Origin: Bradyrhizobium sp. 149 | Lineage (GTDB): Bacteria > Pseudomonadota > Alphaproteobacteria > Rhizobiales > Xanthobacteraceae | Reading direction: 5' to 3' | NCBI RefSeq assembly: GCF_023073915.1 | Contig: NZ_JADPKK010000022.1 | Span: forward strand, 124,001-188,000 | DNA: 64,000 bases | Shown here: in pieces, positions 1 through 64,000 of the stretch | How the letters are laid out: each line of letters starts with the position of its first letter | How positions within the stretch are numbered: the stretch's first letter is position 1 | The notes under the pieces: generated by a model | Databases searched by the model: none | What the model saw: the letters and a program-made list of their open reading frames with translations, nothing else | Told to the model about the DNA's origin: nothing | Position numbers and translations under genes: made by a program

Positions 1-569
1 TGGCCGGCGACGACGGAGACGTTGACGCGCACGAGCGGGCGGATGTCGCGATAGCTCTCGCCGTCGGGGCGCAGGATCTCGACCACCTGCCAGGTCGCGC
101 CCAGGCTGACGCTGACCTGGCGCACGCGCGGATCCTTGTCGCGCAGATAGGCGTCGATCTCGGCGAGCAGTTTGACCTTGGTCTCGAAGCCGGGGGCATC
201 GAGTGGATTGTCGTCACTATAAAGCCGCACGTTGGTATGCGCTGGAGGCGCGGCGAAGCTGCCGGAATAACCACCGCGCACGGCCGCGACCGCGTCCGCA
301 GCGCGAATCAGCGCCGGCAGCGACACGTCGGAGGAATGCGCGTAGCCGACCGCGTCGTCCTTGACGGCGCGCAGGCCAAAGCCCTGCGAGGTGTCGTAGG
401 TCGCCTGCTTCAGCCGCCCATTGTCGAACATCAGCGCTTCGGTCTGGCTATATTCCAGGAACAATTCGCCGTCGTCGGCACCGGCAAGCCCGCGCGCGAG
501 CTCGTTGCGCACCTGGTCGCGGTCGAGATTGGCGCGGTCGAGCAGGGAGGTTGTGGCAGGGTTGGTCAT
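1..569 (-). CDS. tldD: TldD metalloprotease, N-terminal part (cut by window edge)
   Basis: Partial gene reading leftward off the window, starting at an ATG complementary to 567-569. The 189 visible residues match the N-terminal domain of TldD, which works with PmbA/TldE as a cytosolic metalloprotease that trims small peptides. Visible family features are the early ELFLEYSQTEAL stretch, the QGFGLRAVKDDAVGYAHSSD segment and the later VNVSVVAG run. The zinc-binding region lies outside the window. It is separated from the IalB-like gene by about 116 bases, and both point the same way. Family call is firm; the C-terminus is unseen. Confidence 0.85.
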   Translation of the reverse strand, partial: MTNPATTSLLDRANLDRDQVRNELARGLAGADDGELFLEYSQTEALMFDNGRLKQATYDTSQGFGLRAVKDDAVGYAHSSDVSLPALIRAADAVAAVRGGYSGSFAAPPAHTNVRLYSDDNPLDAPGFETKVKLLAEIDAYLRDKDPRVRQVSVSLGATWQVVEILRPDGESYRDIRPLVRVNVSVVAG

Positions 570-685
570 GCGTCCGTCCATTATCGGGGGATGTGAGGCA
601 AGATAATGGTTTCCCGGCGGTTCCGCGAGGCGCCTAGTCTCACATTACGGAAACAATAGGTTTGCGGGTCTTCGCTCCCTGTGCC

Positions 686-1231
686 CTACGGCAGCTTGTC
701 ATATCCCTCGCCGAGCCCGTTCAGGCTGAGCGGGAAGCCGATGCCTTCTTCCGGGGTCTCGAAAATGATGAAGGTGGCGGTCTTGGCGGTGCGGAGCTGG
801 CCGAGCAGCTTGTCGTCCATGACGACCTCGGCGACGCAGCCATTGGGCAGGCAGCGGACAAAGCCGGCGCGGCCGACGTCCTGGTTGTCGAGCTTGAGGC
901 CGAGGCCGGAGGGCAAAAGCACGCCGAGAGGGGCGACCACCCGCATCAGGCGGCTCTTCTGGTCGGCGGTCTTGAGCACGATCACGGTCAGGCCGGCATT
1001 GGAGCGGTCTTCGGCCACCACGCTCTGGATCAGGGCGCATTGCTCGGACTGGGCGCCCGGTGGGGTGTCGCAGCGGATCTGCCAGTCGCCATGGACGGAG
1101 CGCACCGCGCCCTGCGCATGGGCGAGGCCTGGGAGCGCCAGCATGACGACCGCCACCAGCAGGGCTGCCAGCATCGTGAGGCCGCTAGCCTGCCTTGTCG
1201 CCGGCCTTGCCACGCATCTCGAAAACCCCAT
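686..1231 (-). CDS. IalB-family secreted protein (invasion-associated locus B)
   Basis: A 181-residue protein when started at the ATG at 1231. An in-frame ATG at 1351 exists but adds an unconvincing N-terminal stretch. A hydrophobic segment (TMLAALLVAVVMLAL) ends in an Ala-x-Ala-like site near AHAQG, so export to the periplasm is likely. The mature part has the IalB pattern: a GDWQIRCD start, then paired cysteines (QCALIQ and VRCLPNGC) and a FETPEEGIGFPLSL end. IalB was named in Bartonella, but free-living Rhizobiales carry several copies of unknown function. The gene lies back to back with the cox cluster. Confidence 0.8.
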   Translation of the reverse strand: MGFSRCVARPATRQASGLTMLAALLVAVVMLALPGLAHAQGAVRSVHGDWQIRCDTPPGAQSEQCALIQSVVAEDRSNAGLTVIVLKTADQKSRLMRVVAPLGVLLPSGLGLKLDNQDVGRAGFVRCLPNGCVAEVVMDDKLLGQLRTAKTATFIIFETPEEGIGFPLSLNGLGEGYDKLP

Positions 1232-1678
1232 CGGGTCGGTCCCTCTGCTCGCCTGGGTCGCTCGCACCTGGCGGACTGATACGGGAATGACGGCGTCTTG
1301 AAGGCGATTCGCAAGCAAATTCCACGCCGCCACGGCCGCCGCCGCCCGCACGAATCAGGTTCCGGTGCGGCTGTCTGCCAGTGCCTATCGCGGGCAATTC
1401 CGCTGTCAAGCCGCAGCATCACGGGAAACGGTATTTTTGTCTGATGTTACTAGGAAATATCTTGCGGGTGACGGCAGGCAGACGAGGCTCAAGACTGCAT
1501 TGCGATAGATCAAGAATTATGGTTTGAGAGGCTTGATTTCGGCGTTCTAGCGATCTGGCCCAATTCCTCTTAGAGGTATTCTTGCGCGGCGGTTTGTCAG
1601 ACGGGCGGATCGAATAAAGCGTTTCCCGCAAATAGGGGAATGCACTTGGGGTGATTTCGTTAGGGGAGCGCGAACGGC
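1232..1678. other. Divergent intergenic region between ialB-like gene and ctaC
   Basis: About 447 bases with no convincing ORF; the short ORFs here are shadows without ribosome binding sites or family resemblance. It should hold the promoters of both flanking genes. The base composition becomes less GC-rich between about 1430 and 1640. The only site I can name is the FNR/FixK-like box at 1500-1513, annotated separately. Confidence 0.6.
1500..1513. promoter_or_regulatory. Candidate FixK2/FNR-type box upstream of ctaC
   Basis: The sequence reads TTGC-GATAGA-TCAA, which fits the FixK2 pattern TTG(A/C)-N6-(T/G)CAA used by Bradyrhizobium for oxygen-responsive control. It lies about 166 bases before the ctaC start codon. 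The ctaCD oxidase is the aerobic aa3 type, so a site here could switch it with oxygen. A 14-base degenerate match can arise by chance, so confidence is limited. Confidence 0.4.
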
Positions 1679-2518
1679 ATGAAGATGTCGATGGGCCCGG
1701 TGGGCCGGCACTTGCTGGGATTGGCCGTGGCGGGTCTGACGCTGGCGACGGGCGGTGCGGCATTCGCCGAGCTCGGACAACCGGCGCCGTGGGAGTGGAC
1801 GCTTCAGCAGTCCGCTTCCCCGGTGATGGACAACATCGTCTGGTTCCACAATTTCCTGTTCGTGCTGATCACGCTGATCACGCTGTTCGTTCTGGCGCTG
1901 CTCGTGATCGTGGTCGTCAAGTTCAATGCGAACGCCAATCCGGTGCCGTCGCGGACCACGCACAACACGCTGATCGAGGTAGCGTGGACGCTCGTGCCGG
2001 TGCTGATTCTGGTCGGTATCTCGGTGCCGTCGTTCCGCCTCCTGTTCCTCGAGCTCGACGTGCCGAAGGCGGATATCACCATCAAGGCGACCGGCAAGCA
2101 GTGGTACTGGTCCTACGCCTATCCGGATAACGGCAAGTTCGAGTTCGACTCGCTGATGGCCCAGGACAAGCAGCCCCGCCTGCTCGGCGTCGACAACGAG
2201 ATGGTGGTGCCCGTCAACAAAGTGGTCCGGGTTCAGGTGACCGGGGCGGACGTGATTCATGCCTTTGCGATGCCGGCCTTCGGCGTCAAGATCGACGCCA
2301 TTCCGGGCCGACTGAACGAGACCTGGTTCAAGGCCACCAAGACCGGGATGTTCTACGGCCAGTGCTCGGAGCTGTGCGGCAAGGACCACGCCTTCATGCC
2401 GATCGCCATACGCGTGGTGAGCGACCAGGAGTTCGCCTCCTGGGTCGAGACGGCGAAGAAGAAATATGCGAGCGGCGGCACCAACACCTACGCCTCCACG
2501 GCCGGCCCGACGCAGTAA
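1679..2518 (+). CDS. ctaC: Cytochrome c oxidase subunit II (aa3 type)
   Basis: 279 residues, full length. Residues 1-30 form a signal peptide ending AAFA. Two transmembrane segments follow at about 57-81 and 100-120. The periplasmic cupredoxin domain carries the CuA centre: His194, then Cys229, Glu231, Cys233, His237 and Met240 in QCSELCGKDHAFM. The aromatic QWYWSYAYP motif (about 141-149) is the expected electron-entry patch for cytochrome c. No haem c motif is present, so this is the aa3 type. It is the first gene of the ctaC-D-B-F-G-E cluster, 88 bases before ctaD. Confidence 0.97.
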   Translation: MKMSMGPVGRHLLGLAVAGLTLATGGAAFAELGQPAPWEWTLQQSASPVMDNIVWFHNFLFVLITLITLFVLALLVIVVVKFNANANPVPSRTTHNTLIEVAWTLVPVLILVGISVPSFRLLFLELDVPKADITIKATGKQWYWSYAYPDNGKFEFDSLMAQDKQPRLLGVDNEMVVPVNKVVRVQVTGADVIHAFAMPAFGVKIDAIPGRLNETWFKATKTGMFYGQCSELCGKDHAFMPIAIRVVSDQEFASWVETAKKKYASGGTNTYASTAGPTQ

Positions 2519-2558
2519 GCGCCGGGCGACAGGTTCGAGGGAAACGAAAGCGACATAA

Positions 2559-4232
<1,674 letters not shown>

Positions 4233-4292
4233 GCCAACGCTCGCGGCGCCCGTGACGGGCGCCGCGGCTCGACAACGAAGCGAGTCAATCTG

Positions 4293-5237
4293 GTGTCCGT
4301 CCTCGACCACAACGCCGTCGACCTCAATCCCCGCATCTCCGAAGCGGAGGTTGGCGACTACATCGCGCTCCTGAAGCCGCGCGTGATGTCGCTGGTGATC
4401 TTCACCGCGCTGGTCGGAATGGCGATGGCACCCGGGCATTTCCACCCGGTGCTGGCCATCACCTCGCTGCTCTGCATCGCCGTCGGCGCCGGCGCTTCCG
4501 GGGCGCTCAACATGGCGCTCGAAGGCGACATCGACGCCAAAATGTCGCGCACGGCGAATCGGCCGATTCCGCGCGGCCGCATCACCCGTCCTGAGGCGAT
4601 GACCTTCGGCATGACGCTCGCCTTCTTCTCGGTGATGACGCTCGGCATCCTCGTCAACTGGATCGCGGGCGCGCTGCTCGCCTTCACCATCTTCTTCTAC
4701 GTCGTGATCTACACGATCGTCCTGAAGCGCTGGACCGCACAGAACATCGTGATCGGCGGTGCCGCCGGCGCGCTGCCGCCGGTGGTGGCCTGGGCCGCGG
4801 TCACAGGCACGGTCGACGTCGAGCCGCTGCTGCTGTTCGCCATCATCTTCTTCTGGACGCCGCCGCACTTCTGGGCGCTGGCGCTGTTCCGCTCCGACGA
4901 TTACGCGCGCGCCGGCATTCCGATGCTGCCCAACGTCGCCGGCCCCGACGCGACGCGGCTTCAGATCCTGCTCTACACCATCGTGCTGATCGCGGTCGCC
5001 GCCGCGCCCTGGGCGCTCGGCTATTTCGACGCCATCTACGGCATCGTCTCCCTGATCCTCGGCGCAGGCATGCTGGCGTTCGCCATCAACGTCTATGTCC
5101 GCCGCGAGCGCAGCCAATCGTTGCGTGCGACCCGCAAGCTGTTTGCGTTCTCCATCCTTTATCTGTTCGCGCTGTTTGCGATCTTGCTGGCCGAGGTCGT
5201 GTTCCGGGCGCTTGCTCCGATGGCAGGGGGCGCATGA
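4293..5237 (+). CDS. ctaB: Protoheme IX farnesyltransferase (haem O synthase)
   Basis: 314 residues starting at GTG (4293). It adds a farnesyl group to haem b to make haem O, the precursor of haem A needed by CtaD. The UbiA-type prenyltransferase signature is clear: [19 protein letters not shown] with its acidic residues binding the Mg-diphosphate, then [19 protein letters not shown]. About eight or nine hydrophobic segments are seen. It sits 60 bases after ctaD and overlaps the next small ORF by four bases (ATGA), so translation is probably coupled. Confidence 0.96.
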
Positions 5238-5410
5238 TCGCAGGAATGGCCGACAAACCCGAGACAGATGGAATCGTCCTCACCGAGGCGCAGAAGAAGA
5301 GCCGTCGTCAGCGCTCGATCGCGATCGCGCTCGCGCTCGGCGTGCTCGTGGTGCTGTTCTTCGCCGTGACCATGGTCAAGGGACCGGCCGTGCTCGTCCG
5401 GCCGATGTAG
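5234..5410 (+). CDS. CtaF/CoxF-like small single-span membrane protein
   Basis: 58 residues from the ATG that overlaps the ctaB stop (ATGA, 5234-5237); a second ATG at 5246 also has a GGA just upstream. The protein has a charged N-terminus ([11 protein letters not shown]) followed by one membrane span ([20 protein letters not shown]) and a short tail. Small proteins of this shape occupy the same position between ctaB and ctaG in many Rhizobiales and are annotated CoxF or CtaF. The specific role is not established from sequence; position implies oxidase assembly or stability. Confidence 0.75.
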
Positions 5411-5415
5411 GAAAC

Positions 5416-6066
5416 ATGGATCAGAAGCCGATCATATCGCTGGATCAGAGCCGGAGGGCCGCCAAAGCGCGTGGGCCTTCCAAGGGGCTTGGCCGCGACG
5501 TGGTGGTCGCCTCGATCTGCGGCGGCGTGGTCGCGCTGATGGTCGGCGCCTCCTACGCGGCGGTGCCGTTCTACAACTGGTTCTGCCGTGCCACCGGCTT
5601 CAACGGCACGACCCAGGTCGCGACCTCGGCGCCGGCGAGCGGCCCGATCGCACGAAAAATCGCGGTGCGCTTCGATTCCAACGTCGCGCCCGGCCTGCCC
5701 TGGAAGTTCGAGCCCGAGCAGAGCGAGATCGAGGTCAATATCGGCCAGGTCGTGACGGTCTTCTACACGGTGACCAACCAGGCCGCGCGGACCACCGCAG
5801 GCCAGGCCGCCTACAATGTCGCGCCGCTGACGGTCGGATCCTATTTCCAGAAGATCAACTGCTTCTGCTTCACCGAGCAGACCATGGCGCCCGGCGAGAA
5901 GCGCGAGATGCCGGTCGTGTTCTACGTCGATCCGTCGATCGCCGACGACCACGAGAACGACGGGCTGAACACCATCACGCTGTCCTACACGTTCTATCCC
6001 GTGCGCGATCCGGTGGTGAAGCCGCTCGCCTCTGGTGAGAACGACAAGCGCAAGGGAAATCTCTGA
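5416..6066 (+). CDS. ctaG: Cytochrome c oxidase assembly protein CtaG (Cox11)
   Basis: 216 residues from the ATG at 5416, five bases after the previous stop. Cox11 delivers copper to the CuB site of subunit I. One N-terminal membrane anchor (about 29-50) is followed by a periplasmic immunoglobulin-like domain. The conserved copper-binding pair is Cys149 and Cys151 in NCFCFTEQ, and the third conserved cysteine is Cys57 ([10 protein letters not shown]). Length and order in the operon match the alphaproteobacterial family. Confidence 0.96.
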
Positions 6067-6145
6067 TCGCCGGGCTCACGCCCGGAGGGTTGGAAACGAG
6101 GGGATAAGTGCCGGACAGGCACGGGATTGAGGAGCGAGACCGCAA

Positions 6146-7042
6146 ATGGCAACGGCGCACACCAAGCATCACGACTACCACCTGGTCGATCCCTCTCCGT
6201 GGCCGGTCGTCGGCTCCATCTCGGCCTTCATCATGGCGGTCGGTGCGATCACCTGGATGCACCACATGTTGTCGGCTGCGCCGATCATCTTCGGCGTCGG
6301 CACCGTCGGCGTGCTCTACACCATGGCGAGCTGGTGGGGCGACGTGATCAGGGAAGCCCAGTACAAGGGCGACCACACCCGCGTCGTGCAGCTGCATCAC
6401 CGCTACGGCATGATCCTGTTCATCGCCTCCGAGGTGATGTTCTTCGTCGCCTGGTTCTGGGCCTATTTCAACGCAGCGCTATTCCCAGCCGACGCCGTCC
6501 ATGCCACCCGCGATGCGGTGTTCGGCTGCGGTCTCGGTACCGCGGCTGGCGCTTGCTCCGTGCCGGGCACCTGGCCGCCGCACGGCATCGAGACCTTCGA
6601 TCCCTGGCATCTGCCGCTCCTGAACACGCTGATCCTGCTCACCTCCGGCACCACGGTGACCTGGGCCCACCATGCGCTGCTCGAGAACGATCGCCAGGGT
6701 CTGAAGTACGGCCTGATCCTCACTGTCGTGCTCGGCGCGCTCTTCACCTGCGTGCAGGCCTATGAGTACAGTCACGCCGCATTCTCCTTCGGCGGTAACG
6801 TCTACGGCGCGACCTTCTTCATGGCGACCGGCTTCCATGGTTTTCATGTGCTGGTCGGCACCATCTTCCTGCTGGTCTGCCTGTTCCGCGCCTATGCCGG
6901 CCACTTCACGCCGACCCAGCATCTCGGCTTCGAGTTCGCCGCCTGGTACTGGCACTTCGTCGACGTGGTCTGGCTGTTCCTGTTCCTCTGCATCTATGTG
7001 TGGGGACACGGCGCCGAGACCATGGCCCACGGCGCGCACTGA
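6146..7042 (+). CDS. ctaE: Cytochrome c oxidase subunit III
   Basis: 298 residues with seven predicted membrane spans. The family signatures WFWAYFNAALFP, the acidic residue in SEVMFFVAWFW and the final WYWHFVDVVWLFLFLCIYVWG are all present. A cysteine-containing insertion (about residues 120-150, GCGLGTAAGACS) is typical of the alphaproteobacterial protein. It closes the main oxidase gene set and is followed by a strong hairpin at 7062-7087. Confidence 0.97.
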   Translation: MATAHTKHHDYHLVDPSPWPVVGSISAFIMAVGAITWMHHMLSAAPIIFGVGTVGVLYTMASWWGDVIREAQYKGDHTRVVQLHHRYGMILFIASEVMFFVAWFWAYFNAALFPADAVHATRDAVFGCGLGTAAGACSVPGTWPPHGIETFDPWHLPLLNTLILLTSGTTVTWAHHALLENDRQGLKYGLILTVVLGALFTCVQAYEYSHAAFSFGGNVYGATFFMATGFHGFHVLVGTIFLLVCLFRAYAGHFTPTQHLGFEFAAWYWHFVDVVWLFLFLCIYVWGHGAETMAHGAH

Positions 7043-7061
7043 GCAGCGCTGGATCGATCAA

Positions 7062-7087
7062 AAAGGGCGGCCGCAGGGCCGCCCTTT
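7062..7087 (+). terminator. Rho-independent terminator after ctaE
   Basis: Perfect 11-bp stem, AAAGGGCGGCC (7062-7072) with GGCCGCCCTTT (7077-7087), and a four-base loop, ending in a T-containing tail. It lies 20 bases after the ctaE stop and 50 before the next start. It probably ends or thins transcription before the DUF983/surf1 pair. Confidence 0.75.
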
Positions 7088-7137
7088 CGCTTTTGCGCCG
7101 CCGAGGTTTGGCGGAAACCGTGCTAGAGTCCGCCGTC

Positions 7138-7539
7138 ATGAACGACACCGCCGGCCCATCCGAACCCGAGACGACCGTCCTGCAGAGCGCGCTGCGAGGG
7201 TTTGCCTGCAAATGCCCGCGCTGTGGCCAAGGCAAGCTCTACGCGGGCTTCCTGACGCTCGCGCCGTCCTGCGACCATTGCGGCCTCGACTACGCCTTCA
7301 TCGATGCCGGTGACGGTCCGGCGATCTTCATCATCATGCTGGCCGGCGCGATCGTTGTTGCGTGCGCGCTCATCGTCGAGGTCAAATACCAGCCGCCGTA
7401 CTGGCTGCACGCGGTGCTGTGGCTGCCGCTGATCCTCGCGACCACGCTGCTGCCGTTGCGTGCCATGAAGTCGCTGCTGATCGCGCTGCAATTCCACCAC
7501 AAGGCGGCGCCGGGCCGGCTGGTCGACCGCGCGAAATGA
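7138..7539 (+). CDS. DUF983 family membrane protein
   Basis: 133 residues. The N-terminus has a zinc-ribbon-like pair of Cys-x2-Cys motifs (CKCPRCGQG and CDHCGLDY), followed by two membrane spans (about 60-80 and 90-107). DUF983 proteins commonly lie between ctaE and surf1 in alphaproteobacteria, so a role in oxidase biogenesis is often assumed but not proven. It overlaps surf1 by four bases (ATGA), so the two are likely translated together. Confidence 0.88.
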   Translation: MNDTAGPSEPETTVLQSALRGFACKCPRCGQGKLYAGFLTLAPSCDHCGLDYAFIDAGDGPAIFIIMLAGAIVVACALIVEVKYQPPYWLHAVLWLPLILATTLLPLRAMKSLLIALQFHHKAAPGRLVDRAK

Positions 7540-8297
7540 ACGAGACCGCGCGCAAGCCTCGCGTGGTCGGCTTCGCGCTGTTCACGCTTTTCCTGACGGC
7601 GGTCTGCGTCGCGCTCGGCCTCTGGCAATTGCAGCGTCGTCTCGCCAAGCACGAGCTGATCGCCGCGCTCACCGAGCGTCTTGCGGAGGCACCGGTCGCG
7701 CTGCCGCCGCCGGAACGATGGGCCGCGCTCAGTCCCGCACGCGATGAATTCCGCCGCGTCAGCTTTACCGCGACCTATGCCCCGTTGCCCGATGCGATGG
7801 TCTATTCTCCCGGGTCCGCCGTGCGCAAGGACGCTTCAGGCCCCGGCACCTGGGCGTTCCTGCCGGCACGGCTGCCGAGCGGCGAGACGGTCGTGATCGA
7901 TGCGGGCTTCGTCGAAAACACCATGCAGGATCGCAGCGTCGAGGATCGCGCGGTTAAGAAGCTCGTCACGGGGCAGGTGCTCGCGTTCACCGGCTATCTG
8001 CGTTTCCCCGAGGCACGGGGCTGGCTGACCCCGGCGGAGAACCGCGACAAGCGGCTGTGGTTCGTGCGCGATCATGTGGCGATCGCGAGCACCCTGAGCT
8101 GGGGCGCGGTTGCGCCATTCTATGTCGACCTTGAGCAGCCGGTGCCTGAGAACGGCATTCCGCGGCCGGGGCCGCTCGACGTGCATCTCAAGGACGATCA
8201 CCTGCAATACGCCATCACCTGGTTCACGCTTGCAGGCGCCGTGCTCATCGCTTTCGCTGTGTGGGCAAGAGGGCGGCGGCGGGGCTCGGCTCCGTAA
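7536..8297 (+). CDS. surf1: SURF1 family cytochrome oxidase biogenesis protein
   Basis: 253 residues, starting inside the DUF983 stop. The topology is standard for SURF1: an N-terminal span (about 10-29) running into GLWQLQRRLAKHELI, a large periplasmic region, and a C-terminal span (about 222-243). The conserved HLQYAITWF motif sits just before that last span. SURF1 binds haem A and helps insert it into subunit I. It closes the oxidase cluster. Confidence 0.93.
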   Translation: MNETARKPRVVGFALFTLFLTAVCVALGLWQLQRRLAKHELIAALTERLAEAPVALPPPERWAALSPARDEFRRVSFTATYAPLPDAMVYSPGSAVRKDASGPGTWAFLPARLPSGETVVIDAGFVENTMQDRSVEDRAVKKLVTGQVLAFTGYLRFPEARGWLTPAENRDKRLWFVRDHVAIASTLSWGAVAPFYVDLEQPVPENGIPRPGPLDVHLKDDHLQYAITWFTLAGAVLIAFAVWARGRRRGSAP

Positions 8298-8403
8298 ATC
8301 CCTCGAGGGAACCCGGTATCGCCCGGGGTTTACCATTCAGCGCATATTCACGAGTGTGGTCCTAAGCCGCCAATGATTTTCCGCGGGCAGACAGGATTGC
8401 GGC

Positions 8404-8769
8404 GTGAGCGATTTCGACCAGATGGGAATTGTCGTCGACTGGGTGGATGCCTGCAGGAAGGGCGACCTCGCGACGCTACTCGATCTCTATGCGGACGACG
8501 CCCAGGTCGAATGCACGTGTAACGGTACGCAGCGTTATCGCGGCCGGAGCGAGCTCGAAGCCTATTGGCAGCCCCGCCTCAGCGCTTTCTCGTCGGCAGG
8601 TTTCGGGCTGGAGGAAATCCATCCAGCGCCCGACGGCGTCGATCTCGAATATTCCGTCGCCGGTGCGCTGCGCATCCGCGCCTCGTTTTGTTTCAGCCCG
8701 GACGGCAAGATCCGCACCACGCTGTGCGAGCCGGCGCGACAGAACGCACACCTTGGGTGTGCGTGCTAA
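8404..8769 (+). CDS. NTF2/SnoaL-like domain protein
   Basis: 121 residues from a GTG start. The fold pattern is that of small SnoaL/NTF2-like proteins: a helical start (VDWVDACRKGDLATLLDLYADDAQVEC), a YRGRSELEAYW stretch, and a beta-rich end. No catalytic residues can be assigned. Its stop overlaps by four bases with the stop of the convergent histidine kinase gene. A role is not evident. Confidence 0.7.
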   Translation: MSDFDQMGIVVDWVDACRKGDLATLLDLYADDAQVECTCNGTQRYRGRSELEAYWQPRLSAFSSAGFGLEEIHPAPDGVDLEYSVAGALRIRASFCFSPDGKIRTTLCEPARQNAHLGCAC

Positions 8770-10103
8770 TCGTTGACCGGCGCCTCACGTGCCGGATCGA
8801 CCGGAAGGCGGCAGCGCACATAGGTCCGGTCGTCCACACGCAGCAGTGACAGCGATCCGCTGAGCGCGCGCACGCGCTCGTGCATGCCGGTCAAGCCACG
8901 GCCGAACAAATTGCCCTCGGGAAAGCCGCCGCCGTCGTCGGAAATCTCGATAACGAGGGCGTCTGCGACGACTGTCGCCCGCACATGCGCATTGCTGGCG
9001 CTGGCGTGGCGCAGCACGTTGGTCAGCGCCTCCTGAATCACGCGATAAACGGTCTGTGCCAGCGGCCCGTCGATCCCGTTGAGATCCGGATCAATCGTGT
9101 CCGTCAGGCCGATATACGGTGCCTGCTTGCGAAACTTACGGAGCAGCGTCTGCAAACTGGTCTCCAGACCCAATTCCTCGATGTAGAGCGGTCGCAACCT
9201 GTCGAGGATGCGGCGGTTGGTCTGCTGCAGCGCCTCGACCGATTGCAACACCTCCTGTGCCGAACTGCCGGGATTTCCCGCCGAAGGCGAGGCCTCGACC
9301 AATGCGATCGTGCCGGCGCGGATACTGAACAGCAGCGGGCCGAGTTCGTCATGCAGTTCGCGCGCGAGATCGCGCCGCTCGTCATCCTGGAGTGACACCA
9401 GGCGATGCAGCAGGTCGCGATTGTCCTGGCTCAATTGCGCCAGCGTTTCGGCCAGCGCATTGGCCTCCTCGCAGCTTTGCCGGATTTCCGGCGGTCCTCC
9501 GACCGGGATCGGCGTTGCGTAGTCGCCGCGTCGTATCCGTGTGAGCCCTTCGCCGAGATCTTGCAGCGGGCGCAGGGCCGATCCCGCGAAAACATAGGCA
9601 ATGGTGCCGGTGAGCACCATCAGCACGGCAACGAGGCTGGTCAGCGCCAGAAAGCCGATCCACTTCTCGAATAGGTCGGCCGACAGGTCGGGCAGGAAGA
9701 CGAGATCGCCGACACGCTGGCCGTCGATCGTCACCGGAGCTGCCGTGTCCATGTCCGGGATGGTGAGCAGGTCGACAAACCATTGCGGCACGCCATGCGG
9801 CTTGCGCAGGCCGTCCCTCGCTGAGGACGCGGGACCCGTCTCCGCGGCACGGAATTGGATATCGGAGGTGTCCAGAGAATGGACAAAGGCGTCGAGCGTT
9901 TGCCGCGGATCGCTCGAGGTGCGCAGGGTGTTATTGAGCGCGGCGGCAACCGTCCGGATCGAACGCCGCCCCGGCTCGTTCTCGTCGGCCAGTTGGTCGG
10001 TCGCGAAGGTTTGGAGCAGCACGCCGCTCATGATCAGCGCGGCGAGGAAGCTCATGCCGAGCGGCAGAAACAGTTGGGTTCTGAACGAGAGGCGTTTCCA
10101 CAT
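8766..10103 (-). CDS. Membrane sensor histidine kinase, NarX/UhpB-type (HisKA_3)
   Basis: 445 residues from the ATG at 10103; an ATG seven codons upstream (10124) is possible. Two membrane spans (about 13-33 and 172-196) enclose a periplasmic domain of about 135 residues with no recognised ligand motif. A HAMP-like linker (LRPLQDLGEGLTRIRRGDY) follows. The phosphoacceptor His is in ARELHDELG. The ATPase boxes are QEALTNVLRHA, DDGGGFP and GRGLTGMHERV. The neighbouring divergent NarL-type regulator is the obvious partner, with only about 85 bases between the starts. Confidence 0.9.
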   Translation of the reverse strand: MWKRLSFRTQLFLPLGMSFLAALIMSGVLLQTFATDQLADENEPGRRSIRTVAAALNNTLRTSSDPRQTLDAFVHSLDTSDIQFRAAETGPASSARDGLRKPHGVPQWFVDLLTIPDMDTAAPVTIDGQRVGDLVFLPDLSADLFEKWIGFLALTSLVAVLMVLTGTIAYVFAGSALRPLQDLGEGLTRIRRGDYATPIPVGGPPEIRQSCEEANALAETLAQLSQDNRDLLHRLVSLQDDERRDLARELHDELGPLLFSIRAGTIALVEASPSAGNPGSSAQEVLQSVEALQQTNRRILDRLRPLYIEELGLETSLQTLLRKFRKQAPYIGLTDTIDPDLNGIDGPLAQTVYRVIQEALTNVLRHASASNAHVRATVVADALVIEISDDGGGFPEGNLFGRGLTGMHERVRALSGSLSLLRVDDRTYVRCRLPVDPAREAPVND

Positions 10104-10188
10104 TAGGTCAATTCTAACGCGCATCGGGCGGATTTGCTCTTTCCATTTGTTCCCGTCGGTTTATGAGTCGAAAAACTAGAGAGTTACA

Positions 10189-10833
10189 ATGCAAGATACT
10201 GCCAAGCCGGCGACCCGCGTCCTGATTGTCGACGACCATCCCGTGGTGCTGTCCGGTTGCCGCACCCTGTTCGCCTCCGACCATTCGATCCGGATCGACG
10301 AGGCGACCGACGCCAAATCCGGGCATCGCGCCTATGTCAGCAAGCGGCCCGACGTCACGGTGATCGACATCAGCCTGCCCGACGTCTCCGGCTTTGAACT
10401 GATGAGACGCATTCGCAAGGACGATCCCGACGCCAAGATCATCATGTTCAGCATGAACGACGATCCGGCCTTCGTGGTGCGGGCGGTCGAGCTTGGGGCG
10501 CAGGGTTACGTCTCCAAGGGCGACGATCCCCGGATCCTGCTCAAGGCGGTGCGCAAGGTAGTTGCGGGCGACAATTTCATCTCACCGCAGCTCGCAGAAG
10601 CCGTGACGTTCTCAGGCGCGGCGATCAAGGCCAATCCGGCCTCGCAGATGACGCCGCGGGAGCTCGAGATTCTCCGCCTGCTGGGGCGAGGCGACAAGAT
10701 CGTCGAGGTCGCCGAGGCACTCGGTATCTCCTACAAGACCGTCGCCAACACCACGTCCCTGCTCAAGCAGAAGCTTGGCGCCAAGAACCATTCCGACCTC
10801 ATCCGGATCGCGGTGGAAATCGGGATGAACTGA
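10189..10833 (+). CDS. NarL/FixJ-type response regulator
   Basis: 214 residues. Receiver domain with the acidic pair in IVDDHP (residues 15-16), phosphoacceptor Asp60 in VIDISLP and the conserved Lys in YVSKGD. The C-terminal LuxR-type helix-turn-helix (about 150-210) contains TPRELEILRLLGRG and the recognition region SYKTVANTTSLLKQKL. It is divergent from the HisKA_3 kinase at 8766-10103, which probably phosphorylates it. Target genes are unknown; the shared 85-base intergenic region is a plausible autoregulatory site. Confidence 0.92.
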   Translation: MQDTAKPATRVLIVDDHPVVLSGCRTLFASDHSIRIDEATDAKSGHRAYVSKRPDVTVIDISLPDVSGFELMRRIRKDDPDAKIIMFSMNDDPAFVVRAVELGAQGYVSKGDDPRILLKAVRKVVAGDNFISPQLAEAVTFSGAAIKANPASQMTPRELEILRLLGRGDKIVEVAEALGISYKTVANTTSLLKQKLGAKNHSDLIRIAVEIGMN

Positions 10834-11063
10834 CGTCCCGGGCGCCGAACCGGCTGCTCCAGGATGCTGCCGGTTCGGCGGGGCGGACCGGTCTCGGCGC
10901 TCAGCCGGGCAATGCATGGATAGCGCCGACACCATCCGCCGACACAATGGGTCCAGTCGGCGTTCGTTCCCTGAACTGTCCGGTCATTCGGGAATTAATG
11001 GCAATGCGCGGCGAGGCTGGCCTCAAAAATGTCTGTCGGAGCCGAAACGCGTCGGGAAAAATA

Positions 11064-11088
11064 GGAACATTTTCTCGCCCGCACCGTT
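11064..11088 (+). promoter_or_regulatory. EcfG-type (general stress response) promoter
   Basis: GGAAC at 11064-11068, exactly 16 bases, then CGTT at 11085-11088. This is an exact match to the GGAAC-N16/17-CGTT pattern of sigma EcfG promoters in alphaproteobacteria, including Bradyrhizobium. Start of transcription is expected near 11095, about 140 bases before a strong terminator and 300 before the thrC start. Confidence 0.7.
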
Positions 11089-11094
11089 TTGGCC

Positions 11095-11237
11095 CTTGAC
11101 GATTTCGTGACAGGCGACGAAAGCTTGCGCAAACAGTTTTAGCGGGGTCAGCCACCCCAAAGAGGCAAACTGGTCTGCACACATCAACGACAGACCTTCC
11201 AAGAGAAAGGGCTGCGGCATTGCCGCAGCCCTTTTTC
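11095..11237 (+). ncRNA. Candidate stress-induced small RNA (possible GsrN counterpart)
   Basis: Predicted transcript of about 140 bases between the EcfG-type promoter and a terminator. It contains three hairpins: GGGGT/ACCCC (11144-11158), GGTCTG/CAGACC (11172-11196) and the 13-bp terminator stem (11206-11234). Between the second and third lies CCTTCC (11195-11200); most of it is unpaired and it is complementary to a Shine-Dalgarno sequence, as expected for an mRNA-binding RNA. There is no ATG-initiated ORF; the only reading frame is an 11-codon GTG ORF without a ribosome site. Caulobacter GsrN is a known small RNA with the same type of promoter; equivalence is inference. Confidence 0.55.
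11206..11237 (+). terminator. Strong rho-independent terminator upstream of thrC
   Basis: Perfect 13-bp stem, AAAGGGCTGCGGC (11206-11218) with GCCGCAGCCCTTT (11222-11234), a three-base loop ATT, and a T tract. No protein gene ends nearby: the response regulator stops 370 bases earlier. It therefore most likely ends the small RNA. Confidence 0.85.
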
Positions 11238-11398
11238 GTTGGCAGCCCTTTTCGCTGGATCGGCAGGGGCGCGAAGCGGTTTCCCGATGCCGCAAAACAC
11301 TTTATGGTGGCCCAAAGCCTCTGGCTGTTAACAAGTAGTTTCGTAAAATCAAAGGCTTGCGGATCGAGCTCAAGCTCGGCCGGCCTTTGGAGGGCAGT

Positions 11399-12817
11399 TT
11401 GACTCGTTATATCTCGACCCGGGGCGAGGCCCCCGAACTCGGCTTCTGCGACGTGATGCTGACCGGGCTCGCCCGCGACGGCGGCCTGTATGTGCCGGCC
11501 GCCTGGCCGCAACTCTCGACGAACGCCATCGCCGGCTTCTTCGGTCGTCCCTATTGGGAGGTCGCGGTCGAGGTGATCCGCCCCTTCGCCGTCGGCGAGA
11601 TCTCGGACGCCGAGCTCGGCCGCATGGCGAACGAGGCCTACGCCACCTTCCGCCATCCCGCGGTGGTGCCGCTGCGCCAGATGGCGCCGCACCAGTTCGT
11701 GCTGGAGCTGTTCCACGGTCCGACGCTCGCCTTCAAGGACGTGGCGATGCAGCTGATCTCGCGGCTGATGGATCATGTGCTCGCCAAGCGTGGCCAGCGC
11801 ACCACCATCGTGGTCGCGACCTCCGGCGACACCGGCGGTGCTGCGGTTGACGCGTTCGCAGGGCTCGAAAATGTCGATCTCATCGTGCTGTTTCCGCACG
11901 GCCGTATCTCCGAGGTGCAGCGGCGGATGATGACGACCACGGGCGCGGCCAACGTCCATGCGCTCGCCGTCGAGGGCAATTTCGACGATTGCCAGGCCCT
12001 CGTGAAGGCGATGTTCAACAACCATCGCTTCCGGGATGCGACGTCGCTGTCCGGCGTCAATTCCATCAATTGGGCGCGCATCGTCGCCCAAGTGGTCTAC
12101 TATTTCACCTCTGCCGTTGCCGTTGGCGCACCGGCGCGCGCGGTGGACTTCGTCGTGCCGACGGGTAATTTCGGCGACATCTTTGCCGGCTATGTCGCCA
12201 AGCGCATGGGTCTTCCGGTGCGGACCCTGAGCATCGCCGCCAACGTCAACGACATCCTGGCGCGCACGCTCAAGACCGGGATCTACGAGGTGCGCGAGGT
12301 CCACGCGACGGCGTCGCCGTCGATGGACATCCAGATCTCCTCGAACTTCGAGCGGCTGCTGTTCGAGGCTGGCCGGCGTGATGCCGCCGGCGTGCGCCGT
12401 CTGATGGATTCGCTGAAGCAGTCGGGGCGCTTCGTGCTGCCCGATGCGACGCTGGCCGCGATCCGCGAGGAATTCGACGCAGGCCGCGCCGACGAAACCG
12501 AGACCGCGGCCGCGATCCGCGCCGCCTGGCGCGAGGCGGGCGAGCTGGTCGATCCCCACACCGCGGTCGCGCTTGCGGTCGCCGACCGCGACACCACCGA
12601 CACGACGGTGCCCAGCATCGTGCTATCCACCGCCCACCCGGCCAAATTCCCCGATGCGGTCGAAGCTGCCTGCGGCCAGCGGCCGCAACTGCCGGCCTGG
12701 CTCGATGGTCTGATGACCAAATCCGAACACATGAAGGTGATGAAGAACGACCAGGCCGAGGTCGAGCGGTTCGTGCTGTCGGTCAGCCGTGCCGCAAAAC
12801 AGGGAGTTGCCGGATGA
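11399..12817 (+). CDS. thrC: Threonine synthase
   Basis: 472 residues starting at TTG (11399), chosen because GGAGGG lies just upstream and the product then begins MTRYISTRGE as in other proteobacterial ThrC proteins. It converts O-phosphohomoserine to threonine with pyridoxal phosphate. The PLP lysine is Lys113 in HGPTLAFKDVAMQ, and the phosphate-binding TSGDTGGAA loop is visible. Length is normal for the long proteobacterial type. It overlaps the M16 peptidase gene by four bases (ATGA), the usual alphaproteobacterial pairing. Confidence 0.96.
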   Translation: MTRYISTRGEAPELGFCDVMLTGLARDGGLYVPAAWPQLSTNAIAGFFGRPYWEVAVEVIRPFAVGEISDAELGRMANEAYATFRHPAVVPLRQMAPHQFVLELFHGPTLAFKDVAMQLISRLMDHVLAKRGQRTTIVVATSGDTGGAAVDAFAGLENVDLIVLFPHGRISEVQRRMMTTTGAANVHALAVEGNFDDCQALVKAMFNNHRFRDATSLSGVNSINWARIVAQVVYYFTSAVAVGAPARAVDFVVPTGNFGDIFAGYVAKRMGLPVRTLSIAANVNDILARTLKTGIYEVREVHATASPSMDIQISSNFERLLFEAGRRDAAGVRRLMDSLKQSGRFVLPDATLAAIREEFDAGRADETETAAAIRAAWREAGELVDPHTAVALAVADRDTTDTTVPSIVLSTAHPAKFPDAVEAACGQRPQLPAWLDGLMTKSEHMKVMKNDQAEVERFVLSVSRAAKQGVAG

Positions 12818-14103
12818 GCGTCGAGATTTCCAAGCTTGCGTCCGGCCTGACCGTCGTCACCGACAAAATGCCCCATCTCGAGACTGCGGCGCTCGGCGTC
12901 TGGGCCGGCGTCGGCGGGCGCGACGAGAAGCCCAACGAGCACGGCATCTCGCATCTCCTGGAACATATGGCGTTCAAGGGCACGACCAAGCGCACCTCGC
13001 GCGAGATCGTCGAGGAGATCGAGGCGGTCGGCGGCGACCTCAATGCCGGCACCTCGACCGAGACCACGTCCTATTATGCGCGGGTGCTGAAGGCCGACGT
13101 GCCGCTCGCGCTCGACGTGCTCGCCGACATCCTGGCCAATCCCGCCTTCGAGCCCGACGAGCTCGAGCGCGAGAAGAATGTCATCGTGCAGGAGATCGGC
13201 GCGGCGCAGGACACGCCCGACGACGTCGTGTTCGAGCATCTCAACGAACTCTGCTATCCCGATCAGCCGATGGGCCGGTCGCTACTCGGCACTGCGAAGA
13301 CGTTGCGTGCCTTCAGCCGCGACTCGCTGCGCGACTATCTGTCGACGCATTACCGTGGCCCCGACATGGTGGTCGCGGCGGCCGGCGCGGTCGATCACAA
13401 GCAGGTGGTCGCCGAGGTCGAGCAGCGCTTTGCCAGTTTCGAGGCGACGCCGGGCCCCAAGCCGCAACCCGCACAGTTCGGCAAGGGCGGCACCAAGGTG
13501 GTGCATCGCGAACTCGAGCAGGCGCATCTGACGCTGGCGCTGGAGGGCGTGCCGCAGACCGATTTGTCGCTGTTCTCGCTGCAGGTCTTCACCAACATCC
13601 TCGGCGGCGGGATGTCGTCGCGGCTGTTCCAGGAGGTGCGCGAGAAGCGCGGCCTCTGTTACTCAATCTACACGTTCCACGCACCCTATACCGACACCGG
13701 CTTCTTCGGGCTCTACACGGGCACCGATCCGGCCGATGCGCCGGAGATGATGGAGGTCGTGGTCGACATCATGAATGATTCGGTCGAGACCCTGACCGAG
13801 GTCGAGATCGCGCGGGCCAAGGCGCAGATGAAGGCGGGCCTGCTGATGGCGCTGGAGAGCTGCTCGTCCCGCGCCGAGCAGCTCGCCCGGCATGTGCTGG
13901 CCTATGGCCGGCCCCAGACGGCCGAGGAGCTGGTGGCCCGGATCGACGCCGTCAGCGTCGAATCGACCCGTGATGCGGCGCGTGCGCTGCTTTCGCGGAG
14001 CCGCCCTGCGGTTGTCGCATTAGGCAGTGGCAGGGGTCTGGACACGGCGGTGTCTTTTGCGGAAGGATTGACCCGGGCACGCGCCAAGGCGCGGCTGCAT
14101 TAG
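12814..14103 (+). CDS. M16 family zinc peptidase (processing-peptidase-like)
   Basis: 429 residues. The inverted zinc motif HLLEH is at residues 47-51 (His47, Glu50, His51), with a distal Glu in the ELEREKNVIVQEI region (about 121-133). The C-terminal M16 half contains the ILGGGMSSRLFQEVREKRGL motif. This is the bacterial relative of the mitochondrial processing peptidase beta subunit. Translation is probably coupled to thrC through the ATGA overlap. Substrates in bacteria are not established. Confidence 0.93.
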   Translation: MSVEISKLASGLTVVTDKMPHLETAALGVWAGVGGRDEKPNEHGISHLLEHMAFKGTTKRTSREIVEEIEAVGGDLNAGTSTETTSYYARVLKADVPLALDVLADILANPAFEPDELEREKNVIVQEIGAAQDTPDDVVFEHLNELCYPDQPMGRSLLGTAKTLRAFSRDSLRDYLSTHYRGPDMVVAAAGAVDHKQVVAEVEQRFASFEATPGPKPQPAQFGKGGTKVVHRELEQAHLTLALEGVPQTDLSLFSLQVFTNILGGGMSSRLFQEVREKRGLCYSIYTFHAPYTDTGFFGLYTGTDPADAPEMMEVVVDIMNDSVETLTEVEIARAKAQMKAGLLMALESCSSRAEQLARHVLAYGRPQTAEELVARIDAVSVESTRDAARALLSRSRPAVVALGSGRGLDTAVSFAEGLTRARAKARLH

Positions 14104-14141
14104 GAGCCGCGCACGGGCTGATCTGCCCCGGGAAGCATCAC

Positions 14142-14729
14142 ATGGCCCTCTTTCGCCTGCCATCCAGTGGACCCGCCGCTCTCGCGCCGCGCGGCAACGG
14201 CCTGTTGCTACGCGCGCCGCAGATGTCGGACTTCTTGCAGTGGGCACATTTGCGCGAGTCCAGCCGCGATTACCTGACGCCCTGGGAGCCGATCTGGCCG
14301 TCGGACGATCTCACCCGCTCCGGCTTCCGCCGTCGCCTGCGCCGCTATTCCGAGGACATCGCCGCGGACCGTTCTTATCCCTTTCTGATCTTCCGCGAGC
14401 TCGACGGCGCCATGGTCGGTGGCATCACGCTCGCCAATGTCCGGCGCGGCATCGTCCAGGCCGGCACTATCGGCTATTGGGTCGGGAAGCCCCACGCCCA
14501 GCGCGGCTACATGACCGCCGCGCTGCGGGTGCTGCTGCCGACACTGTTCGGCGAGCTCAATCTGCACCGGGTCGAAGCCGCCTGCATCCCGACCAATGCG
14601 CCGTCGATCCGGGTGCTGGAGAAGTGCGGTTTCTCCCGCGAGGGGCTGGCGCGCCGCTATCTCTGCATCAACGGGATCTGGCAGGACCATCTGCTGTTCG
14701 GCCTGCTGCACGAGGATTTCCGCGGCTGA
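14142..14729 (+). CDS. GNAT acetyltransferase, RimJ/RimL-like
   Basis: 195 residues. The RimJ-type acetyl-CoA-binding segment is clear: GTIGYWVGKPHAQRGYMTAA, followed by LNLHRVEAACIPTNAPSIRVLEKCGF. RimJ acetylates the N-terminus of a ribosomal protein, but relatives modify other proteins or small molecules, so the substrate is open. It begins 38 bases after the M16 peptidase stop and is likely cotranscribed with thrC. Confidence 0.88.
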   Translation: MALFRLPSSGPAALAPRGNGLLLRAPQMSDFLQWAHLRESSRDYLTPWEPIWPSDDLTRSGFRRRLRRYSEDIAADRSYPFLIFRELDGAMVGGITLANVRRGIVQAGTIGYWVGKPHAQRGYMTAALRVLLPTLFGELNLHRVEAACIPTNAPSIRVLEKCGFSREGLARRYLCINGIWQDHLLFGLLHEDFRG

Positions 14730-14831
14730 GCCCGTTCATCGATGTGGCCAAAGTCCCTTTGTTTCGCGCCTTGGGTTCGCCGGTTTTGACGATATAACGG
14801 CGCGAGGTATGGTCATGGAGTATGGGCGTTG

Positions 14832-15485
14832 ATGGTGCAGGGGCTTCGGTCATCGCGGAATGCGTTGCGGCGGGGGGCAGCGGTCGCGCTGGCGTTGTCG
14901 GTTGCGCTCGCCTCCGTCTCGCCGGTCGCGGCGCAGTCGCTGACCGATCGTTTCAAGGGGCTGTTCGGTGGCAAGTCCGACGAGCCGGCCCAGCCTAAGC
15001 CGGCACCGGTGCCCGGTCAGCCGGCGGATGACGACGTCGATTGCCCGCAGGTTACCGTGCGCGCGGGGGCCTCGACCTACGCGGTTGGCGCCACCGGCAA
15101 GCCAGCCGTCGGCAATGAGATCCGCTTCCAGGCCACGATCACCAAGATGGCACGCGAATGCTTCCGGAACGGTGCCGATATCACGGCCCGGATCGGCGTT
15201 CAGGGCCGCGTTATCGCCGGTCCCGCCGGTGCGCCTGCGACCGTCGAGGTGCCCTTGCGCGTCGCCGTGGTGCAGGGCGGCGTCGGCGAGAAGGTGATCG
15301 CTTCCAAGGCCTACCGGACCACGGTCGGAATGTCGGAGGGCGGCAGCGTGCCCTTCACCTTCGTCGCCGAGGATCTGGTCTATCCGATGCCTTCGGCCAA
15401 GGACGCCGATACCTACATCTTCTATGTCGGCTTCGACCCGCAGGCGCTCTCGCCCGAGCCGAAGGCCCGGGCGAAGAAGAAGTAG
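14832..15485 (+). CDS. Secreted protein of unknown function
   Basis: 217 residues from the ATG at 14832 (a TTG lies directly before it). A basic N-terminus (RSSRNALRRG) and hydrophobic core end at VAAQS, a typical signal peptidase I site. The mature protein has a short Pro-rich linker (about 55-70), two cysteines (VDCPQV, RECFRNG) likely to form a disulfide, and a beta-rich body. The C-terminus is highly basic (KARAKKK). I recognise it only as a conserved rhizobial type of envelope protein. It converges on the atp operon; the hairpin at 15545-15573 could serve both. Confidence 0.7.
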   Translation: MVQGLRSSRNALRRGAAVALALSVALASVSPVAAQSLTDRFKGLFGGKSDEPAQPKPAPVPGQPADDDVDCPQVTVRAGASTYAVGATGKPAVGNEIRFQATITKMARECFRNGADITARIGVQGRVIAGPAGAPATVEVPLRVAVVQGGVGEKVIASKAYRTTVGMSEGGSVPFTFVAEDLVYPMPSAKDADTYIFYVGFDPQALSPEPKARAKKK

Positions 15486-15544
15486 ATAGCCGCAAATCCA
15501 GCTGGCATTGTCCGCTTCGCGGGCGATGACATCCATGGAAACAA

Positions 15545-15573
15545 AAAAGCCGGCGCTCATTGCGCCGGCTTTT
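15545..15573 (-). terminator. Terminator of the atp F0 operon (bidirectional)
   Basis: 12-bp stem AAAAGCCGGCGC (15545-15556) with GCGCCGGCTTTT (15562-15573), five-base loop. Read on the minus strand it is followed by a run of six T residues, directly after atpF. It may also stop plus-strand transcripts from the gene ending at 15485. Confidence 0.85.
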
Positions 15574-15594
15574 GATTGGTGAAGGCGAAACCCC

Positions 15595-16080
15595 TCAGTT
15601 CAGCTTCTGCCGAACCTCGGTGATGCCCTTGGCGAGCAGATCGTCGGCGATGCGGCCCTTGACCGACTGCGACAGGATCGTGGAGGCGGCCTGGACGGCG
15701 GCTTCCGCGGCTGCGGCGCGAACATCGGCCACCGCCTGGGCCTCGGCGAGCGCGATCTTGCCCTCCGCAGTCTTGGTGCGGCGGGCGACGAAGTCTTCCA
15801 CCTTGGCCTTGGCCTCAATTGCGATGCGCTCGGCTTCGCTCCTCGCGTTGGCGATGATGTCGGCGGCCTCGCGTTCGGCCGAGGCGGTGCGCGCCTTGTA
15901 ATCGGCGAGCACCTTGGCGGCTTCCTGCTTGAGGCGCGTCGCGTCGTCGAGCTCCGCCTTGATGCGATCGGCGCGATGGTCGAGCGCAGCCATCGCTTTC
16001 TTGAAGACCCCGAGATAGCCGAACACGACCATCAGGATCACGAAGGCGATGGCGACCCAGGTTTCAGGATCGAAGAACAT
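15595..16080 (-). CDS. atpF: ATP synthase F0 subunit b
   Basis: 161 residues. One N-terminal membrane span (about 8-26) is followed by a long charged helix ([19 protein letters not shown]), the stator stalk linking F0 to F1. It is the last gene of the F0 operon. It lies five bases after the b' gene, as expected for alphaproteobacteria, which use a b/b' heterodimer. F1 genes are not in this window. Confidence 0.95.
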
Positions 16081-16085
16081 ATCGA

Positions 16086-16649
16086 TTAACCCTTCAAGGA
16101 CGCATCAACGGCGGCATTGACCAACGCCGCGTCCGGAACCACGCCGGTAAGCTGCTGCACGATGGTGCCTGCCGCCTCGGCCGCGATGCCGCGGACGTTG
16201 CTCATGGCGGTCGTACGGGTCGAGGCGATGGTCTTCTCCGCCTCTGCGAGCTTGGCTGCCAGCTGCTCTTCCAGCGCCTTGCGCTCGGCGTCCGCCTGCG
16301 CATTCGCCTTGTCGCGGGATTCGTTGCCGATGGCCTGCGCGCGCGAGCGTGCCGAAGCAAGCTCGCTTTCATAGGCCTTCAGCGCCGCTTCGGACTGGTC
16401 CTTCAGCTTCTGCGCTTCGGCGAGGTCGCCCTCGATCTTGTCCTGACGCGCCTCAATCGCACCGCCGACGCGCGGCAAAGCGAGCTTGGACACGATCACG
16501 TAAAGCGCGACGAAGAAGATCGCGAGTGACACCAGCTGTGAAGCATAGGTGCCGCTCTCGAACGGCGGAAAACCGCCACCGTGACCGCCTTCGGCCCCGG
16601 TGTGGGCGCCCGCCGCCGGACTTTTCGCCCCGCCATGACTCTCAGCCAT
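16086..16649 (-). CDS. atpF': ATP synthase F0 subunit b'
   Basis: 187 residues. A His/Gly-rich N-terminal extension (about 1-30) precedes the membrane span ([20 protein letters not shown], about 39-58), then a long Ala/Glu/Lys helix for the peripheral stalk. Cys is absent. The b' type is distinguished from b by its longer N-terminus and its position next to atpE. Confidence 0.94.
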
Positions 16650-16709
16650 GGATTACTCCTGTTGCTGTCAAACGCGCCGCTTCGGTTGAAGCGGCGCGAA
16701 AATTCGTTC

Positions 16710-16940
16710 TCAGAGCGGAACGAACAGCAGCAGCAGCGCGATCAGCAGCGAGAAAATGCCGAGCGCTTCAGTCACGGCGAAGCCGAAGATCAGATTGCCG
16801 AACTGGCCCTGAGCGGCCGAGGGGTTGCGAACGGCTGCGGCAAGGTAGTTGCCGAAGATCACGCCGACGCCGACGCCCGCGCCGCCCATGCCGATGCATG
16901 CGATGCCCGCGCCGATAAGTTTTGCTGCTGCCGGATCCAT
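16710..16940 (-). CDS. atpE: ATP synthase F0 subunit c
   Basis: 76 residues, two transmembrane helices joined by the polar loop [13 protein letters not shown] (Arg38, Asn39, Pro40). The proton-carrying carboxylate is Glu58 in [12 protein letters not shown]. The Gly-rich first helix ([14 protein letters not shown]) allows tight packing in the c-ring. Fully conventional. Confidence 0.97.
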
Positions 16941-16993
16941 TTTAGACTCCTTGGAAGAAAGATTGGGTTTTGGGTGGAAATTCCCCGGACCGC

Positions 16994-17743
16994 TCAGTGT
17001 CCCGGATGAATGGCGTCGTTGAGGTAGATGCAGGTCAGGATCGCAAACACGTAGGCTTGCAGGAACGCGACCAGAATTTCGAGGGCGTACAGCGCGACCG
17101 TGAGCGCCAGCGGCAGCACGCCGCCGACCCAGCCGAGGGCGCCGAGCGAGAAGCCGAGCATGGCAACGAAGCCCGCGAACACCTTCAGCGCGATGTGGCC
17201 GGCCAGCATGTTGGCGAACAGACGGACGCTGTGGGAGACCGGCCGCAGGAAGAACGACAGGACCTCGATGAACATCACCAGCGGCAGGATGTAGCCGGGG
17301 ACGCCGTGGGGCACGAAGATCGAGAAGAATTTCAGGCCGTTCTTGGCAACGCCGTAGATCAGGACCGTGAAGAAGACCAGCAGCGCGAGGGCCGCGGTGA
17401 CGATCAGATGGCTCGAGATCGTGAAGGTATAGGGGATGATGCCGACCAGGTTCGAGACGCAGATGAACATGAACAGCGAGAAGATCAGCGGGAAGAACTT
17501 CATGCCTTCCGCGCCCGCGGTCGAGCGGATGGTCGAGGCCACGAATTCGTAGGAGATCTCGGCGACCGACTGGAGGCGCCCGGGAACCAGCTGCGTGCCG
17601 CTGGCGAGCATCAGGATCGAGATGATCGCAACAGCCACCAGCATGTAGAGCGACGAATTGGTGAAGGCGATCGTGTGGTTGCCGATATGGCCCAGGGTGA
17701 AGAGAGGCTCGATGTTGAACTGGTGGATCGGATCGATTTTCAT
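16994..17743 (-). CDS. atpB: ATP synthase F0 subunit a
   Basis: 249 residues with five or six membrane spans. The essential arginine lies in the [15 protein letters not shown] motif (about residue 166), which interacts with Glu58 of subunit c. The HPGH C-terminus and the early [13 protein letters not shown] segment match alphaproteobacterial AtpB. It precedes atpE by 53 bases. Confidence 0.96.
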
Positions 17744-17855
17744 CAGCGCGGCATCTCTTGGTCTGCCGGGCGACGCCGGCGGGTCTCGGTCTGCCGGTCG
17801 GGCCGGCCCGTACCGGCGAAGCCGGCACGATCATTCCTCTCCTGGTGCGGACCGC

Positions 17856-18230
17856 TTAAGACCCACCGCGCCTGTTTTGACCCGCACCTGCCGTTCTCAC
17901 CACATTCACCACGCCGGCCACGAAGCCCAGCAGCAGGAACACGATAAATCCGAAAGGCGACGTCGACAGCAAGCGGTCGAAACCCCAGCCAATCCCCGCT
18001 CCGACAACGACCCCGGCGACCAACTCGGAGGATAACCGGAAACCAAGCGCCATCGCCGAGGCTCTGGCCGCTCTGTCCTCACCGTCACCTGCGGGTTGCT
18101 CGGTCTTGATGTGGCGGCCGCGAAATTCGGACAACCGCTGATCAAGATTTCCGAGCCGTTCGGAAAGCGCAGCTTCCTCGGGCGATCTATCGCGATCTCC
18201 ATTCTCGCCGTGTCCCGTGCCCTGTGTCAT
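17856..18230 (-). CDS. atpI: ATP synthase protein I
   Basis: 124 residues. A hydrophilic N-terminal half is followed by two spans (about 63-85 and 92-111) typical of AtpI, which assists c-ring assembly and ion handling. It is the first gene of the atpI-B-E-F'-F operon and has a good promoter about 60 bases upstream. Confidence 0.92.
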   Translation of the reverse strand: MTQGTGHGENGDRDRSPEEAALSERLGNLDQRLSEFRGRHIKTEQPAGDGEDRAARASAMALGFRLSSELVAGVVVGAGIGWGFDRLLSTSPFGFIVFLLLGFVAGVVNVVRTAGAGQNRRGGS

Positions 18231-18590
18231 GCAACGAAGACCCGAAACGCCGCGGCTGAATGGAAATTACGCCCGCCACCCTCAAAAGCCGCGCGGACCA
18301 TACTGATGGCCCATAATCAAGTCAAGCCAAGTCACGATTGTGTCCATTCCTGTTATGTATCTGATCTATTTGACAATATCGGCGCGCGCGGCAGCGCTGC
18401 ACACAGCGTGACGCCGCACCGCAGCAGGTCTCCGCCTGATCCACGGATGCGCTCGCCATTTCGCCCGGCTGCCGGGATCAAAGGGGGCGCCGCGATCGTT
18501 GATGTCAGGGGCGCGTTTTGGGCGGCGGATCGTCTCGCCGGGGTGTAGAATCTGCGAGAGTGCCACCTGCACGTCGTGGCGGAGAGCGCG
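18231..18590. other. Divergent promoter region of atpI and a secreted-protein gene
   Basis: A 360-base region with no ORF worth calling. It holds the atp promoter (18297-18325). Between 18340 and 18400 the DNA is AT-richer and contains TTGACA-like elements in both directions. I see no named operator. Confidence 0.5.
18297..18325 (-). promoter_or_regulatory. Sigma-70 type promoter of the atp F0 operon
   Basis: On the minus strand TTGACT (18325-18320), a 17-base spacer, then TATGGT (18302-18297). Transcription would start near 18290, leaving a leader of about 60 bases before atpI. The match to TTGACA-N17-TATAAT is good for this genome type. Confidence 0.6.
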
Positions 18591-19112
18591 ATGAGACCAG
18601 CGAATCCATCCACAGCCTCATGGCTTGCGGCGGCGGCGTTCGCCGCGGCGATGACCATCAGCGGCGGCCTCGGTGCCGCGCAAACCGCGCCCGACAGCGA
18701 AAACGGGCGCTACAGCATGACGCCCATCCCCGAGGGCGTACTGCGGCTCGACACCCGTACCGGCACGGTGTCGACCTGCACCAGGAACGGCGCGGGCTGG
18801 GCCTGCTACGCGGTGCCCGACGAGCGCTCCGCGCTCGATTCCGAGATCGGCAGGCTTCAGGCCGAGGTCGAGAAGCTGAAGGGGCAGCTCGCGGCGGGGC
18901 CGACCGTATCAGGCAAGATCGACGAGGCGCTGCCCAAATCCGATCCGATGAAGAAGGCGGAGCCGAAGGTCGCCGAGCGTGACCGCACGATCGAGATCCC
19001 GCTGCCGACCGACCAGGACGTCGATCGCGTGATGTCGTTCCTGGAAAAGGCCTGGCGCCGGCTGATCGACATGGCCAACCGCGTGCAGAAGGACGTGGCG
19101 GGGAAGATCTAG
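18591..19112 (+). CDS. Secreted coiled-coil protein of unknown function
   Basis: 173 residues from the ATG at 18591, preceded by GGAGAG at 18581-18586; an in-frame GTG lies 15 bases upstream. A signal peptide ends at LGAAQT. Residues about 33-60 contain a short Cys pair (STCTRNGAGWACYAV). A heptad-like segment (SEIGRLQAEVEKLKGQLAAG) suggests a coiled coil. The C-terminus is amphipathic and charged. I do not recognise a named family; similar proteins are common in Bradyrhizobium. Confidence 0.65.
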   Translation: MRPANPSTASWLAAAAFAAAMTISGGLGAAQTAPDSENGRYSMTPIPEGVLRLDTRTGTVSTCTRNGAGWACYAVPDERSALDSEIGRLQAEVEKLKGQLAAGPTVSGKIDEALPKSDPMKKAEPKVAERDRTIEIPLPTDQDVDRVMSFLEKAWRRLIDMANRVQKDVAGKI

Positions 19113-19150
19113 CGCGTGGCGAGACAGCGTTCCATAGATCGAGGCCTCTT

Positions 19151-19624
19151 ATGACATCAGCCAAATCCGTGACGCGTGCGGCGCCATCGTCGGTGCAGGC
19201 CACCACCATCGCTTCGTCGTTGCTCACCGTGCAGACGCCGGGCCGCGGCTTCACCGATCTCACCGGCGAGGCTGCGAAGTTCGTCGCCGAGGCCGGCGCG
19301 CGAGACGGCGCGTTGACATTGTTCGTCCGTCATACCTCGGCGTCCCTGACGATCCAGGAGAACGCCGACCCGTCCGTGCTCGTGGATCTCACCACGGCGC
19401 TGTCCCGGCTCGCGCCGGAGAACGCCGGCTGGACGCATGATACCGAGGGCCCCGACGACATGCCGGCGCACGTCAAGACCATGCTGACGCAGACGTCGCT
19501 GCAGGTCCCAGTCCTGGACGGCAAGCTCACGCTCGGCACCTGGCAGGCGATCTACCTGATCGAACACCGCAAGCGCCCGCACCGGCGCGAAATCGTGCTG
19601 CAATTCATCGGCGGCAATCAATAG
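19151..19624 (+). CDS. YjbQ family protein (UPF0047)
   Basis: 157 residues. The family motifs are visible: LTLFVRHTSASLTIQENADP, DLTTALSRLAPEN, DDMPAHVKTMLTQTSL and WQAIYLIEHRKRPHRREIVLQF. The conserved His and Glu residues form the putative active site. Escherichia YjbQ has a weak thiamine-phosphate synthase activity in vitro, but the physiological role is uncertain. It stands alone on the plus strand. Confidence 0.9.
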   Translation: MTSAKSVTRAAPSSVQATTIASSLLTVQTPGRGFTDLTGEAAKFVAEAGARDGALTLFVRHTSASLTIQENADPSVLVDLTTALSRLAPENAGWTHDTEGPDDMPAHVKTMLTQTSLQVPVLDGKLTLGTWQAIYLIEHRKRPHRREIVLQFIGGNQ

Positions 19625-19625
19625 A

Positions 19626-19677
19626 GCGTTTTCGAGCGAAGCGGATACCGGTTCGCATAAAGAAATAAAGAAAACGC
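19626..19677. repeat. Dispersed palindromic element after yjbQ-like gene
   Basis: GCGTTTTC (19626-19633) pairs with GAAAACGC (19670-19677), enclosing a core with CGAAGCGGATACCGGTTCG. Sequences of this form (cgttttcgagcgaagtggataccggttcg) are, to my knowledge, scattered after genes in Bradyrhizobium and relatives. It begins two bases after the yjbQ-like stop. Function unknown; it may stabilise 3' ends. Confidence 0.6.
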
Positions 19678-19707
19678 GTCAAAACAAAGGATCTGGAACC
19701 AAAACAA

Positions 19708-19736
19708 AACCGGCCGCGGGGGGGCCGCGGCCGGTT
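19708..19736 (-). terminator. Terminator of the MHS transporter gene
   Basis: 12-bp stem AACCGGCCGCGG (19708-19719) with CCGCGGCCGGTT (19725-19736) and a five-G loop. On the minus strand it is followed by TTTTGTTTT, directly after the transporter stop. Confidence 0.8.
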
Positions 19737-19761
19737 GGTGTTGATCTGGATCTGCCGTCGA

Positions 19762-21426
19762 TCAGGTCGCCTTGATGTCGACGTCCTTGGTTTCCGGCAG
19801 GAAGAACAAGCCGATCACGACGGTAATCGATGCGAAGATGACCGGATACCAGAGGCCCGCATAGATATCGCCCGTGGAAGCCACGATGGCGAAGGCGGTC
19901 GCCGGCAGCAAGCCGCCGAACCAGCCGTTGCCGATGTGGTAGGGCAGCGACATCGAGGTGTAGCGGATGCGGGTCGGGAACAGTTCGACCAGCATCGCGG
20001 CGATCGGGCCGTACACCATGGTGACAAAGAGCACCAGGACGAACAGCAGTCCGATGACCGCGGCCACCTGCGGACGGAAGATGTCGAACGGATGCGCCAT
20101 CTTCACGATGCTCGCGTCGCCGGGCTTCGGATAGCCGGCTGCCTGCACGGCGGCGAGGATCGCCGGATTGCCGTCCTTGGCGTTGGCGTAGGCGACTTCC
20201 TTGCCGCTCACCATCACCTTCACGCCGGAGCCCGCCGCACCTGGCGTGGTCGAGTACTTGACCGACGACTGCGCCAGGTAGGCACGTGCGGTGTCGCAAG
20301 GCGAGGTGAAGACGCGGGTGCCGACCGGGTTGAACAGGTCGCCGCAACCTGCGGGATCCGCCACCACGTCGACCTTGACCGACTCGATCGCCTTTTCCAG
20401 CGCCGGGTTGGCGTTGGTCGTGATCATCTTGAAGATCGGGAAGAAGGTCAGCGCCGCGATCAGACAGCCGCCGAGGATGATCGGCTTGCGGCCGATCCTG
20501 TCGGAGAGCATGCCGAACACGATGAAGAAGCCGGTGCCGAGCAGGAGCGACCAGGCGATCAGCAGGTTGGCGGTGTAGCCGTCGACCTTGAGGATCGATT
20601 GCAGGAAGAACAGCGCGTAGAACTGGCCGGTGTACCAGACCACGCCCTGGCCCATCACGCCGCCCAGCAGCGCCAGCAGTACGAGCTTGCCGTTCTGCCA
20701 GTTGCCGAAGGCTTCGGTCAGCGGGGCCTTCGAGCTCTTTCCCTCGTCCTTCATCTTTTGGAAGATCGGGGATTCGTTGAGGCGAAGCCGGATCCAGACC
20801 GAGACGCCGAGCAGCAGCACCGACACCAGGAACGGAATGCGCCAGCCCCAGGCCGCGAAGTCGGGCTCGCCGAGCGCGGAGCGCGTGAACAGGATCACCA
20901 GCAGCGACAGGAACAGGCCGAGCGTCGCCGTGGTCTGGATGAAGGAGGTGTAGTAGCCGCGCTTGCCGTTCGGAGCATGCTCCGCGACGTAGGTCGCCGC
21001 ACCGCCATATTCGCCGCCGAGCGCCAGGCCCTGGGCGAGACGCAGCGCGATCAGGATGATCGGGGCCGCGATGCCGATGGTCGCCGCATTCGGCAACAGG
21101 CCGACGATGAAGGTCGACAGACCCATGATCAGGATGGTGACGAGGAAGGTGTATTTGCGGCCGACGATGTCGCCGACGCGGCCGAACACGATCGCGCCGA
21201 ACGGACGCACCAGGAAGCCCGCCGCGAAGGCCAGCAGCGCGAAGATGTCGCGGGTTGCCGGGGGATAGGCCGAGAAGAATTGCGCGCCGATGATGCCGGC
21301 CAGCGAACCGTAGAGATAGAAGTCGTACCACTCGAAGACGGTACCGAGCGAGGAGGCGAGAATGACGAACCGTTCGTCCTTCGTCATCCCTCCCGCGCCT
21401 GCTTGAGACACAGCCATTGTCGACAT
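19762..21426 (-). CDS. MFS transporter, metabolite:H+ symporter (MHS) family, with large inserted loop
   Basis: 554 residues from the ATG at 21426, preceded by GGGGAGCG. Twelve membrane spans with MHS signatures: SSLGTVFEWYDFYLYG at the start, FGRVGDIVGRKYTF in loop 2-3, and RLAQGLALGGEYGGAATYVAEHAP. Relatives carry proline/betaine, citrate, ketoglutarate or shikimate. Unlike the usual 430-450 residues, it has an insertion of about 95 residues (about 345-445) containing two cysteines (AGCGD and SPCDT). The substrate cannot be named. It is divergent from the orphan response regulator. Confidence 0.85.
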   Translation of the reverse strand: MSTMAVSQAGAGGMTKDERFVILASSLGTVFEWYDFYLYGSLAGIIGAQFFSAYPPATRDIFALLAFAAGFLVRPFGAIVFGRVGDIVGRKYTFLVTILIMGLSTFIVGLLPNAATIGIAAPIILIALRLAQGLALGGEYGGAATYVAEHAPNGKRGYYTSFIQTTATLGLFLSLLVILFTRSALGEPDFAAWGWRIPFLVSVLLLGVSVWIRLRLNESPIFQKMKDEGKSSKAPLTEAFGNWQNGKLVLLALLGGVMGQGVVWYTGQFYALFFLQSILKVDGYTANLLIAWSLLLGTGFFIVFGMLSDRIGRKPIILGGCLIAALTFFPIFKMITTNANPALEKAIESVKVDVVADPAGCGDLFNPVGTRVFTSPCDTARAYLAQSSVKYSTTPGAAGSGVKVMVSGKEVAYANAKDGNPAILAAVQAAGYPKPGDASIVKMAHPFDIFRPQVAAVIGLLFVLVLFVTMVYGPIAAMLVELFPTRIRYTSMSLPYHIGNGWFGGLLPATAFAIVASTGDIYAGLWYPVIFASITVVIGLFFLPETKDVDIKAT

Positions 21427-21730
21427 GTTGAGTCGCTCCCCGAAAAATCGTTTCCTCGTGCCCTGGATGTCCGGTGATGCCGGAACAACCCAGGCCTTGC
21501 CCTCAAGGTAACATTGGCGTGAAACCCGCCCCAATACGACTTTCGGCCTTTCGCACTGACGCTCGCCTGACACCGCGGGCGTTCCATCCGGCAACATAGT
21601 GCCTGCCTGCGGATTAACCCCGTTCCAGCAAAGGGATAATGTGCACTTGCATGCCACGGCTGGTCGGGAAAGAATTGACCAGGGCCGCGCCCCGGCTTAC
21701 TGGCCCGGTGCGATTGCCAGCAAGAGATCG
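21427..21730. other. Divergent intergenic region, transporter and response regulator
   Basis: About 304 bases with no believable ORF. It must hold promoters for both neighbours. I looked for EcfG, FixK and palindromic operator patterns and saw none that stood out. Confidence 0.5.
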
Positions 21731-22402
21731 ATGAACGCTCCCTCGACCCATCTCGTCATTGCCGATGACCATCCGTTGTTCCGCGACGCGCTGCGCCATG
21801 CCGTGGCGGGCGTCCTGAGCTCGGCCAGGATCGACGAGGCCGGATCGTTCGAGGACCTGACCAAGCTTCTGGAACAGGCCTCCGACGTCGATCTGATCCT
21901 GCTCGACCTCTCGATGCCCGGGATCTCCGGCTTTTCCGGCCTGATCTATCTGCGCGCGCAATATCCGGCGATCCCGGTGGTGATCGTCTCGGCCTCCGAC
22001 GACAGCGCCACGATCCGCCGCTCGCTGGATTTCGGCGCTTCCGGCTTCATTCCGAAGCGCTTCGGGGTCGAGACCCTGCGCGATGCGATCCTCAAGGTGA
22101 TGGAGGGCGACGTCTGGGTTCCCGCCGACACCGACATGTCGGCCGCCGCCGACCCGGACATGACGAAGCTGCGCGACCGTCTGGTGACGCTGACGCCGCA
22201 GCAGGTGCGGGTCCTGATGATGCTGTCGGAGGGGTTGCTCAACAAGCAGATCGCCTATGAGCTCGGCGTGTCCGAGGCGACCATCAAAGCGCACGTCTCG
22301 GCGATCCTGCAGAAGCTCGGCGTCGAAAGCCGGACGCAAGCCGTGATCGCGGCCGCCAAGATCGCCGGCGGCCAGTGGAAGCAGGGCACCCCGACGGGGT
22401 GA
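21731..22402 (+). CDS. Orphan NarL/LuxR-type response regulator
   Basis: 223 residues from the ATG at 21731. Receiver domain with ADDHP (acidic pair at 12-13), phosphoacceptor Asp59 in LILLDLSMPG and Lys in FIPKRFG. The LuxR-type DNA-binding domain (about 155-215) includes LTPQQVRVLMMLSEGLLNKQIAYELGVSEATIKAH in two adjoining helices. No histidine kinase gene is adjacent, so the partner must lie elsewhere. The divergent transporter is a candidate target. Confidence 0.9.
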   Translation: MNAPSTHLVIADDHPLFRDALRHAVAGVLSSARIDEAGSFEDLTKLLEQASDVDLILLDLSMPGISGFSGLIYLRAQYPAIPVVIVSASDDSATIRRSLDFGASGFIPKRFGVETLRDAILKVMEGDVWVPADTDMSAAADPDMTKLRDRLVTLTPQQVRVLMMLSEGLLNKQIAYELGVSEATIKAHVSAILQKLGVESRTQAVIAAAKIAGGQWKQGTPTG

Positions 22403-22890
22403 GTCTGTCGCGAGCGCCGGGCGTTCCTGTGTCGCCCCTGTCAATCCGCTCACGCAAATATATTCCGCTTTACCGAAATTCGGAAACGGCGTATGTGTCG
22501 CCCATCCCGGCTCACCCAAGAGGGGCGATCGTACGTCGTCACGATATGCGAGCCGGGCTTGCGGTGGACGCGGCAGCGTCGGGCGCGAGGCTAAGGGCAG
22601 GGCGGATTGCTCTCCGTGAGCCCAAGGCGTCGCGCGGACGGACGGCGCTGTCAGGTTCGTCTCGCCAGTAAGTTTCCGGCTCCGTCGACAGGGCTGGAAA
22701 AACTGCGGCGAAATGGCGGGCCGTGCGTACGGCAAAACCGTGTGGTCCTGGCCGTCGTTGCTACGGTCAAGCTCTTGCGGAGGCGGCATTCGCGTCAACC
22801 GGCGCGGTGTCCGTGACTTTCGCGAAAGCGAGGGAGGCCAGAACGAACTCGGCTCCCGGGAGAGCACGGCATAAGCCGTAAAGCCACTGC

Positions 22891-22999
22891 GCAGGGAAGG
22901 CCGAGTGATTGGCTACACCTGTATGCTGCTGTGCGGTTTTCCTGCGTGTGCTTTCGCGCAGCGGACCGCGGGTGCCAGCCGGCACCCGGCCTTCCCTGC
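22891..22999. repeat. Long-range inverted repeat in dispersed element
   Basis: GCAGGGAAGGCCG (22891-22903) is the exact reverse complement of CGGCCTTCCCTGC (22987-22999), with 83 bases between. The enclosed sequence includes smaller palindromes such as GGGTGCCAGCCGGCACCC (22969-22986). No transposase is present, so it would be non-autonomous if mobile. Confidence 0.6.
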
Positions 23000-23122
23000 G
23001 CCCTTTTGGACAAGAGGGCGGAGCGACCAAGCAAAGCTCGGGCGAAATGCGCCGCGGGAACGGGAAGGCATGTCTGCGATTCAAAATGCAAGTTGGAACA
23101 GCGGCGCTGCCGCCCCATACTC

Positions 23123-23202
23123 CGTCATTGCGAGCGCAGCGAAGCAATCCAGAATCCCTCCGCAGCGGCAGTCTGGATTGCTTCGCTGCGCTCGCAATGA
23201 CG
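23123..23202. repeat. Perfect 31-bp inverted repeat element
   Basis: The arms at 23123-23153 and 23172-23202 are exact reverse complements of 31 bases with an 18-base loop; each begins or ends with CGTCATTGCGAGCGCAGCG or its complement. This is the common CGTCATTGCGAGC-type palindrome found after genes in many Bradyrhizobium genomes. It sits directly behind the stop of the DUF599 gene. A half copy (CCGTCATTGCGAG) is at 50002-50014. Confidence 0.85.
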
Positions 23203-23221
23203 ACGTAGAGAGCAGCCGGGG

Positions 23222-23941
23222 TCAACGACTGCGCTTCCGCATCCCCTCGTCATCCACCACCACCTCCGGCGCCATCGCCTCCCACGCACTCGACGCGAAT
23301 TGCCGCCGCCAAGTCACGATCACCACGGCTGCCGTAGTCACGAACAGCACCCAGGGGCTGACGAACCAGCCGAGATAGCCGAGTGCGAAGAAGAAGGCGC
23401 GCTGGCCGCGGTTAAAATGACGGCCGGCGGATTCGAACAGACGGGTGGTGCGGATGACATGGGCTTCGGCTTCGGGCGTGTCACGCTGCGAGGCCGCCGG
23501 CATCCCGCCGAACAGGATCGCGACATAGTTGAACAGGCGATAGGACCAGGCGAATTTGAAGAAGGCGTAGACGCAGATCAACACAAGGCCGACGCATTTC
23601 AGCTCCCACATGGCCGGCGAGGTGCTGAGATCGATCGGCAGCTTGCTCAAGATGGTGATCGCGTCATTGGTCGCGTGCAGCAGCGCCAGCGCGCCGCCGA
23701 GCGCGATGAGGCTGGTGGAGGCGAAGAAGGCGGTGCCGTTCTGCAGCGAGGCCATGATCTGCATGTCCACCATGCGTGCGTCGCGGTCGAGCAGCCGGCG
23801 CACCCAGACCTCACGGTAGCGATTCATGCGCGCCGACAGGCTGTCGCGGCCATAGGCCGAATGCTCCAGCGTCAGGGCGTAGACCAGCCATTCGATAATG
23901 AAGAAGCCGACGGCGGTGATGTCGACCCAATGCCTGCTCAT
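23222..23941 (-). CDS. DUF599 family membrane protein
   Basis: 239 residues from the ATG at 23941. Four membrane spans are seen (about 8-25, 71-90, 112-130 and 185-210). The conserved DUF599 pattern is present: FFIIEWLVYAL, MNRYREVWVRRLLDRDARMVDMQIMASLQNG in two adjoining pieces, and FFFALGYLGWFVSPW. No biochemical role is known to me for this family. It ends 20 bases from a palindromic repeat. Confidence 0.85.
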   Translation of the reverse strand: MSRHWVDITAVGFFIIEWLVYALTLEHSAYGRDSLSARMNRYREVWVRRLLDRDARMVDMQIMASLQNGTAFFASTSLIALGGALALLHATNDAITILSKLPIDLSTSPAMWELKCVGLVLICVYAFFKFAWSYRLFNYVAILFGGMPAASQRDTPEAEAHVIRTTRLFESAGRHFNRGQRAFFFALGYLGWFVSPWVLFVTTAAVVIVTWRRQFASSAWEAMAPEVVVDDEGMRKRSR

Positions 23942-24065
23942 GTCTGTCTCCTGGCGAGGATCGCAACGCTTGCCACGCATGGCGAGGTGCGGCAACGATT
24001 GATTGGCGGCAGGCGATGGCGTTAAAAGCAGCCCGCTTCAAGGCGTCTTCGGAAGGACTGATGAC

Positions 24066-24728
24066 ATGGCTGGGCTGAAACTCGCAATCGGCAACAAGAA
24101 TTACTCGTCATGGTCGATGCGGCCCTGGCTCGCGCTCCGCGCCAACGACATTCCGTTCGCGGAGACCGTCATCCCGCTCTACACCGACAATCCCGCGGAC
24201 AAGGAGCAAATCCTCGCCTTCAGCCGCGCCGGCAAGGTGCCGGTGCTGGTCGACGGCGACATCACCGTGTGGGATTCGCTCAGCATCATCGAATACATCG
24301 CCGAGCGCTACCCGGAAGCGAAGCTGTGGCCGGATGACGCTGCCGCCCGCGCGCATGCCCGCTCCGTGTGCGCCGAGATGCATTCCGGCTTCATGGCCCT
24401 GCGCAACGAATGCGGCATGAACCTGCATCGTCCCGTGCGCCCCGTGGCGCTGTCGGCGGATGCACTGGCCAACATCGCGCGCGTGCAGGAGATTTGGCGC
24501 GAGTGCCGGACGCGTTATGGCGCCGAAGGCTCGTTCCTGTTCGGCCGCTTTGGCGCGGCGGATGCGATGTACGCCCCCGTCGTGCACCGCTTCCGCACCT
24601 ACGCGATCGAGGTCACGCCGGAGACCAAAGCCTACATGGACACGATGCTGGCGCTGCCGGCGTTCCAGGAATGGACCCGGGACGGGCTCGCCGAAACGCT
24701 TGTCATCGAAAGGTTCGAGAACGTGTAA
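24066..24728 (+). CDS. Glutathione S-transferase family protein
   Basis: 220 residues from the ATG at 24066 (GGAAGG upstream at 24051-24056). The N-terminal thioredoxin-like domain has the Ser-rich NKNYSSWSMRPWLAL motif seen in zeta/theta-like bacterial GSTs, then GKVPVLVDGDITVWDSLSIIEYIAE split across the glutathione site. The C-terminal helical domain includes FLFGRFGAADAMYAPVV. Substrate unknown; probably detoxification. Confidence 0.9.
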   Translation: MAGLKLAIGNKNYSSWSMRPWLALRANDIPFAETVIPLYTDNPADKEQILAFSRAGKVPVLVDGDITVWDSLSIIEYIAERYPEAKLWPDDAAARAHARSVCAEMHSGFMALRNECGMNLHRPVRPVALSADALANIARVQEIWRECRTRYGAEGSFLFGRFGAADAMYAPVVHRFRTYAIEVTPETKAYMDTMLALPAFQEWTRDGLAETLVIERFENV

Positions 24729-24815
24729 CCCGCGATTGTGATGGCGGCGTCGCTTGACGTCGAGCAAGCCGGCGGCGCGCAATCGCTCGAATGATCGGCA
24801 AGGAGAGGCGACATC

Positions 24816-25014
24816 ATGGGAATCCTGGACTCGCTCGGCCGACCAGCTCCGCAGCGTGCTCGGCAGCGATACCGTCCGCCAATTGGCCGCGCGGTACCAC
24901 ATCCCGGTCGACCAGCTGGGCCAGATCCTGGCCCAGGAACTGCCGAAGGCCGTGGATCACGCCAGCCCTGACGGCCATTTGCCCCATACGCCTGAGGAAC
25001 GGTTCCAGCGGTAG
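24816..25014 (+). pseudogene. YidB/DUF937-like gene with internal deletion and frameshift
   Basis: A good ribosome site (AAGGAGAGG, 24800-24808) precedes ATG at 24816, which reads MGILDSL, the standard start of YidB-like proteins. The frame then fails: the rest of the family signature (SADQLRSVLGSDTVRQLAARYHIPVDQLGQ, in two pieces) continues in another frame to the stop at 25014. The usual central Leu/Gly-rich part is absent. The join is near GACTCGCT/CGGCCGACC at 24829-24845. This is a deletion with frameshift; the short frame from 24816 is not a functional YidB. Confidence 0.7.
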
Positions 25015-25173
25015 CACCGGCCGACCGGCATCACTCTGAAATAACTGCAAAATTGGCATGTTGGCCACGTCGTATACTGCTGGCCAAAAACGCCGGCCCC
25101 ATGCTATACAGCGGCCGGGTTTCCGGCCGGCCGACGCAGTGGGACCATGGGCGTGGCAGGTGTTGTTTGAGTG

Positions 25174-25377
25174 ATGGAGAGGGTGTTGAAGCACAAATTC
25201 CCTATTGGATCGCGCGTGTTGTTCACGGCCAGCAATGTCGCACGCCCCGCTGCCAGCGGCTCGTATGAGATCATCCGCCTCCTGCCGACGGATGGTGACG
25301 ACTGCCAGTACCGGATCAAGAGCTCGACCGAAGCCTTCGAACGCGTCGCCAAGGAAAGCCAGCTCGCGCTGTCCTGA
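25174..25377 (+). CDS. Small conserved hypothetical protein
   Basis: 67 residues from ATG at 25174, with GTG directly before it. It begins MERVLKHKFPIGSRVLF and has a compact beta-rich pattern (GSYEIIRLLPTDGDDCQYRIKS) ending in an amphipathic helix. The pattern resembles small SH3-like or KOW-like domains, but I cannot name the family. No signal peptide or membrane span. Upstream at 25112-25129 is a CGGCCGG/CCGGCCG hairpin. Confidence 0.6.
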   Translation: MERVLKHKFPIGSRVLFTASNVARPAASGSYEIIRLLPTDGDDCQYRIKSSTEAFERVAKESQLALS

Positions 25378-25534
25378 GGGCCGACGCTATCCGCGCATTG
25401 GCGCGTCCCGGGAGTTGTATCCTGCCGCCGTCAAAAGGCCCGCTTCAGCTTCACAAGGTGGGCCGGGGGCAGTTGCCGACTCTCGGTGCTCGCTTTGACC
25501 ATTCGCTCTCTGCTCGCGTGAGGGGACGTCGCGC

Positions 25535-26518
25535 ATGAACTGGGCATGGGCCTCGTCGCTCGACCAAATCTGGAGCTCGTCGGCCTTTCCAATGTGGATG
25601 ACGCTGGCGGCTGCCGGCTTCTTCGGGCTGATCCTCCTGGTCACGCTGCTGCGCGCCGAGAGGTCGGTCGCTAACGGCGCGCTGACCATCATTACATTGC
25701 TCGCCATTGCTACGGCGCTGGCAGCCACCGTGCGCGTCGATGGACCGGCGGGCCAGACCACGCCGAGCGGGGCGCGCGCGCAGGTCGCGATTACCGCGAG
25801 CTTGCCGGCGCTGTCCTGTCTCGACGATCTCGCCGGCGATGCCGTGGCCATTGGCTGCGAGAAGGCGCTGTTCGGCGCGCCTGACGCGGCGGCTGCGGCC
25901 GTCTCCGCCACCGCGGCCAGGATCGACCGGCTGATGGCGCTCGGCGATGCCGCGACCGCCGAGAAGAGCCTGACACCCGACGTCAAGGTGCTGCGCAAGT
26001 CGCTGGAGCGTGATCGCTACGGCCTGGTCGCGCACGTGCTGGTCGCGCGCGACGGTTGCACGCGGTTCGACTGCGCGGCCTTCCGCTCGCTGACCGATCA
26101 GCAGCAGGTCGCCGCCAACATGGATTCCCATCTCTACGACACGCTGGTCGCGCGCTACGCGCCGACCTGGAATGCGCCTGCGACGGCGCAATCATTGCCG
26201 GCCACTGCCGCGCTTGCCGGACTGCCGCCGTCGATGCCGACGGGCAAGCCGACCAATGCGGAGTTCCCGAGTGCCTCGTCGACGCCGCCGGTCAGCATCA
26301 TGAATCCGGAGCCGCCGACGCGCCAGGCGGCGCCCGCCGCAAACGCAGCGGCCGCGCCGGCGCCGCGCGCGCCGGCATCGTCCTCGGCACAGGCCGCTGC
26401 GCCCGCGGCACCGGCCGCGAAGAAGCCGCCCGCGCCGAAGTCTGCGCGGGCGCCGGCGGGGGCACCGGTTCCGCTCGCGCCGCCGGCCGCGGCTCCCGCG
26501 GCTGCGGATAACGAGTAG
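25535..26518 (+). CDS. Membrane protein with Ala/Pro-rich C-terminal tail
   Basis: 327 residues. Two N-terminal spans (about 20-40 and 50-68) precede a soluble region of about 170 residues with six cysteines, among them SCLDDL, IGCEKALFG, DGCTRFDCAAF. Residues about 245-327 are low-complexity Ala/Pro with Lys, a pattern of flexible envelope linkers. No known domain is recognised. The start at 25535 has weak purine richness upstream. It precedes DUF1489 by 42 bases. Confidence 0.65.
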   Translation: MNWAWASSLDQIWSSSAFPMWMTLAAAGFFGLILLVTLLRAERSVANGALTIITLLAIATALAATVRVDGPAGQTTPSGARAQVAITASLPALSCLDDLAGDAVAIGCEKALFGAPDAAAAAVSATAARIDRLMALGDAATAEKSLTPDVKVLRKSLERDRYGLVAHVLVARDGCTRFDCAAFRSLTDQQQVAANMDSHLYDTLVARYAPTWNAPATAQSLPATAALAGLPPSMPTGKPTNAEFPSASSTPPVSIMNPEPPTRQAAPAANAAAAPAPRAPASSSAQAAAPAAPAAKKPPAPKSARAPAGAPVPLAPPAAAPAAADNE

Positions 26519-26560
26519 ATCGGCATTCCAAATGGATGGCTGCCCGGCTAATGCTGGGGC

Positions 26561-27001
26561 ATGCCACTACATCTGATCAAGCTCGCCGTCGGTTGCGAAT
26601 CCGTCAAGGAATTGAAGGAGTGGATCGCCGAACGGATGCAGACCGCCAAGAAGAAGGGTCTGCCGCAACATCACATCCACATCACCCGCATGGTGCCCAA
26701 GCGCGACGCCGAGATACTGTCGGGCGGGTCGCTCTACTGGGTGATCAAGGGCGAGGTCGCCGCGCGCGAAAAGATCATCGGCATCGAGCCGTTCCGCGAC
26801 AAGGACGGCATCGGACGCTGCCGGATCGTGATGCAGCCGAAGGTGATCGCGGTGTCGCCGCGGCCGATGCGCCCGTTCCAGGGCTGGCGCTATCTCGCCG
26901 ATGATTCCGTGCCGCTCGATCTCGGCAAGTCCGCCGCCGGCTCGATCGCGGCGATGCCGGAGCCGATGCGGCGCGAGCTGCGCGATCTCGGGCTGCTCTA
27001 A
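26561..27001 (+). CDS. DUF1489 family protein
   Basis: 146 residues, matching the alphaproteobacterial DUF1489 family throughout: [43 protein letters not shown] and [12 protein letters not shown]. Function is unknown; the RxxP-rich C-terminal half is strongly conserved. Its stop overlaps the stop of convergent panC by four bases. Confidence 0.9.
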
Positions 27002-27849
27002 ACCGCGATATTGTCGATCAGCCGGGTCGTGCCGAGCTTGGCCGCGACCAGGATGCGCAAGGGGCCGTCGTTGCGCGAGGCGACCTGCGCCAGCGTCGCT
27101 GCATGGCGCACCTCGAAATAGTCGAGTTCAAAGCCGGCGGCCGTGATCATCGCTGCACCGCGCGCCGTCGCGGACACGACCGCTTCGCCGGCGCGGATGC
27201 GCCCGGCGCTCTCCTTCATGGCGCGGTACAGCGTGGTTGCGGTCTGCCGCTCCTGTGGCGACAGGTAAACGTTGCGCGAGGACATCGCGAGCCCGTCGCG
27301 CTCGCGTACGGTGCGGGAGCCGATCACCCTGACGCCGAGGTCGAGGTCGCGGGCCATCTGCGCCACCACCCGCAACTGCTGAAAATCCTTCTCGCCGAAG
27401 ATCGCGACGTCCGGCCGGCATTGCGTGAACAGCTTGCCGACGACGGTGGCGACCCCGCCGAAGAAATGCGGACGGAAACGATCCTCGAGGCCGGCGAGCG
27501 CCGGTCCCTCCGGTACGATGCGGGTCGCAAAGCCCTCCGGATACATGGCCTCGGCGCCGGGATGCCAGACGATATCGACGTCCTCGGCGGCGAGCCTAGC
27601 GAGATCGGCCTTCCACGTTCGCGGATAGGCGCCAAAATCCTCGGTTGGTGCGAACTGGGTCGGATTGACGAAGATCGACACCACGACGTGGCTTGCGCGC
27701 CGCCTGGCGAGGCGCACCAGCGACACATGGCCGTCATGGAGGGCCCCCATCGTCGGGACCAGCGCGATCGTGGCCTTTCGCTTGCGAAGATTGTCGACGG
27801 CGCGTCGCAAGGCGGGGACCGTGCGGGCGATCAAGGGGCTGCGTGACAT
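26998..27849 (-). CDS. panC: Pantoate--beta-alanine ligase
   Basis: 283 residues from the ATG at 27849. It joins pantoate and beta-alanine using ATP to make pantothenate, the coenzyme A precursor. Family motifs are complete: [12 protein letters not shown] (nucleotide HIGH-type motif), [20 protein letters not shown] and the KMSKS-like [10 protein letters not shown]. Length is normal. Divergent from mipZ with about 280 bases between starts. Confidence 0.96.
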
Positions 27850-28075
27850 CAGAACTCGACGGGTTGGGAATCGGCGGGCGCGTCCCGGCGCCCGGCAGGC
27901 TAACCTTAACAAGCGGCGACCGTGGACGCCATGCATCCGGATGCGGCACAGCATCCCGCGCAAAGTCGCGAAGGATATGGCGACGTTGTGGGCTGGATCA
28001 CAGACGCGAAGCGGCGCAACGATTCATGATGAAGGATGGCACGACGCGATTTGCATGACCTGTCACGCATTTCAC

Positions 28076-28104
28076 TTGACCGCAGACGCGGCCAACTCGA
28101 AGAT
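28076..28104 (+). promoter_or_regulatory. Possible mipZ promoter
   Basis: TTGACC (28076-28081), a 17-base spacer and GAAGAT (28099-28104). Transcription would begin near 28111, leaving about 20 bases before the mipZ ATG. The -35 is good; the -10 matches at three positions only. Confidence 0.4.
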
Positions 28105-28130
28105 ATTCGTCAGGGGTGTTGAGGATCGCG

Positions 28131-29054
28131 ATGCTTGTGCAAGCTAGCCAAGGCCAGTCCGGCTCGGCGCATGTGGTCGTGCTCGGCAACGAGAAGGGCG
28201 GCTCCGGCAAGTCGACCACCGCCCTGCACATTGCGGTCGCGCTTCTGAAGGCCGGCCAGCGCGTCGCCACCATCGACCTCGACTGCCGTCAGCAGAGCTT
28301 TACTCACTACATCAACAACCGTTCCGCCTGGGCGCGCCGCACCAAGCTTGACCTCGAACTGCCGCTGCATCGCTGCATCAAGCTCGGCGAGACCATGCAG
28401 GTCGCCGAGAACGAGAATTCGGAGTTCCTTCAGTTCATGGAGGCGGTCTCCGCGGTCGAGAGCAGTTTTGACTTCATCGTCATCGATACGCCCGGCACCG
28501 ACAGCTATCTGATGCGGCTTGCGCACTCGATGGCCGACACGCTGGTGACCCCGATCAACGACAGCTTCCTCGATTTCGATGTCCTCGGCACCGTCGATCC
28601 CGCCAATTACGCGGTGACGGGCGAGAGCCACTACGCCGAGATGGTGCGGGATACCCGCCGCAAGCGCCGCCAGCTCGACGGCGCAACCACCGACTGGATC
28701 GTCGTGCGCAACCGCCTCTCGATGCTCGGCTCGCGCAACAAGCAACTCGTTGCCGAGGGGCTGAAGGATTTGTCGCTGCGGCTCGGCTTCCGCTACGTCG
28801 ATGGCTTCGCCGAACGCGTCGTCTATCGCGAGTTCTTCCCGCGCGGCCTCACCGCGCTGGACGAGATCGACGAGGCCACGCTCGGCATGCGGCCCAATCT
28901 CGGCCATCTCACTGCGCGGGAGGAGGTGACGAGCCTGCTCCGCCAGCTCAAGCTCCCGCTCGACGAGCGCGGACGCCGCCGCGCGGCCAACCGCGCCGAG
29001 TGGTTCAATCAGGTCGACAAGCCGCTCGAGGTCCACGACATCCTCGGCGCTTGA
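28131..29054 (+). CDS. mipZ: MipZ, ParA-family ATPase positioning the FtsZ ring
   Basis: 307 residues from ATG 28131, with GAGGA five bases upstream; a GTG at 28116 is in frame. The deviant Walker A motif is NEKGGSGKSTTALH (about 21-34), followed by ATIDLDCRQQ and the Walker B FIVIDTPGTDS. The alphaproteobacterial MipZ family has this length and the long C-terminal helical part. MipZ forms gradients from ParB at the poles and inhibits FtsZ, so division is placed at mid-cell. Confidence 0.92.
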   Translation: MLVQASQGQSGSAHVVVLGNEKGGSGKSTTALHIAVALLKAGQRVATIDLDCRQQSFTHYINNRSAWARRTKLDLELPLHRCIKLGETMQVAENENSEFLQFMEAVSAVESSFDFIVIDTPGTDSYLMRLAHSMADTLVTPINDSFLDFDVLGTVDPANYAVTGESHYAEMVRDTRRKRRQLDGATTDWIVVRNRLSMLGSRNKQLVAEGLKDLSLRLGFRYVDGFAERVVYREFFPRGLTALDEIDEATLGMRPNLGHLTAREEVTSLLRQLKLPLDERGRRRAANRAEWFNQVDKPLEVHDILGA

Positions 29055-29103
29055 GGCGGCGGTATACCGCTATTTCCAGTTGACCAAAGCGGCCGGTCCC
29101 GTG

Positions 29104-29128
29104 GGAACCGAGCCTGCGCTCGGCCGTT
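29104..29128 (+). promoter_or_regulatory. EcfG-type promoter upstream of alpha/beta hydrolase
   Basis: GGAAC (29104-29108), exactly 16 bases, CGTT (29125-29128), matching the GGAAC-N16/17-CGTT general-stress pattern. The spacer contains the palindrome CCGAGC-CTGC-GCTCGG, which could alternatively be read as a terminator for mipZ. Transcription would start near 29136, giving a leader of about 260 bases before the hydrolase. Confidence 0.55.
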
Positions 29129-29232
29129 TTCACCCCGCGTTTACTGCAAAATTGAACCCGATCGAGACAGGTTGCGTCGGATGGTGACGTGCACCCCGAC
29201 GTAGCCGTATGAGAGCGGATGCCCAAGAAACG

Positions 29233-29246
29233 TGTGCGCCGCACAA
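29233..29246. promoter_or_regulatory. PhaR-like palindrome in hydrolase leader
   Basis: TGTGCG-C-CGCACA (29233-29245) followed by A. The core TGCGCCGCACAA is close to identical to the sites at the phasin promoter (34325-34368). PhaR/AniA, the polyhydroxybutyrate-sensing repressor, binds TGC-GCA sequences of this form. It lies 151 bases before the hydrolase ATG. Confidence 0.45.
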
Positions 29247-29396
29247 TGAAAGGGCTGCCAGTTCACAATATTTAGCCTTCCTGTCACGCGGCTGTGACAT
29301 ATATTAGGGAATAGGCGACCAGGGGCCGAAGAGCCCCGGAAGAACACGATTTTCAACAGGGATTCAGGCCGCAAGAGCCTGAGGCTGAGGACGAAA

Positions 29397-30257
29397 ATGA
29401 AGCGTGGAATTGCCGTTCTGGTTTCGGTTAGTGCCCTCTGCGGTGTCGCCTATGTCACGGCGAGCAAGTGGGCAATCAAGCACGAGACCATCACCTTCTA
29501 CGACGCCTCGCGCGATAACCGTGCGGTGCCCGTCGACATCGCGATCCGTCGTGACAAGGAAATGCAGGCCAATGCCGGCATGATCACGATGCCGGTCGCG
29601 GTGATCAACCATGGCAACACCGTCAAGAACACCGAGTACGGCTTCCTCGCCAACATTTTCGCTGCGCGCGGCTATCTCGTCGTCAGCCCGCAGCATGATT
29701 TGCCGACTGATCCTCCCATGGTGACCAAGCCCGGCGAGATCTATGTCGGCCGGCTGCCGCAGATCCTGCGCGGCGTCGCCAACATCCATCTCGCCATGCA
29801 GGAGATGAAGAAGGTTCAGCCCAACGCCGACTACGACCGGGTGACGATGGTCGGCCACTCCATGGGCGGCGACATCACGATGTATTTCGCCAAGCAGTAT
29901 CCGGATGAGGTCAAGAAGGTCGTCACGCTCGACAATCTTCGCGTGCCCTTCGTCACCGCCGGGAAGTTCAAGATCCTGTCGTTCCGCTCCACTGACCCGC
30001 AGTTCAAGGCCGATGCAGGCGTGATCCCGACCGACGAGGAATGCGAGAAGGCCGGCATCCAGGTCGTGAGGACCGAATTCCAGCACAACGACATGCGCGA
30101 CACTGGTCCGGACGCGGCTAAGAATTCGATCCAGGGCATGCTCGACAAATTTCTGAGCTCGACCGACAGCGAAGTCGGGCCGGTCGACACGCAATCGTCC
30201 CCGCCCAAGATTCTCGAGCCCGGCCCGGTCGCTTTGATGGCGCCTGCCAAGAGCTGA
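29397..30257 (+). CDS. Alpha/beta hydrolase family protein, membrane-anchored or secreted
   Basis: 286 residues. An N-terminal hydrophobic segment (AVLVSVSALCGVAYVTA) is a signal anchor or signal peptide. The nucleophile elbow is VGHSMGGD (Ser about 154), and the oxyanion region is AVINHGNTV. A loop Asp (TLDNLRVP) and the His in QHNDMRDTG are plausible remaining triad members. The C-terminal 30 residues are Pro/Ser-rich. Substrate unknown; the promoter suggests stress and PHB-linked control. Confidence 0.8.
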   Translation: MKRGIAVLVSVSALCGVAYVTASKWAIKHETITFYDASRDNRAVPVDIAIRRDKEMQANAGMITMPVAVINHGNTVKNTEYGFLANIFAARGYLVVSPQHDLPTDPPMVTKPGEIYVGRLPQILRGVANIHLAMQEMKKVQPNADYDRVTMVGHSMGGDITMYFAKQYPDEVKKVVTLDNLRVPFVTAGKFKILSFRSTDPQFKADAGVIPTDEECEKAGIQVVRTEFQHNDMRDTGPDAAKNSIQGMLDKFLSSTDSEVGPVDTQSSPPKILEPGPVALMAPAKS

Positions 30258-30407
30258 TGTTTTCCAGGAGCTGACCTCTCCCAGGATCTGACGTCTCCTC
30301 CTCGGTCCGATTTTCAAAGCCCCTGCCGGCCTCAGCCTGCGGGGGCTTTGCGCATTGACCGGGCTGCATGCGCTGACCACATTAGCTGCTCAAGCAAGGG
30401 TCAAGTG

Positions 30408-31157
30408 ATGTCGGGCGAACCCATCAAACCGCGCGGCCGCGATGCCGTCTCGTCGCAACCAGGCGGCGCGGTGCCGCAGGCGGGGACGTCGACGTCGGAG
30501 GACATCGCCGCCTTCGTCGCAAACGCGCGCGCGCTGTCACCGCATGCTCCCGGGGCGAAAGGCCGGCTGATCTTCGCGCTGGATGCGACGATGAGCCGGC
30601 AGCCGACCTGGGACATGGCCTGCGCGCTTCAGGCCGACATGTTCCGCGAGACCGCCGCGCTTGGCAGTCTCGACATCCGGCTCGTCTACTATCGCGGCTT
30701 CAACGAGTGCCGCGCCACCGGATGGATCTCCGATAGCGCCAGGCTTGCGGCGCTGATGAGCAAGATAGATTGCCGCGGCGGCGACACCCAGATCGGCAAG
30801 GTGCTGAGCGAGGCGCGGCGCGAGGCGGTCGCATCCGGCGTGCGCGCCGTTGTCTTCGTCGGCGACGCGATGGAGGAGAACGTCGACGATCTCTGCGCCA
30901 AGGCCGGCGAGCTCGGCATGCTCAAGGTGCCCGTGTTCGTATTTCAGGAAGGCCACGACGCAGTGGCCGAGCAGGCCTTTCGCGAGATCGCGCGCCTGAC
31001 CAGCGGCGCGTGGTGCCGGTTCGACCCGGGCGCGGCGGCGCAGTTGCGCGAGCTGTTGCGTGCAGCCGCCGCCTACGCCGCCGGCGGACGGGAGGCGCTG
31101 TTACAATTGGCGAAGACCGCCAGTGGCGCGGCCAGGCTGATCGGCCAGATGAAGTAG
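30408..31157 (+). CDS. Von Willebrand factor A-like domain protein
   Basis: 249 residues from ATG 30408. After a disordered N-terminus (about 1-50) the vWA-like fold begins at RLIFALDATMSRQPTWD, where the metal site is altered to Asp-Ala-Thr-Met-Ser. It continues through GGDTQIGKVL, AVVFVGDAMEE and VFVFQEGHD. Cytosolic by sequence. Similar proteins accompany tellurite-type or DnaJ-linked genes, and here the next gene is a DnaJ-domain protein, 68 bases on. Function unknown. Confidence 0.75.
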   Translation: MSGEPIKPRGRDAVSSQPGGAVPQAGTSTSEDIAAFVANARALSPHAPGAKGRLIFALDATMSRQPTWDMACALQADMFRETAALGSLDIRLVYYRGFNECRATGWISDSARLAALMSKIDCRGGDTQIGKVLSEARREAVASGVRAVVFVGDAMEENVDDLCAKAGELGMLKVPVFVFQEGHDAVAEQAFREIARLTSGAWCRFDPGAAAQLRELLRAAAAYAAGGREALLQLAKTASGAARLIGQMK

Positions 31158-31225
31158 CCTTGGCGCGGTCTGCGGGGGGACAAGGACACGATGCTTTTCG
31201 ACGATAGGCCGACTATATTCCGGCC

Positions 31226-31951
31226 ATGACCCTGATCGCCGGCGCTATCGCCGTTATCACCCTTTATCTGCTGCTCCAGATGTTCCGTTCCGCCAACCCG
31301 GCCGTGCTGGCACGCGCGATCAGGTTCGGTGGGGGCGTGGTGGCGCTGGCGGTTGCAGCGTTCACGGGCTTGAAGGGCGAACTGGTGGTTGCGATCCCGC
31401 TCGGGATATTCGGCGCCGGGCTCTTGGGCTGGACACCGCTGGCAAACGCCGGCTTCGGCAATGTCGGCGGGCTGTTCGGCGGGGGCGCGACGCGCCCGGC
31501 CGGTCAGGCCTCGCGCGTGCGCTCGCCATTCCTGGATATGCGACTCGATCACGATTCCGGCCAGCTCGGCGGCCGGATCGTCGCCGGGCCTCACGCCGGG
31601 CGTGATCTCAATGAGTTCGATCTCGCAGCCCTGCTGGCAATGGTCCCGGCCTTCGACGCCGAGAGCGTCGCCTTACTTGAAAGCTATCTGGACCGCCGGT
31701 TTCCCGCTTGGCGTCAGAACGCGCAGGGCGACGCGGCAGGGGGGCAGCGCCGCACGGTGGCGAGCGGCAAAATGACGGCGGAGGAGGCCTATCAGATCCT
31801 TGGCCTGCAGCCTGGGGCGGGGCGCGACGACATTAGCCGGGCTCACAAGTCCCTGATGAAGAAACTGCATCCCGACCAGGGGGGCTCGACGTATCTCGCT
31901 GCCCGTGTAAACGAGGCCAAGGATACTCTGCTTCGTACGCATAACGGCTAA
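31226..31951 (+). CDS. Membrane-anchored DnaJ-domain protein
   Basis: 241 residues. Two membrane segments at the N-terminus (about 2-17 and 30-72 as one or two spans), a Gly-rich linker, a central region (LDMRLDHDSGQLGGRIVAG), and a C-terminal J domain (about 181-238). The HPD motif is at KKLHPDQGG. Layout resembles TIM14/Pam18-like or DjlA-type co-chaperones in which J stimulates Hsp70 at the membrane. The partner is unknown. Confidence 0.85.
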   Translation: MTLIAGAIAVITLYLLLQMFRSANPAVLARAIRFGGGVVALAVAAFTGLKGELVVAIPLGIFGAGLLGWTPLANAGFGNVGGLFGGGATRPAGQASRVRSPFLDMRLDHDSGQLGGRIVAGPHAGRDLNEFDLAALLAMVPAFDAESVALLESYLDRRFPAWRQNAQGDAAGGQRRTVASGKMTAEEAYQILGLQPGAGRDDISRAHKSLMKKLHPDQGGSTYLAARVNEAKDTLLRTHNG

Positions 31952-32142
31952 CTCCGGCACCACGCTACAAACGCCCGTCCCGTGTGAGCCCCGCTTGCTC
32001 TGTTTGCCGTCGCCTCGATGCCCGCCATTGTCGGCGTGGTCGATCCCTTGTGTAAAGTTTTAACCGTAAATCCTTGACGAGAGGTTGTCGTGGAACAGCC
32101 CCGGCATCGAACAGCCTTGACCATCCCCACATCCCGAAAATC

Positions 32143-32171
32143 AAAATGCCCGCGCAAAGCGCGGGCATTTT
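32143..32171 (-). terminator. Terminator after D-Ala-D-Ala carboxypeptidase gene
   Basis: Perfect 13-bp stem AAAATGCCCGCGC (32143-32155) with GCGCGGGCATTTT (32159-32171) and loop AAA. It lies 20 bases beyond the minus-strand stop at 32192. The arms end in A/T runs on both sides, so it could act in both directions. Confidence 0.85.
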
Positions 32172-32191
32172 GATTGGAGCGGGGCGAAAGA

Positions 32192-34042
32192 TCAGTTGCG
32201 GACGGTCATACAGGAGATATCGGCACGCTTCAGGGTGCGACAGACGGCTTCGGCCTGGTCGCGGTCGAGCCCGGCGAAGCGGGCGCGGTAGAGCTTGCGA
32301 TTGTCTTTCGCGACGACCGGCTCGGTGAACGGGTCGGCCTTGCTGAGCAGGCCGCGGGCCGAGCTGCGCGCGGCGTCGATGCGCTGCTGGGCTTCGTTCT
32401 CGCTCTCGAGCGCGCCGACCTGGACGATCCAGCCGCTATGGGTGACGACAGGCCTGGTGGTGGCGCTCATCTGGATCGGCTGCGGCGCCGGGTCGGCTGA
32501 AGCGAGCTTCGCAGCAGCCGGGGTGGGCGCGGCAGCCGTTGCGGCCGGCAATACGCCGAGGATGCCGTTGCCGGTGCCGAAGCCCGCCGGCTGCCGCGGC
32601 AGTTCGGTACGGGCGAGTTCGGCCCTCGGCGCTTCCGGTTGGCTGGCGACGTCGGGCTTGTTGATGAGGTCTGCCCGGGCGACGACGGCGCCGGAGGTTT
32701 CCGCGACGTCGGAGCGGGGCGCAATCGTGCTCGTGACCTGCGGTGCGACCTGAGCCGGGGCGGCGGAGGCGACCTTCACGGTGCCGGCCTTGACCTGGAC
32801 GGTCTTGACCCGGACCGGCTTCATCGGCTCGGACGAGCCGGGGACCATGGAGAGCGGCTGGCTCGAGATCACGCCATTGGTAAGCGGCGCAGGCTCGATC
32901 TTGGATTCAGTTGGCCGAACTTCAGGCTTGTTGGCTTCGGATCTGGGCTGAGCGGGCGGCACCGCGGCAGTCGCAGCCGCTAGCGTCGACAGGCGCGCGG
33001 CGAGACGCGACGGGGCTGCTTCGGGAGCAGGGGCAGCCGCAGCCTGGACCTGCGGAGCGGAGCGGGCCGGGGTATCCGACGCATCGGCGACCTCGGCAGC
33101 GGCGTCGGAGCCGTTGCGCTCGGTAACCGCGGCGACGGTGTGGGTGGTCGCGCCCTTATCGAGGTTCTCCGCGAGCAGGTTGCGCATGATGGCGTCGCGC
33201 GAGCCGCCGCTGCGGCCGCCCAACACCACGCCGATCAGGTGGCGGTTGCCGCGGCGCATCGAGGTCACGAGATTGAAGCCGGAGGCGCGGGTGTAGCCGG
33301 TCTTGATGCCGTCCACGCCCTCGACATTACCGAGCAGATGATTGTGGTTCCGGATCGACTGTCCGCGCCAGTTGAACGTCGAGGTCGCGAAATATCGATA
33401 GTAGCGCGGGAAGCGCTCCTGGATGGCGCGGCCGAGCGTGGCCTGGTCGCGCGCCGTCGTGACCTGCTCGTCGTTGGGAAGGCCGTTGGCGTTGCGGTAG
33501 ACCGTCCTGGACATCCCGAGCGAACGCGCCTTGCGCGTCATCATCTGGGCGAAGTCGTCCTCGTCGCCGCCAATCGCTTCCGCGATCACAACGGCTGCGT
33601 CGTTGGCGGAGCGGGTGACGAGACCCTTGATCGCGTCCTCGACGCGAATGGTCTGGCCGGCGCGCAGGTTCAGCTTGGTCGGATCCTGATCGGCGGCGTG
33701 CTGCGACACCGGCATCTCGGTGTCGAGCTTCATCTTGCCGGACTCGAGGCGCTCGAACAGCAGATAGAGCGTCATGATCTTGGTCAGCGACGCCGGATGG
33801 CGGATCCCGTCGGGACTCGTTGCCTGAAGCACGGAGCCGGAATTGCCGTCGACGATGATCGACGCGAATTTCGGACTGGAACTCTCGGACACATCGCGCT
33901 GTACGCGGTGGTGCGCGTAATGACGCCGGTGGCGCCGCGCCTCGGCAGCATCGGTAGTGAAGATGACTGCAGTGGTGACTGTAAGAAGCCCAAAAACGCT
34001 AACCCGCGCCAAGCGCGAGGAAGACAAGTTTTTACGAAGCAT
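32192..34042 (-). CDS. D-alanyl-D-alanine carboxypeptidase with C-terminal SPOR domain
   Basis: 616 residues. Signal peptide to about residue 35. Peptidase S11 domain has the active serine and lysine in SLTK (Ser85, Lys88), SxN in SAND (Ser145-Asn147) and KTG (Lys247). These trim the terminal D-Ala from peptidoglycan stem peptides. Residues about 320-530 are Ala/Pro/Thr-rich linker. The last 80 residues (SGWIVQVGALESENEA to SCMTVRN) are a SPOR domain, which binds denuded glycan at the division septum. The fusion targets trimming to the septum. Confidence 0.92.
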   Translation of the reverse strand: MLRKNLSSSRLARVSVFGLLTVTTAVIFTTDAAEARRHRRHYAHHRVQRDVSESSSPKFASIIVDGNSGSVLQATSPDGIRHPASLTKIMTLYLLFERLESGKMKLDTEMPVSQHAADQDPTKLNLRAGQTIRVEDAIKGLVTRSANDAAVVIAEAIGGDEDDFAQMMTRKARSLGMSRTVYRNANGLPNDEQVTTARDQATLGRAIQERFPRYYRYFATSTFNWRGQSIRNHNHLLGNVEGVDGIKTGYTRASGFNLVTSMRRGNRHLIGVVLGGRSGGSRDAIMRNLLAENLDKGATTHTVAAVTERNGSDAAAEVADASDTPARSAPQVQAAAAPAPEAAPSRLAARLSTLAAATAAVPPAQPRSEANKPEVRPTESKIEPAPLTNGVISSQPLSMVPGSSEPMKPVRVKTVQVKAGTVKVASAAPAQVAPQVTSTIAPRSDVAETSGAVVARADLINKPDVASQPEAPRAELARTELPRQPAGFGTGNGILGVLPAATAAAPTPAAAKLASADPAPQPIQMSATTRPVVTHSGWIVQVGALESENEAQQRIDAARSSARGLLSKADPFTEPVVAKDNRKLYRARFAGLDRDQAEAVCRTLKRADISCMTVRN

Positions 34043-34426
34043 GAAACCCCGTCCCCGTTTCTGACTTGATCACCGGCCCGTGAGGCGAAATTGTGCCCAA
34101 GGGACCCGGGATCATTACCTGCTCAGGCTGTCCCTCCGCTGGTGTTCGCCGCGGGGGACGTTGGGCCTGGGCCGCTATTCTGGCTAAGGTGATGTTCTCA
34201 TTACGCTTTTGGCCGTTCGCGGAAGATGAACGCGTCCAGAGAATCAAGGTAGGGCTCCGCGGTTTCCAAAAGCTTAAGGAAACCTTGCGGGAACCCCGGG
34301 AATCGTCGCGATTTGCATTCAAATTTGTGCGTCGCACAAGATTCTTGACTTTTTTGTGCGTTGCACTAATTGTGGGCAAGGTCAGGGAGCCGGGGCTTCC
34401 GACGAGCTAGGGAAAAGGATTCCAAG
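34043..34426. other. Divergent promoter region, carboxypeptidase and phasin
   Basis: 384 bases without a plausible gene. The right half holds the phasin promoter with two PhaR-like palindromes (34325-34368). The left half should contain the carboxypeptidase promoter; nothing specific is recognised there. Confidence 0.6.
34325..34368 (+). promoter_or_regulatory. Phasin promoter with two PhaR-like operators
   Basis: A perfect 15-base palindrome TTGTGCGTCGCACAA (34325-34339) and a near copy TTGTGCGTTGCACTA (34354-34368) are spaced 29 bases centre to centre. Between them lies -35 TTGACT (34345-34350), and the -10-like TAATTG (34367-34372) overlaps the second copy. Binding of a repressor to both would block the promoter. 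The cores match the TGC-N3-GCA type of PhaR sites. ATG is about 47 bases after the expected start of transcription. Confidence 0.7.
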
Positions 34427-34765
34427 ATGTTCAAGGTCGAAGACTTCCAGAACTACGGGAAAGAGCATTTCGAGCAGTACGTCGCCTCCGCGACCACGGT
34501 GCAGCACGGCCTCCAGGCAATCGCCAGCGCCTATGGCGACTACACCAAGAAGTCGTTCGAAGACACCAAGTCCTTCGTCGAGAAGCTTTCCGGCGTGAAG
34601 TCGCTGGACAAGGCCGTCGAAGCGCAGACCGATTTCGCCCGTTCCGCCTACGAGACCTTCGTCGCGGAATCGCAGAAGATCGCCGGCCTCTACAGTGACC
34701 TTGCCAAGCAGGCATTCAAGCCGGTCGAGACCATTGTGTCGAAGTTCACTCCGGCCGCCAATTAA
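34427..34765 (+). CDS. Phasin family protein
   Basis: 112 residues from ATG 34427 (GGAAAAGGA upstream). Typical phasin_2-type helical protein with no membrane span: FQNYGKEHFEQYVASATTVQHG, then FVEKLSGVKSLDKAVEAQ and FARSAYETFVAESQKIAGLYSDL in adjoining helices. Phasins coat polyhydroxybutyrate granules and affect their size and number. The gene is monocistronic, bounded by PhaR-like operators and a strong terminator. Confidence 0.9.
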   Translation: MFKVEDFQNYGKEHFEQYVASATTVQHGLQAIASAYGDYTKKSFEDTKSFVEKLSGVKSLDKAVEAQTDFARSAYETFVAESQKIAGLYSDLAKQAFKPVETIVSKFTPAAN

Positions 34766-34787
34766 CGTTTCCTGACGTCCTGGAATC

Positions 34788-34818
34788 AAAAGCCCGGCTG
34801 AAGCAGCCGGGCTTTTTT
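34788..34818 (+). terminator. Phasin gene terminator
   Basis: Perfect 13-bp stem AAAAGCCCGGCTG (34788-34800) with CAGCCGGGCTTTT (34804-34816), loop AAG, followed by more T residues. A classical rho-independent terminator 22 bases after the stop. Confidence 0.9.
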
Positions 34819-34839
34819 GTTGGTCGGGGCGTGTCGGTC

Positions 34840-35242
34840 TCAGCGCGCCACGCGCAGCTTCGACGGCGACCTACCGATATCCTTGAACACCGAGACACCG
34901 AGACGGTCTGATCTGCCGACGTCACCAGATAGAACTTGTATTGCAGCACGCTGGAAGTCGGATCACTGCCGGTGTTCACCTGCACCGTATAGATCGTGAT
35001 GTTCGCCGCCTTGGCGTTGTCGCACAGCTTCCAGATACTTGGAGAGCATCAGCGCAGTGGAATCGAGGGCCGCCTGCATCGCGGAACGGGCCTGGGCCGC
35101 GCGGCTGTAATCGACCGCAGCTCCGACGAAGCAGAACCGGAAGCAGCGCGATGGCGAAGATCACGGCGATATTGCTTTGTTCGGCCGCTGCAAAGCGGGC
35201 GAGCTGTCCACCAATACGGCTGACGAGGGGCAGGCGAGACAT
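34840..35242 (-). pseudogene. Decayed TadG-like (Flp pilus assembly) gene
   Basis: Minus-strand remnant starting at ATG 35242. It reads a TadG-type anchor (FAAAEQSNIAVIFAIALLPV), then changes frame to GAAVDYSRAAQARSAMQAALDSTA in a new frame. The central part is missing. The C-terminal end continues in a third frame (LCDNAKAANITIYTVQVNTG, SVLQYKFYLVTSADQTVSV). A last shift is caused by an 8-bp tandem duplication of CACCGAGA (34888-34903), after which FKDIG and KLRVAR-stop are recognisable. At least three frame changes and a large deletion make it nonfunctional. Confidence 0.85.
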
Positions 35243-35668
35243 GACGAACCCCGGAATCTGTGACTTTGCCCGTTTTCGCGCCACGCCATCGAACGCCGGG
35301 TAAATTGGTCCGTAGAAGACCGGAGATATCCCGCGCGAAACCGTCGCAGCCGCGTTCCCGGCCGGTTCCTGGTCAGCCTGTTCTAAACGGATAGGGCGGA
35401 AGTTTTTGTCAAATCAGTCCGGATTGATTAACCTTGGTGGGGATCGCCCCGGACCTCGAATCGGGACCGCCGTGGCCGCATCGGCCGAGCCGTCGCATGC
35501 TTGCGGCGAGCCGGAGGCAGGCCCATATTCGGTGAAGCCGATCTGGCTTGGACCGGACCGGATGGAAGCGGCGATCCAACAAGGCGGTCCGCCTGTGCAA
35601 AGCTCCGGAGGCCGGGGCTGCGCGGTGAACCGTCACACGCTTCCGTGGGGAATTTGAACGCCTGAGCC
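35243..35668. other. Intergenic region upstream of clpS
   Basis: 426 bases between the TadG remnant and clpS. ORFs here (for example 35406-35657) have no family resemblance and no ribosome site. The stretch around 35410-35435 is AT-richer (AAATCAGTCC, GATTGATTAACC) and may hold a promoter. Nothing else recognised. Confidence 0.5.
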
Positions 35669-36061
35669 ATGCCGCAATTGTCTTCCAGCCCAGATCTGTC
35701 CGCGGCCGCCGCCGCCCGCGCTCCCCAAATGAGCAACGACGAGAACCGTTCCGGCGGCCCCTCCGCGCCTAACACGTCCGTCATCACCAAGGTCAAGCCG
35801 AAGACCAAGCGGCCGAACCTGTACCGTGTGCTGATCCTGAACGACGATTACACGCCGATGGAGTTCGTCGTTCATGTGCTGGAGAAGTTCTTCCAGAAGG
35901 ACGCCGAGGCCGCAACCAAGATCATGCTGCACGTCCATCATCACGGGATCGGGGAGTGTGGCGTGTTCACCTACGAGATCGCCGAGACCAAGGTGACGCA
36001 GGTGATGGATTTCGCTCGCAAGCACCAGCATCCGCTGCAATGCGTGATGGAAAAGAAGTAA
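35669..36061 (+). CDS. clpS: ClpS adaptor of the ClpAP protease
   Basis: 130 residues from ATG 35669; an internal ATG at 35729 is possible since the first 50 residues are disordered. The core has [24 protein letters not shown], with the Asp-Asp and Met that form the N-degron pocket, then [21 protein letters not shown] in adjoining strands. ClpS recognises N-terminal destabilising residues and delivers proteins to ClpA, encoded 289 bases downstream. Confidence 0.95.
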
Positions 36062-36350
36062 GACACGTTACTGCGCGTTCGAAGCAGGTTCTTGTCCATG
36101 TCGCAGTGTGATTGCCACGTGATGTCTGCGCGCGATGTTCATGCAGACGGCAAAATTACGGAATTCCGGACCGGCGCCGATCGCGCCTGAATCGGAACGG
36201 GTTTTGCATCGAAAAATACCGCAGCTGTGCAGCCGCCTGTGTCGCGGAACCGGTCTTTCGCCGCGATTTTGTATAACTATATGTGACAAAGGTTGTTGTT
36301 GCCTGACCGGGCGATGACGATCATGATGGTGGGGGCCATAGAGGACGCGA

Positions 36351-38756
36351 ATGCCGACTTTTTCCCAAAGCCTTGAACAATCCCTGCATCGTGCACTGGC
36401 GATCGCAAACGAGCGTCATCACCAATACGCGACGCTCGAGCATCTTTTGCTCTCCCTGATCGACGACTCCGATGCAGCCGCCGTCATGCGCGCCTGTAGC
36501 GTCGACCTCGACAAGCTCCGTACGAGCCTCGTCAATTATCTTGAGACCGAATTCGAGAACCTGGTGACGGACGGCGCCGACGACGCCAAGCCGACGGCAG
36601 GCTTCCAGCGCGTGATCCAGCGCGCGGTGATCCACGTGCAGTCGTCCGGTCGCGAAGAGGTGACCGGCGCCAACGTGCTGATCGCGATCTTTGCCGAGCG
36701 CGAGAGTCATGCCGCGTATTTCCTGCAGGAGCAGGACATGACGCGCTACGACGCCGTCAACTATATCAGCCACGGCATTGCCAAGCGGCCGGGCGTCTCC
36801 GAGGCGCGGCCGGTGCGCGGTGTCGACGAGGAGACCGAGACCAAGGGCAGCGAGGACGCCAAGAAGAAGGGCGAGGCGCTAGAGACCTATTGCGTCAACC
36901 TCAACAAGAAGGCGCGCGACGGCAAGATCGATCCGGTGATCGGACGCAATTCCGAGATCAACCGCGCGATCCAGGTGCTGTGCCGCCGGCAGAAGAATAA
37001 TCCGCTGTTCGTGGGCGAGGCCGGCGTCGGCAAGACCGCGATCGCGGAGGGCCTTGCCAAGCGCATCGTCGACAGCGAGGTGCCGGAGGTGCTGGCGGCT
37101 GCGACCGTGTTCTCGCTCGACATGGGCACGCTGCTCGCCGGCACCCGCTATCGCGGCGACTTCGAGGAACGCCTGAAGCAGGTGCTCAAGGAGCTCGAGG
37201 CGCATCCCAACGCCATCCTGTTCATCGACGAAATCCACACCGTGATCGGTGCGGGCGCGACGTCGGGCGGGGCGATGGATGCCTCGAACCTGCTCAAGCC
37301 CGCGCTCGCTTCCGGCACCATCCGCTGCATGGGCTCGACCACCTACAAGGAATACCGCCAGCACTTCGAGAAGGACCGTGCGCTGGTGCGGCGCTTCCAG
37401 AAGATCGACGTCAACGAGCCGACGGTCGAGGACGCGATCGCGATCCTCAAGGGCCTCAAGCCGTACTTCGAAGACTACCACAGGCTGAAATACACCAATG
37501 AGGCGATCGAGGCTGCGGTGCAGCTCTCTTCGCGCTACATCCACGACCGCAAGCTCCCGGACAAGGCGATCGACGTGATCGACGAATCCGGCGCGGCGCA
37601 GATGCTGGTCGCCGAGAACAAGCGCAAGAAGACCATCGGCATCAAGGAGATCGAGACCACGATCGCCTCGATGGCGCGGATCCCGCCGAAGAGCGTGTCG
37701 AAGGACGATGCCGAGGTGCTCAAGCATCTCGAGCAGACCCTGAAGCGCACCGTGTTCGGCCAGGACAAGGCGATCGAGTCGCTCGCCGCTTCGATCAAGC
37801 TGGCGCGTGCCGGCCTGCGCGAGCCGGAGAAGCCGATCGGCTGCTATTTGTTCTCGGGCCCCACCGGCGTCGGCAAGACCGAGGTCGCAAAACAGCTCGC
37901 GGCGTCGCTCGGCGTCGAGCTGTTGCGCTTCGACATGTCCGAATATATGGAGCGGCACACCGTGTCGCGCCTGATCGGTGCGCCTCCCGGCTATGTCGGT
38001 TTCGACCAGGGTGGCCTGCTCACCGACGGCGTCGATCAGCATCCGCATTGCGTGGTGCTGCTCGACGAGATCGAGAAGGCGCATCCCGACCTCTACAACG
38101 TGCTGCTCCAGATCATGGATCACGGCCGGCTCACCGACCACAACGGCAAGCAGGTCAACTTCCGCAACGTGATCTTGATCATGACCACGAATGCAGGTGC
38201 TTCGGATCTCGCCAAGCAGGCATTCGGCTTCACGCGCTCGAAGCGGGAAGGCGACGACCACGAGGCGATCAACCGGCAGTTCGCGCCGGAATTCCGCAAC
38301 CGTCTCGATGCCGTCGTCTCGTTCGGCCATCTCAGCGTCGAGGTGATCGGTACGGTGGTCGAGAAGTTCGTGCTGCAGCTCGAAGCACAACTCGGCGATC
38401 GCGACGTCACGATCGAGCTGTCCGAGCCCGCCAAGACCTGGCTGGTGAAACACGGTTACGACGAGCAGATGGGCGCACGTCCCATGGCTCGCGTGATCCA
38501 GGAGCACATCAAGAAGCCGCTGGCCGACGAGGTGCTGTTCGGCAAGCTCAAGGGTGGCGGCCATGTCCGCGTCGTTCTGGTCAAGGACGAGGCCGACGAG
38601 ACCAAGGACAAGATCGGCTTCGAATTCGTCGAGGGCCCGGTCACGCCGAAGCAGGAGAAGCTCCCGGGGGCCCGCAAGCGTCCGCCGGGCAAGTCCAAGC
38701 CGGGCGGCCCCGGCGGCTCCAAGGGTCCGACCAAGAGCCCGCTGGTCAAGGCTTGA
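36351..38756 (+). CDS. clpA: ClpA, ATPase subunit of ClpAP protease
   Basis: 801 residues. Clp N-domain repeats (about 1-145), then two AAA+ modules: Walker [10 protein letters not shown] at about 222 and GPTGVGKTE at about 503, with Walker [10 protein letters not shown] and [11 protein letters not shown]. The C-terminal module has [10 protein letters not shown]. The last 50 residues are Lys/Pro/Gly-rich. ClpA unfolds substrates delivered by ClpS and feeds them into ClpP. Full length and conventional. Confidence 0.97.
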
Positions 38757-38774
38757 TCCGCACGCGATGAATTG

Positions 38775-38802
38775 AAAAGGCCGGCTGAAGAGCCGGCCTT
38801 TT
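38775..38802 (+). terminator. clpA terminator
   Basis: 12-bp stem AAAAGGCCGGCT (38775-38786) with AGCCGGCCTTTT (38791-38802), loop GAAG, continuing with T residues. Situated 18 bases after the clpA stop. Confidence 0.88.
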
Positions 38803-38861
38803 TATTTGGAGAACCACTTTGGTTGAGGCAGGGGGCGCTGACGCTCCCGTGAGAGCGAAGC

Positions 38862-39317
38862 TTACTTTTGCTCTACTGGCACCGCCGCAGCAGTAGGAGG
38901 AGGCGCGGCCCTCAGTTTCGCCTTGGGTTTCTTCGAAGGCTCTGCAACCACCTTTTGCGCCTCTCCGGTGTCTTCTCCGCAGCGGCGTTGCTCAGCGAGC
39001 GCTGCCAAATACTGTTGGCGAGCCTGAAGTGCTTGTATTTCGGTGTCAGCTGTACCTTGGAAATCCATGCCGAACCAAAGCACGGGAATAACCAAGCCCG
39101 CGACTCCCGCCGCGACGTTTTGAGCGACCTTCAAGCCCTTGTCGGAAGCGAGTTGCTGAACCTTGGTATTGTTGGTCTGGACCTCGATCGCGATGGCCGC
39201 GCAGTCCATGTACCGGTCCTGAGATTGCACCACCGAAACCGGGGCTGGAGCACGACCCGCGCATCCGCTTGCAGCCGTAGCCACGACGCAAAGCGCCACA
39301 ACTTTAAAATAACTCAC
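38862..39317 (-). CDS. Lipoprotein of unknown function
   Basis: 151 residues from GTG at 39317, chosen because GGGGGAT lies just upstream and the resulting N-terminus is a short signal (SYFKVVALCVVATAASG) ending in a lipobox-like ASG-Cys. The mature protein has a Cys (MDCAAIAIEV), a helical stretch, a hydrophobic patch (AAGVAGLVIPVLWFGM) and a Lys/Pro/Ala-rich end. Codon use is less GC-biased than neighbours, which may indicate recent acquisition. No named family seen. Confidence 0.65.
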   Translation of the reverse strand: MSYFKVVALCVVATAASGCAGRAPAPVSVVQSQDRYMDCAAIAIEVQTNNTKVQQLASDKGLKVAQNVAAGVAGLVIPVLWFGMDFQGTADTEIQALQARQQYLAALAEQRRCGEDTGEAQKVVAEPSKKPKAKLRAAPPPTAAAVPVEQK

Positions 39318-39423
39318 AAAATATCCCCCAGCTTGGTTGCAATGAAGCGCAGCTAAAGCGCGAGCGCAATACTTGCATGCCATCGTAAGACTACGGATGG
39401 CTCCGGCCGGAGATGGGGCGCAG

Positions 39424-40845
39424 CTATTCGCCGCGCAGGCGCTGGTCGTCTTGCACGCGGACATGCTCGGCGCCGCGCGCGCCCCCGGGCGACAGCCGCA
39501 ACATGCTCAGCGCCGCGCCGCAGAGCGCGAAGCCGACGCCGGTCAGCAACGCGATCCTGGTTCCCTCGATCGGATAGCGGCCGAGGAACAGCGCGACCAG
39601 CGCCGCGCCCGTAGTCTGGCCGAGCAGCCGGGCCGTGCCCAGCATGCCGCTGGCGCCGCCGGCGCGCTCACGTGGGGCGGCCGCGATCATGGTGCGGTTG
39701 TTGGGGGTCTGGAACAGGCCGAAGCCGGCACCGGCCAGCGCCATCCGCCAGATCACGTCGAGCGACGTCGGGGCTGCCGGAAGCAATGCCAGCGCAGCGA
39801 GGCCGCAGGCGAACAGCGTGAGCCCGATGCCGCCAAGCAGGCCCGCCGGATAGTGCTCGACCAGGCGGCCGGCCAGCGGTGCTGCGAACGCCACCGCGAT
39901 CGGCCACGGCGTGATCAAGAGGCCCATGTGCACCGCCGAATAGCCGAAGCGGCTCTGGAGGTAGAAGGGGATCGCGACGAAGGCCAGCATCTGCCCGCAG
40001 AACGATGCGATCGAGGTTGCAATCGACAGTGCGAACACCGGGATGCGCAACAGGTCGACCGGCAAAAGCGGCGAGGCCATGTAGGTCTCGCGGTAGATTA
40101 GCAGCGCGCCGGCGACGAGAGCGATGGCGAACTGCACGAGGCAGGTGATCGCCGCTTCGCCATGGCCGACACTGTCGACGGCCGCAATGCCGACGCCGAA
40201 GGTGATTGCCGACAGCCCCGCGCTCTGCCAATCGAAGGAATGGCTCGCAGGTCTGGTATGCGGCAGGCTGCGCCAGCCCAGGACCAGTGTCACCACGCCG
40301 AGCGGGACGTTGATGGCAAACAGCCAGGGCCAGCTGCCGAATGCGAGGATGCCGGCGGCAAGCGTCGGGCCGATCGCGGCCGAGAAGGCGACGACGAGTG
40401 CGTTGAGCCCGATGCCGCGGCCGAGCTGGTTGCGTGGATAGGTGAAGCGAACCAGCGCCGCGTTGACGCTCATGATGCCGGCCGCGCCAAAGCCCTGGAT
40501 AATGCGGGCGATCGTCAGCAGCGGCAGGGTATGCGCCAGCGCGCAGAATGCGGAGGCAAGCGTGAACAGCGCCAAGCCGACCAGATAGACTCGGCGATAG
40601 CCGACGATCTCGCCGAGTGAAGCCAGCGGCAGCAGCGAGATCGTGATTGCGAGCTGGTACCCATTGACGATCCAGATCGAAAACGCCGGGCTCGCGTCGA
40701 GGTCGGCCGCGATCGTCGGCAGCGCGACGTTGGCGATGGCGCTGTCGACCACTGCCATGATGATACCGAGCGCAATGGTCAGGATCGCCTGATTGCGCTG
40801 CGGCTGCGGCAGGCCGTCGGCGTGCTCCATGGGGGCTGGCGACAT
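39424..40845 (-). CDS. MFS drug exporter, DHA2 (EmrB/QacA-like) family
   Basis: 473 residues, about 14 membrane spans. DHA2 signatures: MAVVDSAIANVALPTIAADL in span 1, WIVNGYQLAITISLLPLASLGEIVG in two pieces around span 2, and RIIQGFGAAGIMSVNAALVR. No membrane-fusion partner gene lies adjacent, so it may act alone at the inner membrane. Substrate unknown. Start at ATG 40845 has weak upstream purines. Confidence 0.85.
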   Translation of the reverse strand: MSPAPMEHADGLPQPQRNQAILTIALGIIMAVVDSAIANVALPTIAADLDASPAFSIWIVNGYQLAITISLLPLASLGEIVGYRRVYLVGLALFTLASAFCALAHTLPLLTIARIIQGFGAAGIMSVNAALVRFTYPRNQLGRGIGLNALVVAFSAAIGPTLAAGILAFGSWPWLFAINVPLGVVTLVLGWRSLPHTRPASHSFDWQSAGLSAITFGVGIAAVDSVGHGEAAITCLVQFAIALVAGALLIYRETYMASPLLPVDLLRIPVFALSIATSIASFCGQMLAFVAIPFYLQSRFGYSAVHMGLLITPWPIAVAFAAPLAGRLVEHYPAGLLGGIGLTLFACGLAALALLPAAPTSLDVIWRMALAGAGFGLFQTPNNRTMIAAAPRERAGGASGMLGTARLLGQTTGAALVALFLGRYPIEGTRIALLTGVGFALCGAALSMLRLSPGGARGAEHVRVQDDQRLRGE

Positions 40846-41018
40846 GATGGCGGCGAGCTTGATTCGAGCCGTGGTTCGTCTCCGGATTAGGAAATTGCGA
40901 GATGCATCGCAACCCGGCAGGATACGGGCGGTTCCTGCGCAGGGAGCGGGTCTCCCGGCACTGCGGGCATGGGTCAGGACGCCTTCGCCCTCGGCGCTAA
41001 AAGCGATTGAGTGGGCTT

Positions 41019-42044
41019 CTATACCGCAGGCGGATTGCGATCGGTGAAGGTCGTGCGCTGGTGCCAGTAGGGATAGGGCAGCGTCACCTTGCTCGCCGCA
41101 TCGAGCTTCGCGACCTGCTCCTTGGTCAATGACCAGCCGACCGCGCCGAGATTTTCACGCAGCTGCGTCTCGTTGCGCGCGCCGATGATAAGCGTCGAGA
41201 CGGTTGGACGCTGCAGTAGCCAGTTCAGCGCGATCTGCGAGACGCTCTTGCCCGTTTCCTTGGCGACCTCGTCGATCGCATCGACGACGCGATAGACGTG
41301 CTCGTCCGGCACGGGCGGGCCGAACTCGGCCGTCTTCGGCAGGCGGCTCAATTCGGGCTTTGGCTGGCCGCGGCGGATCTTTCCAGTGAGGCGTCCCCAT
41401 CCGAGCGGCGACCAGACCACCGCGCCGAGCCCCTGGTCGAGGCCGAGCGGCATCAATTCCCATTCGTAGTCGCGCCCGATCAATGAATAGTAGGTCTGGT
41501 TGGCGACGTAGCGCGGAAAGCCGTGCTTGTCGGCAACGCTGAGCGACTTCATCAGGTGCCAGCCCGAAAAATTCGAGACGCCGACGTAGCGGATCTTGCC
41601 GGCGCGCACGAGCACATCGAGGGTCGCGAGCACCTCTTCAGGTGGGGTGAAGGCGTCGAAGCCGTGGAGCTGGAACAGGTCGATGTAGTCGGTGCCGAGC
41701 CGCCTGAGCGAAGCATCGATGGCTGTGAGCAGATGCTGCCGTGACGATCCGATGTCGTTGGGGCCGTCGCCGAAACGGAACGTCGCCTTGGTGGAGACCA
41801 GCACCTTGTCGCGGCGCCCCTTGATGGCCTCGCCGAGAACGCGCTCGGACTCGCCGAGCGAATAGACATTCGCGGTGTCGAACATCGACACGCCGGCGTC
41901 GAGGCAGATATCCAGAAGGCGTCGCGCTTCGGTCGCGTCAGTCGTGCCCCACGCAGCGAGGCGGCCAACGCCGCCGAAGGTGCCCGTCCCAAGACTCAAG
42001 GCGGGAACCATGAGGCCTGAGCGGCCCAAGCGTCGGTATTCCAT
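41019..42044 (-). CDS. Aldo/keto reductase
   Basis: 341 residues. The NADPH-dependent (alpha/beta)8 family motifs are present: MFDTANVYSLGESE (catalytic Asp and Tyr), VLVSTKATF (catalytic Lys), DYIDLFQLHGFD (catalytic His), and the C-terminal IIGARNETQLRENL coenzyme-binding loop. It is the larger YakC/Tas-like type. Substrate unknown. It stands alone, convergent with nothing close. Confidence 0.9.
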   Translation of the reverse strand: MEYRRLGRSGLMVPALSLGTGTFGGVGRLAAWGTTDATEARRLLDICLDAGVSMFDTANVYSLGESERVLGEAIKGRRDKVLVSTKATFRFGDGPNDIGSSRQHLLTAIDASLRRLGTDYIDLFQLHGFDAFTPPEEVLATLDVLVRAGKIRYVGVSNFSGWHLMKSLSVADKHGFPRYVANQTYYSLIGRDYEWELMPLGLDQGLGAVVWSPLGWGRLTGKIRRGQPKPELSRLPKTAEFGPPVPDEHVYRVVDAIDEVAKETGKSVSQIALNWLLQRPTVSTLIIGARNETQLRENLGAVGWSLTKEQVAKLDAASKVTLPYPYWHQRTTFTDRNPPAV

Positions 42045-42160
42045 CGATATGCTCCTCGGCTGGCCGCCAATTCATCCCTGCGACCTTGATGCCGGATGGT
42101 ATTGCAAGCGTGCCCCGCGTCCTACCACGCGCGCACATACCGGCCTTGCTTGGGACCGGC

Positions 42161-42397
42161 CTAGTCGTGCAGACGCATGTCATCGAATGCTGCGTCAGTC
42201 ACGCGCGGGGCGGCCGTCGTCGCCGGAACCCGAGCCGGGCCCCTCGTTGCAGGAGAGGGAAGGCAGGCGGCCTCGCTCTCGCGTGCCTGCCTCGGCAGGA
42301 GCGTCAGGCTCCAGCCCACCGCGACCAGCACCGCGAGCCGGATCGCGATCACGCCCAGCAAGACCTCCGATCCGCTTATGGTGGCGTGAGTCCTCAT
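42161..42397 (-). CDS. Possible small single-span membrane protein
   Basis: 78 residues from ATG 42397. One hydrophobic span (SEVLLGVIAIRLAVLVAVGW) follows a short polar N-terminus. The remainder is Pro/Ala/Arg-rich. CAGGATCAGG at 42407-42416 offers a weak ribosome site. No family resemblance, and short GC-rich frames can look like this by chance. Confidence 0.35.
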   Translation of the reverse strand: MRTHATISGSEVLLGVIAIRLAVLVAVGWSLTLLPRQARESEAACLPSPATRGPARVPATTAAPRVTDAAFDDMRLHD

Positions 42398-42495
42398 GTG
42401 CGCCAGCCTGATCCTGGCGGCGCTAGCTGACAATCTGGAATTCACGAGCATTGCCTTCGCCTGAAGCGAAGGCTCCGGCCAATGGCTGCCCGACG

Positions 42496-43452
42496 TCAGT
42501 GCCGCAACTGGCTCTGCCGGAAGTCGCGCGGCGACATCCCGAAATGCTCGCGGAAGACGCGGCCGAAATGCGAGACGTCGTTGAAGCCCCAGGCGAAGGC
42601 GATCTCGCTGATGTGGCGATGGGCGAGCACAGGGGAAGCGAGGTCGCGCCTGCATTGGGCAAGACGCTCACCGAGGACGTAGCGCTGGAACGATATGTCC
42701 TCGTCGGCGAGGAGATCATTGACGTAGCGGGACGAGATGCCGAGCGCCGCTGCGGCCTCGGACAGCGAGAGGTCGGGATCGGCAAGATGACCCCGGATAT
42801 GCGCCTTCAGCCGGTAGAGCAGGGCGGAGCGATGGGTCGAGGACGGCAGCGGCGTCGTGCCGAGCCGCTCGCTGAGCGCCAATGTCAGGAGATCGACGGC
42901 CTGCTCCGACAGTGCGGCGGCGTTGTTCGGCGCGAGCTGGTCCGCGCTCTGGCAGAGTTTGAAGATGAAATCGTAGGCGAGCCGCTCAAGCGGGATGTCG
43001 GCGCCGAATGACATCGCGGTCAGCGCCTCGGTGCTGCCGAGCCGGCGTCTCAACATGTCGCGTGGCACCTTGAAAATCGTCTGCGTGAAGGTGTCGTTGA
43101 ACTTCAGCTCATAAGGGCGCGTGGTGTCATAGAGAGCGAACTGGCCGGGATGGATCACGGTCTCGCGGCCGTCCTGCACGACGCCGCCGGCGCCGCGATT
43201 GCCGAGTGCGATCAGGACAAAGTCCTGGTCTGAGCGCGAGATGCGCGAGGGCGTGCGCAACACGTGCTGACGGTTGGAGCAGACCTCGGAGCATTCCGCC
43301 TTGCCGAGCGGCGCCCGGGTGACCGAGCCGTGAAAGGCGCTGCCGAGGTCGGACTTGCAGTCGAGCCCGACGAAGACGTCGCAGACGATATCTTGCCAGA
43401 GGGCAAGCCGCCGGTAGCCGGGGCTGTCGTCCGTGGTGAACTGGATTGGCAT
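42496..43452 (-). CDS. AraC-family transcriptional regulator
   Basis: 318 residues from ATG 43452 with GGGAGG upstream. N-terminal half is an AraC-binding-like domain of the NitR/OxdR type (about 50-190: RETVIHPGQFALYDTTRPYEL is typical). The C-terminal AraC helix-turn-helix pair includes LSLSEAAAALGISSRYVNDLL and ISEIAFAWGFNDVSHFGRVFRE in separate helices. It is divergent from the nitrilase/aldoxime dehydratase genes with 198 bases between starts and is their likely activator. The frame stays open far upstream only because of antisense codon bias. Confidence 0.92.
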   Translation of the reverse strand: MPIQFTTDDSPGYRRLALWQDIVCDVFVGLDCKSDLGSAFHGSVTRAPLGKAECSEVCSNRQHVLRTPSRISRSDQDFVLIALGNRGAGGVVQDGRETVIHPGQFALYDTTRPYELKFNDTFTQTIFKVPRDMLRRRLGSTEALTAMSFGADIPLERLAYDFIFKLCQSADQLAPNNAAALSEQAVDLLTLALSERLGTTPLPSSTHRSALLYRLKAHIRGHLADPDLSLSEAAAALGISSRYVNDLLADEDISFQRYVLGERLAQCRRDLASPVLAHRHISEIAFAWGFNDVSHFGRVFREHFGMSPRDFRQSQLRH

Positions 43453-43650
43453 CTGCAGAGCCTCCCTTTCACTTCCCGCAAAATCGCATGTTGGCGCTGA
43501 TCCAGCCTGACCGGAGGCAAATCCCGTACCGGGTCGGCGATCCCGTCCGGTCGAGTTTTTGTTCCGCCGCGGTCGAGCGCCCGGCCGCCCGGTCTGGCCA
43601 AATAGACTGCATCGGACGTGGCTTCCGATCAACCGGCAAGGGAGGCGGCA

Positions 43651-44667
43651 ATGGGCATCGAACATCCGAAATACAAGGTCGCGGTGGTCCAGGCGGCGCC
43701 CGCCTGGCTGGATCTCGACGCCTCGATCGACAAGTCGATCGCCCTGATCAGGGACGCCGCCGAGAAGGGCGCCAAGCTGATCGCCTTTCCGGAGGCCTTC
43801 ATCCCGGGCTACCCCTGGCACATCTGGATGGATTCGCCGGCCTGGGCGATCGGTCGCGGCTTCGTGCAGCGCTATTTCGACAACTCGCTGTCCTATGACA
43901 GTCCGCAAGCCGAACGGCTGCGCGATGCCGTGCGCAGGGCCAAGCTCACCGCCGTGGTCGGCCTCTCCGAGCGTGACGGCGGCAGTCTTTATCTGGCGCA
44001 ATGGCTGATCGGACCGGACGGCGAGACCATCGCAAAGCGCCGCAAGCTGCGGCCGACCCATGCCGAGCGCACGGTCTATGGCGAGGGTGACGGCAGCGAT
44101 CTCGCCGTGCACGCGCGGCCCGACATCGGCCGCATCGGCGCGCTGTGCTGCTGGGAGCATCTCCAGCCGCTGTCGAAATACGCCATGTACGCCCAGAACG
44201 AGCAGGTGCATGTCGCGGCCTGGCCGAGCTTTTCGCTCTACGATCCCTTTGCGCCGGCGCTCGGCGCGGAGGTCAACAACGCCGCCTCGCGCGTCTACGC
44301 GGTCGAGGGCTCCTGCTTCGTGCTCGCGCCGTGCGCGACGGTGTCGCAGGCGATGGTCGACGAGCTCTGTGATCGGCCGGACAAGCACGCGCTGCTGCAT
44401 GCTGGCGGTGGCTTCGCTGCGATCTACGGCCCCGATGGCAGTCAGATCGGCGACAAGTTGGCGCCGGACCAGGAAGGGCTGTTGATCGCCGAGATCGATC
44501 TTGGCGCCATCGGTGTTGCCAAGAATGCCGCTGATCCAGCCGGGCACTATTCGCGCCCCGACGTGACGCGGCTCCTGCTCAACAAGAAGCGATACCAGCG
44601 TGTCGAGCAGTTTGCGCTGCCGGTCGACACCGTCGAGCCCATGGACATTGCCGCGGCGGCGAGCTGA
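43651..44667 (+). CDS. Nitrilase
   Basis: 338 residues from ATG 43651 (GGGAGGCGG upstream). It hydrolyses nitriles directly to carboxylic acid and ammonia. The catalytic triad is visible: Glu48 (AFPEAFIPGYPW), Lys132 (KRRKLRPTHAER) and Cys167 (GALCCWEHLQPL). The HLQPL and HPTW-like C-terminal features place it with true nitrilases rather than cyanide hydratases or amidases. It lies 27 bases before aldoxime dehydratase, so both form one operon. Confidence 0.94.
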   Translation: MGIEHPKYKVAVVQAAPAWLDLDASIDKSIALIRDAAEKGAKLIAFPEAFIPGYPWHIWMDSPAWAIGRGFVQRYFDNSLSYDSPQAERLRDAVRRAKLTAVVGLSERDGGSLYLAQWLIGPDGETIAKRRKLRPTHAERTVYGEGDGSDLAVHARPDIGRIGALCCWEHLQPLSKYAMYAQNEQVHVAAWPSFSLYDPFAPALGAEVNNAASRVYAVEGSCFVLAPCATVSQAMVDELCDRPDKHALLHAGGGFAAIYGPDGSQIGDKLAPDQEGLLIAEIDLGAIGVAKNAADPAGHYSRPDVTRLLLNKKRYQRVEQFALPVDTVEPMDIAAAAS

Positions 44668-44694
44668 TCGCCGGAATCGAGGGGAGGCACGATC

Positions 44695-45735
44695 ATGGAA
44701 TCCGCAATTCCTCTGCGTCTGCAGACCCCGCGCACGCGCCACAAGCGCGTGCCGGACGATTACCAGCCGCCATACCCGTCCTTCGTGGCGCGCTATAAGC
44801 CTGCCGTAAACCGCGTCGTGATGGCCTATTTCGGCGTTCAATATCGCGGCGCGGCGCCGGCGGCTACGAATGACGCGCTCGCCGAAATCGCGGTGCGGTT
44901 TGCCGCGGAAGACGGGCCCTCGCATTGGGACCGCGCGCAATATGTCGACCAGGCCGGCTACGAGAACGTCGTCTCGGTGGCCTATTGGGACGATGTCGCG
45001 CGCTTCGACGCCTGGTTCGGACCGGCGCGCGAGGCCTGGACCGGGAAGCAACTCGAGGGCGTCGGCACCTTTATCGAGGTGCTGCGCCCCATTGTGGCGC
45101 GGCACGAGACGCTGTTCTCCTCGCTCGGCCGGCCCGAGGGCGTTGCGGTGATTGCGGATGGCATGAGCGGCGAGGTGCAGGAGCACGCCTATTGGGGCGG
45201 CATGCGCGACCGCATCCCGCTGTCGCAGACCGATCCGATGTCGCCGTGCGGCAATCCCGAACTGATCCGCGACGGCGCACGGCTGCGCGTGAAGGCGCAC
45301 GACAATCTCTGCCTGATCCGATCAGGACAGGATTGGAGCGATACCGAGGCGTCGGAGCGCAAGCTCTATCTCGACGACGTCGAGCCGGTGCTGCGCGAGG
45401 GCATGGATTTCCTGCGCGATGACGGCCTCGGCATCGGCTGCTACGTCAACCGCTACATGCGCGTGCTCTCCGTTGATGGCAGCGCGAGCGAAAAATCCTA
45501 TGGTCAAAGCTGGTGGAAGAGCCTGGCTGCGCTGGAGCGGTGGGCGGAATCGCATCCCACCCATGTCAAGATATTCGGCGCCGCGATGAAGTACCTGTCG
45601 ACGCTCGGCCCGTCAGCAAAACTGCGGCTCTATCACGAGGTCACTGTGGCGGCTGCCGACGAGCAGTTCTTCGAATACCTGAATTGTCACGCCAAGACCG
45701 GCATGCTGGCGGCGGTGGAGACCGTCGGCGCTTGA
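44695..45735 (+). CDS. Aldoxime dehydratase (phenylacetaldoxime dehydratase type)
   Basis: 346 residues. Haem b enzyme that dehydrates aldoximes (R-CH=NOH) to nitriles. Family features: QYRGAAPAATNDALAEI, HWDRAQYVDQAGYENVVSVAYW in adjoining pieces, HAYWGGMRDRIP, and the haem-ligand region ERWAESHPTHVKIFGAAMKYL in adjoining pieces with its proximal His. No membrane span or signal peptide. With the upstream nitrilase it completes a route from aldoxime to acid. Expected substrates are arylaliphatic aldoximes. Confidence 0.92.
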   Translation: MESAIPLRLQTPRTRHKRVPDDYQPPYPSFVARYKPAVNRVVMAYFGVQYRGAAPAATNDALAEIAVRFAAEDGPSHWDRAQYVDQAGYENVVSVAYWDDVARFDAWFGPAREAWTGKQLEGVGTFIEVLRPIVARHETLFSSLGRPEGVAVIADGMSGEVQEHAYWGGMRDRIPLSQTDPMSPCGNPELIRDGARLRVKAHDNLCLIRSGQDWSDTEASERKLYLDDVEPVLREGMDFLRDDGLGIGCYVNRYMRVLSVDGSASEKSYGQSWWKSLAALERWAESHPTHVKIFGAAMKYLSTLGPSAKLRLYHEVTVAAADEQFFEYLNCHAKTGMLAAVETVGA

Positions 45736-45739
45736 TAAA

Positions 45740-46378
45740 CTAGACCACGCAGTGACCGAGCAGATCGGGATGCGCGGCGCAGATGTGATGCGCGCCGGCA
45801 TCCCGCAGCTCGGCCTCGCTGCCATAGCCATAGAGCACGCCGATCGCCGTCATGCCGTTGGTGCGGGCGCCGACCACGTCATGGCTGCGGTCGCCGATCA
45901 TGATCGCCCTGGCGGCATCGACCTTGGCTTCGTCGAGCGCGTAGCGCAGCAGGTCGCGCTTGTCGACGCGGGTGCCGTCGAGCTCGGAGCCGAACACGCG
46001 CTCGAAATACGGTTTTAGGCCGAAATGCTCGACGATGCGGGTGGCGTAGACCGCGGGCTTGCTGGTCGCCACGAACATGCGCGGTGTTGTCGCGGCAAGC
46101 GTTGTCAGCGTGTCCATGATGCCGGCATAGGCCTCGTTTTCGAACAGGCCGACATCACTGAAGCGCTCGCGATAGAGCAGCAGCGCCCGGTCGGCGAGTT
46201 CCGCGCTGCCCGTGAGCTTTTCCAGGCTGGCATGCAGCGGCGGGCCGATGCACCAGGTCAGCTCGTCCTCGCTCGGCACCGCGACGTTCAGTCGCTCCAG
46301 GGCGTATTGGATCGAGCGCGTGATCCCGGGCTTCGGGTCGGTCAGTGTGCCGTCGAGATCAAAATAGATTGTAACCAT
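45740..46378 (-). CDS. HAD hydrolase, phosphoglycolate-phosphatase-like
   Basis: 212 residues. HAD motifs: I YFDLDGTLTD (Asp nucleophile), II ATSKPA, III KRDLLRY with its Lys, and IV MIGDRSHDVVGARTNGM. The cap is a small helical (C1) type as in Gph. Relatives act on phosphoglycolate or other small phosphates. It converges with the aldoxime dehydratase gene with only four bases between stops. Confidence 0.88.
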   Translation of the reverse strand: MVTIYFDLDGTLTDPKPGITRSIQYALERLNVAVPSEDELTWCIGPPLHASLEKLTGSAELADRALLLYRERFSDVGLFENEAYAGIMDTLTTLAATTPRMFVATSKPAVYATRIVEHFGLKPYFERVFGSELDGTRVDKRDLLRYALDEAKVDAARAIMIGDRSHDVVGARTNGMTAIGVLYGYGSEAELRDAGAHHICAAHPDLLGHCVV

Positions 46379-46449
46379 CAGGGCGGGACCTGCGTTGATA
46401 TCGTCGCCCGTTGCTAGTTGGCTGGGCCCTCAAGTCAAGAGTGGATGCG

Positions 46450-47203
46450 TCATTGTTGCCGGGCCCATTCGATGATCGCTGCGGCATCAGCGCCGGCTCG
46501 TGCCTCCCAAGCCGCAATTGCAGGCGTTGCCGCTGTTCGGAGCGTGGCGGCAAGGGACGGCGGCGCCGGCTCCGCGATATGGACACCGTTATTGCGCATT
46601 CGCGCCGGCCGCGCGCATGACCTCGGTGGAATTGGCATCATAGGCCCGCAAGTTCAGTTTCGGCAGGTCGTCGGCACCGTCGAGCGGCCGTTCCGACCAG
46701 AGGCCCGTGGCCGGCCAGATCGTCAGATACAGTAGCTTGAGGCCGTGTGCCGCAAGCGCTTTCTCATAGAGCGGGCGGGCCCGCAGATTGCTGGCGCGGG
46801 CGATTTCGACCGATTGCACGAGAAAGGGCAGGGTGGACAATCCGAGCACAGGGTCGAGGCTCGAGAGCGCGCCCGCGAAGGCATCACCGCCCGCGATCCG
46901 GCCGTCCAGCGCCGCGCGCGGCATCTCGCCCGAGTTGATCTTGAGCTGGTTGTCGAAGGCGTTCGTCAGGGTCACGAAACCGTGGGTACGGTCGGAGACG
47001 CGGCCGGCGAAAGTCGTGAGACCAATCCCGGAGATGTTATTCTCGGGGTATTCCGTGGTCATCCGCCAAATGACTTGAGACGTGACTTGAGACGTCACCT
47101 GCGCGGCGGCTGGCGCGACGCTCAGGAACAGCGCCGCTAGGGCAAGGATCTCGCGGATCCGTTTGGCGGGGTAACGCATTGAGGGAAGCAGGTTAGGCAG
47201 CAT
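46450..47203 (-). pseudogene. TRAP transporter DctP-like binding protein with internal deletion and frameshift
   Basis: Starts at ATG 47203 (or 47179) with a signal peptide ending APAAAQ. The first two thirds follow DctP periplasmic binding proteins: WRMTTEYPENNISG, KINSGEMPRAAL, LPFLVQSVEIARA, LKLLYLTIWPATGLWSE. At about 46590 the frame runs to a stop after MRAAGANAQ, but the true C-terminus continues in another frame (NNGVHIAEPAPPS to AIIEWARQQ, stop at 46450). About 80-100 residues normally between these parts are missing. No TRAP membrane genes lie nearby. Confidence 0.75.
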
Positions 47204-47224
47204 ATATTGGCAATCCGTCGAACC

Positions 47225-48262
47225 ATGGCACGATGCCACAAGATGGCAGATCAGACTGTCGCATGCCGCGCCGGTGCGCGCCACCGCCATGCCTGCACGC
47301 GATGGATGCAGATTGCGTTGTGCATCATCACCGCGCAACTTGCCTCGGCGACACAGGTCGCGGCGTGGGACAGTTCGCCCGCGAAGACCAATGTCGCCGT
47401 CCCCAGCGTCGAAGAGCTCGCGACGCCGCCGGCGAAGCCCGATACGCGCGAGAGCGACACGCGGGAATCGATCTGCCTGATCGTCGAGGCGGCGGCGCGC
47501 GATGCCAATTTGCCGCTCGAGTTCTTCGCGCGCGTGATCTGGCAGGAGAGCCGCTTCCAGGCCGATGCCGTCGGTCCCATGACGCGCAGCGGCGAACACG
47601 CGCAGGGCATCGCGCAATTCATGCCGGGCACCGCAAGCGAGCGCGGGCTGCTCAATCCCTTCAATCCGGTGCAGGCGCTGCCGAAGTCGGCGGAGTTTCT
47701 GAACGAGCTGCGCAACCAGTTCGGCAATCTCGGCCTGGCTGCCGCTGCCTATAATGCCGGGCCGCGCCGGGTGCAGGAATGGCTCGCCGGCACCGGCGGT
47801 ATGCCGGAGCAGGCCCGCAACTACGTTTTCGCCATCACTGGGACGAGCGTCGATGCCTGGGCCAAGGCAGGCGCGACCGGCAAGGGGCCGCCGAGCGCGC
47901 CGCCGACCAGTTGCCGCGATCTGATGGCGCTTTTGAAGCGCGCGCCGAATGCCTTCGTCGCCGAGCTCGAGCAGCATGTGGAGCTCGCGGCCGCAAAGAC
48001 CTGGGGCGTGCAGCTCGCCGCCGGCTTCGACCGCAACAGGGCGCTGGCGATGTATTCCCGCGCGGTCACACGGCTCAGCACGGTGATTGGCGACCGCGAT
48101 CCGAGCCTGCTGTCGTCCGTGATGCGCAGCCGCGGCACGCGAGCGTTCTATCAAGTGCGCATCGGTGCGGATACGCGGAGCGAGGCGGATGAACTCTGCG
48201 GTCGCATCCGCAAGGCTGGCGGGGCGTGCTTCGTGCTGAAGAATCGTGGTGTGAGCGGGTAG
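47225..48262 (+). CDS. Lytic transglycosylase with C-terminal SPOR-like domain
   Basis: 345 residues from ATG 47225; a TTG at 47207 and an ATG at 47306 are alternatives, the last giving a cleaner signal peptide. The SLT domain (about 80-200) has FARVIWQESRFQADAVGP with the catalytic Glu, then GIAQFMPGTA and AAYNAGPRRVQEWL. The last 45 residues (AFYQVRIGADTRSEADELC) resemble a SPOR domain. The enzyme cleaves peptidoglycan glycan strands, probably at the septum. Confidence 0.87.
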   Translation: MARCHKMADQTVACRAGARHRHACTRWMQIALCIITAQLASATQVAAWDSSPAKTNVAVPSVEELATPPAKPDTRESDTRESICLIVEAAARDANLPLEFFARVIWQESRFQADAVGPMTRSGEHAQGIAQFMPGTASERGLLNPFNPVQALPKSAEFLNELRNQFGNLGLAAAAYNAGPRRVQEWLAGTGGMPEQARNYVFAITGTSVDAWAKAGATGKGPPSAPPTSCRDLMALLKRAPNAFVAELEQHVELAAAKTWGVQLAAGFDRNRALAMYSRAVTRLSTVIGDRDPSLLSSVMRSRGTRAFYQVRIGADTRSEADELCGRIRKAGGACFVLKNRGVSG

Positions 48263-48290
48263 GGGACGCACCCCGGAATGAGAGCCACGC

Positions 48291-49121
48291 GTGCATGCCA
48301 GCCCCGCCGCGCGCTTTCTTGACGCCAGCCACCGTATCGCCCGTTATGCAGCCACGATTCCTCACCCGGCCAAGACTCCCGTGGCGCTTCCTCCGCTCGA
48401 TTCACCTCAATGGCAAAGTCCCTGGCGCGCCTTTGCGTGGGGGCTGCGCTCGATCACGCAGACGATCCTCACCGTCGTGCTGTTCGTGACCTATCTCGGC
48501 ATCGGCGCGCTCGCCCACGATACCCATTTCAGCCTGCTCTGGGCGCTCTGCTCAACGCTGTTCGTCTGGGCAGGTCCGGCGCAGATCATCCTGATCACCA
48601 CGCTCGGCTCGGGTGCGACCGTTATCCAGTCCGCCATCGCGGTCACCGTCAGTGCGATCCGCCTGTTTCCGATGGTGGTCTCGGTGCTGCCCTTGATGCG
48701 CACGCCGACGACGAAGCGGCGCGAGCTGGTCTTTGCCGCCCACCTCACCGCCGTGACGCTGTGGGTCGAATGCCACCGCTTCCTGCCGCAGGTGCCGCGC
48801 GAGCGGCGCATCGCCTTCGTCCACGGGCTCGGCTGCGGCCTGGTCTCGGTGTGCCTCACGGCCAATGCGGTCGGCTATTTCCTTGCCGCCAATCTGACGC
48901 AGACGCTTGGCGCGGCGATCCTTTTGCTGACGCCGCTGTCCTTCCTGTTCTCGACCGCGCGCAACAGCCGCGAGGTCGCCGATGTCGTCGCACTCGCGCT
49001 GGGCATATTGCTGTATCCGCTGGCCGCGAAGATGAACTCCGGCCTCGACATCCTGGTCAGCGGCCTCGTGGCGGGCACGATCGCCTATGGCGTGCATTGG
49101 TGGCGGGAGGTGCGCGCATGA
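48291..49121 (+). CDS. azlC: AzlC family branched-chain amino acid permease subunit
   Basis: 276 residues from GTG 48291; a GTG at 48381 would give a more usual 246 residues. About seven spans. AzlC pattern: WGLRSITQTILTVVLFVTYLG, FVWAGPAQIILI and ARNSREVADVVALALGILL. AzlC with AzlD exports branched-chain or other amino acids. It overlaps azlD by four bases (ATGA), so the two are translated together. Confidence 0.88.
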   Translation: MHASPAARFLDASHRIARYAATIPHPAKTPVALPPLDSPQWQSPWRAFAWGLRSITQTILTVVLFVTYLGIGALAHDTHFSLLWALCSTLFVWAGPAQIILITTLGSGATVIQSAIAVTVSAIRLFPMVVSVLPLMRTPTTKRRELVFAAHLTAVTLWVECHRFLPQVPRERRIAFVHGLGCGLVSVCLTANAVGYFLAANLTQTLGAAILLLTPLSFLFSTARNSREVADVVALALGILLYPLAAKMNSGLDILVSGLVAGTIAYGVHWWREVRA

Positions 49122-49468
49122 GCTTCGCGCAGCTCATTGGCGACTGGCATGCGCTGGCGGTGCTGTTCGTCGCCGGCGTCGTTCCAAACCAGATATGGCG
49201 CATGCTGGGCCTCTGGTTCGGCGGCGGCATCGACGAGGGCTCCGAGCTGCTGGTCTGGGTACGGGCGGTCGCCACCGCGATCCTGGCCGGCGTCATCGCC
49301 CAGATCGTGGTCGAGCCGCCCGGGGCGCTAGCGAGCGTGCCGGATGCCTTGCGCTATGGTGCGGTCAGCGCCGGGCTGATCGTTTTCCTGCTGACCCGCC
49401 GCTCGATCTTCGCGGGCGTGGTCGCGGGCGAAGTCTTCATGCTGGTCGGCAAGTGGTGGTTGGGCTAA
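49118..49468 (+). CDS. azlD: AzlD family amino acid transport subunit
   Basis: 116 residues from the ATG inside the azlC stop. Four hydrophobic segments with NQIWRMLGLWFGGGIDEGSE between spans one and two, as in AzlD. Small partner of AzlC. Ribosome-binding GGGAGG is inside the azlC end at 49105-49110. Confidence 0.87.
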   Translation: MSFAQLIGDWHALAVLFVAGVVPNQIWRMLGLWFGGGIDEGSELLVWVRAVATAILAGVIAQIVVEPPGALASVPDALRYGAVSAGLIVFLLTRRSIFAGVVAGEVFMLVGKWWLG

Positions 49469-49499
49469 AACCGTCGGCGAACAGCAGGGAATAGGAAAT

Positions 49500-49991
49500 A
49501 TGGTTCGCGAAAACCAGCTCCGCGAGGGTGAAGTCTCGATCGAGCTGCCATCGACGCAGGATGCCGGCCTTGTCTTCATCGGCCGCATCCGCACGCCCTG
49601 GACCTCGCGGCTGGAGACCCCGCGACAGGGCCGGACAGACGGCCCGATATGCCGCCTCGAGATTTTCGAGCCGTTCGTGCCAGCGATCAAGGGCGTCGAT
49701 TTCTACAGCAACCTCGAAGTGCTCTACTGGCTCGACAAGTCGCGCCGCGACATCATCCTGCAAAGCCCGAAGAACAACGAGAAGACCCGCGGCACGTTTT
49801 CGCTGCGCTCGCCGGTGCGCCCCAATCCGATCGGCACGTCGATCGTGAAGCTCGTCGGTATCGAGGGCAACGCGATTCTGGTGCGCGGGCTCGATTGCCT
49901 CGATAACACGCCGCTGATCGACATCAAGCCGGATCGTTGCGAGTTCACCCCGCTGGCCGCGCCGCAGCCGGGGGATTTCGAGACGGAGTGA
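49500..49991 (+). CDS. trmO: TrmO/TsaA family tRNA methyltransferase
   Basis: 163 residues. The family core is visible: IGRIRTPW near the start, then CRLEIFEPF, LEVLYWLDKSRRD, KTRGTFSLRSPVRPNPIGTS (with Arg, Pro and Asn in the AdoMet pocket) and LDNTPLIDIKPDRCEFTP. TrmO methylates the N6-threonylcarbamoyladenosine at tRNA position 37. The C-terminal domain of the Escherichia enzyme is absent, giving a minimal form common in rhizobia. Confidence 0.82.
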   Translation: MVRENQLREGEVSIELPSTQDAGLVFIGRIRTPWTSRLETPRQGRTDGPICRLEIFEPFVPAIKGVDFYSNLEVLYWLDKSRRDIILQSPKNNEKTRGTFSLRSPVRPNPIGTSIVKLVGIEGNAILVRGLDCLDNTPLIDIKPDRCEFTPLAAPQPGDFETE

Positions 49992-50001
49992 AGTCTCTCC
50001 T

Positions 50002-50014
50002 CCGTCATTGCGAG
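50002..50014. repeat. Half copy of CGTCATTGCGAGC repeat
   Basis: CCGTCATTGCGAG matches the left arm of the perfect palindrome at 23123. The right arm is missing. It lies between the convergent stops of TrmO-like and HIT genes. Confidence 0.5.
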
Positions 50015-50017
50015 CAG

Positions 50018-50446
50018 CTATCCCGCCTTCAGCGCCGCGATCAGCTTGGTCGCATTCTCTTCCAGCACCTTGACGTCTTCCTTGCGGCTGGCGGGCGGCA
50101 GCATCGCCACGCCGTCGTGGCGCGGCATCACGTGCATGTGCAGGTGAAACACCACCTGTCCGCCGGCCGCCTCGTTGAACTGCTGCACAGTGATGCCGTC
50201 CGCCTTGAACGCCGTCATCGCTGCGGCGGCGATCTTGTGCGCGCCGCGGGCGACGTGGGCGTAGTCGTCCGGCTTGATGTCGAGGATGTTGCGGGCAGGG
50301 GCTTTTGGGATCACCAGCGTGTGGCCTGATACGCGCGGCATGATGTCGAGGAAGGCGAGCACGTGCTCATCCTCGTAAACCTTGTGGCAGGGGAATTCGC
50401 CGCGCAGGATCTTTGCGAAGATGTTGTTGGGGTCGTAGGCGGTCAT
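50018..50446 (-). CDS. HIT family nucleotide-binding protein
   Basis: 142 residues from ATG 50446. Histidine triad motif HLHMHVMPRH, with conserved FAKILRGEFPCHKVYEDEHVLAF at the start (two adjoining pieces) and HTLVIPKAPARNILD. HINT-type proteins hydrolyse AMP-linked phosphoramidates. The gene is of usual length. Confidence 0.93.
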   Translation of the reverse strand: MTAYDPNNIFAKILRGEFPCHKVYEDEHVLAFLDIMPRVSGHTLVIPKAPARNILDIKPDDYAHVARGAHKIAAAAMTAFKADGITVQQFNEAAGGQVVFHLHMHVMPRHDGVAMLPPASRKEDVKVLEENATKLIAALKAG

Positions 50447-50511
50447 GGCGGCGGCTCCCAAGAATTTTTGAGCTTAGTTTTGCGCTTACTGGCACCAGCC
50501 GCAGCGAACCG

Positions 50512-51756
50512 TCAAGGCGCCTCGTCGGCGCCTTTGCGGAACGGGCCGAGCTCGGCCAGCTCCCGTCCCGCTTCCGCGACATAGGCGCGTTCGCGCTTGA
50601 GGTAATCGTCGATGGCGCGGCGCAAACCCGGATCGGCGATGAAGTGAGCGGAGTAGGTGGTTCGCGGCAGGTAACCGCGAGCGATCTTGTGCTCGCCCTG
50701 TGCGCCGGCCTCCACATTCGCCAGGCCGCGTTCGATTGCGAAGTCGATGGCCTGATAATAGCAGACCTCGAAATGCAGGAAGGGATGATGTTCGACCGCA
50801 CCCCAGTTACGGCCGAACAGCGTGTCCGAGCCGATGAAGTTGATCGCGCCCGCGATCCAGCGATCGTTGCGACGGGCCATGACCAGCAGCACGTCCTGGC
50901 TCATGGTCTCGCCGATCAGCGAGAAGAATTCCCGCGTCAGATAAGGCCGGCCCCATTTGCGCGAGCCGGTCTCCATGTAGAATTGAAAGAAGGCGTCCCA
51001 GGCATCCTCGGTGATGTCCTTGCCCGTGAGCCGGTGGATGGTGACCCCGGCGGCCAGCGCATCGCGCCGCTCGCGCTTGATCGACTTGCGGTGCCGGGAG
51101 TTCAGCGTCGCCAGGAAATCGTCGAAATTCGCAAACCCCTCGTTGTGCCAGTGGAACTGCTGGTCGGTGCGCTGGAGGAAGCCGTGCTCGGCGAGCAGCT
51201 TCCATTCCGCCTCGCGCGCGAACGTGACGTGCACGGACGAGGCCTTGCTGACGCCGCACAGCGCCACCAGTCCACTCGCCAGCGCCTCCGTGACGCGCTC
51301 GCGGTCGACGCCGTCGCGAACCAGCAGCCGCGGTCCGGTCGCCGGCGTGAAGGGAACCGAGACCTGCAGCTTCGGATAGTAGCGCCCGCCGGCACGCTCA
51401 TAGGCATCGGCCCAGCCGCGGTCGAAGACGTATTCGCCTTGCGAGTGCGATTTCAGATAGCAGGGCACGACCCCGACGACGCGGCCACCGAGCTTGGCCA
51501 CGAGATGCCGCGGCCCCCAGCCGGTGCGGATCGTCGCCGAACCCGATTTCTCAACGGCGGATAAAAACGCGTAGGAGACGAAGGGGTTATAGGCAGGCTT
51601 TGAGAGGCCGAGGGAATCGCCTGGAAGCCCGGATGAGGTTCCCTTGCCATGCCCGTTACAAGGCTTGCCGGGATTGGCGCAGGCGTCCCAGTCGTCCGGC
51701 GATATTTCGCCAATGGAAGGTACGGCCTCAAGGGTGATTTCGGATGGTGCCATCAT
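50512..51756 (-). CDS. DUF482/GNAT-fold protein (peptidoglycan-type biosynthesis-like)
   Basis: 414 residues from ATG 51756 (ATG at 51753 follows directly). The protein matches the DUF482 family of FemAB-like proteins: NPFVSYAFLSAVEKSGSA, GWADAYERAGGRYYPKLQVSVPFTP in adjoining pieces, LNSRHRKSIKRERR, and EAGAQGEHKIARGYLP. Family members are predicted acyltransferases. Third gene of a RidA-GDPD-DUF482 array on the minus strand. Confidence 0.85.
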   Translation of the reverse strand: MMAPSEITLEAVPSIGEISPDDWDACANPGKPCNGHGKGTSSGLPGDSLGLSKPAYNPFVSYAFLSAVEKSGSATIRTGWGPRHLVAKLGGRVVGVVPCYLKSHSQGEYVFDRGWADAYERAGGRYYPKLQVSVPFTPATGPRLLVRDGVDRERVTEALASGLVALCGVSKASSVHVTFAREAEWKLLAEHGFLQRTDQQFHWHNEGFANFDDFLATLNSRHRKSIKRERRDALAAGVTIHRLTGKDITEDAWDAFFQFYMETGSRKWGRPYLTREFFSLIGETMSQDVLLVMARRNDRWIAGAINFIGSDTLFGRNWGAVEHHPFLHFEVCYYQAIDFAIERGLANVEAGAQGEHKIARGYLPRTTYSAHFIADPGLRRAIDDYLKRERAYVAEAGRELAELGPFRKGADEAP

Positions 51757-51807
51757 GCCCAAGATCGTGCATTGCAGCAGCGACTTCAAGAGCGGGGAAC
51801 ACCAAGC

Positions 51808-52554
51808 CTACGGCACGAAGCCCTCGAAGATCATCTGATCCGCATGTTGCCCGACCCGCGCCCGCTGCTCGGTCGTGCGCACGGTCCAGCCGAGCAGGGC
51901 GCAGCCGAAGACGTTGCGCGCGATACAGGGGCCGGGGGCCGGCAGGTCATCGACCCTAAAGGCGACGAAATGCGGCTGGGTCTGGAAGCCGTGGCGCAGG
52001 TACAGCATGCTGTCGCGCTGCTCCTGGGTCAGGTGAGCCCAATATTCGTCCTCATAGCTCCGCTGCGCGACAATCCCGCGCGGGCGGGCGGGCGACAGCT
52101 CGCGCAGCGCCAGCACCTGGTCGGGATCGAACGACATGCCGACGGCGGGGCCGTCATAGGATGCCAGCACCTCGGCCATCCGCTTCACCAGCTTGCGGTC
52201 GCCGTCAAAATGGCTCTTGACCTCGATCACCAGCGGCACGCGGCCGGCGACCAGGGCGCAGAGGTCGCTGAGCGACATCATCCGCTCGGCCGTGTCCTTG
52301 AACGTGACGGCCTTCAGCTCGGCGGCGGTTCTCTCGACCAGCTGGCCGGTGGCTTCGGTGAGACGGCCCAGCGCATGGTCGTGATGCACCATGGCTTCGC
52401 CGTCGGCGGAGAGCTGGATGTCGACCTCGATCGAGAAATTGCCCGCGATCGCAGCCTGGACCGCGCCCGGCATGTTCTCGACGATGCCGCGCGAAATGTC
52501 GTGCAGGCCGCGATGGGCGACCGGGCGGGCTGTCAGCCAATCAGGAGCGCGCAT
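51808..52554 (-). CDS. Glycerophosphodiester phosphodiesterase
   Basis: 248 residues. GDPD motifs: VAHRGLHD (catalytic His), SIEVDIQLSADGEAMVHHD (metal-binding Glu/Asp and second His), and VIEVKSHF. No signal peptide, so it acts in the cytosol. It releases glycerol 3-phosphate from lipid headgroups. Starts five bases after the RidA-family stop; cotranscription is likely. Confidence 0.92.
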   Translation of the reverse strand: MRAPDWLTARPVAHRGLHDISRGIVENMPGAVQAAIAGNFSIEVDIQLSADGEAMVHHDHALGRLTEATGQLVERTAAELKAVTFKDTAERMMSLSDLCALVAGRVPLVIEVKSHFDGDRKLVKRMAEVLASYDGPAVGMSFDPDQVLALRELSPARPRGIVAQRSYEDEYWAHLTQEQRDSMLYLRHGFQTQPHFVAFRVDDLPAPGPCIARNVFGCALLGWTVRTTEQRARVGQHADQMIFEGFVP

Positions 52555-52559
52555 TCGCC

Positions 52560-53027
52560 TCAGGCGACCTCGAACACGCCGTCGACCTCGACCGCCGCAT
52601 CCGCGGGCAGCGAGGCGACGCCGACGGTGGTGCGGGCATGGCGGCCTTTGTCACCGAAGGCGGCGACCATCAGGTCGGAGGCGCCGTTGAGGACCTTGGG
52701 CCCGTCCAGGAAGTCCGGCGCCGAATTGATGAAGCCGCCGAGGCGCACCACGCGCACGACCTTGTCGAGGTCGCCGAGCGCCGCCTTGACCTGGGCCAGC
52801 AGGTTGACGGCGCAGCCGCGGGCGGCCGCCGCGCCTTCTTCGATGGTGACGCCGGCGCCGAGCTTGCCCTTGGCGATCAGCTTGCCGGCGGGATCGAAGC
52901 AGACCTGACCGGAAACGAACAGCAAATTACCGGTGCGCACGAACGGCACGTAATTGGCCACGGGGGTAGGGGCCTCGTGCAGCTTGATGCCCTGTTCCGC
53001 CAGCTTCTGCTCGACCGTGCCCGCCAT
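52560..53027 (-). CDS. RidA family protein (YjgF/Rid2-like)
   Basis: 155 residues from ATG 53027. The Rid fold segments are visible: GNLLFVSGQVCFDPAGKL, NLLAQVKAALGDLDKVV, VVRLGGFINSAPDF, and the C-terminal ARTTVGVASLPADAAVEVDG. The Arg in HARTTVG aligns with the active Arg of Rid proteins that hydrolyse reactive enamines or imines. Length is at the long end, typical of the Rid subgroup with an N-terminal helix. Confidence 0.88.
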   Translation of the reverse strand: MAGTVEQKLAEQGIKLHEAPTPVANYVPFVRTGNLLFVSGQVCFDPAGKLIAKGKLGAGVTIEEGAAAARGCAVNLLAQVKAALGDLDKVVRVVRLGGFINSAPDFLDGPKVLNGASDLMVAAFGDKGRHARTTVGVASLPADAAVEVDGVFEVA

Positions 53028-53224
53028 ATCCGACCTCGTTGTCCAAAATCCATCCGCCCGGCCGCATCCTTTGCAGGCCGGGCGCCCTGTTTCGCCCATC
53101 GTGCCGTCACATGCAAGCAACCCCGGGGGCTGCATTTTGTTGAGACGGGGCAGGAGGTTCAGCGCCAGGGCTGCAACTTTACGTGAAACGGCCTCAGTTG
53201 CGACGCAATGGAACGGTCATTAAA

Positions 53225-54103
53225 ATGTCGAATCTGCGCTTTCCTCAGGGACCAGACATGCTGCACCTTTTCCGGACTTCGCTCGGTGTGACGGCGCTCG
53301 CGGCGGCCGCTCTCGGCCCGGGAGGCGGGGCGCTGGCCGCCAACGGTCCGTTCCTCGCGCATCAGGCGCTCTATGATTTGAGCCTGGTGAAATCGCGCTC
53401 CAATTCGATCAACAGCGCGCGCGGCCGCATCCTCTACAATTTCACTGGAAGTTCGTGCGAGGGCTACACCTCCGAATTCCGTCAGGTCTCCGAGCTCGAC
53501 AGCGGCGAGGGCAAGGTCACGCTCAGCGACCTCCGCTCCAATTCTTGGGAGGACGCCGCCGGCAAAAGCTACCGCTTCAAGATTGAGACGCGGATGAACG
53601 AGGCGGATGCCGGCCGTGTCGACGGCTCGGCGGAGCGCGACGGCGACCACATCAACGTCAAGCTGAAGCTGCCGGCGCCGAAGAGTTTCACACTCGACGG
53701 CAAGATCGTGTTTCCGACCGAGCAGATCCAGCGCATCATTGCCGCCGCAAAGGACGGCAAGTCGCTGCTCGAGCTCTCCGTCTATGACGGCTCCGACGAC
53801 GGCCAGAAGGTCTACAATACGCTGACCGTGATCGGCCAGCCGATCCCCGCCGAGCGCGCCGGCTCTCCTGATCCGTCGACGTCTGACGAGCATATGAAGT
53901 CGCTCAAGCGCTGGCCCGTTACCGTCAGCTATTTCGACCGCGAAGCCCAGCAGAAGGAAGGCGAGCAGACGCCGGTCTACGCCATGGCGTTCGAGCTCTA
54001 CGAGAACGGCGTGTCGCGCCAGCTCGTGCTTGATTACAACGATTTTGTGATTTCGGGCGCGATGGGCAAGTTCGACGCGAAGGACAGCAAGCCCTGCAAT
54101 TGA
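53225..54103 (+). CDS. eipB: EipB family cell-envelope protein (DUF1849)
   Basis: 292 residues from ATG 53225, with an alternative at 53258 that gives a short signal peptide (LFRTSLGVTALAAAALG). The mature protein has the DUF1849 features AHQALYDLSLVKSR, SINSARGRILYNFTGSSCEGYTSEFR in adjoining pieces, and two conserved cysteines (SSCEGY and KPCN at the end) expected to form a disulfide. EipB in Brucella is a periplasmic beta-spiral protein that maintains envelope integrity. It is divergent from the RidA operon. Confidence 0.92.
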   Translation: MSNLRFPQGPDMLHLFRTSLGVTALAAAALGPGGGALAANGPFLAHQALYDLSLVKSRSNSINSARGRILYNFTGSSCEGYTSEFRQVSELDSGEGKVTLSDLRSNSWEDAAGKSYRFKIETRMNEADAGRVDGSAERDGDHINVKLKLPAPKSFTLDGKIVFPTEQIQRIIAAAKDGKSLLELSVYDGSDDGQKVYNTLTVIGQPIPAERAGSPDPSTSDEHMKSLKRWPVTVSYFDREAQQKEGEQTPVYAMAFELYENGVSRQLVLDYNDFVISGAMGKFDAKDSKPCN

Positions 54104-54169
54104 GGGCTGGCCTGCAACACGGTCTCTGGCTAGGCTCCCTCCCAACCACAAACCTCCGGGAGCCCAACC

Positions 54170-54571
54170 ATGCCCAAGCTCGATCATCTGCGGCCCAGCG
54201 GCCTGCATCACAACCCCGCCTATTCGCACGTCGTCACCGCCACAGGTGCGCGCACCATCTACATCTCCGGCCAGGTTTCGGTGGATGAGGAGGGACGGAT
54301 CGTCGGCGAAGGCGACATTGCCGCGCAGACCACGCAGGTGATGCAGAATCTCGGTCACGCGCTGAAAGCAGCCGGCGCGAGCTACGCCAACATCGTGAAG
54401 ATCACGACCTTCGTCGTAAATTACAAGCCGGAGCTGCGCCCGATCATCGGCAAGGCCCGCTCGGCCTTCTTCGAAGGCATGGAGCCGCCGGCCAGCACCC
54501 TCATCGGCGTCTCGGCGCTCGCCGCGCCGGAATGGATGATCGAGATCGAGGCGGTGGCGGTCGCGGATTGA
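54170..54571 (+). CDS. RidA family protein (YjgF)
   Basis: 133 residues. HVVTATGARTIYISGQVSVD at the start, then QNLGHALKAAGASYANIVKIT and EMEPPASTLIGVSALA-like end (MEPPASTLIGVSALAAPEWM). A Ser replaces the usual active-site Arg-x-Ala context slightly, so it may be a Rid subgroup without deaminase activity. It lies 66 bases after eipB. It is a second Rid protein within 1.6 kb. Confidence 0.88.
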   Translation: MPKLDHLRPSGLHHNPAYSHVVTATGARTIYISGQVSVDEEGRIVGEGDIAAQTTQVMQNLGHALKAAGASYANIVKITTFVVNYKPELRPIIGKARSAFFEGMEPPASTLIGVSALAAPEWMIEIEAVAVAD

Positions 54572-54600
54572 TTTCGTAGCCCGGCTGAAGCGGAGTGTAA

Positions 54601-55017
54601 TCAGGGCTGCGAGTGCGTCGTCTTGGACAGCTCTTGTAAGACAGCCATCGCTTCGTCGGCCCGGTCAGCAAGCACGAAGAGATGGTCGTGATAAAAGGCC
54701 GACACGGCGTTCGCGCTGATGCCGGCTTCGGCCAGACGCGCCGTGATTGCGGCCAAGAACCCCACCGCCTGCAGCGAGGAATGAACTTTCAGCGCGATCA
54801 GGCGCGAGGCGAACGCGTAGCTTAGGCCTGTCGCTTCGGCCTCTTCGCGAGAGACCACGAGCGTCGTGCCTTCCTGCTCGCGGAACGTCAGCAAAGGGCT
54901 GAGCGCTGCGGGAATCGACTGGTCGGTCGGGATCGTGCAGAACACGAAGATGCCTGGCCGCAGATCCGGCTTCATGTCACTCAGCAGCACGTCGAGATCG
55001 CGCTCACCCGTCATCAC
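54601..55017 (-). CDS. ACT domain protein
   Basis: 138 residues from GTG 55017, or 137 from ATG 55014. Two ACT-like folds: residues about 20-75 (PGIFVFCTIPTDQSIP, EGTTLVVSREEAEATGLS) and about 70-125 (FASRLIALKVHSSLQAVGFL). No enzyme domain is attached, so it is a stand-alone ligand-binding regulator, probably of amino acids. The start overlaps the dinB stop by four bases. Confidence 0.82.
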   Translation of the reverse strand: MMTGERDLDVLLSDMKPDLRPGIFVFCTIPTDQSIPAALSPLLTFREQEGTTLVVSREEAEATGLSYAFASRLIALKVHSSLQAVGFLAAITARLAEAGISANAVSAFYHDHLFVLADRADEAMAVLQELSKTTHSQP

Positions 55018-56303
55018 TCCTGCGCCTTTTCCGGCCCCTCATACGCGATGCCGCGGATCACTGCGGCGCTGCCGAACTTCTTGCGCAAGCTGTCCACCGC
55101 GCGCTCGGCGTGGGCCGCACGGCGATCGAGCATGTCGGTGTCGTCGGCGACTGAACCCTCGCGCAACGCGCTGACGCCGGCGCCCATCAAGCGGAAGGCG
55201 GTGCCATCGATCTCTTTTGCCAGCATCTCGCGGCAGATCGAGAAGATCTTTGCGGCAAGCTGCGTCGGGGCCGTGATCGACTGCGAGCGCGTGCGCTGGC
55301 GGAAATCGGCGGTCTTGAGTTTCAACGTGACGGTTGAGCCGGCGAGTTCGCTGCTCTTGAGGCGAGACGACGTCTTCTCGCAGAGCCGCCACAAAATCTT
55401 CTCCAGCGTCGCGAAGTCGCGGATGTCGGTCTCGAACGTGGTTTCGCTCGAAATCGTCTTGGCGCCGCGGTCAGGCTCGACGCGGCGGTCGTCGATGCCG
55501 CGCGCGAGCCGCCACAGCCTGCGGCCGTCGCTCGGAAACTGCCGCATCATCTCGATCTCGTCGGCCTTCTGCAGGTCGGCGATGATGCGGAAGCCGCGTT
55601 GCATCAGACGCTCCTGGGTCGCCGGTCCAACGCCGAAGATGAAACCGACCGGCCTCGAAGCCAGCATCAAACGCGCTTCCTCCTGGTCGAGCGCGGCAAA
55701 CCCGCGCGGCTTGTCGAGGTCCGAGGCGATCTTGGCCAGGAACTTGTTGCAGGAGAGGCCGACCGAGACGCTGATACCGATGTCACGCTCTATGTTACGT
55801 GCGAACCGCGCCAGCACCTTGGCCGGGATCATGCCGTGCACCCGTTCGGTGCCGGAGAGATCGAGAAAAGCCTCGTCGATCGAGAGCGGCTCGACCAGCG
55901 GCGTCAGTGCCTGCATGGCTTGGCGCACCTCGCGCCCGACCCGGACATATTTCGCCATGTCCGGCGGGATCACGGCTGCATGCGGGCAGGCTTCCAACGC
56001 CTTGTACATCGGCATCGCCGAGCGCACACCGTAGGTGCGCGCGATGTAGCAGGCGGCCGACACCACGCCGCGTTTTCCCCCGCCGATGATGACGGGCTTG
56101 TCGGCGATGTCAGGGTTGTCGCGCTTCTCGATGGTCGCGTAGAAGGCGTCGCAGTCGATATGGGCGATGGTCAGGCGCGCGAGCGCGCGGTGGCGGACGA
56201 GGCGGGGGGAACCGCAGGCGGAACAGCGCCGCACGCCCATATCCAGATCGGCCGAACAATCCCGGCAGAAGCAGCGGGGCCCAGCCGTCTCCAAGGAACT
56301 CAC
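55014..56303 (-). CDS. dinB: DNA polymerase IV (Y family) with N-terminal zinc-ribbon-like extension
   Basis: 429 residues from GTG 56303, which overlaps the DUF3572 stop by four bases (GTGA); a TTG at 56321 is an alternative. Residues 11-30 form a zinc-ribbon-like pair (Cys13-x2-Cys16 and Cys27-x2-Cys30), an extension not found in standard DinB. The polymerase follows: catalytic IDCDAFYATIEK (Asp50, Asp52), YGVRSAMPMYKALEACP, and SIDEAFLDLSG with its acidic pair. Translesion and error-prone synthesis is expected. Confidence 0.94.
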   Translation of the reverse strand: MSSLETAGPRCFCRDCSADLDMGVRRCSACGSPRLVRHRALARLTIAHIDCDAFYATIEKRDNPDIADKPVIIGGGKRGVVSAACYIARTYGVRSAMPMYKALEACPHAAVIPPDMAKYVRVGREVRQAMQALTPLVEPLSIDEAFLDLSGTERVHGMIPAKVLARFARNIERDIGISVSVGLSCNKFLAKIASDLDKPRGFAALDQEEARLMLASRPVGFIFGVGPATQERLMQRGFRIIADLQKADEIEMMRQFPSDGRRLWRLARGIDDRRVEPDRGAKTISSETTFETDIRDFATLEKILWRLCEKTSSRLKSSELAGSTVTLKLKTADFRQRTRSQSITAPTQLAAKIFSICREMLAKEIDGTAFRLMGAGVSALREGSVADDTDMLDRRAAHAERAVDSLRKKFGSAAVIRGIAYEGPEKAQE

Positions 56304-56611
56304 GGCACGTCGCGCTCCCAATTGCGGTCGCCGAGCGCGTCGCCGAGAACCTGCCGCGCTGCGGCAACGTTGGTCGGATGCAGTTCCGCAGCGCTGGCAA
56401 ACGCCTTCACGGTGGCGTCATCGCGCATGACGAAATCGAGCACGCTGAGGAGGAAATTGGGGTCCGAGGCGGCATTGCGCAGCGTCTCCGGGCCGACCCC
56501 TGTCTCAGCCAGGAACAGGCCCAGCCGCTCAGGCTCGCCTGCGACGAAGGACAGCGCCTGAAGCGCAACGATTTCAGCGACTTCGCGGGGGTTGTGAACA
56601 GGCTTTTTCAC
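56300..56611 (-). CDS. DUF3572 family protein
   Basis: 103 residues. Family pattern: AEIVALQALSFVAGEPERLGLFLAETGVGP (in two adjoining pieces) and LLSVLDFVMRDDATVKAFA. All-helical, no membrane span. First gene of an array with dinB and the ACT protein, joined by four-base overlaps. Role unknown; position next to dinB suggests shared transcription only. Confidence 0.88.
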   Translation of the reverse strand: MKKPVHNPREVAEIVALQALSFVAGEPERLGLFLAETGVGPETLRNAASDPNFLLSVLDFVMRDDATVKAFASAAELHPTNVAAARQVLGDALGDRNWERDVP

Positions 56612-56852
56612 GTGGCCGGTTTGCCTTTCCGTTAACTTTAGGTGTCTACTTTGGAGTCACCATGCCCGAGTCTCGTGCCTAAGTCTTGCGACCCCGGACA
56701 AGCAATCGGAAACCACATCGCAGAAAGTCGGCCCCCGGGTTTAACGAAACTCAAGCGAATCTGAGGCTAGTTTGAATCCAGTTTTCGAAGCGCCGGCGAG
56801 CGGCGCCTGAGGCGTCACATGTATCGGTCTGTGGACCAAACAGGAGGGCAGG

Positions 56853-57218
56853 ATGGCTAAGACCGTCCTGATCGTGGAAGACAACGAGCTCAATATGAAG
56901 CTCTTCCGCGACCTGTTGGAGGCGCACGGCTACCAGACCTCCGGCACCAGCAACGGCTACGAGGCGCTCGACCTCGTTCGCAAGATGCGGCCCGACCTCG
57001 TGCTGATGGATATCCAATTGCCGCAGGTCTCAGGCCTGGAGGTGACGCGCTGGATCAAGGACGATCCGGAACTGCGCAGCATTCCCGTCGTCGCCGTCAC
57101 GGCGTTCGCGATGAAGGGCGACGAAGAGCGCATCCGCGAGGGCGGCTGCGAGGCCTATTTGTCCAAGCCGATCTCGGTCGGCAAATTCATCGAGACGGTC
57201 CGGCGTTTCATCGGATAG
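56853..57218 (+). CDS. divK: DivK single-domain response regulator
   Basis: 121 residues, receiver domain only: acidic Glu9-Asp10 in IVEDNE, phosphoacceptor Asp53 in LMDIQLP, Thr in VTAFAM and Lys in LSKPIS. Start ATG has GGAGGGCAGG upstream. DivK is the cell-cycle switch whose phosphorylation state is set by PleC and DivJ and which controls CtrA activity. It is followed by pleD after 14 bases, as in Caulobacter. Confidence 0.95.
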
Positions 57219-57232
57219 GAAGTGAGTTCATA

Positions 57233-58606
57233 GTGTCCGCGCGTATCCTCGTCGTCGATGACGTCCCTGCCAACGTCAAGCTGTTAGAGGCCCGCCTCTC
57301 CGCCGAATATTTCGACGTGATGACCGCTTCGAACGGCACCGAGGCGCTGGCGATCTGCGCCCGTGCCGAATGCGACATCATCCTGCTCGACGTCATGATG
57401 CCGGACATGGATGGTTTCGAGGTCTGCCGCCGCCTCAAGACCGATCCGGCCACGCATCACATTCCGGTCGTGATGGTCACCGCGCTCGACAGCCCGTCCG
57501 ACCGCAATCGCGGGCTGGAGGCCGGCGCCGACGATTTCCTCACCAAGCCCGTCTCCGACGTCGTGCTGATCGCGCGCGTGCGGTCGCTGACGCGGCTGAA
57601 GATGATGACCGACGAGCTGCGGATGCGCGCCATCACCTCGCTCGAGATCGGCATGCAGGCGCCCGAGCGCACTGCGATCTCCGACACCGGCAAGGGCGGC
57701 CGCATCCTGCTGGTCGACGACCGCCAGTCCTCCTTTGAACGGCTGGCGACGATCCTCGCCGTCGAGCACACCATCGACGTCGAGCCGAACCCGACCGAAG
57801 CGCTGTTCCACGCCGCCGAGGGCAATTACGACCTCTTGATCGTCTCGCTCGACCTCAACAATTTCGACGGCCTTCGGCTGTGCAGCCAGGCGCGCTCGCT
57901 GGAGCGCACGCGCCATGTGCCGATCCTGGCGATCGCCGACCCCGAGAACTCGACGCGGCTGCTCCGGGGCCTCGAGATCGGCGTCAACGACTATCTGCTG
58001 CGTCCGATCGACAAGATCGAGCTGCTGGCGCGCGCCCGCACCCAGATCCGCCGCCGCCGCTACACCGACCATTTGCGCGACAACGTGCAGAACTCGATCG
58101 AGATGGCGATCACCGACGCGCTCACCGGACTGCACAATCGCCGCTACATGGAGAGCCATCTGGCCACGCTGGCCGAGCAGGCCGCGACCCGCGGCAAGCC
58201 GCTGGCGCTGATGATCCTGGACATCGACTACTTCAAGTCGATCAACGACAATTACGGGCACGACGCCGGCGACGACGTGCTGCGCGAATTCGCCGTGCGG
58301 GTGCGCAAGTCGATCCGCGGCATTGACCTTGCCTGCCGCTACGGCGGCGAGGAATTCGTCATCGTGATGCCGGAGACCGATCTCCACGTCGCCGGCATGG
58401 TCGCCGAGCGCCTGCGCCGCTCGATCGCAGGCGAGCCCTTCGCGATCCACAAGGGCGCCAAGCGCATCGAGGTCACGATCTCGATCGGCCTGACCACGCT
58501 GGAGCAGAAAGGCGAGGCGGTTGGCGACGTCCTCAAGCGCGCCGACACCGCGCTGTACCGCGCCAAGCACGACGGCCGCAATCGCGTGGTGTCGCACGCG
58601 GCGTGA
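57233..58606 (+). CDS. pleD: PleD diguanylate cyclase response regulator
   Basis: 457 residues from GTG 57233. Two receiver domains (first about 1-120, with VDDVPANVKLL and LLDVMMPDMDGFE; second about 150-285, with degenerate VDDRQSS) and a GGDEF domain. The catalytic motif is GGEEF (about 370-374). The RGID motif 6-9 residues before is an allosteric inhibition site. It makes cyclic di-GMP and drives cell-pole differentiation. Order divK-pleD is the standard one. Confidence 0.95.
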   Translation: MSARILVVDDVPANVKLLEARLSAEYFDVMTASNGTEALAICARAECDIILLDVMMPDMDGFEVCRRLKTDPATHHIPVVMVTALDSPSDRNRGLEAGADDFLTKPVSDVVLIARVRSLTRLKMMTDELRMRAITSLEIGMQAPERTAISDTGKGGRILLVDDRQSSFERLATILAVEHTIDVEPNPTEALFHAAEGNYDLLIVSLDLNNFDGLRLCSQARSLERTRHVPILAIADPENSTRLLRGLEIGVNDYLLRPIDKIELLARARTQIRRRRYTDHLRDNVQNSIEMAITDALTGLHNRRYMESHLATLAEQAATRGKPLALMILDIDYFKSINDNYGHDAGDDVLREFAVRVRKSIRGIDLACRYGGEEFVIVMPETDLHVAGMVAERLRRSIAGEPFAIHKGAKRIEVTISIGLTTLEQKGEAVGDVLKRADTALYRAKHDGRNRVVSHAA

Positions 58607-58914
58607 GGGCTCTCGCACCAAAAGTGCGAAAACAACCCCATGCACAGTAGCCGGCACTCGTCGGATCAATGGCTTACGCGGGTGGCAAAAATCGCCTGCG
58701 CGGGTAGCAAGCCTGTTTGACTCGTCGGGCAAAACAGGAGCATCCTGCTAGCATCCCGAACGTCCACGATCTCTGCTGTCATTCCCCGCGAAGGCGGGGA
58801 GTCCAGTACGCCACGGCTTCTCCATCCAACGACTGTCTCTGGAATACTGGATCACCCGCCCCCGTGCGCCATTGCGCACAAGGCGGGTGATGACAGCGAA
58901 CGATGCGGCAGCGA
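58607..58914. other. Intergenic region with dispersed repeat
   Basis: 308 bases between pleD and the TetR gene, without an ORF. The second half is occupied by a composite palindromic element (58775-58897). Bases 58607-58770 include a short A-rich stretch but no recognisable terminator. Confidence 0.55.
58775..58897. repeat. Composite palindromic repeat element
   Basis: Outer arms TGTCAT (58777-58782) and ATGACA (58890-58895) enclose CCCCGC/GCGGGG (58784-58799), CCAGTA/TACTGG (58803-58808 with 58845-58850) and a nested hairpin ATCACCCGCC/GGCGGGTGAT (58851-58891) with inner GTGCGC/GCGCAC. Such TGTCATTCCCCGCG repeats recur in Bradyrhizobium-type genomes. It lies 18 bases from the TetR stop. Confidence 0.75.
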
Positions 58915-59526
58915 TTACGGCGGCGTGGGTTTGCGCCCCGTCGTAGCCTTCACCGGCTTCGCATCCCCCACATCCACCCCGGCATTCCGCAGCAGCACCG
59001 TCGCCGCGTCCTTCGCGGCACGCGCCATCGCGGGATCGTCGCGGACGAGGTCCTGCGCGATCGAGCCATCGACCAGCAGCGCGAGCTGCGTTGCCAGCGC
59101 CTCCGCGTTCGTCACGCCGAGCTCGTTCAGCCGGTCGCGAAACCAGACGCGGCGGCTTTCCTTGAAGGCGATTGCGATCTTCTTCACGGCGCGGTCCGCC
59201 GGGCCAAGCTCGGCGACCGCATTCACGAACGGGCAGCCGCGAAAGTCTTTTGCGGCGAAGCGGCGCTCCAGCGAATCGAAGGTGGCGAGGATCTGCTCGG
59301 CCGGGCGCTTGTCCGAGGCGCGGGGCTGCACGAAGCGGCGCTCCAGATAGGCCGCGATCAGCGCGTCCTTGGACGGGAAGTGGTTGTAGAGCGTGCGCTT
59401 GGAGATGCCGATCTCGGCCGCGATGGTGTCGACGCCGATGGCGCGAATGCCTTGCAGATAGAACAGCTTGTCGGCGGTCTCGAGGATCCGCTCTTTCATC
59501 GTCTGTGGGGCGGGCGGGGGAGCCAT
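58915..59526 (-). CDS. TetR family transcriptional regulator
   Basis: 203 residues. N-terminal helix-turn-helix: RILETADKLFYLQGIRAIGVDTIAAEIGISKRTLYNHFPSKD in continuous TetR style (two adjoining parts). The C-terminal ligand domain includes RGCPFVNAVAELGPADRAVK, the TetR_C-type seen in regulators of efflux genes. The last 25 residues are basic and probably disordered. Divergent from the MFS gene with a palindromic operator between. Confidence 0.92.
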   Translation of the reverse strand: MAPPPAPQTMKERILETADKLFYLQGIRAIGVDTIAAEIGISKRTLYNHFPSKDALIAAYLERRFVQPRASDKRPAEQILATFDSLERRFAAKDFRGCPFVNAVAELGPADRAVKKIAIAFKESRRVWFRDRLNELGVTNAEALATQLALLVDGSIAQDLVRDDPAMARAAKDAATVLLRNAGVDVGDAKPVKATTGRKPTPP

Positions 59527-59578
59527 GCGGCGGTGAATGTCCTGTTCGCTTGACAGCGCCTGCTATCCATAGCCTAAG

Positions 59579-59594
59579 TACACAGGTCTGTGTA
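59579..59594. promoter_or_regulatory. Palindromic operator between TetR and MFS genes
   Basis: TACACAG-GT-CTGTGTA, a perfect 7-bp inverted repeat with a two-base centre. It lies 53 bases before the TetR start and 62 before the MFS start, a typical place for a TetR protein controlling both genes. An independent copy elsewhere would weaken the link. Confidence 0.65.
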
Positions 59595-59655
59595 ACCAAA
59601 ATCAACTGATATTGCAGACCACGGCGTTCGCGCCGCGCCGGCGAGGGAGAAGAAA

Positions 59656-60894
59656 ATGCCGCTACTGCAGGTCCTGCGTCCGACATTGCCCATCCTGATC
59701 GGCGCCTCGATCATGCTGACGCTGAGCATGGGGCTGCGCCAGAGCCTCGGCATCTTCATGCAGCCGCTGACCCACGACATCCATCTGTCGATCTCCGACT
59801 TCACGCTGGCGCTGGCCGTGCAAAATCTCGCCTGGGGCTTTCTCCAGCCGCTCGCAGGCGCGATGACGACGCGCTATGGCTTCCGTCCGATCATGATCGC
59901 CGGCTCGTTCATGTACATCGCGGGCTTGGTGCTGATGGCGACCGCGAACGGTCTCGTCGCCATCATGATCGGTGCCGGCGTGCTGATCGGCACCTCGCTC
60001 GCCTGCACCGCCGCGGCGATCGCGATGTCGGTGGCGGCGCGCGCGGTGCCCGCAACGGTGCGCTCGACAGTGCTCGGCATCGTCTCCGGCGCGGGCTCGC
60101 TCGGGGCACTGCTGTCAGCGCCGATCGGGCAGATGCTCAACGAGGGATTCGGCTGGCGTGTCGGGCTCGTCGGTTTCGTGGTGATGTCGGTGCTGATGAT
60201 CCCGGCGGCCTGGTATGCCGGGCGTGTCGACGCGGTCCCGCTGCCGAAGCCCGCGACTGACGAGATCGTCGATGCCACGGCGATGATTGCAGCGAAGACC
60301 GCCTTTGGCAACGCGTCCTTCGTGGTGATGACCTGCGCCTATCTCGTCTGCGGCATGCAGCTCGTGTTCCTCACCACGCATTTGCCGTCTTATCTCGCGA
60401 TCTGCGGCCTCGATCCGATGCTGAGCGCGCAGACGCTCGGCATGATCGGCGGCTTCAACGTGCTGGGCTCGCTGTTCTTCGGCTGGGCCGGCGAGCGCTG
60501 GAACAAGCTCGCGCTGCTCGGCGGCATCTACGTCGTGCGCTCGCTGGCGCTGGCCTGGTACTTCATGCTGCCGGCCACACCTGCCTCGACCTTGCTGTTC
60601 GGCGCGATCATGGGCTTTTTGTGGATGGGCGTGGGACCGCTGGTCGCGGGCGCAGTCGCGGAGATGTTCGGCCTGCGCTGGCAGGCGATGATCCAGGGCC
60701 TCGCCTTCATGAGCCACCAGATCGGCAGCTTCCTCGGCGCCTACGGAGGCGGCCTGCTCTACGACGCGCTCGGCTCCTACACCATGGCCTGGCGTATCGG
60801 CGTCGCGCTGGGTCTGGCCGGCGGCATCGTGCAGGTGGCGTTTGCGCTGATCAGGCCGTCGCAGCCGTCGGCGCCGGTGTTGAAGGCGGCGTAG
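59656..60894 (+). CDS. MFS transporter
   Basis: 412 residues, 12 predicted spans. First span starts LPILIGASIMLTLSMGLRQSLGIFMQPLTHD, a signature of OFA/monocarboxylate-type MFS proteins (in two adjoining pieces); the RP and FG loops (TTRYGFRPIMIAG) match family use. Substrate unknown. Next to TetR with shared operator, it may export or take up the inducing compound. Confidence 0.87.
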   Translation: MPLLQVLRPTLPILIGASIMLTLSMGLRQSLGIFMQPLTHDIHLSISDFTLALAVQNLAWGFLQPLAGAMTTRYGFRPIMIAGSFMYIAGLVLMATANGLVAIMIGAGVLIGTSLACTAAAIAMSVAARAVPATVRSTVLGIVSGAGSLGALLSAPIGQMLNEGFGWRVGLVGFVVMSVLMIPAAWYAGRVDAVPLPKPATDEIVDATAMIAAKTAFGNASFVVMTCAYLVCGMQLVFLTTHLPSYLAICGLDPMLSAQTLGMIGGFNVLGSLFFGWAGERWNKLALLGGIYVVRSLALAWYFMLPATPASTLLFGAIMGFLWMGVGPLVAGAVAEMFGLRWQAMIQGLAFMSHQIGSFLGAYGGGLLYDALGSYTMAWRIGVALGLAGGIVQVAFALIRPSQPSAPVLKAA

Positions 60895-61166
60895 GGCGCG
60901 CCTAATCGTCCGCTTGGGAGTTTGGAGCGGGCGCTGCGCTGTTTCGTCGTGGTCGACAGCTTGTGACCCCAAGCGGAATCGTTGCCCGTCCGAGGTGCGG
61001 CTCAGGCGGCCCAATAGGGATCGTCCCGACCAGCCGCGTAGGCGGCCACAGGATCGGATCATCGGGCGAACTGGCTTTGGCACTGCATTCGTTCTAAGCT
61101 CTGGGTTGACGCCGAAGGCGAAGCAGTTCGTCGAAGCGCGAACAAAAAAGCACAGGGGGGATCATC

Positions 61167-62447
61167 ATGTCCGCGTTGTCACGCCGCGATTTCCTGGCAC
61201 TTTCGACATCGATTGCCGCCGTCGGCCTCGCCTCGTCGGTGCAGGCCGCGATGGGGCCGAACGACAAATACGATCTGGTGATCCGCGGCGGCGAGGTTCT
61301 CGACCCCAGCCAGTCGCTGCGCGCCAGACGCGATATCGGTATCCGCTGGGGCGTCATTGAGACGGTGCAGGAGACGATTCCTGCCGAGCGCACGCTGAAG
61401 AGCATCGACGCGTCGGGCAAGCTCGTGATGCCCGGTCTCATCGATCTGCATAGTCACGTCTATCCCTACGGCTCGGCAATCGGCATTCCCGCCGACGAGC
61501 TCGTACAATTCCAGGCTACGACGACCGTCGTCTCGGCGGGCGACGCCGGGGTCAATAATCTGGCGGCGTTGCGCCGGTTCATCGTGGCCCAGACACGGGC
61601 GCGGATGTACGCCTTCGTCCATATCGCCAATAACGGCCTGTCGGCGTTCCCGGCCGCCGAGCTGTACAATATCGACGTCGCGCAGACCGAAGCGTGCGCA
61701 ATGGCGCTCGCCGAGAACGCCGACTTCCTGCTCGGGGTTAAAGTGCGGATGTCCGAGAATGTGATCTACAAGCACGGGCTCGAGCCGCTGAAGCGCGCCA
61801 TCCAGGCTTGCGAGATGTGCGGCTGGCCAGCGAAGATGATGGTGCATATCGGTGGCGTCGAGTCCAAGGAGCTGATGTCGCAGATTCTCGACCTGCTCCG
61901 GCCGGGCGACGTGCTGACGCACGCCTATTCGGGCGCCCCGAACATGTCCAACGTCTTCACGAATATCGTTCAAGAGGGCAAGCTGCTGCCTGCGGCTCTG
62001 GCGGCCAAGCAGCGTGGCGTCATGTTCGACGTCGGTCACGGCGGCGGCAGCTTCGATTTCACCGTAGCGGAAGTGGCGATCCCCGGTGGATGCGCTCCGG
62101 ACACGATCTCGTCCGATATTCACGTCTTCTCCGGCAACTCGCCGGGCATTCCGTTCCTGCCCAACGTGATGAGCAAGTTCATGACGCTCGGCTTTACGCT
62201 GGAGCAGGTGGTCGCGATGGCCACCACGGCCCCGGCGAAAATCATCAATCGCGCGCCGAAGATCGGCACTTTGCAGGTCGGTGCGCCCGGCGATGTCGCC
62301 ATCATGGAGCTGGTGGAGGGGCCGGTCAGCTTCGTCGACACCCGCAACAACAAGAGGGACGGGAAGGCCTATCTCAAGCCGATCCAGACCGTCATCAACG
62401 GGGTTCCCTTCGGCCGGCCGTATCAGGCGCCATTCGCAGTGAGATAG
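61167..62447 (+). CDS. Tat-exported amidohydrolase/deacetylase family metallohydrolase
   Basis: 426 residues, ATG preceded by GGGGGGATC. A twin-arginine signal (SRRDFLALS) is at residues 5-13 and leads to a hydrophobic segment ending VQAAMG. Amidohydrolase features: DLHSHVYPYG (metal His pair), a carboxylated Lys candidate in GVKVRMSEN, metal His in MVHIGG and LTHAYSG, and Asp in SSDIHVFSG. Related enzymes remove acyl or amide groups. Substrate unknown; export of an enzyme of this class is less usual. Confidence 0.83.
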   Translation: MSALSRRDFLALSTSIAAVGLASSVQAAMGPNDKYDLVIRGGEVLDPSQSLRARRDIGIRWGVIETVQETIPAERTLKSIDASGKLVMPGLIDLHSHVYPYGSAIGIPADELVQFQATTTVVSAGDAGVNNLAALRRFIVAQTRARMYAFVHIANNGLSAFPAAELYNIDVAQTEACAMALAENADFLLGVKVRMSENVIYKHGLEPLKRAIQACEMCGWPAKMMVHIGGVESKELMSQILDLLRPGDVLTHAYSGAPNMSNVFTNIVQEGKLLPAALAAKQRGVMFDVGHGGGSFDFTVAEVAIPGGCAPDTISSDIHVFSGNSPGIPFLPNVMSKFMTLGFTLEQVVAMATTAPAKIINRAPKIGTLQVGAPGDVAIMELVEGPVSFVDTRNNKRDGKAYLKPIQTVINGVPFGRPYQAPFAVR

Positions 62448-62493
62448 CGAGCCGGGCAAGGGCCGGACAGGTGACAAGACGGCAGAGCAACGG

Positions 62494-63732
62494 CTAGGAC
62501 GCTGCGACACTTACCTTGATGCGGACGGGCCGTGGAGGGCGCAGTCCTCTGCCCAGTGCCGGGCGGCGGGAGACCGGTTGTTTGGCCGGTAGCCTGCCGA
62601 GGTGCGAGACGGTTTGCATCAGCGCGGATCTGACGGCGGGCTCGATCTTCGCGCAGATGAACCAGCAGACCAGCACGAGCATGCCCAGCGCGATCCATAC
62701 CGCCGAGGTGGCATCGAGGCCGGCATCGACCAGGGCACGAATGATCGCCGTGCCAATGACGTTGTGAGTGAGATAGAGCGGATAGGTGATCAGTCCGAGC
62801 GTTCTCAAAGAGGCTGGTGCTTCAGGAGAAGCTCTGCCCGCAGAGCGCCTGCTCCGGTTCGCGGCAACGGCGATGAAGAGCACCGCGGCCGCCCAGACCA
62901 TGATCGGCACGAGAGCCGATTGATCCGCGATGGCGGGGATGGACGACAAAAAGAACGAGGCAAAGAAGTAGATCTCTGCGGCGCCCGAAAGAAACGTGAC
63001 GGCAATGGCGACCTGTTCGAGCGTGGTCAATTCTCTGTTTGCGGAAATGAACAGCCAGATCCCGAGCGCAAAGAAGCAGCCATGGCTCAGCAGGAATGCT
63101 GCGCATGGCACCCGAAACATCAGGATGACCAGATAAGGCAAGTCGGATGGCGTCATGCATGACAGTACGAGCAACGCGACGGCGTTGAAAATTGCGCTGT
63201 AGATGGTGAGACCAAAGGCCAGGTGTCGCAGCGTGACCTTCTTCGTGAGCATAGCGCAGAACACGAGTCCATAGAACGCTGTTTCGGCGGCCAGCGTCCA
63301 ATAGACTTCGTCAAGCCATTGGCCGGTGACGCCCTTGGGGACCATCAGCATGGCGTGGATGTAGGGCAGGATGAATTCGGATGCCGGTCGGCTCCCGAAG
63401 AGAAGCAGGACGAGCAAGGTCGCGGTGGCGCAAATCCAGACCGCCGGATAAAGCCTGAGTGCGCGACCAAGAAGAAACTCGCCCGGCGAAGAATTGCTCG
63501 CGGAATTCGCGATGACGAAACCCGAAATGACGAAGAAGATTTCAACGCCGACCCAGCCGAACCATGTGTAGGGCGCGGCGGAGGGGTAGAGCACATCGGC
63601 GGCGACGGTGCGCTCGAAGCCCGGGACGCCAATCGAGGCCCAGGCCGAGGACCAGAACATCTGGTGAAAGATCGCGACCCCGAGGGCGGCGGCGAAGCGC
63701 AGCGGATCCAGCAACGGCAAATGGCTCTTCAC
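62494..63732 (-). CDS. Acyltransferase 3 family membrane protein (OafA-like)
   Basis: 412 residues, about ten membrane spans. Family motif LLDPLRFAAALGVAIFHQMF with catalytic His is at residues 7-26; the second motif WFGWVGVEIFFVISGFVIA is at about 57-75. The C-terminus is basic. Members O-acetylate sugars in surface polysaccharides. It is convergent with the amidohydrolase gene, 46 bases apart. Substrate unknown. Confidence 0.88.
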   Translation of the reverse strand: MKSHLPLLDPLRFAAALGVAIFHQMFWSSAWASIGVPGFERTVAADVLYPSAAPYTWFGWVGVEIFFVISGFVIANSASNSSPGEFLLGRALRLYPAVWICATATLLVLLLFGSRPASEFILPYIHAMLMVPKGVTGQWLDEVYWTLAAETAFYGLVFCAMLTKKVTLRHLAFGLTIYSAIFNAVALLVLSCMTPSDLPYLVILMFRVPCAAFLLSHGCFFALGIWLFISANRELTTLEQVAIAVTFLSGAAEIYFFASFFLSSIPAIADQSALVPIMVWAAAVLFIAVAANRSRRSAGRASPEAPASLRTLGLITYPLYLTHNVIGTAIIRALVDAGLDATSAVWIALGMLVLVCWFICAKIEPAVRSALMQTVSHLGRLPAKQPVSRRPALGRGLRPPRPVRIKVSVAAS

Positions 63733-64000
63733 GGGAACGGACCAGGTTCATGCAACGATCCCGCTGGAGATATCGAAGCTGGTCATGGCGCACTGCGAGG
63801 TGGGTCACACTGGGTCCGCCGTAGTCGAAATGCGCCGATCTTTGAGTGGGTTACGTAGCCCAGCTCTATATCCCGGAGGCGCTGCACCGCGTCCGGGACA
63901 CGAGAGAGCTGAAGCTCGACTGCAACAGAAGGCCTGCGGAGAAGAAGAACTAACGCGTGCGTCCTGACCGCTTGAGGTCGGCGACCTTAAACCTGTTGCC
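63733..64000. other. Window end, no gene recognised
   Basis: 268 bases after the acyltransferase start. It contains short frames only. A gene may begin beyond the window. The tail near 63925-63990 (GAGAAGAAGAAC, then a CCGCTTGAGGTCGG stretch) is unremarkable. Confidence 0.45.

Follow-up and report, generated by a model that had tools for sequence, protein, structure and literature searches.

A predicted general-stress small RNA upstream of thrC in Bradyrhizobium, apparently the remnant of a gene for a small exported protein

Upstream of thrC, roughly half of the Bradyrhizobium species examined carry a promoter of the EcfG type followed by a predicted non-coding RNA of ~143 bases. Comparing this locus across the genus from the window, a 64-kb stretch of Bradyrhizobium DNA, we found that the RNA appears to be the remnant of a gene for a small exported protein that was read from the same type of promoter and lost its coding part. 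How small RNA genes are born in bacteria is a largely open question, and here one genus holds at one address, behind the same stress promoter, forms that range from the intact gene of the stress protein, through a pseudogene and a remnant of the coding sequence, to a conserved RNA that stands alone, so that the passage from mRNA to small RNA is open to testing with engineered swaps. Two further leads come from the comparison: a stress RNA, so far undescribed, in symbionts of agronomic importance, and a family of small exported proteins, equally undescribed, whose genes stand behind EcfG-type promoters.

The predicted RNA and its promoter

The promoter motif is read directly in the window as GGAAC (11064-11068), a 16-nt spacer and CGTT (11085-11088), pointing into the RNA segment as a first-pass annotation made from the letters alone had stated. 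Taken alone, the motif could be there by chance, as the window has three matches to GGAAC-N15..18-CGTT where 1.73 would be expected; what lifts the promoter reading is conservation across homologs. GGAAC is exact in 89 of 91 distinct homologous sequences, the exceptions being one GGAGC and one GGAAT, and the promoter is thus kept in related genomes, on which the annotation had made its reading depend. The -10 element reads CGTT in 60, GGTT in 22, AGTT in 3 and TGTT in 2 of the 87 sequences parsed by the pattern used. The two -35 variants, in L188 (B. diazoefficiens SZCCT0138) and L064, are natural promoter mutants. The unit has the GGAAC-N16/17-CGTT promoter of the EcfG regulon, and the genome encodes a PhyR-NepR-EcfG system (NepR at G000:C17:111731, an adjoining sigma gene and a phyR-like gene); the RNA is probably under EcfG control. 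A housekeeping promoter at CTTGAC was ruled out, there being no sigma-70 match. The element CGGGAAAAA, just 5' of the -35 box, equals the promoter in conservation whether the locus holds the RNA or the ORF, and a similar sequence stands at a few paralogs; it may be the site of a second regulator.

Table 1. Features at the thrC-upstream locus (window positions)
Feature	Position	Strand	Basis or remark
NarL-type response regulator gene	10189..10833	+	Pfam Response_reg and GerE; constant upstream neighbour defining the slot
Conserved element CGGGAAAAA	11053..11061	+	0.98 conserved, 91 homologs
EcfG-type promoter GGAAC-N16-CGTT	11064..11088	+	motif and conservation; same as the published sigma-EcfG1 consensus (PMC3892343)
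Predicted stand-alone small RNA, ~143 nt	11094..11236	+	promoter and terminator; homologs in the same place in ~100 genomes; folding energy -58.5 kcal/mol, z -4.7
Predicted RNA 5' end CTTGACGAT	11095..11103	+	near invariant
Hairpin GGTCTG/CAGACC	11172..11196	+	paired in 31/31 sequences, U-G/G-U changes
UUCCAAGAGA, unpaired, candidate pairing region	11197..11206	+	0.97 conserved
Rho-independent terminator, 13-bp stem and T-run	11206..11236	+	100% paired; four pairs changed on both sides
thrC, separate downstream gene	11399..12817	+	TTG start, SD GGAGG

The RNA would be transcribed from this promoter, starting at ~11093-11096 as placed from the promoter position. A consensus fold of 60 homologs contains two helices only, the GGTCTG/CAGACC hairpin and the terminator, whose 13-bp stem (11206-11218 with 11222-11234) is perfect and ends 160 nt before thrC, as the annotation had it. 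Its count of three hairpins is only partly right: the 5' hairpin and the GGGGTC hairpin are absent from the consensus fold and are hardly, if at all, more stable than expected (mean z +0.02 and -0.56). With other lineages added, both conserved helices pair in 100% of cells. Covariation is confined to the terminator, with compensatory changes at four pairs, and the upstream hairpin shows wobble changes only. The annotation also described CCTTCC (11195-11200) as mostly unpaired; the letters are correct, but the leading CC pairs to close the hairpin, which leaves UUCCAAGAGA as the free part. The CUUG of CTTGACGAT could pair with CAAG at 11200-11203, a pairing seen in single-sequence folds only. 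In Rfam (release 15), no window match exceeded the gathering score; sub-threshold matches are mainly terminator-like, and those at a relaxed threshold were dismissed as mostly terminator look-alikes. Since no protein gene ends at the terminator in this genome, as the annotation claimed, and comparative evidence supports it well, we retain its reading of an independent RNA behind a general-stress promoter.

A search with positions 11040-11240 found homologs in ~14 of the 25 nearest genomes, and the 3' part matches 108 of 196 Bradyrhizobium genomes, a count that takes in a few loci with the protein gene or its remnant, or with a match to the terminator alone. Wherever a strong match was checked in its retrieved locus, it adjoins the NarL-type response-regulator gene and, where the contig reaches, thrC. 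A DNA pattern scan added 69 stretches; almost every one comes from a named Bradyrhizobium record, with strains labelled japonicum, diazoefficiens, liaoningense and canariense among them. L163, in a record titled Frankia sp. RB7, has a typical Bradyrhizobium copy of the locus, and this record is probably mislabelled or contaminated. The regulator, 95-100% identical across most of the window's clade, lies on the plus strand divergent from a minus-strand histidine kinase gene (8766-10833 for the pair).

Descent from a gene for a small exported protein

Elsewhere in Bradyrhizobium, beyond the window clade, the slot that follows this response-regulator gene contains CGGGAAAAA-GGAAC-N16/17-GTT, an SD-bearing leader and an ORF such as MKKFLMIGALAFAATSVAGTAMAAEYYVVRDSTTKKCTVVETKPTSTTTTIVDNGIFKTKTEAETGMKTTKVCTE, a gene for a ~75-aa exported protein ending ...KVCTE. 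The stop codon of these protein-coding versions falls inside the loop of the same hairpin and is followed by CCTTCCAGGAGA and the terminator. Promoter, ORF and a near-identical 3' module occur together in L070, L084, L083, L208, L211, L213, L217-L220 and L228. The 5' arm of the hairpin, GGTCTGCAC, represents the former Lys-Val-Cys-Thr coding end of the lost protein, with homologous codons in the protein-coding relatives and in paralogs. Paralogs elsewhere have the GTCTGCAC / AAGGTCTGCAC codons, lack the CAGACC arm and have different 3' ends; since they share the codons without that arm, the hairpin 5' arm was probably coding sequence first. Moreover, G194, which branches basally in the window clade, retains the reading ATGAAGGTCTGCAC. 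The paralogs and G194 thus argue for the polarity from protein to RNA. With 3' UTR-derived small RNAs of the CpxQ type the RNA shares a sequence that goes back to the tail of a protein-coding gene and is conserved along with the terminator.

The ~75-aa protein has an apparent signal peptide, with no Pfam match and no NCBIfam match above cut-off; of 47 genera sampled across the bacterial family, 19 have members of its protein family. An EcfG-type box lies within 120 nt in 35 of 53 distinct upstream regions of the family, compared with 4 of 212 control windows; in many members (AAxYYVV...KVCTxx; L105, L087-L135) the promoter stands 50-75 nt upstream. One paralog is left in the window's own genome (L105, G000:C13:578852-579064). 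In the 3' UTR of L084, near 3377-3420 (G012, oriented), a 12-base unit (CCAAGAGAAAGT-like) is tandemly repeated over the candidate pairing region.

Mapping these versions on a midpoint-rooted tree of the response regulator plus thrC (1260 nt, 48 genomes), we found that the window clade (UFBoot 100) is separate from a second group with intact ORFs. Within this second group, whose deeper branches are weakly supported, G162, G203, G204, G222, G251 and G281 form a clade (100) adjacent to the ORF-bearing G217 (100); all six keep the 3' module but have a missing or broken ORF. Five of them, G162, G203, G204, G251 and G281, match the promoter pattern used, and G222 does not. In G145 and G192, the ORF was lost by a separate deletion, with promoter and 3' end kept. 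G020 holds a pseudogene, a frame-broken copy whose start region and Met-Lys-Val codons are still readable, and neither ORF nor module was found in G023, G196, G198 and G219. By sequence comparison, the ORF is gone, with promoter and 3' end retained, in three lineages, those of the window, of G162 and its relatives, and of G145/G192, and the coding part was apparently lost several times; a count of three or more losses depends on the reading of G145/G192 and on the protein-first polarity, for which the paralogs argue. Several species have a second small conserved ORF of ~70 aa (MxxPDIVExAxxRAWSVYLL...) between the response regulator and the remnant, for example L081:1604-1816, L083:1430-1642 (oriented) and L076, in some cases preceded by GGGAAAAA-GGCAAC; it has no Pfam or NCBIfam match.

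The remnant could be a decaying leftover, still transcribed and functionless, persisting because too little time has passed or because its terminator insulates the neighbouring genes. ORF remnants and the G020 pseudogene exist, and some lineages have lost the whole unit, which speaks for this reading. However, loss of the promoter would then be expected, and the conservation profile of the 91 sequences is uneven. By mean majority-base fraction, the promoter region reaches 0.98 (CGGGAAAA), 0.99 (GGAACAT) and 0.92 (CGTTTT), and the RNA reaches 0.94 (CTTGACGAT), 0.95 (hairpin), 0.97 (TTCCAAGAG) and 0.92 (terminator). Values fall to 0.78 in the central part of the RNA, 0.64 in the spacer of the promoter, 0.52 upstream of the unit and 0.43 past the terminator. 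The intergenic DNA around the unit is thus near random in the window clade, whereas the -35 box, UUCCAAGAGA and the hairpin, at 0.95-0.99, exceed even the 0.85 average of thrC fourfold sites whose first two bases are invariant. Because the RNA of the window clade goes back to a single event, its conservation there counts as one evolutionary case. On balance, we regard a functionless leftover as unlikely.

An mRNA for a micro-protein, starting at a GTG/ATG near 11108 with an 11-codon frame (VTGDESLRKQF), is a very doubtful reading: GTG or ATG is kept in 79 of 87 sequences, but the start is lost in the other 8, the ~14-nt leader has no Shine-Dalgarno sequence, the frame runs anywhere from 8 to 43 codons, and second codon positions are nearly as variable as third.

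Possible function and known stress RNAs

The reading we favour, and think probable, is an EcfG-induced base-pairing small RNA derived in place from the mRNA of the ~75-aa exported protein, with promoter and 3' end kept. The ancestor would have been an EcfG-driven mRNA for this protein, of which nearly all coding sequence was then lost, leaving the promoter, the hairpin across the old stop codon, the free UUCCAAGAGA and the terminator. Under stress the ~143-nt RNA would be made, its U-tail probably stabilised by Hfq, and the free UUCCAAGAGA, perhaps with the conserved 5' end CUUGACGAU, would pair with G-rich sites resembling Shine-Dalgarno sequences and so repress or modulate mRNAs. Having been retained through the loss of the protein, UUCCAAGAGA is the strongest candidate for the contact, and an anti-Shine-Dalgarno role for it is a reasonable idea. 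Part of the 3' conservation may reflect efficient termination alone; the main argument against terminator quality as the whole explanation is that GGTCTGCAC is still conserved after coding ended. Whether the ancestral general-stress mRNA already had two functions, an exported protein and a regulatory 3' RNA, of which several Bradyrhizobium lineages kept only the RNA by selection, we judge an even question; if so, an mRNA was turned into a pure small RNA gene in place.

No mRNA target was identified among the translation starts of the window, the thrC leaders and the sites for CTCTTGGAAGG in the window's own genome. Apart from the RNA itself, this perfect complement occurs there three times, never at a convincing translation start. 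Pairing of CCUUCCAAG with CUUUGGAGGG of thrC (-13.0 kcal/mol) is among the best of 96 window starts and is present in all 109 RNA-bearing thrC leaders examined. We rejected thrC as a specific target, and the pairing is not specific evidence, because the matching leader also occurs in species that lack the module or carry it kilobases away from thrC. The position of the unit, 160 nt upstream of thrC with a terminator at its end, might suggest a regulatory leader (attenuator) of that gene. This is highly improbable: the same module lies ~6, 10 and 1.4 kb from thrC in G281, G001 and G249, where thrC retains its own conserved upstream sequence (TCAAAGG...CCTTTGGAGGG), and there is no threonine-rich leader peptide.

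The annotation had suggested a counterpart of Caulobacter GsrN and believed that GsrN loci lie near a thrC/M16 peptidase. Neither idea held up. Predicted Bradyrhizobium GsrN genes are next to ecfG/nepR/phyR and not near thrC/M16 (PMC5869019), and in this genome the RNA is on contig C1 and the GSR locus on C17, the similarity between them being limited to a 15-base stretch over the promoter-like GGAACTTTTTCTCG. The 12 kb around nepR contain no exact EcfG-type promoter, and the predicted GsrN was not located there. Both RNAs are small, have a general-stress sigma promoter and expose a C-containing unpaired region facing G-rich targets. In contrast to the RNA described here, GsrN (~100 nt) pairs through a 5' C-rich single-stranded loop and is cleaved to a stable 5' isoform (PMC5869019); our RNA has CTTGACGAT as its conserved 5' end, its first CCC varies, and conservation is highest in its 3' half. 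Direct descent from GsrN, for which promoter type and size would speak, is thus extremely unlikely given the mismatch in locus, loop and sequence and the origin from a local protein gene near thrC.

Other known RNAs resemble parts of this picture. ReC64 of Rhizobium etli (PMC3892343) is likewise non-coding and directly EcfG-controlled via GGAAC-N16-CGTT, but lies downstream of phyR-tcrY; we set it beside our RNA by description and not by sequence. BjsR1-BjsR10 of B. japonicum USDA 110 (PMC5082802) are Bradyrhizobium-specific intergenic small RNAs too, with RpoD/RpoN promoters or none, and the main text describes none upstream of thrC or under EcfG. In the literature searched, largely open-access main texts without supplements, no RNA is described at this address. 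The nearest mechanistic precedent for the ancestor would be CpxQ (PMC9438474), which comes from the 3' end of the stress mRNA cpxP, coding for a small exported protein, and has a conserved 3' module and terminator. The mRNA from which CpxQ is cut still encodes CpxP, whereas the RNA upstream of thrC has its own EcfG-type promoter and no ORF left in this genome, so that processing from an mRNA is not required; by analogy, the protein-coding relatives may represent a CpxQ-like stage.
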